31,916 nt of DNA from a virus. Positions 1 to 31,916 of this stretch are shown here, piece by piece (within the stretch, counting starts at the first letter, position 1; each line of letters starts with the position of its first letter). The stretch covers positions 1 through 31,916 of the IMG/VR virus record IMGVR_UViG_3300025087_000238; one strand, written 5' to 3'. A model generated the notes under the pieces. That model was given only the letters and a program-made list of their open reading frames with translations, had not been told where the DNA came from and searched no databases. A program made the position numbers and the translations under genes.

Positions 1-1518
1 CAGGTTCTGCTCGAAGGCCGCCTCCCCGTCGACCGTGGCGACCCCGGCCCGCCCGCTCTCCCCGGTCGACCCGCCCTTGAGCGCCCAGTCGAACAGCCGG
101 TCGGAGCGGCGCACCACCGACAGGTCGCGCCCCATCCGGGCGAGCTTCGCGGCGCGCCGGGAGGCCGGGCCGGTCGTCAGGCTCGGGAAGTAGAGCGGCC
201 GGCCGCTGGCCTGGAGGGGGACGCGGAGCTGGTCCCCGGGGATGACGGTGCCCGGGACGCGGACCTCGGTGACGTAGGGGTAGACGAGCCGGTTCAGCGC
301 GCGCAGCTCGTCGGCCCGCTCCGGGTCGCCCAGGTGCCGCAGGGCGATGCGTTCCAGCGTGTCCCCCGGCCGCACGATCGCCCAGCCGCTCCGCCCCTCG
401 GCGTCATGCGCCGCCAGCAGCAGCGCCAGCTCGGACGAGTCGACCGCCACCGTCGCCGCGGCCAGGCCGCCGAGCAGGTCGCGCATCGGGGCGGAGTCTT
501 CCAGCCGGTCGAGACTCGCCTCCCCGGACCCGCCGCCGAGCCCCCAGGCCCGCTCCCACGAGCCGACCATGCTCCACTCCAGGTCGGCCGCGATCTGCGT
601 CCAGCGCCCCGCGGTGAGCCGCATTCGGTTCCAGATGTCGACCGGGCTGTGAACGAGTCCCTGGAACCACTCGGAGACCTCGTCCGACAGCGCCGTCAAG
701 TCCTCCACGATCCCGAAGGACTCGTCGATCATGGCGAAGACCGGCCCGATGGCCTCCTCGTTGAGCCAGGCGACCCCGGCTTGGACGAGCGCGATGGCCG
801 TCCCGACCGCCGCCCGCGCCGTGCGCACCGCGGCGAGCGCGAGCTTGAGCGGGTTCGTCTCGACGAAGGTCGGCGCCGCCCAGGCGACGGCATCGATCGC
901 CGGCGGCTTGACCTCGCGCAAGATCCGGAAGTGGAAGGCGTAGCTCCACCCCGTCCGCATCGAGCGAATGCGGCTCCCGGACATCCGCAGCGGTTCGACC
1001 TCCCAGTAGGCGTTCTCGTTGATGGCGTAGAGGTGGAGCCGTAGCCGCGAGCCGGAGGCGGCGACCTGGTCGAAGAGCCGATCCAGCTTCTCAAGCCGCT
1101 CCACGGACTCCGCGATCGGCTCTTCATTCTCCAGGCGCTTCTCGATCTCCCGGTTGATGGGGGAACTGAACGCGGAGTTGGCGCCCTGGGCCCGCACGTC
1201 GGGGAACCGCTGCGGGTAGGGGCCGACCTCGCCGGAGAGCGTCACCTCGCGCAACAGCACGCCGCGCCGCTGGACGACCACCCCGCCGGCCGGGTAACGC
1301 AGGCGCGTCGCCGGGGTGCGGTCCCAGCGGACGTCGGAGACCCAGGGCAGGATCTCGACGGCCACGAGCCCGTCCTGCGGCTGGGCGGAGACCTCGTCGC
1401 CCAGCTTCGCGGCGCCCTCCTGGTAGCGGTCGAGCCGCACCCGCACCGGGGCCTCGTTCTCGCCCGTCGTGACCGCGAAGAGGTAGCGGGCCGTGATGCG
1501 CTGGTCCTTCGTCGCCAT
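1..1518 (-). CDS. LysM-containing tail/baseplate protein, partial (C-terminus beyond window)
   Basis: An uninterrupted 506-codon minus-strand frame starts with ATG at 1518 (MATKDQRITARY) and leaves the window at base 1, so the C-terminus is missing. The N-terminal 120 residues look like a beta-rich tail domain (SAQPQDGLVAVEILPW, TLSGEVGPYPQRFP). The middle has Ala-rich helices (LKLALAAVRTARAAVGTAIAL). A LysM-like segment lies at about residues 379-430 (WAIVRPGDTLERIALRHLGDP, then RALNRLVYPY), roughly bases 230-385. LysM proteins next to the hub are usual in contractile tails (PBSX XkdP, Mu gp43 type), where they are thought to join tape measure, tube and baseplate. It is longer than XkdP. It follows the preceding gene by 4 nt, so it is probably cotranscribed. 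The tail role is inferred from LysM and position; the exact baseplate part is unknown. Confidence 0.72.
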   Translation of the reverse strand, partial: MATKDQRITARYLFAVTTGENEAPVRVRLDRYQEGAAKLGDEVSAQPQDGLVAVEILPWVSDVRWDRTPATRLRYPAGGVVVQRRGVLLREVTLSGEVGPYPQRFPDVRAQGANSAFSSPINREIEKRLENEEPIAESVERLEKLDRLFDQVAASGSRLRLHLYAINENAYWEVEPLRMSGSRIRSMRTGWSYAFHFRILREVKPPAIDAVAWAAPTFVETNPLKLALAAVRTARAAVGTAIALVQAGVAWLNEEAIGPVFAMIDESFGIVEDLTALSDEVSEWFQGLVHSPVDIWNRMRLTAGRWTQIAADLEWSMVGSWERAWGLGGGSGEASLDRLEDSAPMRDLLGGLAAATVAVDSSELALLLAAHDAEGRSGWAIVRPGDTLERIALRHLGDPERADELRALNRLVYPYVTEVRVPGTVIPGDQLRVPLQASGRPLYFPSLTTGPASRRAAKLARMGRDLSVVRRSDRLFDWALKGGSTGESGRAGVATVDGEAAFEQNL

Positions 1519-1522
1519 TGGC

Positions 1523-2029
1523 TCAGCTCCACGGCAGCGGCGTCGCCGGCGGGATGCTGGCGGTCCCGGTGCGCGCCCAGAAGTCTACCAGCCCGGAGAG
1601 CACGTCGGCGAAGATCGCGGGGTCTCCCGTCGGGACGTTCCAGCCGTCCGGCCAGGCCCACGCCAGCGGCGCCCCCTGGGCGCTCAGGCCACCCGCCGGC
1701 AGGGGCGGCGTCACCACGTAGGCCGGGGCCGGTAGGACGGCCGCTGCGAACGCCTGGAAGCCCACCGGGAGCGCGTCGCGGGTCAGGCGCCCGCGATCGT
1801 CGACCTCCAGGCCGGCCGCTGCCTCGAAGGCCGCCCGGGCGAGCGCCAGGGCGCCGTCCGCGGGCGGCAGCAGGACCGGGCTCGTGAGCTCCGCGAAGTA
1901 GGCCGCCGCCGCTTCTGCCCAACTCGTCACCGCGGCCGCGGCCGTCGTCGGCCAGCCGCGCCAGTCGGAGCGGGTCTTGTCGGTCCGCCGCAGGACTTCG
2001 GTCCGCAGCGTAGCGGCGGAGAGGGCCAT
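1523..2029 (-). CDS. Small baseplate-region protein of unknown function
   Basis: This 168-aa protein (MALSAATLRTEVLRRTDKTRS) is not recognised. Its ATG overlaps the stop of the preceding spike-like gene by one base (TGATG), and the next gene begins 4 nt downstream, which is good evidence that it is a translated member of the tail operon. It is Ala/Pro rich, with an N-terminal helix of about 50 residues and a C-terminal part ending WARTGTASIPPATPLPWS. There are no cysteines, signal peptide or obvious membrane segment. Lying between a spike-like and a LysM protein, it is likely a virion or assembly factor of the baseplate. That is inference from context only. Confidence 0.65.
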   Translation of the reverse strand: MALSAATLRTEVLRRTDKTRSDWRGWPTTAAAAVTSWAEAAAAYFAELTSPVLLPPADGALALARAAFEAAAGLEVDDRGRLTRDALPVGFQAFAAAVLPAPAYVVTPPLPAGGLSAQGAPLAWAWPDGWNVPTGDPAIFADVLSGLVDFWARTGTASIPPATPLPWS

Positions 2030-3213
2030 CAGGTCACCTTGACCTTGTCCGTCTTCAGATCAGCCGGCGCCGGCTCCGCGAGCGACCCCGAGGGCCCCAT
2101 CGCGGTATGGAAGCTGGCCTCCGTCTGCAACCACTCGACGAACCGCGTGCCGCGGATGGTCTCCTGCTCCGCGGCGCCGTCGGTCGCGATCGTGACCCCC
2201 GCGGGCGTCACCCGCATCACGGAGCCCCCGGCCGAGATGCGCGTTCCGTCGGCGGCGGACTGGATATCGATCGGGCCGCCCTGGCGCGTGTCCAGCGTGA
2301 AGCCGCCGCCCTCCCGCATGATGAGGCGGTTCCCCTCGTGCTCCCAGACGACGTCGTCGCCCGTGGAGACCGCCGCGGCGTGGTCGTCGTCCCCGACGTC
2401 GCCGGGGTCCTCCTCCGCGGGCACGGCGTCCACCGGCGCCGGGGTCGACGGGATCGCCGTCGGCTGGGTCGCCGCGCGCTTCGCCAGGCCTTCGCGCTGC
2501 CCCACCGGCCAGCCGGCCTCGTAGCCGGCGGCGTGGGCCGCGGAGAGCGGGTCGGTGCCGTCGTCGGCCTCCCCCGGAGGGTCGGTCTCCGTGCCGGCGT
2601 CCCAGGCCGCCCCGGCGCCGTCCAGCCAGCCCTGGCGGTAGCCGTCGCGCCAGACGTCGGCCCGGCCGGCCCCCTGGGCGATGCGTGCCGGCGGCTCCGG
2701 GACCGTGACGGCGTCGGCGTCGCTGAGATCGTCCGGCACCTCGTCGGACTCCGAGCGCAGGTAGAGGACGGCGTTGACCTGGGCGGTCTCCGCCGCCGTC
2801 GTCTTCGTCTGCAGGGCCGGGGTGCGCTTCGCCGCCAGCGCGGGGTGCGGCAGGTACTGGTCGACGTAGGGGAGACCGCGGATGAAGCGCACGAGCACCT
2901 TCGAGCCCCAACCGGCGCCGGGGTCGGTCGGGCTCGGCATGGTCGACTCGCCGCGGACCGCCGCGGCGACCTGGGCGATGAGCTCCGCGGTGCTCGGCTG
3001 CGGGCCGACGGAGAGCCCGCGCGTGCGACCGGCCCCGGCGCCCATCGGAACGAGAACCTTCGGCAGGACGTGGAAGGTCTCGACGAGGAACACCGAGCAG
3101 CAGGTCCCCCCGAACCACGTCTGCCCACCGAAGGTCTCCAGGACCATCCCGACCTCGGCGGCTTCACCACCACCAAAGCTCCAGAGCGGCTCGAATCCGG
3201 GGGTCGCCACCAT
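2029..3213 (-). CDS. Baseplate spike-like protein (gpV/gp45-type candidate)
   Basis: 394 aa, starting with ATG at 3213, right after the stop of the hub-amidase gene. Residues 20-125 could form the OB-like core that sits on the hub (GMVLETFGGQTWFGGTCCSVF, KVLVRFIRGLPYVDQ). The middle (150-285) is acidic and Pro/Ala rich with two GYxxGW motifs at 191-196 and 230-235. Residues 288-350 are short beta repeats (NRLIMREGGGFTLDT, PIDIQSAADGTRISAGG, VTPAGVTIATDG), typical of the C-terminal beta-helix of spike proteins such as P2 gpV and Mu gp45. No terminal iron-binding HxH apex is evident. Order hub then spike matches contractile phages. The spike role is inferred from order and repeat pattern; the family assignment is tentative. 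Confidence 0.6.
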   Translation of the reverse strand: MVATPGFEPLWSFGGGEAAEVGMVLETFGGQTWFGGTCCSVFLVETFHVLPKVLVPMGAGAGRTRGLSVGPQPSTAELIAQVAAAVRGESTMPSPTDPGAGWGSKVLVRFIRGLPYVDQYLPHPALAAKRTPALQTKTTAAETAQVNAVLYLRSESDEVPDDLSDADAVTVPEPPARIAQGAGRADVWRDGYRQGWLDGAGAAWDAGTETDPPGEADDGTDPLSAAHAAGYEAGWPVGQREGLAKRAATQPTAIPSTPAPVDAVPAEEDPGDVGDDDHAAAVSTGDDVVWEHEGNRLIMREGGGFTLDTRQGGPIDIQSAADGTRISAGGSVMRVTPAGVTIATDGAAEQETIRGTRFVEWLQTEASFHTAMGPSGSLAEPAPADLKTDKVKVT

Positions 3214-3216
3214 GGT

Positions 3217-5373
3217 TCAAAGCCCCGCCGCGATGATCGCCACGATGTGCTGCACCCGATCCCACGTCACCTGGCTCCAGGCCGGGACCGTGGGGTCGCT
3301 GCGGTTGGCCTGGATCTGCCCGTGCCCGTAGACGCCCGGGTCGAGATTCGAGAGCGACACCCCCACCCGCGCCGCCCAGTCTTCCGGGGTCTCCGCGGGC
3401 GTCTGCGCCGGGATGTTGCGGAACGGCAGGGTCTGCCAAGCCAGGCCCGGCAGCAGCGGCGAGTCGCGCAACGCCCGCAGCAGCGCCTCGAAAGCGCCCC
3501 ACTGGCGCTCGGTGATGTTCTTGAGCCCCGGCTGCGTCGAACGCGCCACGAAGTCGACGTTGATCCCGACGGCGTTGTAGTCCATGCCGGCGGTCGCGAC
3601 CCCGAAGGAGACGTGCGTTCCGACGTTCAAGAGCTGCCAGATGTCCCCGCCGCGGGTGATGATGAAGTGCGACGACGCCTGGTCGGGAAGCTGCGCAATC
3701 CAGCCCTGCACGGTCGTCGGCGGCCAGTCGTTCGCGCCGTCGGTGATGTGGACGAAGACGTGCGTCGGGGCGCCCGACCGCGGCTTCCAGAGCTGCGGCA
3801 CATTCCGCAGCGCGTCGGCGTGGTAGACCGTGTAGTCCGACGTCACCGCCGCGCCCTGGTCGTAGACCTCGATCAGGTTGTCGATGGAGAGCACCTGCCC
3901 GTCGCCCTTGACGGCGGTCACGATGCGCTTCGCCCCCGACGTCCAGCGCTCCACGGCCGGGACCCGGAACCCGCCCGGCGGCTGTCCGCGGATGACGCTG
4001 ACCTGCGTCACGGTCTCCCGCCCGCTTTCGGAGTCGGAGACCGTGTCGGCAACGTCGGTGACGTAGGCCTCGACGACCTGCGTCTTTAGGTAGCGCCCGC
4101 CCCCGAGTTGGAACTCCCACTCGCACGGGAACAGCACGCGGGTCCCGACCTGCACCCGTGGGTCCGCCGGAGACAGGGTGAGCGTCCCGCTCAGGTACTC
4201 GGCGTTCCAGTAGTACCAGCGGCGGAAGATCCCGATCCGCCGCCGGAACCACTCCAGCATCGGCTCGGAGGCCTTCTCCGCCGGCGGCCACAGGTCGTCG
4301 GTCGGCTCCCCCGGCCGGACGCCGTGGTATTTGAGTTGCGAGCGCTCGATGATGGGGAGCCTCCCCGTGCGGGTGTCGATGATGACGTCGAGCCCGTGGA
4401 TACCGGCCGCCACCGCGTTGGGGCGGTAGTAGGTGAGCCGCTCCGCCCCGGACTGCGAGACGTTGACGGTGAGGACGCGGGAGCCGTCCCCGACGAGGTT
4501 CACGATCGGCAGGCGCGACCAGGGGCCGGGCAGGAACGGCCGCGGCCGGTAGATGACCAGCGGGGCGCCGTTGTCCGGGTTCTGCGAGTAGATGATCTCG
4601 TTGAAGTCCAGGTTGCCGTACTGCCGCAGCACCCGATCGGGGGTCACGGTCTGCTGCGCCGTCAGGTTCATCAATTGCCAGGGGCAGCCCGGCACCGGCC
4701 CGAACTGCGACCAGCCGTGAGCGTGGAGCTTCGACAGCAGCGTGTCGCCGTCGGGGTCTACCCACATCCCCCAGAGCAGGATCTCCAGGCACTCGCGCAG
4801 CGGCTTGGACGCCGTCATCCCCAGCGCCGACCCTTCGGCCGCCGCCCTCATCAGCTTGTCCCAGGTCTCGAAGTCGACGAACCCGGGCATCTTCGGCGGG
4901 ATGACGGTCACCTGCTGGACCACGAGCAGGTCGTTGAACTCGGCGACCCCGATCGTGCTGGCGCTCTGGAAGAAGGCCCCCAGCCGCACCTCGCCGTCGA
5001 CCAGGCACTTCGCCCAGTCGCGCCCGTGCAGCCCCCAGGAGCGGCCCGCGGAGGCATCCGGGGCGTAGACCTCGCTCATATCCCGGGCGTCGGTCAGGAT
5101 CTCCCAGACCGAGCGGGCGCCGTTGGTGCGGTCGGTGAGCTCCAGCTCGCCCCAGTCGTTATCCCGCACTCGGGAGCGCAGCAGGCGCTCCGCCTCGCGG
5201 CTCTGGTAGTCGTCGCCGAAGGCGAGCTCCGCCGACCAGACCCCGACCGTGGAGTCCCGCAGGCTCTTGCGGCGCTCCAGGCGCTCCACCCAGGGGGTGA
5301 AGTCGATCGCCTGCCCGTTGTTGGCCCTGGGGCGCAGCGAGAGCCGGAAGTCGATGTCGGCGAAGGTCGGCAC
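3217..5373 (-). CDS. Tail hub-like protein fused to a C-terminal Amidase_2 (N-acetylmuramoyl-L-alanine amidase) domain
   Basis: 718 aa with a GTG start at 5373, immediately after the tape-measure stop. Residues 1-500 resemble a baseplate hub of the gp27/XkdQ type (DFTPWVERLERRKSLRDS, long beta-rich body). Residues 535-715 match the Amidase_2 fold: FVHIT (His542), SSHFIITRGGDIWQLL (the usual SAHYVI-rDGxIYQL element), GINVDF, and GHGQIQANRSDP with His684 and Asp693 in the positions of the zinc ligand and the conserved TDP-like element. Such enzymes cut the bond between muramic acid and the peptide stem of peptidoglycan. At the tail tip it would locally open the wall during DNA entry. The canonical Glu after GIN is Asp (NVDF). 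The amidase call is strong; the hub call rests on position and N-terminal character. Confidence 0.85.
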   Translation of the reverse strand: MPTFADIDFRLSLRPRANNGQAIDFTPWVERLERRKSLRDSTVGVWSAELAFGDDYQSREAERLLRSRVRDNDWGELELTDRTNGARSVWEILTDARDMSEVYAPDASAGRSWGLHGRDWAKCLVDGEVRLGAFFQSASTIGVAEFNDLLVVQQVTVIPPKMPGFVDFETWDKLMRAAAEGSALGMTASKPLRECLEILLWGMWVDPDGDTLLSKLHAHGWSQFGPVPGCPWQLMNLTAQQTVTPDRVLRQYGNLDFNEIIYSQNPDNGAPLVIYRPRPFLPGPWSRLPIVNLVGDGSRVLTVNVSQSGAERLTYYRPNAVAAGIHGLDVIIDTRTGRLPIIERSQLKYHGVRPGEPTDDLWPPAEKASEPMLEWFRRRIGIFRRWYYWNAEYLSGTLTLSPADPRVQVGTRVLFPCEWEFQLGGGRYLKTQVVEAYVTDVADTVSDSESGRETVTQVSVIRGQPPGGFRVPAVERWTSGAKRIVTAVKGDGQVLSIDNLIEVYDQGAAVTSDYTVYHADALRNVPQLWKPRSGAPTHVFVHITDGANDWPPTTVQGWIAQLPDQASSHFIITRGGDIWQLLNVGTHVSFGVATAGMDYNAVGINVDFVARSTQPGLKNITERQWGAFEALLRALRDSPLLPGLAWQTLPFRNIPAQTPAETPEDWAARVGVSLSNLDPGVYGHGQIQANRSDPTVPAWSQVTWDRVQHIVAIIAAGL

Positions 5374-7458
5374 CTACATGCCTCCAAGGTCGATGAAGCT
5401 CCGCCCCACCGCGGGGCCCGCGCCGGGCTTTCGGCGCACGGCGTTGTATCCCCCGCCGGTCGATGGCATTCGTCCCCCGAACGACCCGAAGAGCCGACGC
5501 GCGCGCTGGTAGGCCTGCTCATCATCAGGACTGAGCGGACCACCGATGGTGTCAACCTCGGCGGCCGTTCGGTCTGCGGCGGTCCCGGCGTTCTTATTGA
5601 AGTTGTTGATGCCCGCCTGGACGATTCTCATCGCCAGCCGCATCGTCTCGGCGAACCCCTTGGTCTCCATGGCGGCGGCCTCCATGGACTTCCCGAGCGC
5701 GTCGGTCGCCAGGATCTGTGCGTCCGGGCGGCTCATGACGCGGTCGGCGGCCTGCTTCTCGGTCTCCGTCCCGAACCCGAAGGCCCGGCCCGAGCGCAGC
5801 ATCTTTTCGGCGTCCGCGGGCCCGCCAGCTCCGGTGAGCTGCATCATGATCGCGGACTCGACGCCGGTTCCTCCCATCCCCATGCCGGTCACGGCCTGGC
5901 GCAGGAAGTCCGGCATCCCGCCGGAGCCGATCAGGCCCTCGATTCCACCCATCGCCTCGTCGAAGCCGCCGAACTTCTGCATCGCGGCGCGCATCATGAT
6001 CGCGTCGGTGGCGCCCTGCGGGACCCGCATCCCGGCCATGCGCTGCAGCATGCCGCCGCCGTAGCCCTGCATCGACTGCGCGGCGGCGAACGCGGCGGGG
6101 TGAGACAGCCCCCCGACCTGCATCCCGCCGACCACGGCGGCCAGCGCGCGGGCGTCGACCGGGATCCCCTTCTCGGCGAACTGCGCGTTCAGCGCCGCGG
6201 ACCGCTGCAGGTACTCCGGGATGCGCGCCCGGTCGACCCCGAGCGCGATGGCGTCGGCGATGACGGCACGCGTGAACTGCTCCGTGGACTGCCCGCGCAG
6301 GACACCGCCGCCCTGCCCCGGAGAGAAGCTCTTGGTGAACCCCCCGAGCGTGCCGGCGTCGAGCCCCCAGCCGCGGCTGGCGGCCAACAGGAAGTTGGTC
6401 CCGAGGCCCTGCCCGCCGGCCCCGGCGAAGGCTGCCTCCTGCTGCGCGCCCTCGGAGACGCTGTAGCCGTAGCGGTCCGCGAGACCGTCGCTGCCGTCGG
6501 CCTGCCGCACGTAGGCCCCGGGGCCGGCGACTCCGCGTCCGAGAGCCGCGGCACGCGCCCCGGACGTCGCGATGCCCCGGTAGTCCCCGATGAAGCGGGT
6601 CAGGGACGTCACCGCCGCCTGTTCCTGCGCCTGGGCCTTCGCGAGCATCGCGTCGGCGGCCTTCGACCCGAACTCCGTGGCGGCGCTGATGAGGGCGCCG
6701 GCGATCATCAGCGGCAGGCCCACGGGCGTCGCGGCGAGCATGGCGCCGGCCCCCATCATCCCCATGCCGGCCCCGGAGGCCGCCCCCCAGGCGGCCCCCG
6801 TCAGCGCCCGCTCGCGCCCGTAGCCTGCCTGGACGCTGGCGCCCATCGCCTGCCCGAGGTCGCCGGAGCCCATGCCAGCCGCCGCGACGGCCTCCTGCTG
6901 CCAGTAGGTCCCCGCGGCCCCGGACCAGTTCTGGAGCTGCTGGTGGGCGAGGTAGCCGCCGCCGGCGATGAGCCCCATCCGCCCGAGCGGGCCGCCCATC
7001 GTGCGCGCCAGATCCTGCCGCCACTGCGGCAGGCCCATCATCTGCATCTCGCGGTCGTGGGCGCGCTCGACGTTCGCCTGGTAGCCGGGGTTCAGCATCC
7101 GCTCGGTCGCCATGGAGGAGAGACGCTCCTGCCAGGCGCCCATGTGGATCTGGTCCCAACTAAGGTCCGGCGTGCCCGTCCGCGGCATCAGACCAGACGA
7201 GGCGAAGGGACTGGGCGGTGAACCAGTGCTTCCTCCGGGATAGGACACAGCCCCCATCCGGGAGAAGGCCGTCCCCTGCGCCTCGCTCCACGATCGGATC
7301 GAACCGAGCGCGTTGGGCTGCGACCACGTCTCGACGATGCGACGGACCGATGCTTCGGCCCGCTGTGACTCGTCCGCGATGACGCCCAGCAGGGTGCGAA
7401 CCGACTGAAGCCCGCTCGTGTCGGCCCGGAGTTCGAGGGTGGTCGGCTGCGTCGACAC
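5374..7458 (-). CDS. Tail tape measure protein
   Basis: 694 aa, ATG at 7458, 4 nt after the chaperone frame ends. It starts with a short coiled region (LELRADTSGLQSVRTLLGVIADESQRAEASVRRIVETW), the usual opening of tape measures with LxxD-type repeats. It is rich in Gly, Ala and Met, and has a hydrophobic stretch at about 222-262 (AAWGAASGAGMGMMGAGAML and following) suitable for membrane insertion during DNA ejection. Being the large gene directly downstream of a frameshifting chaperone and upstream of the hub identifies it. If a tape measure sets about 0.15 nm per residue, the tail would be near 100 nm. No lysozyme or peptidase motif was seen in it. Confidence 0.85.
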   Translation of the reverse strand: MSTQPTTLELRADTSGLQSVRTLLGVIADESQRAEASVRRIVETWSQPNALGSIRSWSEAQGTAFSRMGAVSYPGGSTGSPPSPFASSGLMPRTGTPDLSWDQIHMGAWQERLSSMATERMLNPGYQANVERAHDREMQMMGLPQWRQDLARTMGGPLGRMGLIAGGGYLAHQQLQNWSGAAGTYWQQEAVAAAGMGSGDLGQAMGASVQAGYGRERALTGAAWGAASGAGMGMMGAGAMLAATPVGLPLMIAGALISAATEFGSKAADAMLAKAQAQEQAAVTSLTRFIGDYRGIATSGARAAALGRGVAGPGAYVRQADGSDGLADRYGYSVSEGAQQEAAFAGAGGQGLGTNFLLAASRGWGLDAGTLGGFTKSFSPGQGGGVLRGQSTEQFTRAVIADAIALGVDRARIPEYLQRSAALNAQFAEKGIPVDARALAAVVGGMQVGGLSHPAAFAAAQSMQGYGGGMLQRMAGMRVPQGATDAIMMRAAMQKFGGFDEAMGGIEGLIGSGGMPDFLRQAVTGMGMGGTGVESAIMMQLTGAGGPADAEKMLRSGRAFGFGTETEKQAADRVMSRPDAQILATDALGKSMEAAAMETKGFAETMRLAMRIVQAGINNFNKNAGTAADRTAAEVDTIGGPLSPDDEQAYQRARRLFGSFGGRMPSTGGGYNAVRRKPGAGPAVGRSFIDLGGM

Positions 7459-7461
7459 GGC

Positions 7462-7788
7462 TCAGCCCTCCTCGTCGGCGGCGGCGTGAATGGCGAGCTC
7501 GCGGGCGTCCAGCCAGGGATCCCCGGTCAGGACCGGGTTCTCGGCATCGGCCAGGAACTGCGGCTTCGTCTGCACGTCCCACGCCTCCTCGGACAGCAGC
7601 GCCAGCTCGCAGGCGTAGGCCTCGATCGGGTCGACCTCGTCAGGCCGCAGCCCCAGCCGCCCCGCCCACCGGACGCAGGCGTTCCACCACGGGTCGACGC
7701 GACGCCGCCGCGCCCGCTCCCTCACCCGCGCGAAAGGACTCGGCGCGCCAGGCCTCGTACTCCGCCATGATCTGGTTGCAGAGCCCAT
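7462..7788 (-). CDS. T-like extension of the tail assembly chaperone, probably made by +1 (or -2) frameshift
   Basis: The open frame covers 108 codons from an ATG at 7788, but only the part from about 7731 downward has convincing protein character (VDPWWNACVRWAGRLGLRPDEVDPIEAYACELALL). It lies in the +1 frame relative to the 172-aa chaperone. The frames can be joined at TCC-TTT-CGC (TTT at 7735-7733): tRNA-Phe can slip from TTT to TTC in the +1 direction. That would give a fusion of about 231 aa ending DARELAIHAAADEEG. A -2 slip, known for Mu-type phages, reaches the same frame. Independent initiation at the ATG is possible but would add a basic low-complexity leader. The stop is 4 nt before the tape measure gene. 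Confidence 0.68.
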   Translation of the reverse strand: MGSATRSWRSTRPGAPSPFARVRERARRRRVDPWWNACVRWAGRLGLRPDEVDPIEAYACELALLSEEAWDVQTKPQFLADAENPVLTGDPWLDARELAIHAAADEEG

Positions 7789-8158
7789 CGGGGATCTGCT
7801 CGAAGGGTGCCGCGCTGAACCAGGCCGGCAGACTCGACCCCGGGGACGCCGCGGTCGGTGTGCCGAGCACGTAGAGCGAGGCCGCGTAGAAGATCGCGTC
7901 CTGCGCGAAGGGCGGGATGGTGGACCACGGCAACCCGCCCGTCATCTGCGCACAGCGCTGGCCGACGAGACGCGCGTCGTCCCCGGTCCGACCGCGCAGG
8001 ATGAACAGCCCGGACTGCGGCCCCTTGCCGTCGGTCAGGTAGACGTTCGTGACCTTGACGCGGAAGTAGCGGTCGTCCTCGGTCGGGTCGGTCTTGGGCG
8101 CGGCTCCGCCCTCCGCGAGCTGGGCCAGCGTCGGCCCCGGCTGCTGCGTGGTCTCCAT
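7640..8158 (-). CDS. Tail assembly chaperone (G-like, short form)
   Basis: 172 aa, ATG at 8158, beginning 6 nt after the tube gene ends. Its position between tail tube and tape measure is the hallmark of the G/GT (lambda), E/E' (P2) and gp41 (Mu) chaperones, which coat the tape measure before tube polymerisation. The body (residues 25-142) is ordinary folded sequence (DDRYFRVKVTNVYLTDGKG, PPFAQDAIFYAASLYVLG). After about residue 142 it turns into Gly/Ala/Arg filler (AGEGAGAAASRRP), whereas the overlapping frame becomes a well-composed protein. So the biologically meaningful continuation is in the other frame, reached by ribosomal frameshifting. Function is inferred from location and this overlap; sequence similarity to known chaperones was not tested. 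Confidence 0.75.
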   Translation of the reverse strand: METTQQPGPTLAQLAEGGAAPKTDPTEDDRYFRVKVTNVYLTDGKGPQSGLFILRGRTGDDARLVGQRCAQMTGGLPWSTIPPFAQDAIFYAASLYVLGTPTAASPGSSLPAWFSAAPFEQIPDGLCNQIMAEYEAWRAESFRAGEGAGAAASRRPVVERLRPVGGAAGAAA

Positions 8159-8164
8159 GATGGC

Positions 8165-8602
8165 TTACCCCTCCGAAGGGTGGCGGATGACCCGCCCCCG
8201 GAAGCGCAGGTTCTGCATCACGATCATCCGGGCGCCGCCGCGGATGTCGTAGGACTCGGGCGTGATGTTTCCGATCTGGCAGACCGGCGCGTCGCCGTTG
8301 TGGCGGTCGACGAGCGTCCCGACCATTTCGGGCCAGTTGATGAGCGACGCCGCGTCCATCTTCGGCACGAGCAGGTCGCGGACCGGGTCGGTGGTGCGGA
8401 TCTTGGCGTAGGCCGCGGTCGCCATGACCTGCGTGCCCACGATCAGGATCGCCGTCGGGATCGGCGTCCCGCACTCCTCCAGGTTCACGAGCTGGAACTG
8501 GACCGAGACCGTGACCTCGGTCATGTGCCCGACGTCGCGGCCGTCGATCGTGAGCCCGATGCGGGCGCCCGTGAGGACGTCCTTGCGCAGCGTGTCGGCC
8601 AT
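8165..8602 (-). CDS. Tail tube protein
   Basis: 145 aa, ATG at 8602 with an upstream GGGGG-rich binding site, 24 nt after the sheath gene. The short beta-rich sequence (GLTIDGRDVGHMTEVTVSVQF, GNITPESYDIRGGARMIVMQ) and size fit contractile tail tube proteins of the P2 FII / Mu gpM / PBSX XkdM kind, which form hexameric rings inside the sheath. Sheath, then tube, then chaperone is the standard order. The call rests mainly on this order and length. Confidence 0.8.
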   Translation of the reverse strand: MADTLRKDVLTGARIGLTIDGRDVGHMTEVTVSVQFQLVNLEECGTPIPTAILIVGTQVMATAAYAKIRTTDPVRDLLVPKMDAASLINWPEMVGTLVDRHNGDAPVCQIGNITPESYDIRGGARMIVMQNLRFRGRVIRHPSEG

Positions 8603-8626
8603 GGTGGACCCCCTCTCTCGCCCGGC

Positions 8627-10681
8627 TTACGCCGCGGCGCTCAGCCGGCGAATGTGGGCCCGCTGCACGATCCACTTCGTGGCCTCGGCGGGCTGGAAGT
8701 TGTAGCTGACGTCGAAGTAGTTGCCGCCCGGGATGACGGCGATCGTCTGCCGCTCGTAGGCCTTGATCTCCTTCGCCTCGACCTGCCGACCGAGCTCGCG
8801 GTCGACGGCGTCCTTGACCCGCCCCTCGGTGACGACGACGTTCGTGAACCCGATGAGATCCTCGACGACCCGCCGCACGTTCTGGATCGAGAGGTCGCTG
8901 GACTCGTTGGCGACCTGCGAGGAGTAGATCGGGTTGTTGTCACTCAGGTGGCAGGTCTGGTCGGCCGCCCAGCGGATGAGGCCCGTCCCGGGGAGCTTCT
9001 CCAGGATGTGGCACCCGTACTCCAGCAGCTCCTCCTTGTCGTTCGCGACCGTCCAGTTGGTGCCGCTGACGGCCCCGGGGTAGTCGCGCACGTCGAGCAC
9101 GTCGACCGTGGCCCAGATCACCGAGGCCTCGTTGAGTCTGCCGGCCTGGCAGCCCGCGGCGAGGAGCGCGGTGTAGTAGGGCGGCAGCCAGACCGGGGTG
9201 CCGGTCTCGTCGTAGTCGCGGACCTCCTGCGGGGTGAAGACCATCCCGCGGTAGTTCCGGCGCGCGGTGCGCTGGAACAGCCCGCCCGGGTCGACGCCCG
9301 GGTCCGTCTTCTTCGTCGCGTAGGTGGTCGTCCCGAAGTAGCCGACCCGCTCGTACTTGCCCGCGCGCTCCTTGACGTGGGCCTCGAGCAGCTCGGCGAA
9401 GGAATCGGCGGTCCCCGCCGCCGTCGCCATGAGCACGACGTGCCGCGTGTCCAGGTCGCGGATGGCGTCCAGCGCGGCTTGCACGCTGGCCGTCGTCGCG
9501 ACGCCGTTGGCGCCGCCGGCGAGCGCCGTGATCGAGAGGCTCGCGGCGAGGTTCTTTGCCCCCGTCGCGCGGGTGCAGGAGACCACCTCGGAGTCGACCC
9601 CCTCGATGAACTCGTAGAGGTCGGCGGCGAAGGTCCCGAGCGCGTTGTTGACGTCCACCGCGGCCGCGTAGTCCAGGTCGGTGCAGGCCATCGTCGTCGG
9701 GGTGAGCATCGCCGCGACGAACCCGACGAGCGGGTCCACCGGGCCGGTGAGCCCCGCGCCGATGAGGTTGACGCGGTCGACCACCTTCTGCGCGGTGTCG
9801 TAGGTGCCGATGTCCAGCGCGAAGGCGTTGCCGGTGTAGGTGACCGAGACCGCGGCGTGCGCCGAGGCGTCGATCGACGTCACCGACGAGAACGCGGTCG
9901 CCGTCGTGTCGCTCGCGCCGTTGGGGTCGATCGTCTCGGTCGTCACGACGCCCGTCGCCTTGTCGACGCCCGTGATTACGATGTCCCCGACTCCCGCCGA
10001 CGTCGCCGTAATCGTTCCGTCGAAGGCCATCCAGGTAGCGGGGTTGAACGCGACCGCGCCGCCCGTCCGGGCGAAGCTGTAGGCGACGGACAGGACCGGC
10101 GTCCCGCCCTCGGTGGCAAGCGGCGTCACCGTCGCGGCCATCGACGTCACGGTCTGCCCGGCGGTCGGGTTGTACTTCAGGGTGAAGACGTCGAAGTCGC
10201 CGATGTTGTCGAAGACCTCGTCCTCGCCGTCGTAGCCGACGGTCACCTTCTTGCCGGAGCTTGTGCCGGCCGCGATCGTGATCTGGATCTCGTTGCCGTA
10301 GAGGCCCCAGTCCAGGGCGGCGAAGACGGCGGCGGAGACCGCGGCGCCGTCGGGCACCGTCAGGCTCGCCTGCGTCGCCGGGGTGGTGCGGACGAGGTAC
10401 ACCTTCTCCGCTCCCCCGGGGATGCGCTCCGTGTTCGAGGAGGGCCGGAAGGCGTACTTCCCGAACAGGTAGCCCTCGCGCGGCGGCAGGAGCTGGCGCA
10501 GGTAGTTGGGGTTGGAGCAGAGCTGCGGCACCGCCGGCTCCCCGCCCCTCCCGGCCTCGTGCAGGATGGCGATGGTGCCCCGCGACACCGGCCCGCGCCC
10601 GCCCACGGAGGAGGCGTCCGCCTTGGTGATGACCCCCGGCGCGAACTGGCGCCGCCCATCGACCACGATGTAGTCCGACAT
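8627..10681 (-). CDS. Contractile tail sheath protein
   Basis: 684 aa, ATG at 10681 with GGAGG 5 nt upstream. The N-terminus (IVVDGRRQFAPGVITKADASSV) is the typical sheath opening of a protein that covers the tube. Residues about 120-330 are a Thr/Val/Ala-rich inserted beta domain (VTSMAATVTPLATEGGTPVL, TGVVTTETIDPNGASDTTAT) that would face outward. The C-terminal third has the conserved sheath core: GMVFTPQEVRDYDETGTPVW, LNEASVIWATVDVLDVRDY, SIQNVRRVVEDLIGFTNVVV and the final PGGNYFDVSYNFQPAEATKW. This shows a myovirus-type tail. The gene has its own promoter-like site at 10712-10740, one of several similar late promoters in the window. Confidence 0.93.
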   Translation of the reverse strand: MSDYIVVDGRRQFAPGVITKADASSVGGRGPVSRGTIAILHEAGRGGEPAVPQLCSNPNYLRQLLPPREGYLFGKYAFRPSSNTERIPGGAEKVYLVRTTPATQASLTVPDGAAVSAAVFAALDWGLYGNEIQITIAAGTSSGKKVTVGYDGEDEVFDNIGDFDVFTLKYNPTAGQTVTSMAATVTPLATEGGTPVLSVAYSFARTGGAVAFNPATWMAFDGTITATSAGVGDIVITGVDKATGVVTTETIDPNGASDTTATAFSSVTSIDASAHAAVSVTYTGNAFALDIGTYDTAQKVVDRVNLIGAGLTGPVDPLVGFVAAMLTPTTMACTDLDYAAAVDVNNALGTFAADLYEFIEGVDSEVVSCTRATGAKNLAASLSITALAGGANGVATTASVQAALDAIRDLDTRHVVLMATAAGTADSFAELLEAHVKERAGKYERVGYFGTTTYATKKTDPGVDPGGLFQRTARRNYRGMVFTPQEVRDYDETGTPVWLPPYYTALLAAGCQAGRLNEASVIWATVDVLDVRDYPGAVSGTNWTVANDKEELLEYGCHILEKLPGTGLIRWAADQTCHLSDNNPIYSSQVANESSDLSIQNVRRVVEDLIGFTNVVVTEGRVKDAVDRELGRQVEAKEIKAYERQTIAVIPGGNYFDVSYNFQPAEATKWIVQRAHIRRLSAAA

Positions 10682-10711
10682 GACGTCCTCCGTACCGGCT
10701 CTCTGCGCGGT

Positions 10712-10740
10712 AGTCTACCGCGGCGGAGAGGAAGTGCCAA
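10712..10740 (-). promoter_or_regulatory. Late promoter upstream of the sheath gene
   Basis: Minus strand: TTGGCA (10740-10735), 17-nt spacer, TAGACT (10717-10712), about 30 nt before the sheath ATG with a good GGAGG between. The spacer contains TCTCCGCCGCGG. The same arrangement, with TCTCC or TCTCT in the spacer, occurs upstream of the 24487-25134 gene and of the protease gene, so it is probably a phage promoter type. Confidence 0.6.
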
Positions 10741-10770
10741 CGTGCCGCAGACCGTCTCCGACGGCCCGGA

Positions 10771-11454
10771 TCACAGCCGCTGCGGCGTCGCCCGCCCGAC
10801 GTCGCCGTCCGGGAACTCGACATCCGGCGCCGCGACCCGCGCCGGTGCGATGAGCGCGATACCGTCGCCCAGCTCGGCGGCGGCGCTCTCCTGCTGCTGC
10901 ACCGTCCACCGCTGTTCGCGCGCCCAGACGTTCTCCGTCATCCAGGTCGGGTCGGGGACCAGGTCGCCGCGGTTCACGAACGACAGGTCGGTGTAGCCCC
11001 AGGTCACGAGCTGGTCGAAGGCGGTCAGGAGGAGACGCCCGGCCAGGACGGACTGGATCGCGGTCTCCTTGGCGTTGATCGTCGCCACGATGATCCCGAC
11101 CATCGGCTTCGTCATCAGCCGCCGGGCGACGGCCTCCACCTCTTCCTCGACGCCGGTGTCGTCCTCGACGTCGTAGCGCGTCGGCCCGTCGGTGCCCTTG
11201 CCCAGGAACTCCTGGTCGGCGGCTTCCATCGCCAGGTAGACGGACCAGATCGGCCACGGGCTCGTCCCGCGCGGGTAGCCCAGCAGCACGGTCGGGGTAC
11301 GGTTGGCGCCCTGCCGGAACCGCGTGCGGGCCGCGACGCGCTCGGCGGCCGGGATGTCGTGGAGCACGAGGTCCCAGGCCCGGTCGTCCGTCAGGAGCAG
11401 GGAGACGCCCGCGTTCAGGATGGCTTCGACGGCGAGATCGGCGGTCAGGTACAT
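10771..11454 (-). CDS. Neck/tail completion-type protein, function unknown
   Basis: 227 aa. The ATG at 11454 was chosen because GGAGG lies 5 nt upstream and the protein starts sensibly (MYLTADLAVEAILNAGVS); a frame extending further up to 11538 adds only Arg/Ser-rich nonsense. It is a mixed alpha/beta protein with an acidic stretch (YDVEDDTGVEEEVEAVARRL) and then MVGIIVATINAKETAIQSVL and LVTWGYTDLSFVNRGDL. The start overlaps nothing, but lies 11 nt past the stop of the gp10-like gene. Being the last gene before the sheath, it is in the slot of a tail terminator or neck protein. No family is recognised with certainty. Confidence 0.65.
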   Translation of the reverse strand: MYLTADLAVEAILNAGVSLLLTDDRAWDLVLHDIPAAERVAARTRFRQGANRTPTVLLGYPRGTSPWPIWSVYLAMEAADQEFLGKGTDGPTRYDVEDDTGVEEEVEAVARRLMTKPMVGIIVATINAKETAIQSVLAGRLLLTAFDQLVTWGYTDLSFVNRGDLVPDPTWMTENVWAREQRWTVQQQESAAAELGDGIALIAPARVAAPDVEFPDGDVGRATPQRL

Positions 11455-11464
11455 GGGGCCTCCG

Positions 11465-12304
11465 TCACGTCCCGAGCACGGTCGGGGCGATCGACTGCAC
11501 GTAGCTTTCGACGTCGCGCACCAAGTTCCGGGCCTCAAAGCCGGGGTGCCACCAGTTCATCCCGCCGGCGTCGGAGCGGTAGCTGTTGGGGTTCGTCGAG
11601 ATCGCCCGGAAGGTCCCGTGGGTCGACTGGTAGGCCCGCTCGTAGCCCTTCCCGAAGCGGTACATGCCGGCGTAGATGGGCGCGGCGTGGCGTGCGCGCA
11701 GCAGCCCCCCGGCCTTGGCCCCGGGGAGCCGCGCGCCCCACGTCGTCCCGCCCCCGGGGCTCGACGTGGTGTAACCGGCGCGCCCGTTGCTCTCTTTGGC
11801 CCGCACGGCGCGCTGCAGGGTCTTCACGAGCGCCCGACCGAGAGAGACCGCTTCGTCGCCCGCCATCAGCCCGGCCGCCGCGTAGGGGTCGCCGATGACC
11901 TCCGCGTTGCGGCCGCTCGCCCCCTGCATGTGGAGTTGGAACGGGATGAAGGCGTAGGCGTGCCCGGCCTTCGAGTGCCGGACGTGGGCGCCGCCCTTGA
12001 GCAGCGTCTCGCGGAGATCGAAGCCCGGGGCGCCCTGCTCGAGCATGTTGGCGAGCCGCCCCGCGGGCGACTCGTTCTCCAGCACGATCCAGGCCACGTA
12101 GCCCTGCCCGAAGGCCGGGAACTCGACGGGCAGGATACAGGACTGGTAGCCGCGGGCCGTCGAGTGCAACTGCTCCCCGGCGATGGCGATCCACTTCGCG
12201 CGCGCCGCATCGGCGAGGTCGGAGAGGTTCTCGAGCACTGACTCGTCGTCGAGCCCCAGCGCCACCTCCAGACCGTGGAACCCGGTGAGCGGCAGCGGGG
12301 TCAT
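11465..12304 (-). CDS. HK97 gp10-like / minor head-tail completion protein candidate
   Basis: 279 aa, ATG at 12304, overlapping the end of the upstream gene by 4 nt (ATGA). The start (GLEVALGLDDESVLENLSDLADAARAKWIAIAGEQLHSTARGY) resembles gp10-type completion proteins: an amphipathic helix followed by residues like ARxKWxxxAxxxL. The C-terminal half has Gly/Tyr/Arg-rich segments (IYAGMYRFGKGYERAYQSTHG, RNLVRDVESYVQSIAPTVL) likely to form long helices. Located among neck genes between capsid and sheath. Role is inferred from these traits, without a search. Confidence 0.55.
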   Translation of the reverse strand: MTPLPLTGFHGLEVALGLDDESVLENLSDLADAARAKWIAIAGEQLHSTARGYQSCILPVEFPAFGQGYVAWIVLENESPAGRLANMLEQGAPGFDLRETLLKGGAHVRHSKAGHAYAFIPFQLHMQGASGRNAEVIGDPYAAAGLMAGDEAVSLGRALVKTLQRAVRAKESNGRAGYTTSSPGGGTTWGARLPGAKAGGLLRARHAAPIYAGMYRFGKGYERAYQSTHGTFRAISTNPNSYRSDAGGMNWWHPGFEARNLVRDVESYVQSIAPTVLGT

Positions 12305-13173
12305 TGGGCCTCGCTCGGCTGGATGAGCCAGTCCAGGCGGGCCTTCACGGCGACCGGCAGGTGCTGGACGGTGTCACCGGTCTTGAGCCGGTGGCGCGTC
12401 GGCCGCAGCGCCTGGCTGTGCTCCGTGACACGGTAGACGGGGTGGGCGTGGTAGTAGACCGAGAACCACTCCCCGACGGCCTGCCCCGTCCCGGGCGGCT
12501 CCGGGGAGGTACGCGGCGTCTTCACGTCGCCGAGCGCCCAGTCGATGAGCCCCGCGGCCGTGACCGTGAAGTCGGAGCCCTTGACGAGCGCCGGCCCGAC
12601 GACCCCGGCCTTCGCCACCCGCAGGTCGACGACGTCCCAGACCTGGTTGACGGTCGTCCCCATCTGCGAGACGTCACCCTCGGCCATGGTCGCGATCGTC
12701 CAGGGGGCGACGGGGTAGCGCAACCGCTCCAGGTGCGCCGCCAGGGTGGCTCGGCGCTGGAACATGCCCGAGATCCGAACGAAGCCCTCCAGGAACGTCA
12801 GCCGGTCGTTGACCGCCGGGACGTGCTCCCCACGCAGGCCGATGATGGCCGTCCCAGGCTCGATGGGCTGCAGCCGCTGGAGGGGGTCGGACTCCTTCGA
12901 TAGCTCCGAGCAGACCGCCCGGACGATCTGGGTGTGGTGGACGTAGTAGCCGTCGCCGCCGCAGGTCGCACACGAAAGGTTCGGGCTCTGCGCGGTGCCG
13001 CAGGGGCAGTTCCCCACGGCGTCCCACTGGACCCGAGTCCCCATCCCGCCGAAGGCGCTGCGGAACTTGGCTTCGTCGAACTCCGGGAGCCCGAAGACGT
13101 CCTTCACCCCCCAGACGAGCGGCAGCCAGCCGTCGTCGTAGATGCGGGCGATATGGGGCTCCGGGTAGGGCAC
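12301..13173 (-). CDS. Neck-region structural protein with a four-cysteine zinc-type knuckle
   Basis: 290 aa, ATG at 13173, 10 nt after the connector gene. A knuckle at residues 56-71 (CPCGTAQSPNLSCATCGG; C56, C58, C68, C71, then GDGYYVHH) resembles DnaJ-type zinc loops and could bind one metal ion. The rest is beta-rich (GEHVPAVNDRLTFLEGFVRIS, WDVVDLRVAKAGVVG, GEWFSVYYHAHPVYRVTEHS) and ends with a region that may contact the connector. Similar cysteine-knuckle proteins sit in the neck operon of several phages. The function is not known; a structural role is inferred from position. Confidence 0.62.
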   Translation of the reverse strand: MPYPEPHIARIYDDGWLPLVWGVKDVFGLPEFDEAKFRSAFGGMGTRVQWDAVGNCPCGTAQSPNLSCATCGGDGYYVHHTQIVRAVCSELSKESDPLQRLQPIEPGTAIIGLRGEHVPAVNDRLTFLEGFVRISGMFQRRATLAAHLERLRYPVAPWTIATMAEGDVSQMGTTVNQVWDVVDLRVAKAGVVGPALVKGSDFTVTAAGLIDWALGDVKTPRTSPEPPGTGQAVGEWFSVYYHAHPVYRVTEHSQALRPTRHRLKTGDTVQHLPVAVKARLDWLIQPSEAQ

Positions 13174-13183
13174 GACTCACCTC

Positions 13184-13975
13184 TCAGCAGACCGCGATCT
13201 GCATCCCCTGGTAGCGCATCCGGATCCGGCTCAGCGCTTCCTTGATCTGTCGCTTGTAAATCAAAATTCTTGCGCCGTATCCGGAGTTTGTTGCACTTGC
13301 GGTCGTCCCCTTGGAGAACGACAGACCCGACAGCGACACCGAGAAATTGGCGACGGCGCGCCCCGCGACGAGGTCCCCGATTATGTTCAAAGGATGCATG
13401 GCAGCGTGCATCCCCATGACATCGAGAATGTCCCCCGGAATCGGCTCGTAGTCCGTCGGCACCTCGACCTCGGGGTCGTCGTCCGCCAGCGGCAGATCGT
13501 AGCCCGACGTGTAGGTGATGAGGTACATCCCCGGCACGTCGCGGTGGGCGGTCGCCATCCAGTACGACATGAACGACAGCGCCTCGAGCGGCGCCACCGC
13601 CGGGACCCCGCCAGCCGGGATGATCTGGAGCTGGTTGCCCTCGTCCTCCTGAAGGATCCAGGACGTCGGCACCGTGAAGATCGGGAACTCGCCGTACTGC
13701 AGCTTCACCTCGGTCACCGACCGCACCGGCCGGTAGTCCAGGCTGATGAAGCTCCAGGCCTCCAGGTTCGCGCGGGTGAAGTCGTGGCGCTGCGTCCGGG
13801 TGCGCTTCGGGAAGCCGATGGCGAGCTCGGTCTTGATCCACTCCTTCGCGGCCTCCAGGCACAGTTCCCAGACCTCGTCCGGCATCGCGTGGCCGTCGTC
13901 GTCGGTCAGATCGCAGCCGAAGAGGTAGGTTGCCTTCAGCCAGTCGACCGTCAGGGGCTGCTGCGAGTAGGCCAC
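13184..13975 (-). CDS. Head-tail connector-like protein
   Basis: 263 aa, ATG at 13975. N-terminal helices (LTVDWLKATYLFGCDLTDDDG, DEVWELCLEAAKEWIKTELAI) are like the helical head-completion (gp6/gp15) fold, followed by a beta domain (FISLDYRPVRSVTEVKLQYG, SWILQEDEGNQLQIIPAGG) and a C-terminal helix (ARILIYKRQIKEALSRIRMRY). It is the first neck gene after the capsid genes, where the adaptor that binds the portal is usually encoded. Codons in the 3' part (13255-13400) are less GC-biased than the neighbours (for example AAAATTCTTGCG-like runs), which may mark a recombination junction. The connector role is inferred. Confidence 0.6.
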   Translation of the reverse strand: MAYSQQPLTVDWLKATYLFGCDLTDDDGHAMPDEVWELCLEAAKEWIKTELAIGFPKRTRTQRHDFTRANLEAWSFISLDYRPVRSVTEVKLQYGEFPIFTVPTSWILQEDEGNQLQIIPAGGVPAVAPLEALSFMSYWMATAHRDVPGMYLITYTSGYDLPLADDDPEVEVPTDYEPIPGDILDVMGMHAAMHPLNIIGDLVAGRAVANFSVSLSGLSFSKGTTASATNSGYGARILIYKRQIKEALSRIRMRYQGMQIAVC

Positions 13976-13989
13976 GGATCACCCCCTGG

Positions 13990-14436
13990 TCAGGCCGCCC
14001 CGACGTGAAGCGCGACGGGCGTCCCGCCGGCGGCGCCAGCGGCGACCTGCACGAAGACGTCGCCGAACCCGGTCTCGACGTACTGCTCGACGTTGGAATC
14101 CGAGGCACCGAGGACGACCTGGTGGATCCGCACCCACCCGAGGCCAGCCGTCGTGAGCCCCGTCTTCCGCCAGACGTTGAACGTCGCCGCCGCCGTGATG
14201 ACCACGAAGAAGCCGATCGCCCCGAGCGGCTCCGACGCCGGGATGACGAGGTTCGGCGCCGGCTCCGCGACGTTCGGGCTCGAGTCGACCACGACGAGGC
14301 CGGTCCGGGACCACGCGGGGTCGTAGCGGATCGGGGCCCGGTTGGCGTTGAGGTTCCAGTCCGCCGCGGCGTCCTGGTCGTAGATCCGAGCCTTGTCCCG
14401 CGGGTCGGTGCGCGGGTTCGTCTTGCGGTGCCGCAT
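13990..14436 (-). CDS. Small capsid-region protein, possible decoration or stabilising protein
   Basis: 148 aa, ATG at 14436, 3 nt after the upstream gene. A basic N-terminal arm of about 30 residues (MRHRKTNPRTDPRDKAR) precedes a compact beta-rich body (GLVVVDSSPNVAEPAPNLVI, LGWVRIHQVVLGASDSN, FGDVFVQVAAGAAGGTPVAL). A charged arm plus a beta domain, encoded just downstream of the major capsid gene, is what decoration proteins look like. There is no recognisable family signature, so the role is an inference. Confidence 0.55.
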   Translation of the reverse strand: MRHRKTNPRTDPRDKARIYDQDAAADWNLNANRAPIRYDPAWSRTGLVVVDSSPNVAEPAPNLVIPASEPLGAIGFFVVITAAATFNVWRKTGLTTAGLGWVRIHQVVLGASDSNVEQYVETGFGDVFVQVAAGAAGGTPVALHVGAA

Positions 14437-14439
14437 CGG

Positions 14440-15276
14440 TCACTCCTGGGGCAGCAGCCCCGCCTCGCGGGCCTGCGCCGTCGCGATGGCCGCGATGACG
14501 TCGGGCTTCGTCTCGTGCTTGACGCCCCGCCCGGTCGCCGCCCGGAACTCGTCCTTGAGCTCCGGCCACGACTTCGCGGCGAGCTCCGCGCTCCGCTCCG
14601 CGATCCAGGCCGCGACGCCGTCGTCCCCGTCTTCGCCCTCGCCCTCGGCGTCCGCCTCGGCTTCCGCCGGCGGGGCGACCGGGGCCGGCGCGGCGACCGA
14701 CGGAGACGGGGTCGGCTCCGGCGGGGCGTCCTTCGGCGCCTCGGCGACGGAGACCGGGTCCGGCTCGGGCGCCGCCGCCGGCTCGGGCTCCGCCGTCTTC
14801 GTCTGCCGCTCGACGGCCTGGATCTTCTCGAAGTTGCGCTCCGTCGCGATGAGCCGCGCCCAGGTTTCGAGCACGGCCTCGTTGAGCACGTCCGGCGGGA
14901 CGTCGTAGCCCTTGGCCTTGAGCGTCGCCTGGAGGAGCCCCTTACCGACCCCTTCGAGCCGGGCGCCCGGGGAGATGAGCGCCAGGGCCTGCTGCAGGCT
15001 GACGTTCGCCGGGGGCGGCGCCACGGCCGGGACGGGCGTCACGGACGACGCCGGGGCCTGGACGCCGCGCCGGGCCAGCGGCAGCGGCGGGGTGGGCTCC
15101 GCCCCGGGCGGCAGGTCGACGACCTCGAAGCCCTTGAGGGCGGCGAGGGATTCGGCCCGCTCCGGGGGGAGCCCCCAGACGATGCCTCGGGCATCGACGA
15201 CGTACTGCGTGCCGCCGTCGGCGAGGTACTGGCTGCGTCCCGACGTCATCTTCAGGGCGCGGGTGGACTCGATCAT
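14440..15276 (-). CDS. Capsid-region accessory protein with Pro/Ala linker and Rho_N/SAP-like C-terminal domain
   Basis: 278 aa, ATG at 15276 with GGAGG 10 nt upstream. Residues 1-55 form a small beta domain (SQYLADGGTQYVVDARGIVWGL). Two long Pro/Ala/Glu-rich linkers (60-95, 160-215) surround a helical piece (ISPGARLEGVGKGLLQATLKA). The C-terminal 45 residues (SWPELKDEFRAATGRGVKHETKPDVIAAI) have the helix-extension-helix pattern of Rho_N/SAP/HeH domains, which bind nucleic acid and are often found in phage head accessory proteins. No function can be assigned. It lies between the major capsid and the possible decoration gene. Confidence 0.6.
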   Translation of the reverse strand: MIESTRALKMTSGRSQYLADGGTQYVVDARGIVWGLPPERAESLAALKGFEVVDLPPGAEPTPPLPLARRGVQAPASSVTPVPAVAPPPANVSLQQALALISPGARLEGVGKGLLQATLKAKGYDVPPDVLNEAVLETWARLIATERNFEKIQAVERQTKTAEPEPAAAPEPDPVSVAEAPKDAPPEPTPSPSVAAPAPVAPPAEAEADAEGEGEDGDDGVAAWIAERSAELAAKSWPELKDEFRAATGRGVKHETKPDVIAAIATAQAREAGLLPQE

Positions 15277-15365
15277 GGGGGTGGCCTCCGTGGGTGCCTC
15301 GGACCGGGCCTCGGACTCCCCACGGGCCGGCCTGTGCTACGCGGTGGGGTCGCGCGTCAGCCCGA

Positions 15366-16808
15366 TCAGCTCGCCCGCCCGACGTTCTTGAACATGCACA
15401 TCTTGAGCGGGAGGTAGAAGATCGGGGTCCCGTAGATGATGTACGTGAACGGGAAGTACAGGTCCGTCCGCGCCAGCGGGACCCGGGCGAAGTCGAGGAG
15501 CTGCTTCCACTCCATGACCTCGGACGACATCTCCAGCATGAACGCGAAGGCCGTGTCCGGCAGGTTCTCGTTCATGTCCACGAAGGTCGTGGTGTCCGGC
15601 ACGCCGCCCGCCCGCGCCTGGACGACGTCGGCGATCTTCCAGACGCCGGTCTCGCCGACCTTGCTGCGGAAGACCTCGTAGTAGAGGACGTTGTCCGTCC
15701 CCGGGGCGGCGATGGTCGCCGTGACCTTGCGGTGCGTCGCGTCGATGGTCGCCGCGTCGGAGACCGAGTGCAGGGACTTGCCCTTCGCCCCGACCGCCAC
15801 GAACTGGTACTGGTAGACGCCGTAGTCGGCGGCGACGAACAGCGTCGCGGCGTCGTCCGCCGTCGCGAGCGACGGGTTCGGCTGCGCCGGCTGGACCTCG
15901 CCGATGGCCGTCGCCGCCGGCGCGCCGCGGCTGCCGAGCTGGATCGAGGCCTCGAAGTTGACGGGACCGTAGGGGCCGTTGAAGCCCGTCGCCTGCAGCG
16001 TCGTGCGGCGGTCGCCGACGGCGTTGCGGGCGACGACGTCCGCCATGTCGTAGCGGAGGTACGTGCCCATGAGCTTGCCCTGGTCCTCCAGGGTCTCGAA
16101 CGACATCCAGACGACGCCCGGGTTGCCGTAGTTCGGCGGGTTGACGAGCCGGACGGACTCGTCGCGCATCCGCGAGGAGTCGAGGGCGGCGCCGCGGAGA
16201 TCGTGGACCTTCGGGTTCGCCGCGGTGTGCGTCGCCTCGCAGGTGCGCTTGAGGCCGTCGAAGGCCGCGGCGTTCATCGTGGAGTCGCCGAAGAAGAGCT
16301 GGCGATCCATGAACTCCTTGATGTAGAGGCTCGCGTCCTTGTTCGCCTTGTCGAGCGCCGCCCCGCCGATCATGTTGCTGAGCAGCGTGATCGGGTGGCT
16401 GACGCGCTTCTTCAGCGAGACGTACTTCACCTTCGCGAGCAGGCGCTCGAAGTTCGAGTCGATCTCGGGCCCGACCGCCCCCTCCGCCGCCCACAGGTCG
16501 ACCCGGGCGCCGAGGTCGGTCTGCCGGGTGTACTCGTGGACCGTGTTGGAGAGCTTCTGGTCGCTCTTCGGGAACTTCGGCCAGAACCGCAGGTGGTCCT
16601 GCTTGAAGGTCGCCCACTTGAGCGTGCCCTCGATGCTCTGCGTCATCAGCGCGCCGCCCGAACCGCCGCCCGCGTAGGTCGGCTCCGGGTAGCCCGCCTC
16701 CAGGGACTTCTGGATCTGCCGGTAGACCTGCATGTACTCCTGCACGTCCGCCTGCCCGAAGTCGCCCGCCCAGCCGCCGCCGAAGTCGCTGCCGCCGTCG
16801 TAAGCCAT
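15366..16808 (-). CDS. Major capsid protein
   Basis: 480 aa, ATG at 16808. An N-terminal arm of about 60 residues (YMQVYRQIQKSLEAGY and the PTYAGGGSGG linker) leads into a typical HK97-fold capsid body: LKWATFKQDHLRFWPKFPKS, NTVHEYTRQTD, RVSHPITLLSNMIGGAALDK, FMDRQLFFGDSTMN. The C-terminal half carries an inserted beta domain (about 270-400; AADYGVYQYQFVAVGAKGKS, DTTTFVDMNENLPDT) before the terminal segment VMEWKQLLDFARVPLARTDL. It directly follows the protease-scaffold gene. The arm shares a 24-residue motif with the protease (residues 35-58 here), suggesting that the arm is cleaved or recognised during maturation. Two hairpins lie in its 5' leader. Confidence 0.88.
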   Translation of the reverse strand: MAYDGGSDFGGGWAGDFGQADVQEYMQVYRQIQKSLEAGYPEPTYAGGGSGGALMTQSIEGTLKWATFKQDHLRFWPKFPKSDQKLSNTVHEYTRQTDLGARVDLWAAEGAVGPEIDSNFERLLAKVKYVSLKKRVSHPITLLSNMIGGAALDKANKDASLYIKEFMDRQLFFGDSTMNAAAFDGLKRTCEATHTAANPKVHDLRGAALDSSRMRDESVRLVNPPNYGNPGVVWMSFETLEDQGKLMGTYLRYDMADVVARNAVGDRRTTLQATGFNGPYGPVNFEASIQLGSRGAPAATAIGEVQPAQPNPSLATADDAATLFVAADYGVYQYQFVAVGAKGKSLHSVSDAATIDATHRKVTATIAAPGTDNVLYYEVFRSKVGETGVWKIADVVQARAGGVPDTTTFVDMNENLPDTAFAFMLEMSSEVMEWKQLLDFARVPLARTDLYFPFTYIIYGTPIFYLPLKMCMFKNVGRAS

Positions 16809-16831
16809 CGTCTTCCCATCCTTTCGCTGGT

Positions 16832-16869
16832 CCGGGCGTTGCCCGGCGTTCCTGCGGGGCCTACCCCGC
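16832..16869 (-). other. Tandem hairpins in the major capsid leader
   Basis: Between the protease stop (16892) and capsid ATG (16808) are two perfect small stem-loops: GCGGGG/CCCCGC (16854-16859 with 16864-16869) and CCGGGC/GCCCGG with a 3-nt loop (16832-16837 with 16841-16846). There is no T-tract, so they are not ordinary terminators. They may protect a processed 5' end of the capsid message or set its level. No convincing promoter was seen here. Confidence 0.4.
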
Positions 16870-16891
16870 CTTGCCGGTCAGCCGGGCCGGC

Positions 16892-18340
16892 TTACTGGAT
16901 CAGGGGCACGTTCATCGCCGCGAGGTCGGCCGCCCGGAAGCGCCGCTCGGCGTCCAGGTTCGACCGGGCGTTGCTGATCTGGTCGATCCGCTCCTGCGGC
17001 TCGCCCGCGGTGACGGCGTTGTTGAGCGCGGCCTCGAGGCTCTTGCGGGCGACGCCGTAGGGCAGCGGCGCGTCGGCCGCGACCTGGTCGGCGGGCCGCT
17101 CGATCGGGGCCCCCGGGACGATCGTCTTGCGCGGCAGCGGGCGGGCCCCGAGCGCGGCGAGCTGGCCGGCGAGGCCGTCGATCCGGTCGTCGAGCGCCTT
17201 GCGGGCCTCCTCCTGGAACCTGAGCAGGTCGTAGAGCGCGCCCTGGTGCTCCATGATCTTGTCGAAGCGCTCGCCCAGCACGCCGATGCCGCCGGAGACG
17301 ACCTCGAACGCCTTGACCACCTCGTCGCCGCCCGTGGCCTGGCCGGGCCAGCTCATGACGACCTGGCCGCCCTCGCGCAGGTGGGCGCCGATGTCCTTGA
17401 GCGCCGTCTCGACGTTCGCGTACAGCTCGCGGCCCTGCTCGTCGAAGCTCTTGGTGGCCTCGTCGCCGTCGGGCTCGCCGTGGCCGTAGCCGTCGGCGTC
17501 CTGCTGCGTCCACTCGACGCCGTGGGCCTTCGCGGCGAGCTGCTGGGTGTCCGGGTCGCACTTGCCGAAGCGCCGGGCGAACTCCGCCTTCTCCATGGTC
17601 TTCCTCCCGATGATGCGGCGCACCGGCCGCGCGTCGTGACTCTGCGTCAGAAGCGGAGCGCCGCTCCCGCCGCCCGAGTAGGTGGGGGTCGGGTGCCCGG
17701 CCTCCAAGGACTTCAGCGCCCAGTCGAGGCTCTTCAGGGCGGCCTCGAGCGGGGCGTGCTTGTTGATGGGGTGCCGGGTGATGCTGACGTCCATCACGAG
17801 GATGCGCGCCAGCGTCTTCCCGTCCTTCGCGGGGTGGCCCGACTCGTCCAGCCGGAGCAGGATCGGGCCCTGCACGGAGAACCCGATCTTGCGGGTCGCG
17901 AAGGGGTCGCGCTTGAGCGCGACGAGCAGGTCCCAGAGCTTCCGGTTGTCCGGGGTGTCGTAGAGGAAGCCCTCGACGACCCAGCCCTTGTGCCCGTCCG
18001 GCAGGTCGACCGGATAGACCGCCGTCGGCTCGCCCAGCCCGGCGTTCGCCGCCTTGTTGTGGATGTCGTTGAACCAGCCCCACTTCTTGAAGTAGGCCCA
18101 GTCGACGCCGTCCTGCAGGGCGGTCTCGCCCTGCATATCCTTGTGGTCCGTCGTCGCGACGCCGCGGATCCGCATCTTCGGCAGCGTCGCGGCGCTCTGA
18201 CGGCTCGCGTCGAGATCCTTCTCCGCGTCGTCCGCCAGAGCCTCCGCCTCGAACCAGAACGACGCCTTGCCGCAGACGTTCTCTCCGGGGAGGAACTCCG
18301 GCGGCGGCGCATCGGTCCGGTGCTGCGGGGCGAAGACCAT
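16892..18340 (-). CDS. Prohead protease fused to scaffold-like C-terminus
   Basis: 482 aa, ATG at 18340 with GGAG upstream. Residues 55-200 resemble phage prohead serine proteases: MRIRGVATTDHKDMQGETAL, VDWAYFKKWGWFNDIHN (candidate catalytic His94), then a beta-rich core (GWVVEGFLYDTPDNRKLWDL, KIGFSVQGPILLRLDE) and VMDVSITRHPINKHAPLE (candidate Ser186). Residues 211-234 form a Gly-rich linker motif that is repeated in the capsid arm. The remaining 250 residues are charged and helical (KAFEVVSGGIGVLGERFDKI, FQEEARKALDDRIDGLAGQL), like a scaffolding domain that guides procapsid assembly and is then degraded. A protease-scaffold fusion immediately upstream of the capsid gene is a common design. 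Catalytic residues are assigned by pattern only. Confidence 0.75.
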   Translation of the reverse strand: MVFAPQHRTDAPPPEFLPGENVCGKASFWFEAEALADDAEKDLDASRQSAATLPKMRIRGVATTDHKDMQGETALQDGVDWAYFKKWGWFNDIHNKAANAGLGEPTAVYPVDLPDGHKGWVVEGFLYDTPDNRKLWDLLVALKRDPFATRKIGFSVQGPILLRLDESGHPAKDGKTLARILVMDVSITRHPINKHAPLEAALKSLDWALKSLEAGHPTPTYSGGGSGAPLLTQSHDARPVRRIIGRKTMEKAEFARRFGKCDPDTQQLAAKAHGVEWTQQDADGYGHGEPDGDEATKSFDEQGRELYANVETALKDIGAHLREGGQVVMSWPGQATGGDEVVKAFEVVSGGIGVLGERFDKIMEHQGALYDLLRFQEEARKALDDRIDGLAGQLAALGARPLPRKTIVPGAPIERPADQVAADAPLPYGVARKSLEAALNNAVTAGEPQERIDQISNARSNLDAERRFRAADLAAMNVPLIQ

Positions 18341-18419
18341 CGGCGACTCCAGGCCCGAGAACGCGAGAAGGGCGGCCAGCCCAGGAATCCTGGACCAACC
18401 GCCCCTCGCAGGAGCCTGC

Positions 18420-18439
18420 GGCGGCGTTGGAACGCCGCC
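18420..18439 (-). other. Strong hairpin in the 5' leader of the protease gene
   Basis: Arms GGCGGCGTT (18420-18428) and AACGCCGCC (18431-18439) are perfectly complementary, giving 8 pairs with a 4-nt loop. It is one of several structures in the roughly 155-nt leader between the promoter at 18503-18532 and the ATG at 18340. Others are CCAGGA/TCCTGG near 18382-18394 and GGAC/GTCC near 18440-18452. The leader is unusually long for this tightly packed operon. Confidence 0.5.
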
Positions 18440-18502
18440 GGACTCCGGTCCGCCGAACCGCGACCACGCGGCAGACGAACAACGGGCCTCTCGGCAGCCC
18501 CA

Positions 18503-18532
18503 AGACTACGGGCGCCGGAGACGCGCTGTCAA
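18503..18532 (-). promoter_or_regulatory. Late promoter upstream of protease/capsid genes
   Basis: Minus strand TTGACA (18532-18527), 18-nt spacer, TAGTCT (18508-18503): close to the bacterial sigma70 consensus. The spacer contains TCTCCGGCGCCCG, which resembles the spacers of the promoters at 10.7 and 25.2 kb. The -35 overlaps the last codons of the zinc protein gene. Confidence 0.65.
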
Positions 18533-18792
18533 GCGCCGGGCGGAGACTTCAGCGCGACGATCCGCTGAAGCCGGATCGGATAGAGCGGGGTGTCGCGCCG
18601 GCAGCGCGGGCAGGGGATCTCCGCGACGAGGTCGCCGTCGTCGAACGACTTGAACGCGATGAGCCGCGATGGCACCCGCATCTTGAGCACGCCGCCCTCC
18701 TCGTGGGAGAGCACGGCGCCGCAGTGCTGGCAGGTCAGCACGCGACGGGCGGGGCGCGGCGCCCCGGCGACTCGGCGAATGACCGTGCTCAA
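18529..18792 (-). CDS. Small zinc protein resembling Mu Com
   Basis: 87 aa starting with TTG at 18792, which overlaps the stop of the Mu F-like gene (TTGA, 4 nt), indicating translational coupling. Two CxxC pairs, CQHC (C21, C24) and CPRC (C61, C64), flank a small beta region (FKSFDDGDLVAEIPCPRCRR). This spacing and the CPRCxR ending recall the Com family, the Mu protein that binds a hairpin in its own mRNA to switch on translation of mom. No mom-like gene is next to it here; instead the next gene is the prohead protease with a long structured leader. It could equally be a head zinc-ribbon protein. The Com likeness is from memory of the motif, not a search. Confidence 0.55.
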   Translation of the reverse strand: MSTVIRRVAGAPRPARRVLTCQHCGAVLSHEEGGVLKMRVPSRLIAFKSFDDGDLVAEIPCPRCRRDTPLYPIRLQRIVALKSPPGA

Positions 18793-19673
18793 GCCGTCGC
18801 TCCGCGCGGCGGGGGCCGCAGTTCCATCCGGTCATTCCAAGACCATCCGTTAGGTACACGGACCCCTCGGCACATACACCAGGGGTGATGAGACCCAACG
18901 ACCGGCAGCCACTCCGCCTGCTTGCGGCCGACGTTCGTACCGTTGGCGCGCAGGTCGGCCAGCCGGAACACCTTGGGGCGTCCGTCGTCGTCGAGATAGG
19001 CGGACCGGCACTTCGGACAGGCGTCCGGGTTCGGAATCTTCGAGTACAGCACGTCGGGGCCGTGTTGCGACTCGTAGGCGTCCGCGGTGCCGTACTCCTG
19101 TGCTGTCGTCATTTCCGTCGTGGCGATCCGGAGCCAGTCCCGGGACCAGTCGCCGGACAGCTCGCCGAGCCGGCTCCGCAGGTGCGCCACGGTCTCCCGG
19201 CGGGCCAGCGCCTGGGCGGTCTCGTCCTTGATGACGCCGAGCAGCCGCTCCCGCAGCGCGGCATCCTCGGGGTTCACGGCGGAGAGGATCTGGTCCTCCA
19301 TGCGGTTCCCGAGCGCCTTGCAGTGGTCGCCGGCCCACTGCCGGGCGTGGTCGACGGCGGCGAGCTCCCCGCGGGTGAGCGGCGCCGGCATCGTGGCGAT
19401 CTCGGCCTTCACCGCCGACCACGGCGCCGCTGTGACGTCCAGCCCGGCCTGCGTCAGCCGGTCCCGGTAGAAGCCGAGCAGGTAGGCGTCCTGCACGGGG
19501 TCGACGGCGAGCGCCGCCGCCGGGTCGAGGTAGCCCCCAGCGACCAGCCGGCCGATCTCGTCGTCGTCGAGGCCGAGCGCCCCGGCCCCGAACAGCTCCG
19601 CCAGGAACCCCGTCCAGTGGTTCGCGACGAGCGCGCGCAGCTCCTTCAACTCCTTGGGGCCGAGCGGCATCAT
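18789..19673 (-). CDS. Phage Mu F-like minor head (head morphogenesis) protein
   Basis: 294 aa, ATG at 19673 overlapping the previous stop by 4 nt. The C-terminal half contains the Mu F domain pattern: DWLRIATTEMTTAQEYGTAD (helix with RxxxTEM), SKIPNPDACPKCRSAYLDDD (C219, C222) and WLPVVGSHHPWCMCRGVRVP (His262/263, C266, C268), ligands likely to hold a metal ion. Mu gpF and SPP1 gp7 are present in few copies inside the capsid near the portal and help DNA packaging or ejection. The position between the portal and the protease-scaffold gene agrees with that role. The first 100 residues are helical (LKELRALVANHWTGFLAELF) and probably contact the portal. Confidence 0.85.
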   Translation of the reverse strand: MMPLGPKELKELRALVANHWTGFLAELFGAGALGLDDDEIGRLVAGGYLDPAAALAVDPVQDAYLLGFYRDRLTQAGLDVTAAPWSAVKAEIATMPAPLTRGELAAVDHARQWAGDHCKALGNRMEDQILSAVNPEDAALRERLLGVIKDETAQALARRETVAHLRSRLGELSGDWSRDWLRIATTEMTTAQEYGTADAYESQHGPDVLYSKIPNPDACPKCRSAYLDDDGRPKVFRLADLRANGTNVGRKQAEWLPVVGSHHPWCMCRGVRVPNGWSWNDRMELRPPPRGATA

Positions 19674-19924
19674 CGCGGCCGCTCCGCCTGCAGGAAGGTC
19701 GCGACGTCGTCCAGGATACGCGGCAGGCGGGCGGCGAACAGCGCCCCCATGCGGTCGACGAGGTCGCGCGACGGCCGCATCGGGTCGCGCGTGGGCGACG
19801 GCTGGCCCGCCCCGGCGTGGGCCTTGGCGACCGCTCGGGCGAGCACGTCGTCGAGGCTCTTGCGGGTCTCCTCCTCGCGCTCGACGAGCTCGCCCGGGTA
19901 GGTCTCCTCGATGGTGAAGCGCAT
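19670..19924 (-). CDS. Small head-operon protein, unknown
   Basis: 84 aa, ATG at 19924 with GGAGG 4 nt upstream; it ends in a 4-nt overlap with the Mu F-like gene. It is predicted to be entirely helical and charged (EETYPGELVEREEETRKSLD, RPSRDLVDRMGALFAARLPR), and ends DDVATFLQAERPR. Its reading frame, RBS and coupling support a real gene. It may be an N-terminal partner of the minor head protein, since those proteins often begin with such helices. No family is recognised. Confidence 0.6.
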   Translation of the reverse strand: MRFTIEETYPGELVEREEETRKSLDDVLARAVAKAHAGAGQPSPTRDPMRPSRDLVDRMGALFAARLPRILDDVATFLQAERPR

Positions 19925-19934
19925 CCCGCCTCCG

Positions 19935-21671
19935 TCAGAACAGGGTCCGCTGGCGCGGGTCGGTCCCGCCCTGCCCGCCGAAGAGGCTCCCCTGTCCGCC
20001 GGCCGGCTTCGCCCGGTTCGGCGCCGGCTCTCCGCGGAAGAGCGGCAGCGACTCCGAGGCCGGCTTGTCGGTGCGGTAGTTCCGGTCCTTCAGGTGGCCC
20101 TGGGCGCGCCGCAGGTTCGTCTGCAGGGCGAGCAGCCGGGTCCCGAGGTTGCCGCCCGAGGCGCCCTCGGATTCCGCTCGGCGCATCAGGCCCTTCAGCT
20201 CGACCAGCCCGCGCTCCGCGGCGTTGATGTAGCGCGCCAGGTGCTCGCGGCTCGACCACTCCCCGGTGCGCCCGTTGATGCGCTCGAGGCTCCCGAGCCG
20301 CCGGTCGATCTCGTCGGCGGACTGCTGGATGGCCGCCGAGACGTGGGTCTTGCGCGACGGCGGGCCGGCGAGGTCGGTCTGCTGGGCGCCCATCTCCAGG
20401 GTTGGCCGCCGCTCCGCGATTTGGCGGGCAAGGGTCTGCGAGACCACCGGCTTCGGCGGCGCCGCGGCCGGTCGGGGGGGCGGGGCCGCGCTGGAGACGT
20501 TCGGGCTCGCGCCGGCGGCGGCCTGCTGCGCCAGCTTGGCGAGCGCCGGGGAGGGCGGGGCCGCCGGCGCGGTCACTCCGCCGGTGCGCGCCCGGATCTG
20601 CTCGCGCAGCGCATCGGCCTTCGACGAAGACGAGCCGGGCGCTGCGGCCCCGGGCGCCTTCCGCAGCTCGCTCGCGAACTCCACGCTGGGGTGGAAGTTG
20701 CTCGAGTAGTAGTCGTTCCCCGAGTCGTGGGCCGACTTCTCGTAGGCCCGCAGCAGCCCCCGGAGCTTCTCCTGGAGGGCCGCCCCGTCCGCGTGGAGCA
20801 GCGCCGGCGGGCGCTCCCCGGGGTTCCCGAGGGGGCCGTACTTCGCGTCGTGGGCGTGCCGCTCCGGGTTGCCGACCTGGACGCCCGGGGCCGCCTGGAC
20901 CTCGACGTGGATGGACGAGCCGCCGCTGTACTTGCGGGTGTTGACCGAGAGCTTCAGCCCCTTCGGCAGGTCGCCCGAGGCGATGGCCCGCTTGACGTCC
21001 TCGCGGAACAGGCGGGCGACCTCGGCGGTGTCCCGGCCGGCGTCGTACTTCGCGCCCAGGTGGCGCTCCGTCGTGTCGGGGTGGGCGGGGCGCTTCGGGG
21101 GCTCGCTCGGCTCCGCCGGGGGCCGCCGGTCCGCCAGGCTGACGACCTTGGAACCGGCGGTCTGCTCGGAGAGCTTCGCCGCGGCGGGGGAGGGCGCCGG
21201 CGTACCTCCGCCGGGCCCGCGGCGCTCGACGTCGTGCCGCAGCGCCGCCCGCTTCGCGTCGTCGGCCTCGTGGAACTTGCCGATCGTGGTCCGCTTGTTG
21301 TCGGGGTCGACGTGGGAGACCTCGTAGCTCGACAGGTGTTGGTCGTCGCCGTACTCGCGCCGGTGCTGGATCTCGTAGCTGTGCCCGCCGGCCTGGCGGT
21401 TCACCGACCAGCCGCTCGCGCTGGGGAACGACCAGCCGCGCCGGTGGGCGTCGTCCTGCACAGCGCTCCCGAGCGTCGGCTCCCCGCCGCCGCCGGACCC
21501 CTCATAGACCGGGACCCGTTTCCCGTTGTGGAAGGTGTGGCCGACGATCTTCCCCCCGCGGGGCCCGATCTCGATGACGTCGCCCTTCACCGCGAGGTCC
21601 GCATCCCGGTACTCCGGGCTCCCCCCGATGTCCGCCCGCCGCAACGCCAACACTCGCCGCTCACCGCCCAT
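19935..21671 (-). CDS. Polyvalent-like protein C: IGPRGG module, LPD29-like domain, two QxxLF motifs
   Basis: 578 aa, ATG at 21671 with GAGGTG upstream, directly after the portal. Residues 32-57 carry the shared module (VIEIGPRGGKIVGHTFHNGK). Residues 75-150 are a small domain with HSYEIQHRREYGDDQHLSSY. Residues about 214-335 resemble LPD29, a domain of polyvalent proteins (LKLSVNTRKYSGGSSIHVEV, then YYSSNFHPSVEF). AAAKL motifs lie in the linkers. The tail has QGSLF (560-564) and ends precisely with QRTLF (574-578), plus a degenerate QTDLAGPP (431-438) matching QTDLFGPP in the 314-aa protein. LPD29 assignment is by remembered pattern. I infer a virion-carried protein that meets the host replication machinery; a purely structural or decoy role is possible. 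Confidence 0.6.
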   Translation of the reverse strand: MGGERRVLALRRADIGGSPEYRDADLAVKGDVIEIGPRGGKIVGHTFHNGKRVPVYEGSGGGGEPTLGSAVQDDAHRRGWSFPSASGWSVNRQAGGHSYEIQHRREYGDDQHLSSYEVSHVDPDNKRTTIGKFHEADDAKRAALRHDVERRGPGGGTPAPSPAAAKLSEQTAGSKVVSLADRRPPAEPSEPPKRPAHPDTTERHLGAKYDAGRDTAEVARLFREDVKRAIASGDLPKGLKLSVNTRKYSGGSSIHVEVQAAPGVQVGNPERHAHDAKYGPLGNPGERPPALLHADGAALQEKLRGLLRAYEKSAHDSGNDYYSSNFHPSVEFASELRKAPGAAAPGSSSSKADALREQIRARTGGVTAPAAPPSPALAKLAQQAAAGASPNVSSAAPPPRPAAAPPKPVVSQTLARQIAERRPTLEMGAQQTDLAGPPSRKTHVSAAIQQSADEIDRRLGSLERINGRTGEWSSREHLARYINAAERGLVELKGLMRRAESEGASGGNLGTRLLALQTNLRRAQGHLKDRNYRTDKPASESLPLFRGEPAPNRAKPAGGQGSLFGGQGGTDPRQRTLF

Positions 21672-21685
21672 GCGTCACCTCACCG

Positions 21686-23371
21686 CTAAAGGACCCAGGA
21701 GTACGCCCGGACGAGGCTCTTCGCCGCCTCGCCGGCCTGCTCGTCGGCGAACCCACCGCTGACATCGCCCCCATCGGGCAGCGGGTCGTTCGCCCAGTCG
21801 TCGCCCCCGGGCGCCCCGGCACCCTCGCCCTGGGCCTCTGCCCCGGGCTGCCCCGCCCCACCGGGACCGTCCGCACCTTCGGGACCGCCCGGCCCGCCCT
21901 GGCCCTGCTGCGCCATCATCGCGGCCTGCTGCTTCTGCGCCTGCTGCGCGTTGTAGGCCGTGATGTACTGCGGGTTCAGGATGAGGTTCCCCAACCCGTT
22001 CGGGTCCTTGCCCATGTTGTCGAGCGCCCGGACCTCGTCGACCGTGCGGGACGACTCGACGAGCGTCTTGGAGAGCTCGGCGCGCTCCTTCTCGGTCATC
22101 GCGCCGAGGCCCAGGAACTCCAGTTCCAGGTCCGGGTTCAGCCGATGGACGATGAACTTGTTGATCCACGAGCTGATGGCGGTCGCCAGCGGGCGGAGAC
22201 CCTTATCCTTGCCGGCCTTCAGCTTGGCCTCCGGGGAGGACTCGAACATCGCCCCGCGGTTCCCCTCTGAAGCGTAGTAGAAACCTACCTCCGTGGCATC
22301 GATCTGCCACAGACTACACATGAGGCGGAAGCAGGCGTTGATCCACTCCGCGAACTCCATCTCTTTGTTGGAGACGCCGAAGGGAACCCACTTCACGTCG
22401 GCACCCTCGCCCTGGGGGTTCGCGACGACCATCCGCCAGGCGTTCTGGACGCCGCGGGCCATAAACATCAGCGAGCGCTGGAGAGCCCGGAACTTCTGCG
22501 GGTGCATCGGGCCCATCACGGCCAGCATCCCGCGCGGCCCGCCCTGCCGGAACCAGTTGAGGTTGTGCGTGAACCCGAAGAGCAGGCCCGACATCACCTC
22601 CAACATTTCGGTCAGCTCTGGATGACCATAGCCGTTGCTGCGGACGTCGGTCCGCGGGCGCCGGATCCCGAAGCACAGCTCGCCCGGGGCGAAGTATTGC
22701 GTCGGGGTGTCGTGGTGGATCTGGCAGAACTGCGCGTCGGCCTTGTCGTAGTCGCCGAAGGGGTTTTGCGGCCGTACCCGGTAGATGAGGCCGGCGTCGG
22801 CGGGGTGCCAGCGGTGCGGGACCCCCTTCTCGTCCGGGACGACCTCGAAGACGCCCGCGTCCAGCACGAGCGAGTCGTAGGCCAGCGCCCGCAGGAAGTC
22901 GTCGAAGCTGGGCCGGGTGAAGACCTCGTGCGGCTCCTTGATGGTCCCCGACGTCTGCAGCAAGGACTCGACGCGCTCGATCTCCTTGCGCTCCGCCGGG
23001 GTCGGGCTGTGGTTCGAGCGGCCCCGGATCGCGATCTGGTGGCCGAGCCCGTAGGGGTCCTCTCGGGCCAGGCTGAAGCTCGCGATCTGGTTGCAGCGGG
23101 TCGACAGGATGCAGCTCGCCCAGGGGGAGAGCGCCATCTGCCGCAGGGCGTAGGTGGAGTAGCGGCTGTGCGTCCGCATACCCTCCATGAAGTCCTGCGC
23201 GACCTGCAGCTCTTCGGGGTCGTACTGGTAGGAGAAGCCCTCGCCCTGCTGGCGGTCGACGTCCAGCCGGGAATCCAGGTCCCCGGGCCGCGACATCTGC
23301 CGGGCGCCCCGCGGGAGACGCCCGAGCGGCCGGGAGCCGACCGGGACGAGCGCCTGCGACTGCTCAGCCAT
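21686..23371 (-). CDS. Portal protein
   Basis: 561 aa, ATG at 23371. The body shows portal features: early helices (YDPEELQVAQDFMEGMRTHS, TYALRQMALSPWASCILSTR), a clip/wing region (FDDFLRALAYDSLVLDAGVF, KGVPHRWHPADAGLIYRVRP), and a crown-like stem (LNWFRQGGPRGMLAVMGPMH, SLWQIDATEVGFYYASEGNR). The C-terminal 100 residues are Gln/Gly/Pro rich (QQAQKQQAAMMAQQGQGGPG) and disordered. Twelve copies would form the ring through which DNA is packaged and leaves. The PF04860-type resemblance is clear, and neighbours (Mu F-like protein, protease, capsid) agree. Notably, terminase genes do not precede it here. Confidence 0.88.
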   Translation of the reverse strand: MAEQSQALVPVGSRPLGRLPRGARQMSRPGDLDSRLDVDRQQGEGFSYQYDPEELQVAQDFMEGMRTHSRYSTYALRQMALSPWASCILSTRCNQIASFSLAREDPYGLGHQIAIRGRSNHSPTPAERKEIERVESLLQTSGTIKEPHEVFTRPSFDDFLRALAYDSLVLDAGVFEVVPDEKGVPHRWHPADAGLIYRVRPQNPFGDYDKADAQFCQIHHDTPTQYFAPGELCFGIRRPRTDVRSNGYGHPELTEMLEVMSGLLFGFTHNLNWFRQGGPRGMLAVMGPMHPQKFRALQRSLMFMARGVQNAWRMVVANPQGEGADVKWVPFGVSNKEMEFAEWINACFRLMCSLWQIDATEVGFYYASEGNRGAMFESSPEAKLKAGKDKGLRPLATAISSWINKFIVHRLNPDLELEFLGLGAMTEKERAELSKTLVESSRTVDEVRALDNMGKDPNGLGNLILNPQYITAYNAQQAQKQQAAMMAQQGQGGPGGPEGADGPGGAGQPGAEAQGEGAGAPGGDDWANDPLPDGGDVSGGFADEQAGEAAKSLVRAYSWVL

Positions 23372-23380
23372 CGGGTTCTC

Positions 23381-24325
23381 CTACGCCGCTCGTTCGGCGA
23401 CCTGGGCGGCGAGACGCTCCGCGCCGCTCAGGTCCTTGTAAGCGCTGCCGATCCCAAGGGAGTCGCGCATGTCGTCGATGAGCGCCGACAAGTCCCGGGC
23501 CGACCACCTTTGAAGCTCGTCGGAAGTCGGCACGTGGCTCGTTCCCTGGCCGTAGTCGGAATCGTGCCAGTGCGACGGCGTCATGCGGCGGATGAGACTC
23601 CGCGCGTAGTGAAGCTGCTTCTCGGACGGCCCGCCGCCACTCGGGCGCGCGCCTCCCCCGCCGGACGGTGCCGAGCGCTGCGGAGTCGTCTCGCCCCGCT
23701 TCTCGGCCGCGGAGGCGTCATGGGCCTTCTCGCCGAGCCGCTGGATCCGATCGTGGGCCGCCGTGTACTTGTCGTGCGACAGCCGCCAGGCCCGGTGTTC
23801 GCCGTTCCACTTCGCGCCCAGGGCTGCCAGGCTGTCCTTAACGGGGTATGTGGCCCCGGTGAGGTTGACGCTGCGCCCGTCGCGGGTGGCCTTGATACCG
23901 CCGTGCCAGCGGGACTCGCCAGCGGGCAGAGCATAGTCCTTCGCCGCCGGCTTCTCGGCGGATCGGGCGGCGGTCTGCGCTTCGAGCTTCGCCGCCGCAG
24001 ACGGTTTCTCCGCCGCCCACGGTAGCGGCTTTGTGGGCTTTGTCACCCGCCGTTCCATGGCGGCCTCGCGGGGCCGCAGGGCGATCGTCCGGGGCGGGCC
24101 GAACAGGTCCGTCTGCGCCTCCCCGGCTGCCGACCGCCGTTCCCGCTCCTCGGGAGGCTTCAGGGTCAGCGTCCGCGGGCTGTCGAACAGCCGCTGCTGC
24201 GACGGGCGCAGCGCCCCGCCGACATGCCCTTCGTACTCCGCCACGGGCTTCCCGCCGTGCCCAGCGTGGTGCCCGACGATGCGACCGCCACGCGGTCCGA
24301 TCTCGATGACAGGTCGGTCAGCCAT
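23381..24325 (-). CDS. Polyvalent-like protein B: IGPRGG module, DUF5710-like domain, two QxxLF motifs
   Basis: 314 aa, ATG at 24325, overlapping the upstream gene by 8 nt. Residues 5-32 carry the shared module (PVIEIGPRGGRIVGH, GGKPVAEYEGH). Then follow QQRLF (43-47) and QTDLF (71-75), each inside a SP/PP-RT-L-LKP or IALRP phrase also found in the 1033-aa protein. Residues 150-186 match the DUF5710-like pattern (TGATYPVKDSLAALGAKWNG, then HRAWRLS) seen in replication-linked phage and plasmid proteins. The C-terminal region (233-290; SEKQLHYARSLIRRM, SARDLSALIDDM) resembles a common tail of mobile-element proteins. Not recognised as a single known family. It sits upstream of the portal gene by 9 nt. 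Inferred to be packaged or early-acting; domain names are from memory. Confidence 0.62.
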   Translation of the reverse strand: MADRPVIEIGPRGGRIVGHHAGHGGKPVAEYEGHVGGALRPSQQRLFDSPRTLTLKPPEERERRSAAGEAQTDLFGPPRTIALRPREAAMERRVTKPTKPLPWAAEKPSAAAKLEAQTAARSAEKPAAKDYALPAGESRWHGGIKATRDGRSVNLTGATYPVKDSLAALGAKWNGEHRAWRLSHDKYTAAHDRIQRLGEKAHDASAAEKRGETTPQRSAPSGGGGARPSGGGPSEKQLHYARSLIRRMTPSHWHDSDYGQGTSHVPTSDELQRWSARDLSALIDDMRDSLGIGSAYKDLSGAERLAAQVAERAA

Positions 24326-24647
24326 CGGCGCCTCCGAGGGCCCGGCGCAGCGCCGCGACGTCGGCCGAGCCGGCCTCGCGCAGCTCGCCCGTGGTTGGCA
24401 CCGTGGCGACGAACACGGCGTCGTCGTCGGGGTGCGGGTGGAGCCCCTCGAGCGGCAGGTTGAGGGCGTCCAGGGCCTTCACGACCTCATCCCCGGGGCC
24501 CGACACCGCGAACCCCTCCGGGACCGCCTCCACCCCGAGATCCCAGGTTCGGAGCAGGTCGGGGAGCCGCAGCGGGACGGCGGGGCGGGGCGCCAGCCGC
24601 AGGACGCGGGGCGCCTGCGGGCCCAGGGCGACGATTCGGGGACGCAT
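24318..24647 (-). CDS. Small protein of the head-entry operon, unknown
   Basis: 109 aa, ATG at 24647 preceded by a strong AAGGAGG, and ending in an 8-nt overlap with the 314-aa gene. The sequence (MRPRIVALGPQAPRVLRLAP, EVVKALDALNLPLEGLHPHP, FVATVPTTGELREAGSADVA) is balanced and the third codon position is strongly GC, so it is likely translated. The end resembles a small helical domain. No function can be named. The first 160 nt overlap the 3' end of the preceding proline-rich gene in a different frame. Confidence 0.65.
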   Translation of the reverse strand: MRPRIVALGPQAPRVLRLAPRPAVPLRLPDLLRTWDLGVEAVPEGFAVSGPGDEVVKALDALNLPLEGLHPHPDDDAVFVATVPTTGELREAGSADVAALRRALGGADG

Positions 24648-25134
24648 CGGGGCCTCCTTGCTTGGCCGCGGGCTTCGGCTTCGGGCTCGAGCCGGCGCCC
24701 TTCGCGAGCCGCATCGCGCCGGTCACCCAGTCGGTCCACTCCGGCTCCTCGCCGACGGCGTGGAAGGCCTCGGCGGCCTCCGGCCGGCGGCGGTAGTAGG
24801 CGGCGACCCGGGCCGCGAACTTCCCCGGCGCTTCGTGGGCGAGCGGGTGGAGCTGGACCGGGAAGCGAGCCGGCCAGGGCGCCTGGGGGTCGCCCGCGCG
24901 CGCCTTCCAGGTCTTGTAGAGCGGCACCAGGACGGTGTCGGCGAAGGTGTCCTCGGGGGTCTGGTTGAGGCCCTTGTCGGTGAGGTCGTCCCGCTCGGAG
25001 CGCTCGTCCTCGGCGGAGCCGTCGTCGTCGCCTTCATCGTCGCCCTCGGCGGGGTCGTCGGGCTCCCGGTAGTCGGGATCCTCGTCCTCGGACTTCCGGG
25101 CGATCTGGCGGGCCAGGCGGCGCAGCGGATCCAT
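24487..25134 (-). CDS. Acidic/proline-rich head-entry protein, unknown
   Basis: 215 aa from ATG at 25134 (MDPLRRLARQIARKSEDEDP); a longer frame upstream is only a shadow of the 1033-aa gene. An acidic segment (DEGDDDGSAEDERSERDDL, 34-52) is followed by a folded helical core of about 80 residues (TPEDTFADTVLVPLYKTWKA, EAPGKFAARVAAYYRRRPEA, WTDWVTGAMRLAKG). After residue 147 it becomes Pro/Ala/Gly/Arg filler and runs 161 nt into the next gene. Either the tail is a disordered extension or a frameshift has moved the true stop. The gene has its own promoter at 25174-25203. Function unknown. Confidence 0.58.
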   Translation of the reverse strand: MDPLRRLARQIARKSEDEDPDYREPDDPAEGDDEGDDDGSAEDERSERDDLTDKGLNQTPEDTFADTVLVPLYKTWKARAGDPQAPWPARFPVQLHPLAHEAPGKFAARVAAYYRRRPEAAEAFHAVGEEPEWTDWVTGAMRLAKGAGSSPKPKPAAKQGGPDASPNRRPGPAGAPRPAAGAPPRRPAAAPRPAPNLGSRGGGGPGGVRGVGPRG

Positions 25135-25173
25135 TGGCGGTCTCCCCGGACGACGTCCCCTGTGTGCGCGCCT

Positions 25174-25203
25174 ATCGTAGCGCCGCAGAGAGGGAGTGCG
25201 CAA
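25174..25203 (-). promoter_or_regulatory. Late promoter upstream of the 24487-25134 gene
   Basis: Minus strand TTGCGC (25203-25198), 18-nt spacer, TACGAT (25179-25174), about 40 nt before the ATG at 25134. The spacer contains CCCTCTCTGCGGCGC, close to the sheath promoter spacer (TTCCTCTCCGCCGCGG). It lies in the 89-nt gap after the 1033-aa gene. Confidence 0.6.
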
Positions 25204-25223
25204 CGGCGCAGGAGGTCTCCGGC

Positions 25224-28200
25224 CTACTCGCCGTTCTCTCGCGCCTGGCGCTCGCTGTGGGCGAAGTCGCTCTCGCCGGGGAGGCGGGCGAGCTTCACGG
25301 TGCGGGGGCGCTTCTTCTTCTCGGGCGGCGGGTCTTCCTCGCCGCCGACGACCACCAGGGCATGGCGCTGCAGCTCGAACTCCTTCATCTTCCCGTCGGG
25401 GTCGGAGACCCGGAACGCCCGGACGTAGGGGTGTTCCTGGAGGCGGCCGACCGTGTAGTACCCCTCGATCTCGTAGGTCTCGATGGCCTTCCCGGGCTCG
25501 TCCGGCGGGTCGAGGTTCACGAAGTGGACGCCCGGCTGCGCGTGGGGCTCGAAGAGCCGCGCGCCGGACTCGTTCGCGGCCATCATGGCCGCCTTCCAGT
25601 CCTCGTGGTAGACCGCCGAGCGCGCGCTGTCGCGGACGTTCCGACGCAGGCCTTCCCGCTCCTCGTCCGTCACTTTCGCGTACTTCCCGGAGTAGATCGG
25701 GCTCTTCAGCTCCTCCCGGTACTTCGCGTCGGTCGCGGACTCCACCCGCTGCTCGAACGTTTCCTCGCGCTGGCGCCCCTCTTCCAACAGGTCGTGCAGC
25801 CCCGTCCCCTCCTTGAAGCTCGGCAGCAGGATCGGCTGCTTCATCCCCTTCGGCATGAACGCCTTGTGGCCGCTCCCCTCGGCCGGGCCGACGAGGTTGA
25901 CGCGGGACACCGTCGTCTCGGGACGCCCGCGGTACTGGTCGTGCTTCTTCACGGTGAACTTCACCCGCATCTTCACGCCCTGCTCGAAGCTGCGCGGCAG
26001 GTTCGACGCGAACCACTTCAGGGTGTGGCCGTCCGGGGTCTCCATGGTGACCAGGGTCGACTCCCCCCACTGCCCTGGTTCCATTTCGCGGGTGGCGATG
26101 ACCGTGACGTCGGTCTCCGCCTTCTCGCCGGGCTTGCCGAAGTGCCCGGCCTCCGCCGCCCGCTTCTTCGACAGGATCTCGCCCTGCTCCCGCTGGTAGC
26201 CGCGGACGAGGTACGCCGCCATCCCGAACACGTCCTTGTGGACGTAGTCCTCCGTGATGACCGTCCGCAGGTTGTGGCCGAAGGTGTCCAGGGACTCGAC
26301 GGGGACCTCGACGTACTTCTTCTTCGCCCAGGCGATCGTCTTGCGCGCCAGCTCTTCGTCGGCGGCCTCGGGGTTGATGCTCCCGCCCGCCCCCAGAACC
26401 TTGCGGGCCTCTTCGACCGGCATGAACAGGGTCCGCAGCGCGTCGTCCACCGTCGCCGTCTTCGGGTGGAACTCGTCGGAGGCCTGCGCCGCCGCTTTCG
26501 AGACCCAGCCGGTCTCCCGGATCGCCCAGGCGACGTGCGACAGAAAGCGGTGGAGACCGGCGCCCTCGGGCTTTCCGCCACCGCCGAAGCCGTCGCTGCC
26601 CTCGCCGTCGTCGGCGGCCATGCCGGCGAGGATGCGGTTCGCGTCGGCCCAGATCGTGAGGGCGTTCATCGCCCCCTCGGGATCATGGCCGCCCAGGAAG
26701 TCCTTGACGCAGGACGTCCCGATCGTCTTGTGCTCGCCGCTCTTCTCGCTCTTGACGATGTAGGCGCCCTTGCGGTCGCGCTTCATCTGGCAGTGGTCGC
26801 AGTCCCGGTGGTGCTCCCGCGTGCGGAGCTTGAGCGGGACCTCTTCTCCGGCGGCGGTCTTGAAGATCCAGCCGCCGTTCGGGGTCTCCTTCGCCTTGGC
26901 GATGAACTTCCAGCCCGCGAGCTGCGGCGGGTCGCCGATGAGACGGACCTCGCAGACCTGACGGGTGACAACCGTCTTGTAGGTCTGGTGGTGCATCTGC
27001 ATTTCGTGGGTCTCGGTCTCGACCCGACGGGAGCCGGGGACCTCCTCCCACTTCAACTCCGGGACGTGGAGCCGGCGCGCCCGCTTGTTGAGCGCCTCGA
27101 TCTCCTTCTCGAAGCGCTTCAGGTGCTGCGTCTGGATGATGGCCGTCTTCGGCCCGCCCTTGCCGCCGTCGCCTTCGTTCTCGGCTTCGGCGGCGGCGGC
27201 TTCCTCCCGCTCGACGGCGTGGGCCTCGACCTGCCGCTCGAGCTTCTCCGCCGGCTCCGGGGCCTCCGGCTCGTCCGGCTTCCGCCGGCGGCGGGCGCTC
27301 TCCTCGGCGGCTTCCTGCCGCTGGCGCTGCTCCGCTGCGGTGACCTCGTCGGGGTTCACGCGGGCGGGGGTCGCCAGCGTCTCCGATCCGGCGGCGTTCC
27401 TGCGGTTCTTCTCGTCCACGGGAAGCGCGTCCCACTCCGCCTTCAAGCGCATGTACTCGCCCGGCTGGCTCAGCTCGGCCGCGGACCATTGGAGCCGAAC
27501 GTCGCTCGAAGGTTCGACCGGCTTCTCGGGTACGACCACGCCGCGCGCCTGCCGCATCCGGTCGTAGCCGCGCTTCGTGACGTAGCCGCCCATGTTGTGG
27601 AGTCCCCACAACTCCTGGAAACGGGTTGCCACCTTCACCGCGTCGTTGGCGCTCCAGCCGATCTCTCTGGCCGCCGCTGCGGCCTCCTTCTTGGTGGGGA
27701 ACTTCACCAAGTGGCGCCAGACGTCGATCATCCGCGAGCCGGTCTCGTTGGACGTCTCCGCGATGTCGAACGACTCGGGATCCGGGCCACGAGTGGGGGC
27801 CCACCCGGGCGACTTCGGATCGTCTACCGCTCTCACTGCCACGTCCGGCTTCCGCTCCCGCGACTGCCCCTCCAACTTCGCCGCTGCCGGCGTCGGCTCC
27901 GGCGCCTTCCACTCCGCCTTCGGGGCCGGCGCCGCGGCCGGTTCCGGCTCATGGTGCTGCACCGCCGCCCAGGGGAGCGGCTTCGCCAACTTCGCGACCC
28001 GGCTCCCGGACGGCGGTTCGGGGTGGGCGACGGCGACCGTCCGCGGCGCCCCGAACAGGTCGCCCTGCGGTGCATCGGTGGCGCGCCGGCGGGGCTCCTC
28101 CGGGGGCTTCAGCGCGAGGGTGCGCGGGGCGTCGAAGAGCGACTGCTGCACCGGGCGCTGGTAGGGCGCTTCCCGGTGCGGCCCGGCGCCCAGGTGCTGG

Positions 28201-28325
28201 TGCTCCTGCCGCTGGTACTCGAACTCCGGCTTCCCGTCCTTGCCGAACCGTTCCGCGATGATCTTCCCGCCACGGGGGCCGATTCGGACGATGGGGTGGG
28301 CGGCGGGCGGCGAGTAGTCGGCCAT
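25224..28325 (-). CDS. Polyvalent-like protein A: IGPRGG module, cysteine domain, OB-fold-like segment, two QxxLF motifs
   Basis: 1033 aa, ATG at 28325 with GGAGG 6 nt upstream; first gene of the late operon. Residues 11-37 carry the shared module (PIVRIGPRGGKIIAERF, DGKPEFEY). QQSLF (60-64) and QGDLF (87-91) follow, each within APRT phrases. A long Pro/Glu/Ala linker (125-390) holds a helical patch (FPTKKEAAAAAREIGWSAND). Residues 420-555 form a domain with DCDHCQMKRDRKGAYIVKSE and TIGTSCVKDFLGG (C509, C512, C539), seen in phage and plasmid proteins. Residues 738-812 look like an OB-fold (TLVTMETPDGHTLKWFASNL, VKMRVKFTVKKHDQYRGRPE), probably binding nucleic acid. The C-terminal 190 residues are charged helices. 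No HExxH or nuclease motif was found. I infer an ejected DNA-associated protein. Confidence 0.62.
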   Translation of the reverse strand: MADYSPPAAHPIVRIGPRGGKIIAERFGKDGKPEFEYQRQEHQHLGAGPHREAPYQRPVQQSLFDAPRTLALKPPEEPRRRATDAPQGDLFGAPRTVAVAHPEPPSGSRVAKLAKPLPWAAVQHHEPEPAAAPAPKAEWKAPEPTPAAAKLEGQSRERKPDVAVRAVDDPKSPGWAPTRGPDPESFDIAETSNETGSRMIDVWRHLVKFPTKKEAAAAAREIGWSANDAVKVATRFQELWGLHNMGGYVTKRGYDRMRQARGVVVPEKPVEPSSDVRLQWSAAELSQPGEYMRLKAEWDALPVDEKNRRNAAGSETLATPARVNPDEVTAAEQRQRQEAAEESARRRRKPDEPEAPEPAEKLERQVEAHAVEREEAAAAEAENEGDGGKGGPKTAIIQTQHLKRFEKEIEALNKRARRLHVPELKWEEVPGSRRVETETHEMQMHHQTYKTVVTRQVCEVRLIGDPPQLAGWKFIAKAKETPNGGWIFKTAAGEEVPLKLRTREHHRDCDHCQMKRDRKGAYIVKSEKSGEHKTIGTSCVKDFLGGHDPEGAMNALTIWADANRILAGMAADDGEGSDGFGGGGKPEGAGLHRFLSHVAWAIRETGWVSKAAAQASDEFHPKTATVDDALRTLFMPVEEARKVLGAGGSINPEAADEELARKTIAWAKKKYVEVPVESLDTFGHNLRTVITEDYVHKDVFGMAAYLVRGYQREQGEILSKKRAAEAGHFGKPGEKAETDVTVIATREMEPGQWGESTLVTMETPDGHTLKWFASNLPRSFEQGVKMRVKFTVKKHDQYRGRPETTVSRVNLVGPAEGSGHKAFMPKGMKQPILLPSFKEGTGLHDLLEEGRQREETFEQRVESATDAKYREELKSPIYSGKYAKVTDEEREGLRRNVRDSARSAVYHEDWKAAMMAANESGARLFEPHAQPGVHFVNLDPPDEPGKAIETYEIEGYYTVGRLQEHPYVRAFRVSDPDGKMKEFELQRHALVVVGGEEDPPPEKKKRPRTVKLARLPGESDFAHSERQARENGE

Positions 28326-28345
28326 CGGGACCTCCAGAGAGGAAC

Positions 28346-28374
28346 TTGACGCGCTCCCGGCCCGATGCTACCAC
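28346..28374 (+). promoter_or_regulatory. Possible plus-strand promoter before the tRNA
   Basis: Plus strand TTGACG (28346-28351), 17-nt spacer, TACCAC (28369-28374). It would read through the hairpin at 28405-28435 toward the tRNA at 28443. On the minus strand the same DNA holds a possible late promoter -10 TAGCAT (28370-28365) with a TCTCC element upstream and a poor -35. The -10 elements overlap, so the two would compete. Confidence 0.35.
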
Positions 28375-28404
28375 GGGAGACGTCGTCGTTCTCCTCCCGG
28401 TGTT

Positions 28405-28435
28405 GGGCCCGGTCGGACGCCATCCGGCCGGGCCC
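28405..28435 (+). terminator. GC-rich stem-loop with short T-run
   Basis: Arms at 28405-28417 and 28423-28435 (GGGCCCGG, T-G wobble, CGGA, then TCCG and CCGGGCCC) form 13 pairs around the 5-nt loop CGCCA, followed by TTTCC. It looks like a rho-independent terminator or attenuator on the plus strand, although it lies just 7 nt before the tRNA. On the minus strand it precedes the late operon. Confidence 0.5.
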
Positions 28436-28442
28436 TTTCCGT

Positions 28443-28514
28443 GGGAGGGTGGCTCAGCGGTAGAGCAGCGGCCCGATAAGCCGCAGGTCGCAGGTTCGAG
28501 CCCTGCCCCTCCTA
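28443..28514 (+). tRNA. tRNA-Ile (anticodon GAT)
   Basis: A 72-nt cloverleaf: acceptor GGGAGGG (28443-28449) with CCCTCCT (28507-28513; first pair G-U), T8, D stem GCTC/GAGC (28452-28455, 28463-28466), anticodon stem GCGGC/GCCGC (28468-28472, 28480-28484), loop CCGATAA, 5-nt variable loop, T arm GCAGG-TTCGAGC-CCTGC (28490-28506), discriminator A28514. The anticodon GAT at 28475-28477 reads isoleucine ATC/ATT. Position 33 is C rather than the near-universal U, and no CCA is encoded. It differs clearly from the usual rRNA-operon tRNA-Ile, so it may be phage encoded or a decayed gene. Position just outside an inverted repeat and at the end of the phage block also makes it a candidate attachment site, but no duplicated core was found. 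Confidence 0.8.
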
Positions 28515-28525
28515 CTCGTGCCCCT

Positions 28526-28569
28526 CCCGGGAGAGCATCCCGGGACCGACGCCCGCCCGGGAAACCGGG
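28526..28569 (+). other. Two hairpins 3' of the tRNA
   Basis: CCCGGGA/TCCCGGG (28526-28532 and 28538-28544; loop GAGCA) and CCCGG-GAAA-CCGGG (28556-28569), the latter with a GNRA tetraloop. The second stem ends inside the left inverted repeat. They may define the 3' end of the tRNA precursor; no T-tract follows directly. Confidence 0.45.
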
Positions 28570-28587
28570 TAGTGGGTCACTTTGATC
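28568..28587 (+). repeat. Left 20-bp inverted repeat
   Basis: GGTAGTGGGTCACTTTGATC here is the exact reverse complement of 31841-31860. Flanking bases on both sides differ between the two copies. It may be the end of a mobile cassette. No target duplication is evident next to the repeats. Confidence 0.75.
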
Positions 28588-28600
28588 TTTCGCCCGCGTG

Positions 28601-28630
28601 TTGCCGGCATCGTACCTCTTCGGATACGAT
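28601..28630 (+). promoter_or_regulatory. Promoter with inverted-repeat operator for the 28665 gene
   Basis: TTGCCG (28601-28606), 18-nt spacer, TACGAT (28625-28630). The repeats ATCGTA (28609-28614) and TACGAT (28625-28630) are inverted to each other and the second is the -10 itself, so a repressor bound there could block initiation. The expected start near 28637 leaves about 28 nt of leader with an AGGAGG site. Confidence 0.45.
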
Positions 28631-28664
28631 CCGCTCGTGAGACAGAGGAGGACGGGAGGGCGAC

Positions 28665-28919
28665 ATGGGAAGGCTGTTCGGGTTGTTCGACGGCGCCGTG
28701 CGCCGAGCGGTGCGCTGGTGGGTGGGGCTGATCCGGGACGAGAAGACGCAGGACCGCCGCCGCCGAGAGCAGGAGGAAGCCCCGCCGCCGCTGTCTGCGG
28801 CCGAAGCCGAGGAACACCGGCGGCGTGTGCTGGAGTTAGCAGACAGCCTCAGCCCTCGGACTTCTGCTGGAAAAGGGCCCGATTCTGGAACCGCGCTTCC
28901 CGGATCACAGACCGCGTAG
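28665..28919 (+). CDS. Small plus-strand protein with amphipathic N-terminus, unknown
   Basis: 84 aa, ATG at 28665 with AGGAGG/GGGAGGG upstream and a plausible promoter at 28601-28630. The N-terminal helix (GRLFGLFDGAVRRAVRWWVG) is amphipathic and rich in Trp, Phe and Arg, as in membrane-associating peptides, and is followed by a charged stretch (KTQDRRRREQEEAPPP) and a short helix (SAAEAEEHRRRVLELADSL). The last 71 nt are antisense to a minus-strand gene. No family is known to me; the tail after residue 62 has little protein character, so the real product could be shorter if a frameshift is present. Confidence 0.5.
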   Translation: MGRLFGLFDGAVRRAVRWWVGLIRDEKTQDRRRREQEEAPPPLSAAEAEEHRRRVLELADSLSPRTSAGKGPDSGTALPGSQTA

Positions 28920-29070
28920 CTCCGAACGCTTCGACGGCAGCCTTGCTGGCGGCGTCGAGAGCATCCTGGTTGAACAGAAGGTCGCGCGCCGTGCGACTTG
29001 GATCGGTCGCGAAGAAGATGGTGACGGCGGCGCTGAACAGGGCCGCATCAACGTCGAGTCGGCTATCCAC
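28849..29070 (-). CDS. Small GTG-start protein, unknown
   Basis: 73 aa beginning GTG at 29070, with GGAGGGG 6 nt upstream (MDSRLDVDAALFSAAVTIFF). Residues 8-22 are hydrophobic, then helical (LLFNQDALDAASKAAVEAFG, VIREARFQNRALFQQKSEG). It might be a small peripheral membrane or regulatory protein. It lies 72 nt downstream of the transposase stop, so it could be cotranscribed, and a weak promoter (TTACCG, 17 nt, TAGGGT) is present in the gap. The coding 3' end overlaps the convergent gene by 71 nt. Confidence 0.5.
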   Translation of the reverse strand: MDSRLDVDAALFSAAVTIFFATDPSRTARDLLFNQDALDAASKAAVEAFGATRSVIREARFQNRALFQQKSEG

Positions 29071-29141
29071 GGGTCCCCTCCATGGTGTGGTTGAGGGGAC
29101 ACCCTACCGCGGACTGGCCGGCTCGGTAACTGCTCCGGCGC

Positions 29142-30056
29142 TCAGCCCTCGGCGCCTTCGTTCGTCTTCGGCTTGTTGCGCGTGCGGCGCGGCCCCTTCT
29201 CCGCCTCTTCGGCGTCTTCGCGCGCCACGAGCATCGCGACCAGGTCGGAGACTTCCCAGAGGCGGTCCGTGACCTTGGCGGCCATCGCCGGGGTGACCCG
29301 CAGCGAGGAGTGGATCCGGCAGAAGTTGTAGTGGAAAAAGTGCAGCGCGATGGCGGCCGCGTGGTTCTGCACCTTCTTCGAGAAGGCGTTGGTCAGGCGC
29401 GTGAACCGGCGCATGCTCATGCGCATCGTGAGGTTCTGGCGCTCGACGTAGGACGTGGAGACCAGCGCCTCATCCGGGCGTCCCGTGACGGCGATCTTCT
29501 CGACGCCGGTGCAGACCGCTGGGCTGTAGCGGGTTTCTGGGTTCCGGTTGCTGCCCTCGCCGCCGTACTGCTTGATGAGCTGCGCGAAGTCGATGTCGCA
29601 GCCGAAGGCGTCTTCAACGGCCTGCACGTAGAGCTTGAGGCCGTCGCTGGTGAGCTGCACGCGGCTCGCCAGACGGCTCGCCAGGTCCTTGATGAACGCG
29701 CCCGCGGTGTACCCGTCGCGGTCCCCGACCAGCCAGCTCGGGACGAGCTTCGTCTCAGCGTCGATGGCGGTCCAGGTCCAGACGTCGCCGACGCCAAACT
29801 GACCCTTCATGCTGACGGGAACGTTCTTCTGCTTGGAGTAGCAGAAGGACCAGATCTCGTCGACCTCGATCTGCTGGCAGGGGAGGTTCCGCAGGGCCTT
29901 GTCCTGGTACTCCGAGCAGACCTCGCCCAGCGCCACGAGGAGCTTGGTGACGGTGTTCTTGGAGACGTCCGCGATGCGAGCGGTGGCCCGTACCGAGTTC
30001 CCCTCGACGAGGAGCTTGGTGATGAGGACGCGGGTCTTGTTGTCGAGGCGGTTCAT
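29142..30056 (-). CDS. IS1-type DDE transposase
   Basis: 304 aa from ATG at 30056 (MNRLDNKTRVLITKLLVEGN). Residues 8-45 are a helix-turn-helix (GNSVRATARIADVSKNTVTK). The DDE-type catalytic set is Asp66 in VDEIWSF, Asp138 in LTSDGLKLY, and Glu205 in YVERQN, with the conserved ending FHYNFCRIHSSLRVTPAMAA. The start fits a promoter whose expected transcription start is the A of the ATG, so a leaderless message is likely; an upstream ATG at 30092 lies inside the promoter. No terminal inverted repeats could be found close to it, so it looks like a solitary gene, perhaps moved or inactive as an element. The C-terminal tail is acidic then basic (DAEEAEKGPRRTRNKPKTNE). Confidence 0.85.
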   Translation of the reverse strand: MNRLDNKTRVLITKLLVEGNSVRATARIADVSKNTVTKLLVALGEVCSEYQDKALRNLPCQQIEVDEIWSFCYSKQKNVPVSMKGQFGVGDVWTWTAIDAETKLVPSWLVGDRDGYTAGAFIKDLASRLASRVQLTSDGLKLYVQAVEDAFGCDIDFAQLIKQYGGEGSNRNPETRYSPAVCTGVEKIAVTGRPDEALVSTSYVERQNLTMRMSMRRFTRLTNAFSKKVQNHAAAIALHFFHYNFCRIHSSLRVTPAMAAKVTDRLWEVSDLVAMLVAREDAEEAEKGPRRTRNKPKTNEGAEG

Positions 30057-30063
30057 GTTCAGA

Positions 30064-30092
30064 AAGGTACCAGAACGCGCGGACGCGGTCAA
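30064..30092 (-). promoter_or_regulatory. Leaderless promoter of the transposase
   Basis: TTGACC (30092-30087), 17-nt spacer, TACCTT (30069-30064), then 7 nt to the ATG at 30056. Transcription should begin at or within a base or two of the start codon. No ribosome binding site precedes the ATG. Confidence 0.65.
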
Positions 30093-30133
30093 GCATTATC
30101 GGTCAGTTTGTTTCGTCCCGGCGAAATTGGAAG

Positions 30134-30170
30134 GGTGGGCCCTGCCGATTCAACGCCAACAGGGCCCACC
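30134..30170. terminator. Perfect 11-bp stem-loop, terminator-like
   Basis: GGTGGGCCCTG (30134-30144) pairs perfectly with CAGGGCCCACC (30160-30170) around a 15-nt loop. It lies just downstream of the 45-aa minus-strand gene (stop at 30185) and upstream of the transposase promoter. Beyond it on the minus strand is the moderately T-rich CTTCCAATTTCG. It probably isolates the two transcripts. Confidence 0.6.
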
Positions 30171-30184
30171 GCGAAGAGCGCCGA

Positions 30185-30322
30185 CTAGTCGCGGACCCAG
30201 ATCGGGAACGCGGCCAACCCGTAGCTCTGGGCGTAGAGCACCCGGCCGTTCCGGAGCCGGATGACCGGCCGGAAGATCAGGTGGTAGCCCGGCCTCGCGA
30301 CGATACCGCTGTACCGAGGCAT
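30185..30322 (-). CDS. Conserved-looking 45-aa protein, unknown
   Basis: 45 aa from ATG at 30322 with GGAAAGG 7 nt upstream (MPRYSGIVARPGYHLIFRPV; ends YGLAAFPIWVRD). A longer frame from upstream starts is unlikely because it is Arg/Gly-rich nonsense. The pattern FRPxIxLxNGxxxYAxxYGLxAFPI resembles small uncharacterised proteins of environmental bacteria, as far as I can recall. It looks like a small beta-sheet protein. A terminator-like hairpin follows and an operator-like palindrome lies upstream, so it is probably a single-gene regulated unit. Confidence 0.6.
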   Translation of the reverse strand: MPRYSGIVARPGYHLIFRPVIRLRNGRVLYAQSYGLAAFPIWVRD

Positions 30323-30355
30323 GGCACGAACCTTTCCGTTCATGCCGGCAGGGTC

Positions 30356-30391
30356 TTGACCGCGGGGCGGGCATGTGGATAGAATCCACAT
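30356..30391 (+). promoter_or_regulatory. Plus-strand promoter with palindromic operator
   Basis: TTGACC (30356-30361), 18-nt spacer, TAGAAT (30380-30385). The perfect palindrome ATGTGGAT-AGA-ATCCACAT (30373-30391) covers the -10, a classic repressor site. It also lies upstream of the divergent 45-aa gene, so it may control both directions. Confidence 0.6.
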
Positions 30392-30570
30392 CGTGTTGCG
30401 CCGCTCCGCGGTGGTTCTGCCGGCAGTTGGCGATGGGGACCCGTCCCGACCGGTGCTACCCACACCGTTCGGAACCAAGACCCGTCCCGAGACCCAACGG
30501 CCTCCCGTCCTCCCCCGACGCTCCGGCAACCCTTGCGGGCGCGTCGGGGAGGACGGCCACCTTGTTAATT
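30392..30570 (+). ncRNA. Candidate small RNA ending in a long hairpin
   Basis: A transcript from the promoter at 30356-30385 would start near 30392 and meet a long stem: 30505-30521 pairs with 30541-30556 (16 pairs, one bulged C), with an inner GCAA/TTGC helix at 30526-30536. TTGTTAATT follows at 30562-30570. Inside are CCGC/GCGG and the palindrome CTGCCGGCAG. No convincing protein frame with an RBS lies in this stretch. This makes a structured RNA of about 165-180 nt possible. The long hairpin could also be the 3' end of the minus-strand gene ending at 30639. Confidence 0.4.
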
Positions 30571-30638
30571 GCCCCTACAGCACCGGATATTTACAGCTGC
30601 GGGGCATCCGTCTTTCCGGTTCATCAACACCTCCGCCA

Positions 30639-31184
30639 TCATCCGCTGTCTCGCTCGACCTTGCGGGCAGCGGCGTGCGCGCGCTCCGCGGCGTCCCCCA
30701 CGAGGTACGTCGTCAACCGCCCGTTACCGATCTTGAAGATCCGGCCCTCGCCCTTCGCCCTGAGCTGCCGGATGTGCTCGCTCACTGCGTTCCGGCGCCT
30801 CGGCTCGTCCTTGTCTCCGTAGTTCCACCCAAGTTCCATGCACTTCTGGGTGAGGTCCGCAAGGGCGAATGTCTCGGTCGGGTTCGTGTCAGCGAACTTC
30901 TTAAGGCTCACGGCCGGCGATTCGGCCGCCGAGTCGCCGGCCGAATCGCCGGGCGGCTCGGTATCGGATGGCCGGTCGTCGCCTTCCTTGGTGGCGGTGG
31001 CGTGGGGCGCCGGAAGCGCGGCCGGCGTCTCCGCCCGCTCGGGTGGGAACATCACCGTCACGCCCCGGGACGCATAGCCGTCGATGGCATCCGAAAGGAC
31101 GTGCCGTTCGACGATGACCGTCTCCGTAATCTCGTACCGCCCGTCATCGCGGCGCCGCCCGACGGCGGAAATCGTAGTGTTCAC
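30639..31184 (-). CDS. Winged-helix-like protein with acidic linker, unknown
   Basis: 181 aa from GTG at 31184, chosen because GGAGG lies 5 nt upstream and a promoter (TTGCGG, 17 nt, TATCAG at 31215-31243) starts just beyond; upstream ATGs lack these. Residues 1-46 form a small beta domain (DDGRYEITETVIVERHVLSD). An Asp/Ser/Pro linker (68-92; GDSAGDSAAESPA) follows. Residues 93-165 look like a winged helix (FALADLTQKCMELGWNYGDK, RNAVSEHIRQLRAKGEGRIF, NGRLTTYLVG). It could be a regulator, perhaps of the operator at 30373-30391, but that is speculative. The linker DNA has a 15-bp perfect inverted repeat. Confidence 0.6.
   Translation of the reverse strand: MNTTISAVGRRRDDGRYEITETVIVERHVLSDAIDGYASRGVTVMFPPERAETPAALPAPHATATKEGDDRPSDTEPPGDSAGDSAAESPAVSLKKFADTNPTETFALADLTQKCMELGWNYGDKDEPRRRNAVSEHIRQLRAKGEGRIFKIGNGRLTTYLVGDAAERAHAAARKVERDSG
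30914..30952. repeat. Intragenic 15-bp perfect inverted repeat
   Basis: CCGGCGATTCGGCCG (30914-30928) and CGGCCGAATCGCCGG (30938-30952) with a 9-nt loop, located in the linker of the 181-aa gene. It would fold strongly in mRNA and creates the near-repeated GDSA residues. It may come from local duplication of a GATTCGGCC unit. Confidence 0.6.
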
Positions 31185-31214
31185 GCAGCCTCCAAATCCG
31201 GCATCCAAGAACAT

Positions 31215-31243
31215 CTGATACACGATCCGATCGCGGCCCGCAA
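31215..31243 (-). promoter_or_regulatory. Promoter of the 181-aa gene
   Basis: TTGCGG (31243-31238), 17-nt spacer, TATCAG (31220-31215), about 30 nt before the GTG start at 31184, with TTTGGAGG in the leader. This spacing decides the choice of start codon. Confidence 0.45.
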
Positions 31244-31272
31244 TGTTCTCCCGGGAAGCCCCGCCGATCCGC

Positions 31273-31307
31273 CGATCCGCCGCCCGCAATCATCTGGCGG
31301 CGGATCG
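31273..31307. other. Perfect 12-bp hairpin in the 31185-31524 gap
   Basis: CGATCCGCCGCC (31273-31284) pairs with GGCGGCGGATCG (31296-31307) around an 11-nt loop; GCCGATCC is also directly repeated just before it. It could end the transcript of the H1-like gene, although no T-run follows. The remainder of this 340-bp gap (31308-31524) shows no gene or clear signal. Confidence 0.5.
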
Positions 31308-31524
31308 CGTGGGGCCGGGCCCGAACGAGTCGGCGAGATGCCGCAGAGGCGCCAGGGACAAGGCCGCGATGGGCATTGCGGAATCTACAACGGGGTCCCG
31401 GAATGGACCGTATCACTATCCATACACTGGCCGAAGGGCGCTGACGTCGCATCGGCGGGGTCAAGAAATGCGAGACCGCGTCGATCGTGATTCGGTGGCT
31501 CTGTTGGCGGCTGCGGCTGACCTG

Positions 31525-31794
31525 CTACGTCTTAGTCCAGCGGACGCTGGACGCCTTTCTTGCGATCGCCGTGCGTTCCTCCGCGCTGAGCTTCGCAGCG
31601 CGGGCCTTGCCGCCTTTCAGCCCGCCCAGGCGCCCCAGGACGACGGCGGCGGGGTTCTTCTCGGGGGTCTCGGGTGCAGGGGAGGGGTCGTCTGGCGTGC
31701 GACGCTTCTCGTCCTTCTCGCCGGTCGCCAGCTCCACGATCATCTTGGCGAGCTGGCTCGGGTCGCGCGGGCGTCTGGGGTTCGCGTTGCTCAT
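31525..31794 (-). CDS. Histone H1-like small basic protein
   Basis: 89 aa, ATG at 31794. The start (PRDPSQLAKMIVELATGEKD) and the end (NPAAVVLGRLGGLKGGKARA, then AKLSAEERTAIARKASSVRW) match a family often annotated as histone H1-like or RNA-binding proteins in diverse bacteria. The GGxKGGKARA and helical RKA segments suggest nucleic acid binding. The middle is a Pro/Asp/Glu linker. Its ATG overlaps the stop of an upstream frame (ATGA), suggesting translational coupling. The ribosome binding site is weak. Biological role in this family is not established; the resemblance is from memory. Confidence 0.7.
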   Translation of the reverse strand: MSNANPRRPRDPSQLAKMIVELATGEKDEKRRTPDDPSPAPETPEKNPAAVVLGRLGGLKGGKARAAKLSAEERTAIARKASSVRWTKT

Positions 31795-31916
31795 GGGGAC
31801 AGCTTGCCAGCGGCCGCAGACCCGCGCAAGCCGCCGCCCGGATCAAAGTGACCCACTACCTCGTCGAGCGGGGTCTTGACGCCGTTCTTCCAGAGGTGCT
31901 CCAGGTGACCCAGGTC
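31791..31916 (-). CDS. C-terminal end of an ORF entering from the right edge, unknown
   Basis: An open frame of 42 codons from the window edge to TGA at 31793-31791 (DLGHLEHLWKNGVKTPLDEV, ending SAAAGKLSP). It overlaps the H1-like start by 4 nt. Residues 20-25 (VVGHFD) are encoded by the right 20-bp inverted repeat, and the sequence after it is Gly/Ala filler, so a cassette insertion may have replaced the original C-terminus. Too little is visible to identify it. Confidence 0.35.
   Translation of the reverse strand, partial: DLGHLEHLWKNGVKTPLDEVVGHFDPGGGLRGSAAAGKLSP
31841..31860 (-). repeat. Right 20-bp inverted repeat
   Basis: Exact reverse complement of 28568-28587. It lies inside the frame entering from the right edge. 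No identical flanking bases were found that would indicate a target duplication. Confidence 0.75.

Follow-up and report, generated by a model that had tools for sequence, protein, structure and literature searches.

Why would several proteins encoded among the head genes of a phage each carry two copies of QxxLF, a short motif like the peptides by which bacterial proteins bind the sliding clamp, DnaN? The locus lies on a 31,916-base fragment (IMGVR_UViG_3300025087_000238; GC content about 71%), here called the window. Its genes run leftward in the order A, a small gene, B, portal, C, MuF-like, head protease, major capsid, connector, sheath, and baseplate. The sheath and baseplate genes indicate a phage with a contractile tail, and the portal gene between B and C places A, B, and C in the head/packaging module. 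Our preferred reading, to which we give a probability of roughly one-half, is that A, B, C, and a fourth protein, E, are virion cargo with disordered QxxLF linkers that would dock on host DnaN and tether effector domains there. Feature positions are collected in Table 1.

Table 1. Genes, tags, and motif sites of the tagged proteins, in window coordinates.
Feature	Position	Strand	Residues	Description
Gene A	25224..28325	-	1033 aa	N-terminal tag; Pro/Ala/Arg linker with two QxxLF; phrog_2319 domain (residues 393-812)
A tag	28215..28292	-	12-37	contains IGPRGGKI
A motif 1	28134..28148	-	60-64	QQSLF, inside QQSLFDAPRTLALKP
A motif 2	28053..28067	-	87-91	QGDLF, inside QGDLFGAPRTVAV
Gene B	23381..24325	-	314 aa	tag and duplicated linker as in A (50% identity); C-terminal part differs
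B tag	24227..24310	-	from 6	contains IGPRGGRI
B motif 1	24185..24199	-	43-47	QQRLF, inside QQRLFDSPRTLTLKP
B motif 2	24101..24115	-	71-75	QTDLF, inside QTDLFGPPRTIAL
Portal protein	21686..23371	-		between B and C
Gene C	19935..21671	-	578 aa	tag; central domain related to Mycobacterium phage Myrna gp34; two C-terminal QxxLF
C tag	21498..21578	-	32-58	contains IGPRGGKI
C degenerate site	20367..20381	-	431-435	QTDLA, inside QTDLAGPP; like B motif 2 minus Phe
C SLPLF	20037..20051	-	541-545	xLPLF form, as in DnaE2 clamp motifs
C motif 1	19980..19994	-	560-564	QGSLF, inside GGQGSLFGG, without PRT flank
C motif 2	19938..19952	-	574-578	QRTLF, last before the stop
Gene E	31791..31916	-		fourth tagged protein; C-terminal 41 codons and stop only

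All six pentapeptides that the first-pass annotation had listed, two in each of A, B, and C, are present at their residues, and so is the degenerate QTDLA(G) of C, a copy in which Phe has been lost. The form xLPLF has been reported for DnaE2 polymerases (PMC3919608). C also contains SLPLF, and it can be argued that this protein therefore offers more than two sites. When A, B, and C are shuffled jointly, 0.084 QxxLF are expected against the six observed, and the maximum in 5,000 shuffles is two. Among the other listed proteins of the window there is a single QxxLF (QSGLF, in the gene at 7640-8158). B has two Phe in total, both inside motifs, and nearly all Phe of B and E are used in this way.

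A neighbouring contig, IMGVR_UViG_3300025117_000173 (L031), is 99.996% identical to the window over 25,961 bp and extends 7.3 kb to its right. It completes gene E, whose tag and motifs lie beyond the window, within L031:6865-7470. This provided an unprompted test of the pattern: E is tagged and again contains two motifs, no more and no fewer (QGSLFDAPRT and QGDLFGGPPRT). F is also tagged and has a peptidase-like domain (AstE/AspA family, with a match just under the cut-off), but contains no QxxLF. The rule of two motifs in each tagged protein thus holds for A, B, C, and E, and fails for F. The next gene upstream on L031 is a 1,576-aa open frame, cut at its N terminus, that matches ddrB-ParB (1.6e-18) and, weakly, DarA_C. 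It has no QxxLF; it keeps two RTVALxP segments, one of them as QREAAGPPPRTVALAP, and ends in NQTSFL. The tag itself, at the start of A and B and near the start of C, has the consensus IGPRGG[KR]I and then GK..EY-like residues. The same tag recurs in two further virus contigs, there on different proteins that lack QxxLF, which makes the tag a module distinct from the motif. Relatives of the folded domains of A and C in named phages (Rhodococcus phage E3 gp102, Tunturi_5 gp318, and Myrna gp34) have no QxxLF, so the motif linker is an addition and not part of the domains.

The bacterial clamp-binding motif (CBM) has the form Q-phi-x-[LM]-[FL], and its flanks are mostly acidic (PMC11139829). Known examples (QL[S/D]LF) occur in DnaE1, Pol II/IV, MutS, and Hda. 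The six motifs of A, B, and C and the two of E all have Q at position 1, L at position 4, and F at position 5. Position 2 departs from the strict motif, being Q, G, Q, T, G, and R in the six and never aliphatic, and the flanks are not acidic (net charge -2 to +3, mostly positive). In the clamp motifs of DnaE1, conservation is lowest at position 2 (PMC3919608). This position is Ser in 13 of 17 DnaE1 motifs that we sampled, followed mostly by D/S/T/A, [LM]F, and G or E (QSDLFG and QSSLFG, for example; further DnaE1 proteins have FMSLFD, FLDLFG, and HMDLFG). The phage motifs are like these internal DnaE1 motifs in usually having S, D, or T at position 3 and G or D at position 6. We ranked 11,423 positions with a profile trained only on 27 bacterial DnaE1 clamp motifs. 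The second motif of E, the second of A, the second of B, and both of C take ranks 1 to 5, and the first motifs of E and A take ranks 7 and 8. Seven motifs therefore fall within the top eight, at a score where shuffles yield a mean of 0.59. The first motif of B, the weakest of the exact matches, ranks 16, immediately ahead of the degenerate site of C (rank 17). The proposed match to the DnaN consensus is thereby borne out for Q, L, and F, and strengthened at positions 3 and 6, but not for position 2 or flank charge.

Their location is also that of clamp-binding motifs, in flexible linkers or, in C (which ends ...QRTLF), at the C terminus. The flanks consist of 77-93% disorder-promoting residues, on a scale taken from general knowledge, and AlphaFold2 models place the motifs in low-confidence coil. 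Composition and models agree in this way with the disorder proposed for these regions, but the models were built from shallow or no alignments, which limits confidence.

One feature sets A, B, and E apart from known CBMs: an extra conserved PRT-hydrophobic segment after each motif. The three proteins have in common a module made of the tag and two Q-x-x-L-F-[DG]-x-P-R-T-h-x-h repeats, spaced 27-28 residues apart. Because this module is common to them, the eight motifs represent about three or four independent origins. The statement that such a pattern is not what drift would give therefore needs qualifying: the count is far beyond chance, but it rests partly on duplication. Homologues of the module outside this phage were found neither in IMG/VR, where every match was a near-identical contig of this same phage, nor in GTDB genomes, so we judged conservation on the paralogues. 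Here the motif blocks are kept against a diverging background. They differ by 5-9 nonsynonymous and 8-14 synonymous changes per 34 codons, and the rest of the module by 23-27 nonsynonymous changes per 37-44 codons. From these counts, the motif blocks of A, B, and E are under purifying selection. The PRT-h-x-h part shows about the same degree of conservation as QxxLF. Selection is thus not specific to the pentapeptide and may act on an element that extends beyond a clamp motif.

This raises the possibility that the whole block, Q-x-x-L-F-[DG]-x-P-R-T-h-x-h, is an assembly element that docks on the scaffold, portal, capsid, or protease, or is processed there, and so helps packing, its likeness to clamp motifs being incidental. 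We regard this as unlikely, yet as deserving real weight. The equal conservation of its PRT-hydrophobic half agrees with it, as do the portal, protease, and capsid genes that these genes adjoin, the position of the block copies directly after the tag, and the two RTVALxP segments that the ddrB-ParB neighbour keeps without any QxxLF. It accounts poorly for C, where QxxLF lies far from the tag and has no PRT, so that QxxLF itself appears to be a unit able to stand alone. Nor does it explain why F has the tag without the block, why the tagged proteins of two other phages have no QxxLF, or why positions 3 and 6 agree with the clamp motifs of DnaE1. Polyvalent proteins of unrelated phages, with different tags, also carry QxxLF without PRT.

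These polyvalent proteins came to light when viral contigs were scanned for pairs of motifs lying close together; the 80 loci listed contained one in-frame case. It is a 2,467-residue polyvalent protein of an unrelated phage, with LPD1, LPD5, a 2H phosphoesterase, and a weak ART match. It contains five QxxLF against 0.147 expected (five were reached in 0 of 1,000 shuffles), some of them close to tag-like segments (...GKRHFVQPHTQGSLFGG...). With its LPD1 region we collected 80 polyvalent frames, 62 of which were counted, giving 40 QxxLF against 23.1 expected; permuted motifs stood at 0.5-0.9 of expectation. The 605 other frames of the same loci showed no enrichment (0.7 of expectation). The protein that seeded the set (L187 = L237) had been picked up through its double motif; without its five QxxLF the count is 35 against about 23. 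Among 55 strictly deduplicated frames, QLxLF occurs 9 times against 1.6 expected and QxxLF[GEDS] 17 times against 5.6, values that 0 of 200 shuffles reach in either case, and permuted motifs do not exceed expectation. The seed has no QLxLF and so does not affect that result. Several of the motifs are of textbook form (QLDLF, QLSLF, QLNLF). Replication failed in ten polyvalent frames from bacterial genomes (LPD38, LPD5), which have 0 QxxLF against 3.4 expected, and a second viral set gathered by helicase similarity returned the query alone. Judged from these sequence counts, the pattern is real in the LPD1 class; for polyvalent proteins as a whole it is unproved.

A, B, C, and E themselves resemble polyvalent proteins (PMC5512222) in being linker-rich, in joining a common terminal element to differing domains, and in being encoded with virion genes, here portal, MuF-like, protease, and capsid genes. 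Further points of likeness are the ddrB-ParB domain of the upstream neighbour, a weak LPD29 (polyvalent) match in the central domain of C (E 0.13), and the QxxLF of LPD1 proteins. They differ in that neither A nor B has a Pfam match to a polyvalent domain. Clamps are not mentioned by Iyer et al. 2017 (PMC5512222), and we found no link between polyvalent proteins and clamp binding in the literature searched.

DarB of phage P1 has an N-terminal capsid-targeting sequence that is sufficient within 30 residues (PMC9024508), and both polyvalent proteins and the P1 Dar proteins are considered to come in with the DNA (PMC5512222, PMC9024508). Given their place in the head module, their ddrB-ParB/DarA-like neighbour, and their common tag, our proteins resemble both groups. 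P1 has several large head-packed proteins with an N-terminal targeting sequence (DarA, DarB, DdrB; PMC9024508), and our phage has a neighbour with ddrB-ParB and DarA_C likeness. The P1 proteins differ in having no common N-terminal consensus, whereas the tag here is conspicuous, and QxxLF has not been described in them. By this analogy, A, B, C, and E are probably packed in the virion.

On the preferred cargo reading, A, B, C, and E would be produced late, with the head genes, and packed into the capsid by means of their common N-terminal tag. After injection, QxxLF in the disordered linkers would dock in the peptide pocket of host DnaN. The docked linkers would then tether the differing effector domains to DNA-loaded clamps, either at host forks or on the newly replicating or incoming phage genome. 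We infer the packaging, the injection, the binding of DnaN, and tethering as the function from sequence and gene context. The suggestion that the clamp is targeted early in infection fares less well as first put: these are head-module genes, so early action would require the packaging and injection that context suggests. Avidity of the doubled motifs for the ring is likewise a weak proposal. The motifs of C are spaced by only 14 (nine residues between them), and twenty-two residues separate those of A. By the general dimensions of a clamp ring, such linkers are short or borderline, which makes strict two-pocket avidity doubtful. The likeliest benefit of two copies would be a higher effective affinity, gained when the protein rebinds or engages more than one clamp, rather than strict bridging of one ring.

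Other mobile elements recruit the clamp with comparable peptides. IS transposases do so via such motifs (PMC4549789), as does TrfA, the initiator of plasmid RK2 (PMC4980987). The likeness is that of selfish elements recruiting DnaN by a QxxLF-type peptide, which is putative in our phage. Transposases and TrfA are made in the cell, in contrast to the phage proteins, which probably arrive with the virion and have two motifs each.

The same sequence evidence could mean that the injected proteins block DnaN, competing with the host polymerase and loader for its pocket and stopping host replication. A phage protein aimed at the clamp has a precedent in gp168 of the staphylococcal phage Twort, which, if our reading is right, would be alike in its target, but gp168 binds in the DNA channel and inhibits loading, not via a pocket peptide as the present motifs putatively would (PMC11139829). 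In our proteins the motifs come attached to large domains that are otherwise diverse, an arrangement that suggests tethering and leads us to prefer it over poisoning. Virion copy numbers are also usually far below clamp numbers. Overall, we consider blocking improbable.

It is also conceivable that the motifs do nothing, and that a low-complexity linker was duplicated with the paralogues, QxxLF being kept by recent common descent. The single module of A, B, and E would allow this, as it reduces eight motifs to those few origins. The paralogues speak against it, because synonymous sites differ widely while the codon meaning of Q, L, and F is kept, and elsewhere the module has diverged. In C the surroundings of the motif are unrelated, and in B and E nearly all Phe belong to the motif. 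This explanation is already disfavoured, and we hold it to be very improbable. Least probable is that a phage-encoded clamp is the target, so that the motifs would serve replication of the phage and not takeover of the host. Bacterial-type motifs would fit the DnaN-like clamp of a large phage, and the rest of the genome beyond this fragment could hold such a gene, but the profiled genes of the fragment include no recognised clamp, polymerase, or replication gene.

We put forward a broader and more tentative idea as possible rather than expected: clamp-docking linkers might be a general delivery address of injected phage cargo, with unrelated phages having repeatedly added one to five QxxLF beside packaging tags or between domains. 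Cargo entering with the DNA would then be brought directly to clamps on the DNA of both host and phage, and virion cargo would join the short list of mobile-element clamp riders, alongside transposases and plasmid initiators. A short, mutable motif that predicts a DnaN address would open the intracellular partners of injected phage proteins to tests by peptides and point mutants.

The extended motif has one match in GTDB genomes, due to chance and in a frame that looks non-coding (antisense), and matches to QxxLF[DG]xPRT in IMG/VR are mostly chance or out of frame. Relatives of the ddrB-ParB family were considered as support and set aside: two LF(G) sites recur with their hydrophobic residues kept, but Q varies, so the family is not counted, and to judge by this pattern some LF sites may be structural. 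The informative IMG/VR matches are a ddrB-ParB/helicase protein with three QxxLF (L065), DNA methylases with a C-terminal QPRLF, and a small protein that starts with QLSLFDAPRT.

The pentapeptide QxxLF, which resembles the docking motif for the bacterial sliding clamp DnaN, shares the linkers of the tagged proteins A, B and C (19935-28325) with several copies of a second recurrent short motif. These copies are KLxxQxxxR-like: KLEGQSRER, KLEAQTAAR, KLSEQTAGSK and LARQIAERR. Judged by sequence, the C termini of phage DNA methylases at two other loci (L053 and L069), QPRLFEEPRT and QPRLFDEPRT, would be further clamp-like examples. In the ddrB-ParB proteins of phages and plasmids (L071-L082 and L065), two LF(G) sites recur C-terminal to the ParB-like domain, approximately 45 to 50 residues apart; their hydrophobic residues are conserved and the Q varies.

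The tag, as IGPRGGKIVGY...IYEGS/IYAGS, was also found on other proteins in two unrelated phage contigs (L015 and L018), with the variant IGPRGGKWADP in neighboring genes of L015. It may be a cargo tag of wide distribution. The phrog_2319 domain of A occurs as a stand-alone protein in many phages.

Plasmids of alphaproteobacteria (Mesorhizobium, Methylocapsa, Hoeflea and Acidiphilium) carry copies with 53 to 61% identity to the IS1-family transposase across ~90% of its length, a likeness that gives a weak hint of the host.

Features of the window and of other contigs (L031, near-identical contig; E, fourth tagged protein)
Feature	Location	Strand	Remarks
phrog_2319 domain	A (25224-28325), residues 393-812	-	Contains Cys/His cluster
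tRNA-Ile (GAT)	28443-28515	+	Opposite strand from phage genes
IS1-family transposase	29142-30092	-	Between A and E
ddrB-ParB/DarA_C-like protein	L031:3-4733		1,576 residues; two RTVALxP segments; without QxxLF; C-terminal end NQTSFL
L015	IMGVR_UViG_3300031772_006213		Carries tag
L018	IMGVR_UViG_3300032330_002408		Carries tag
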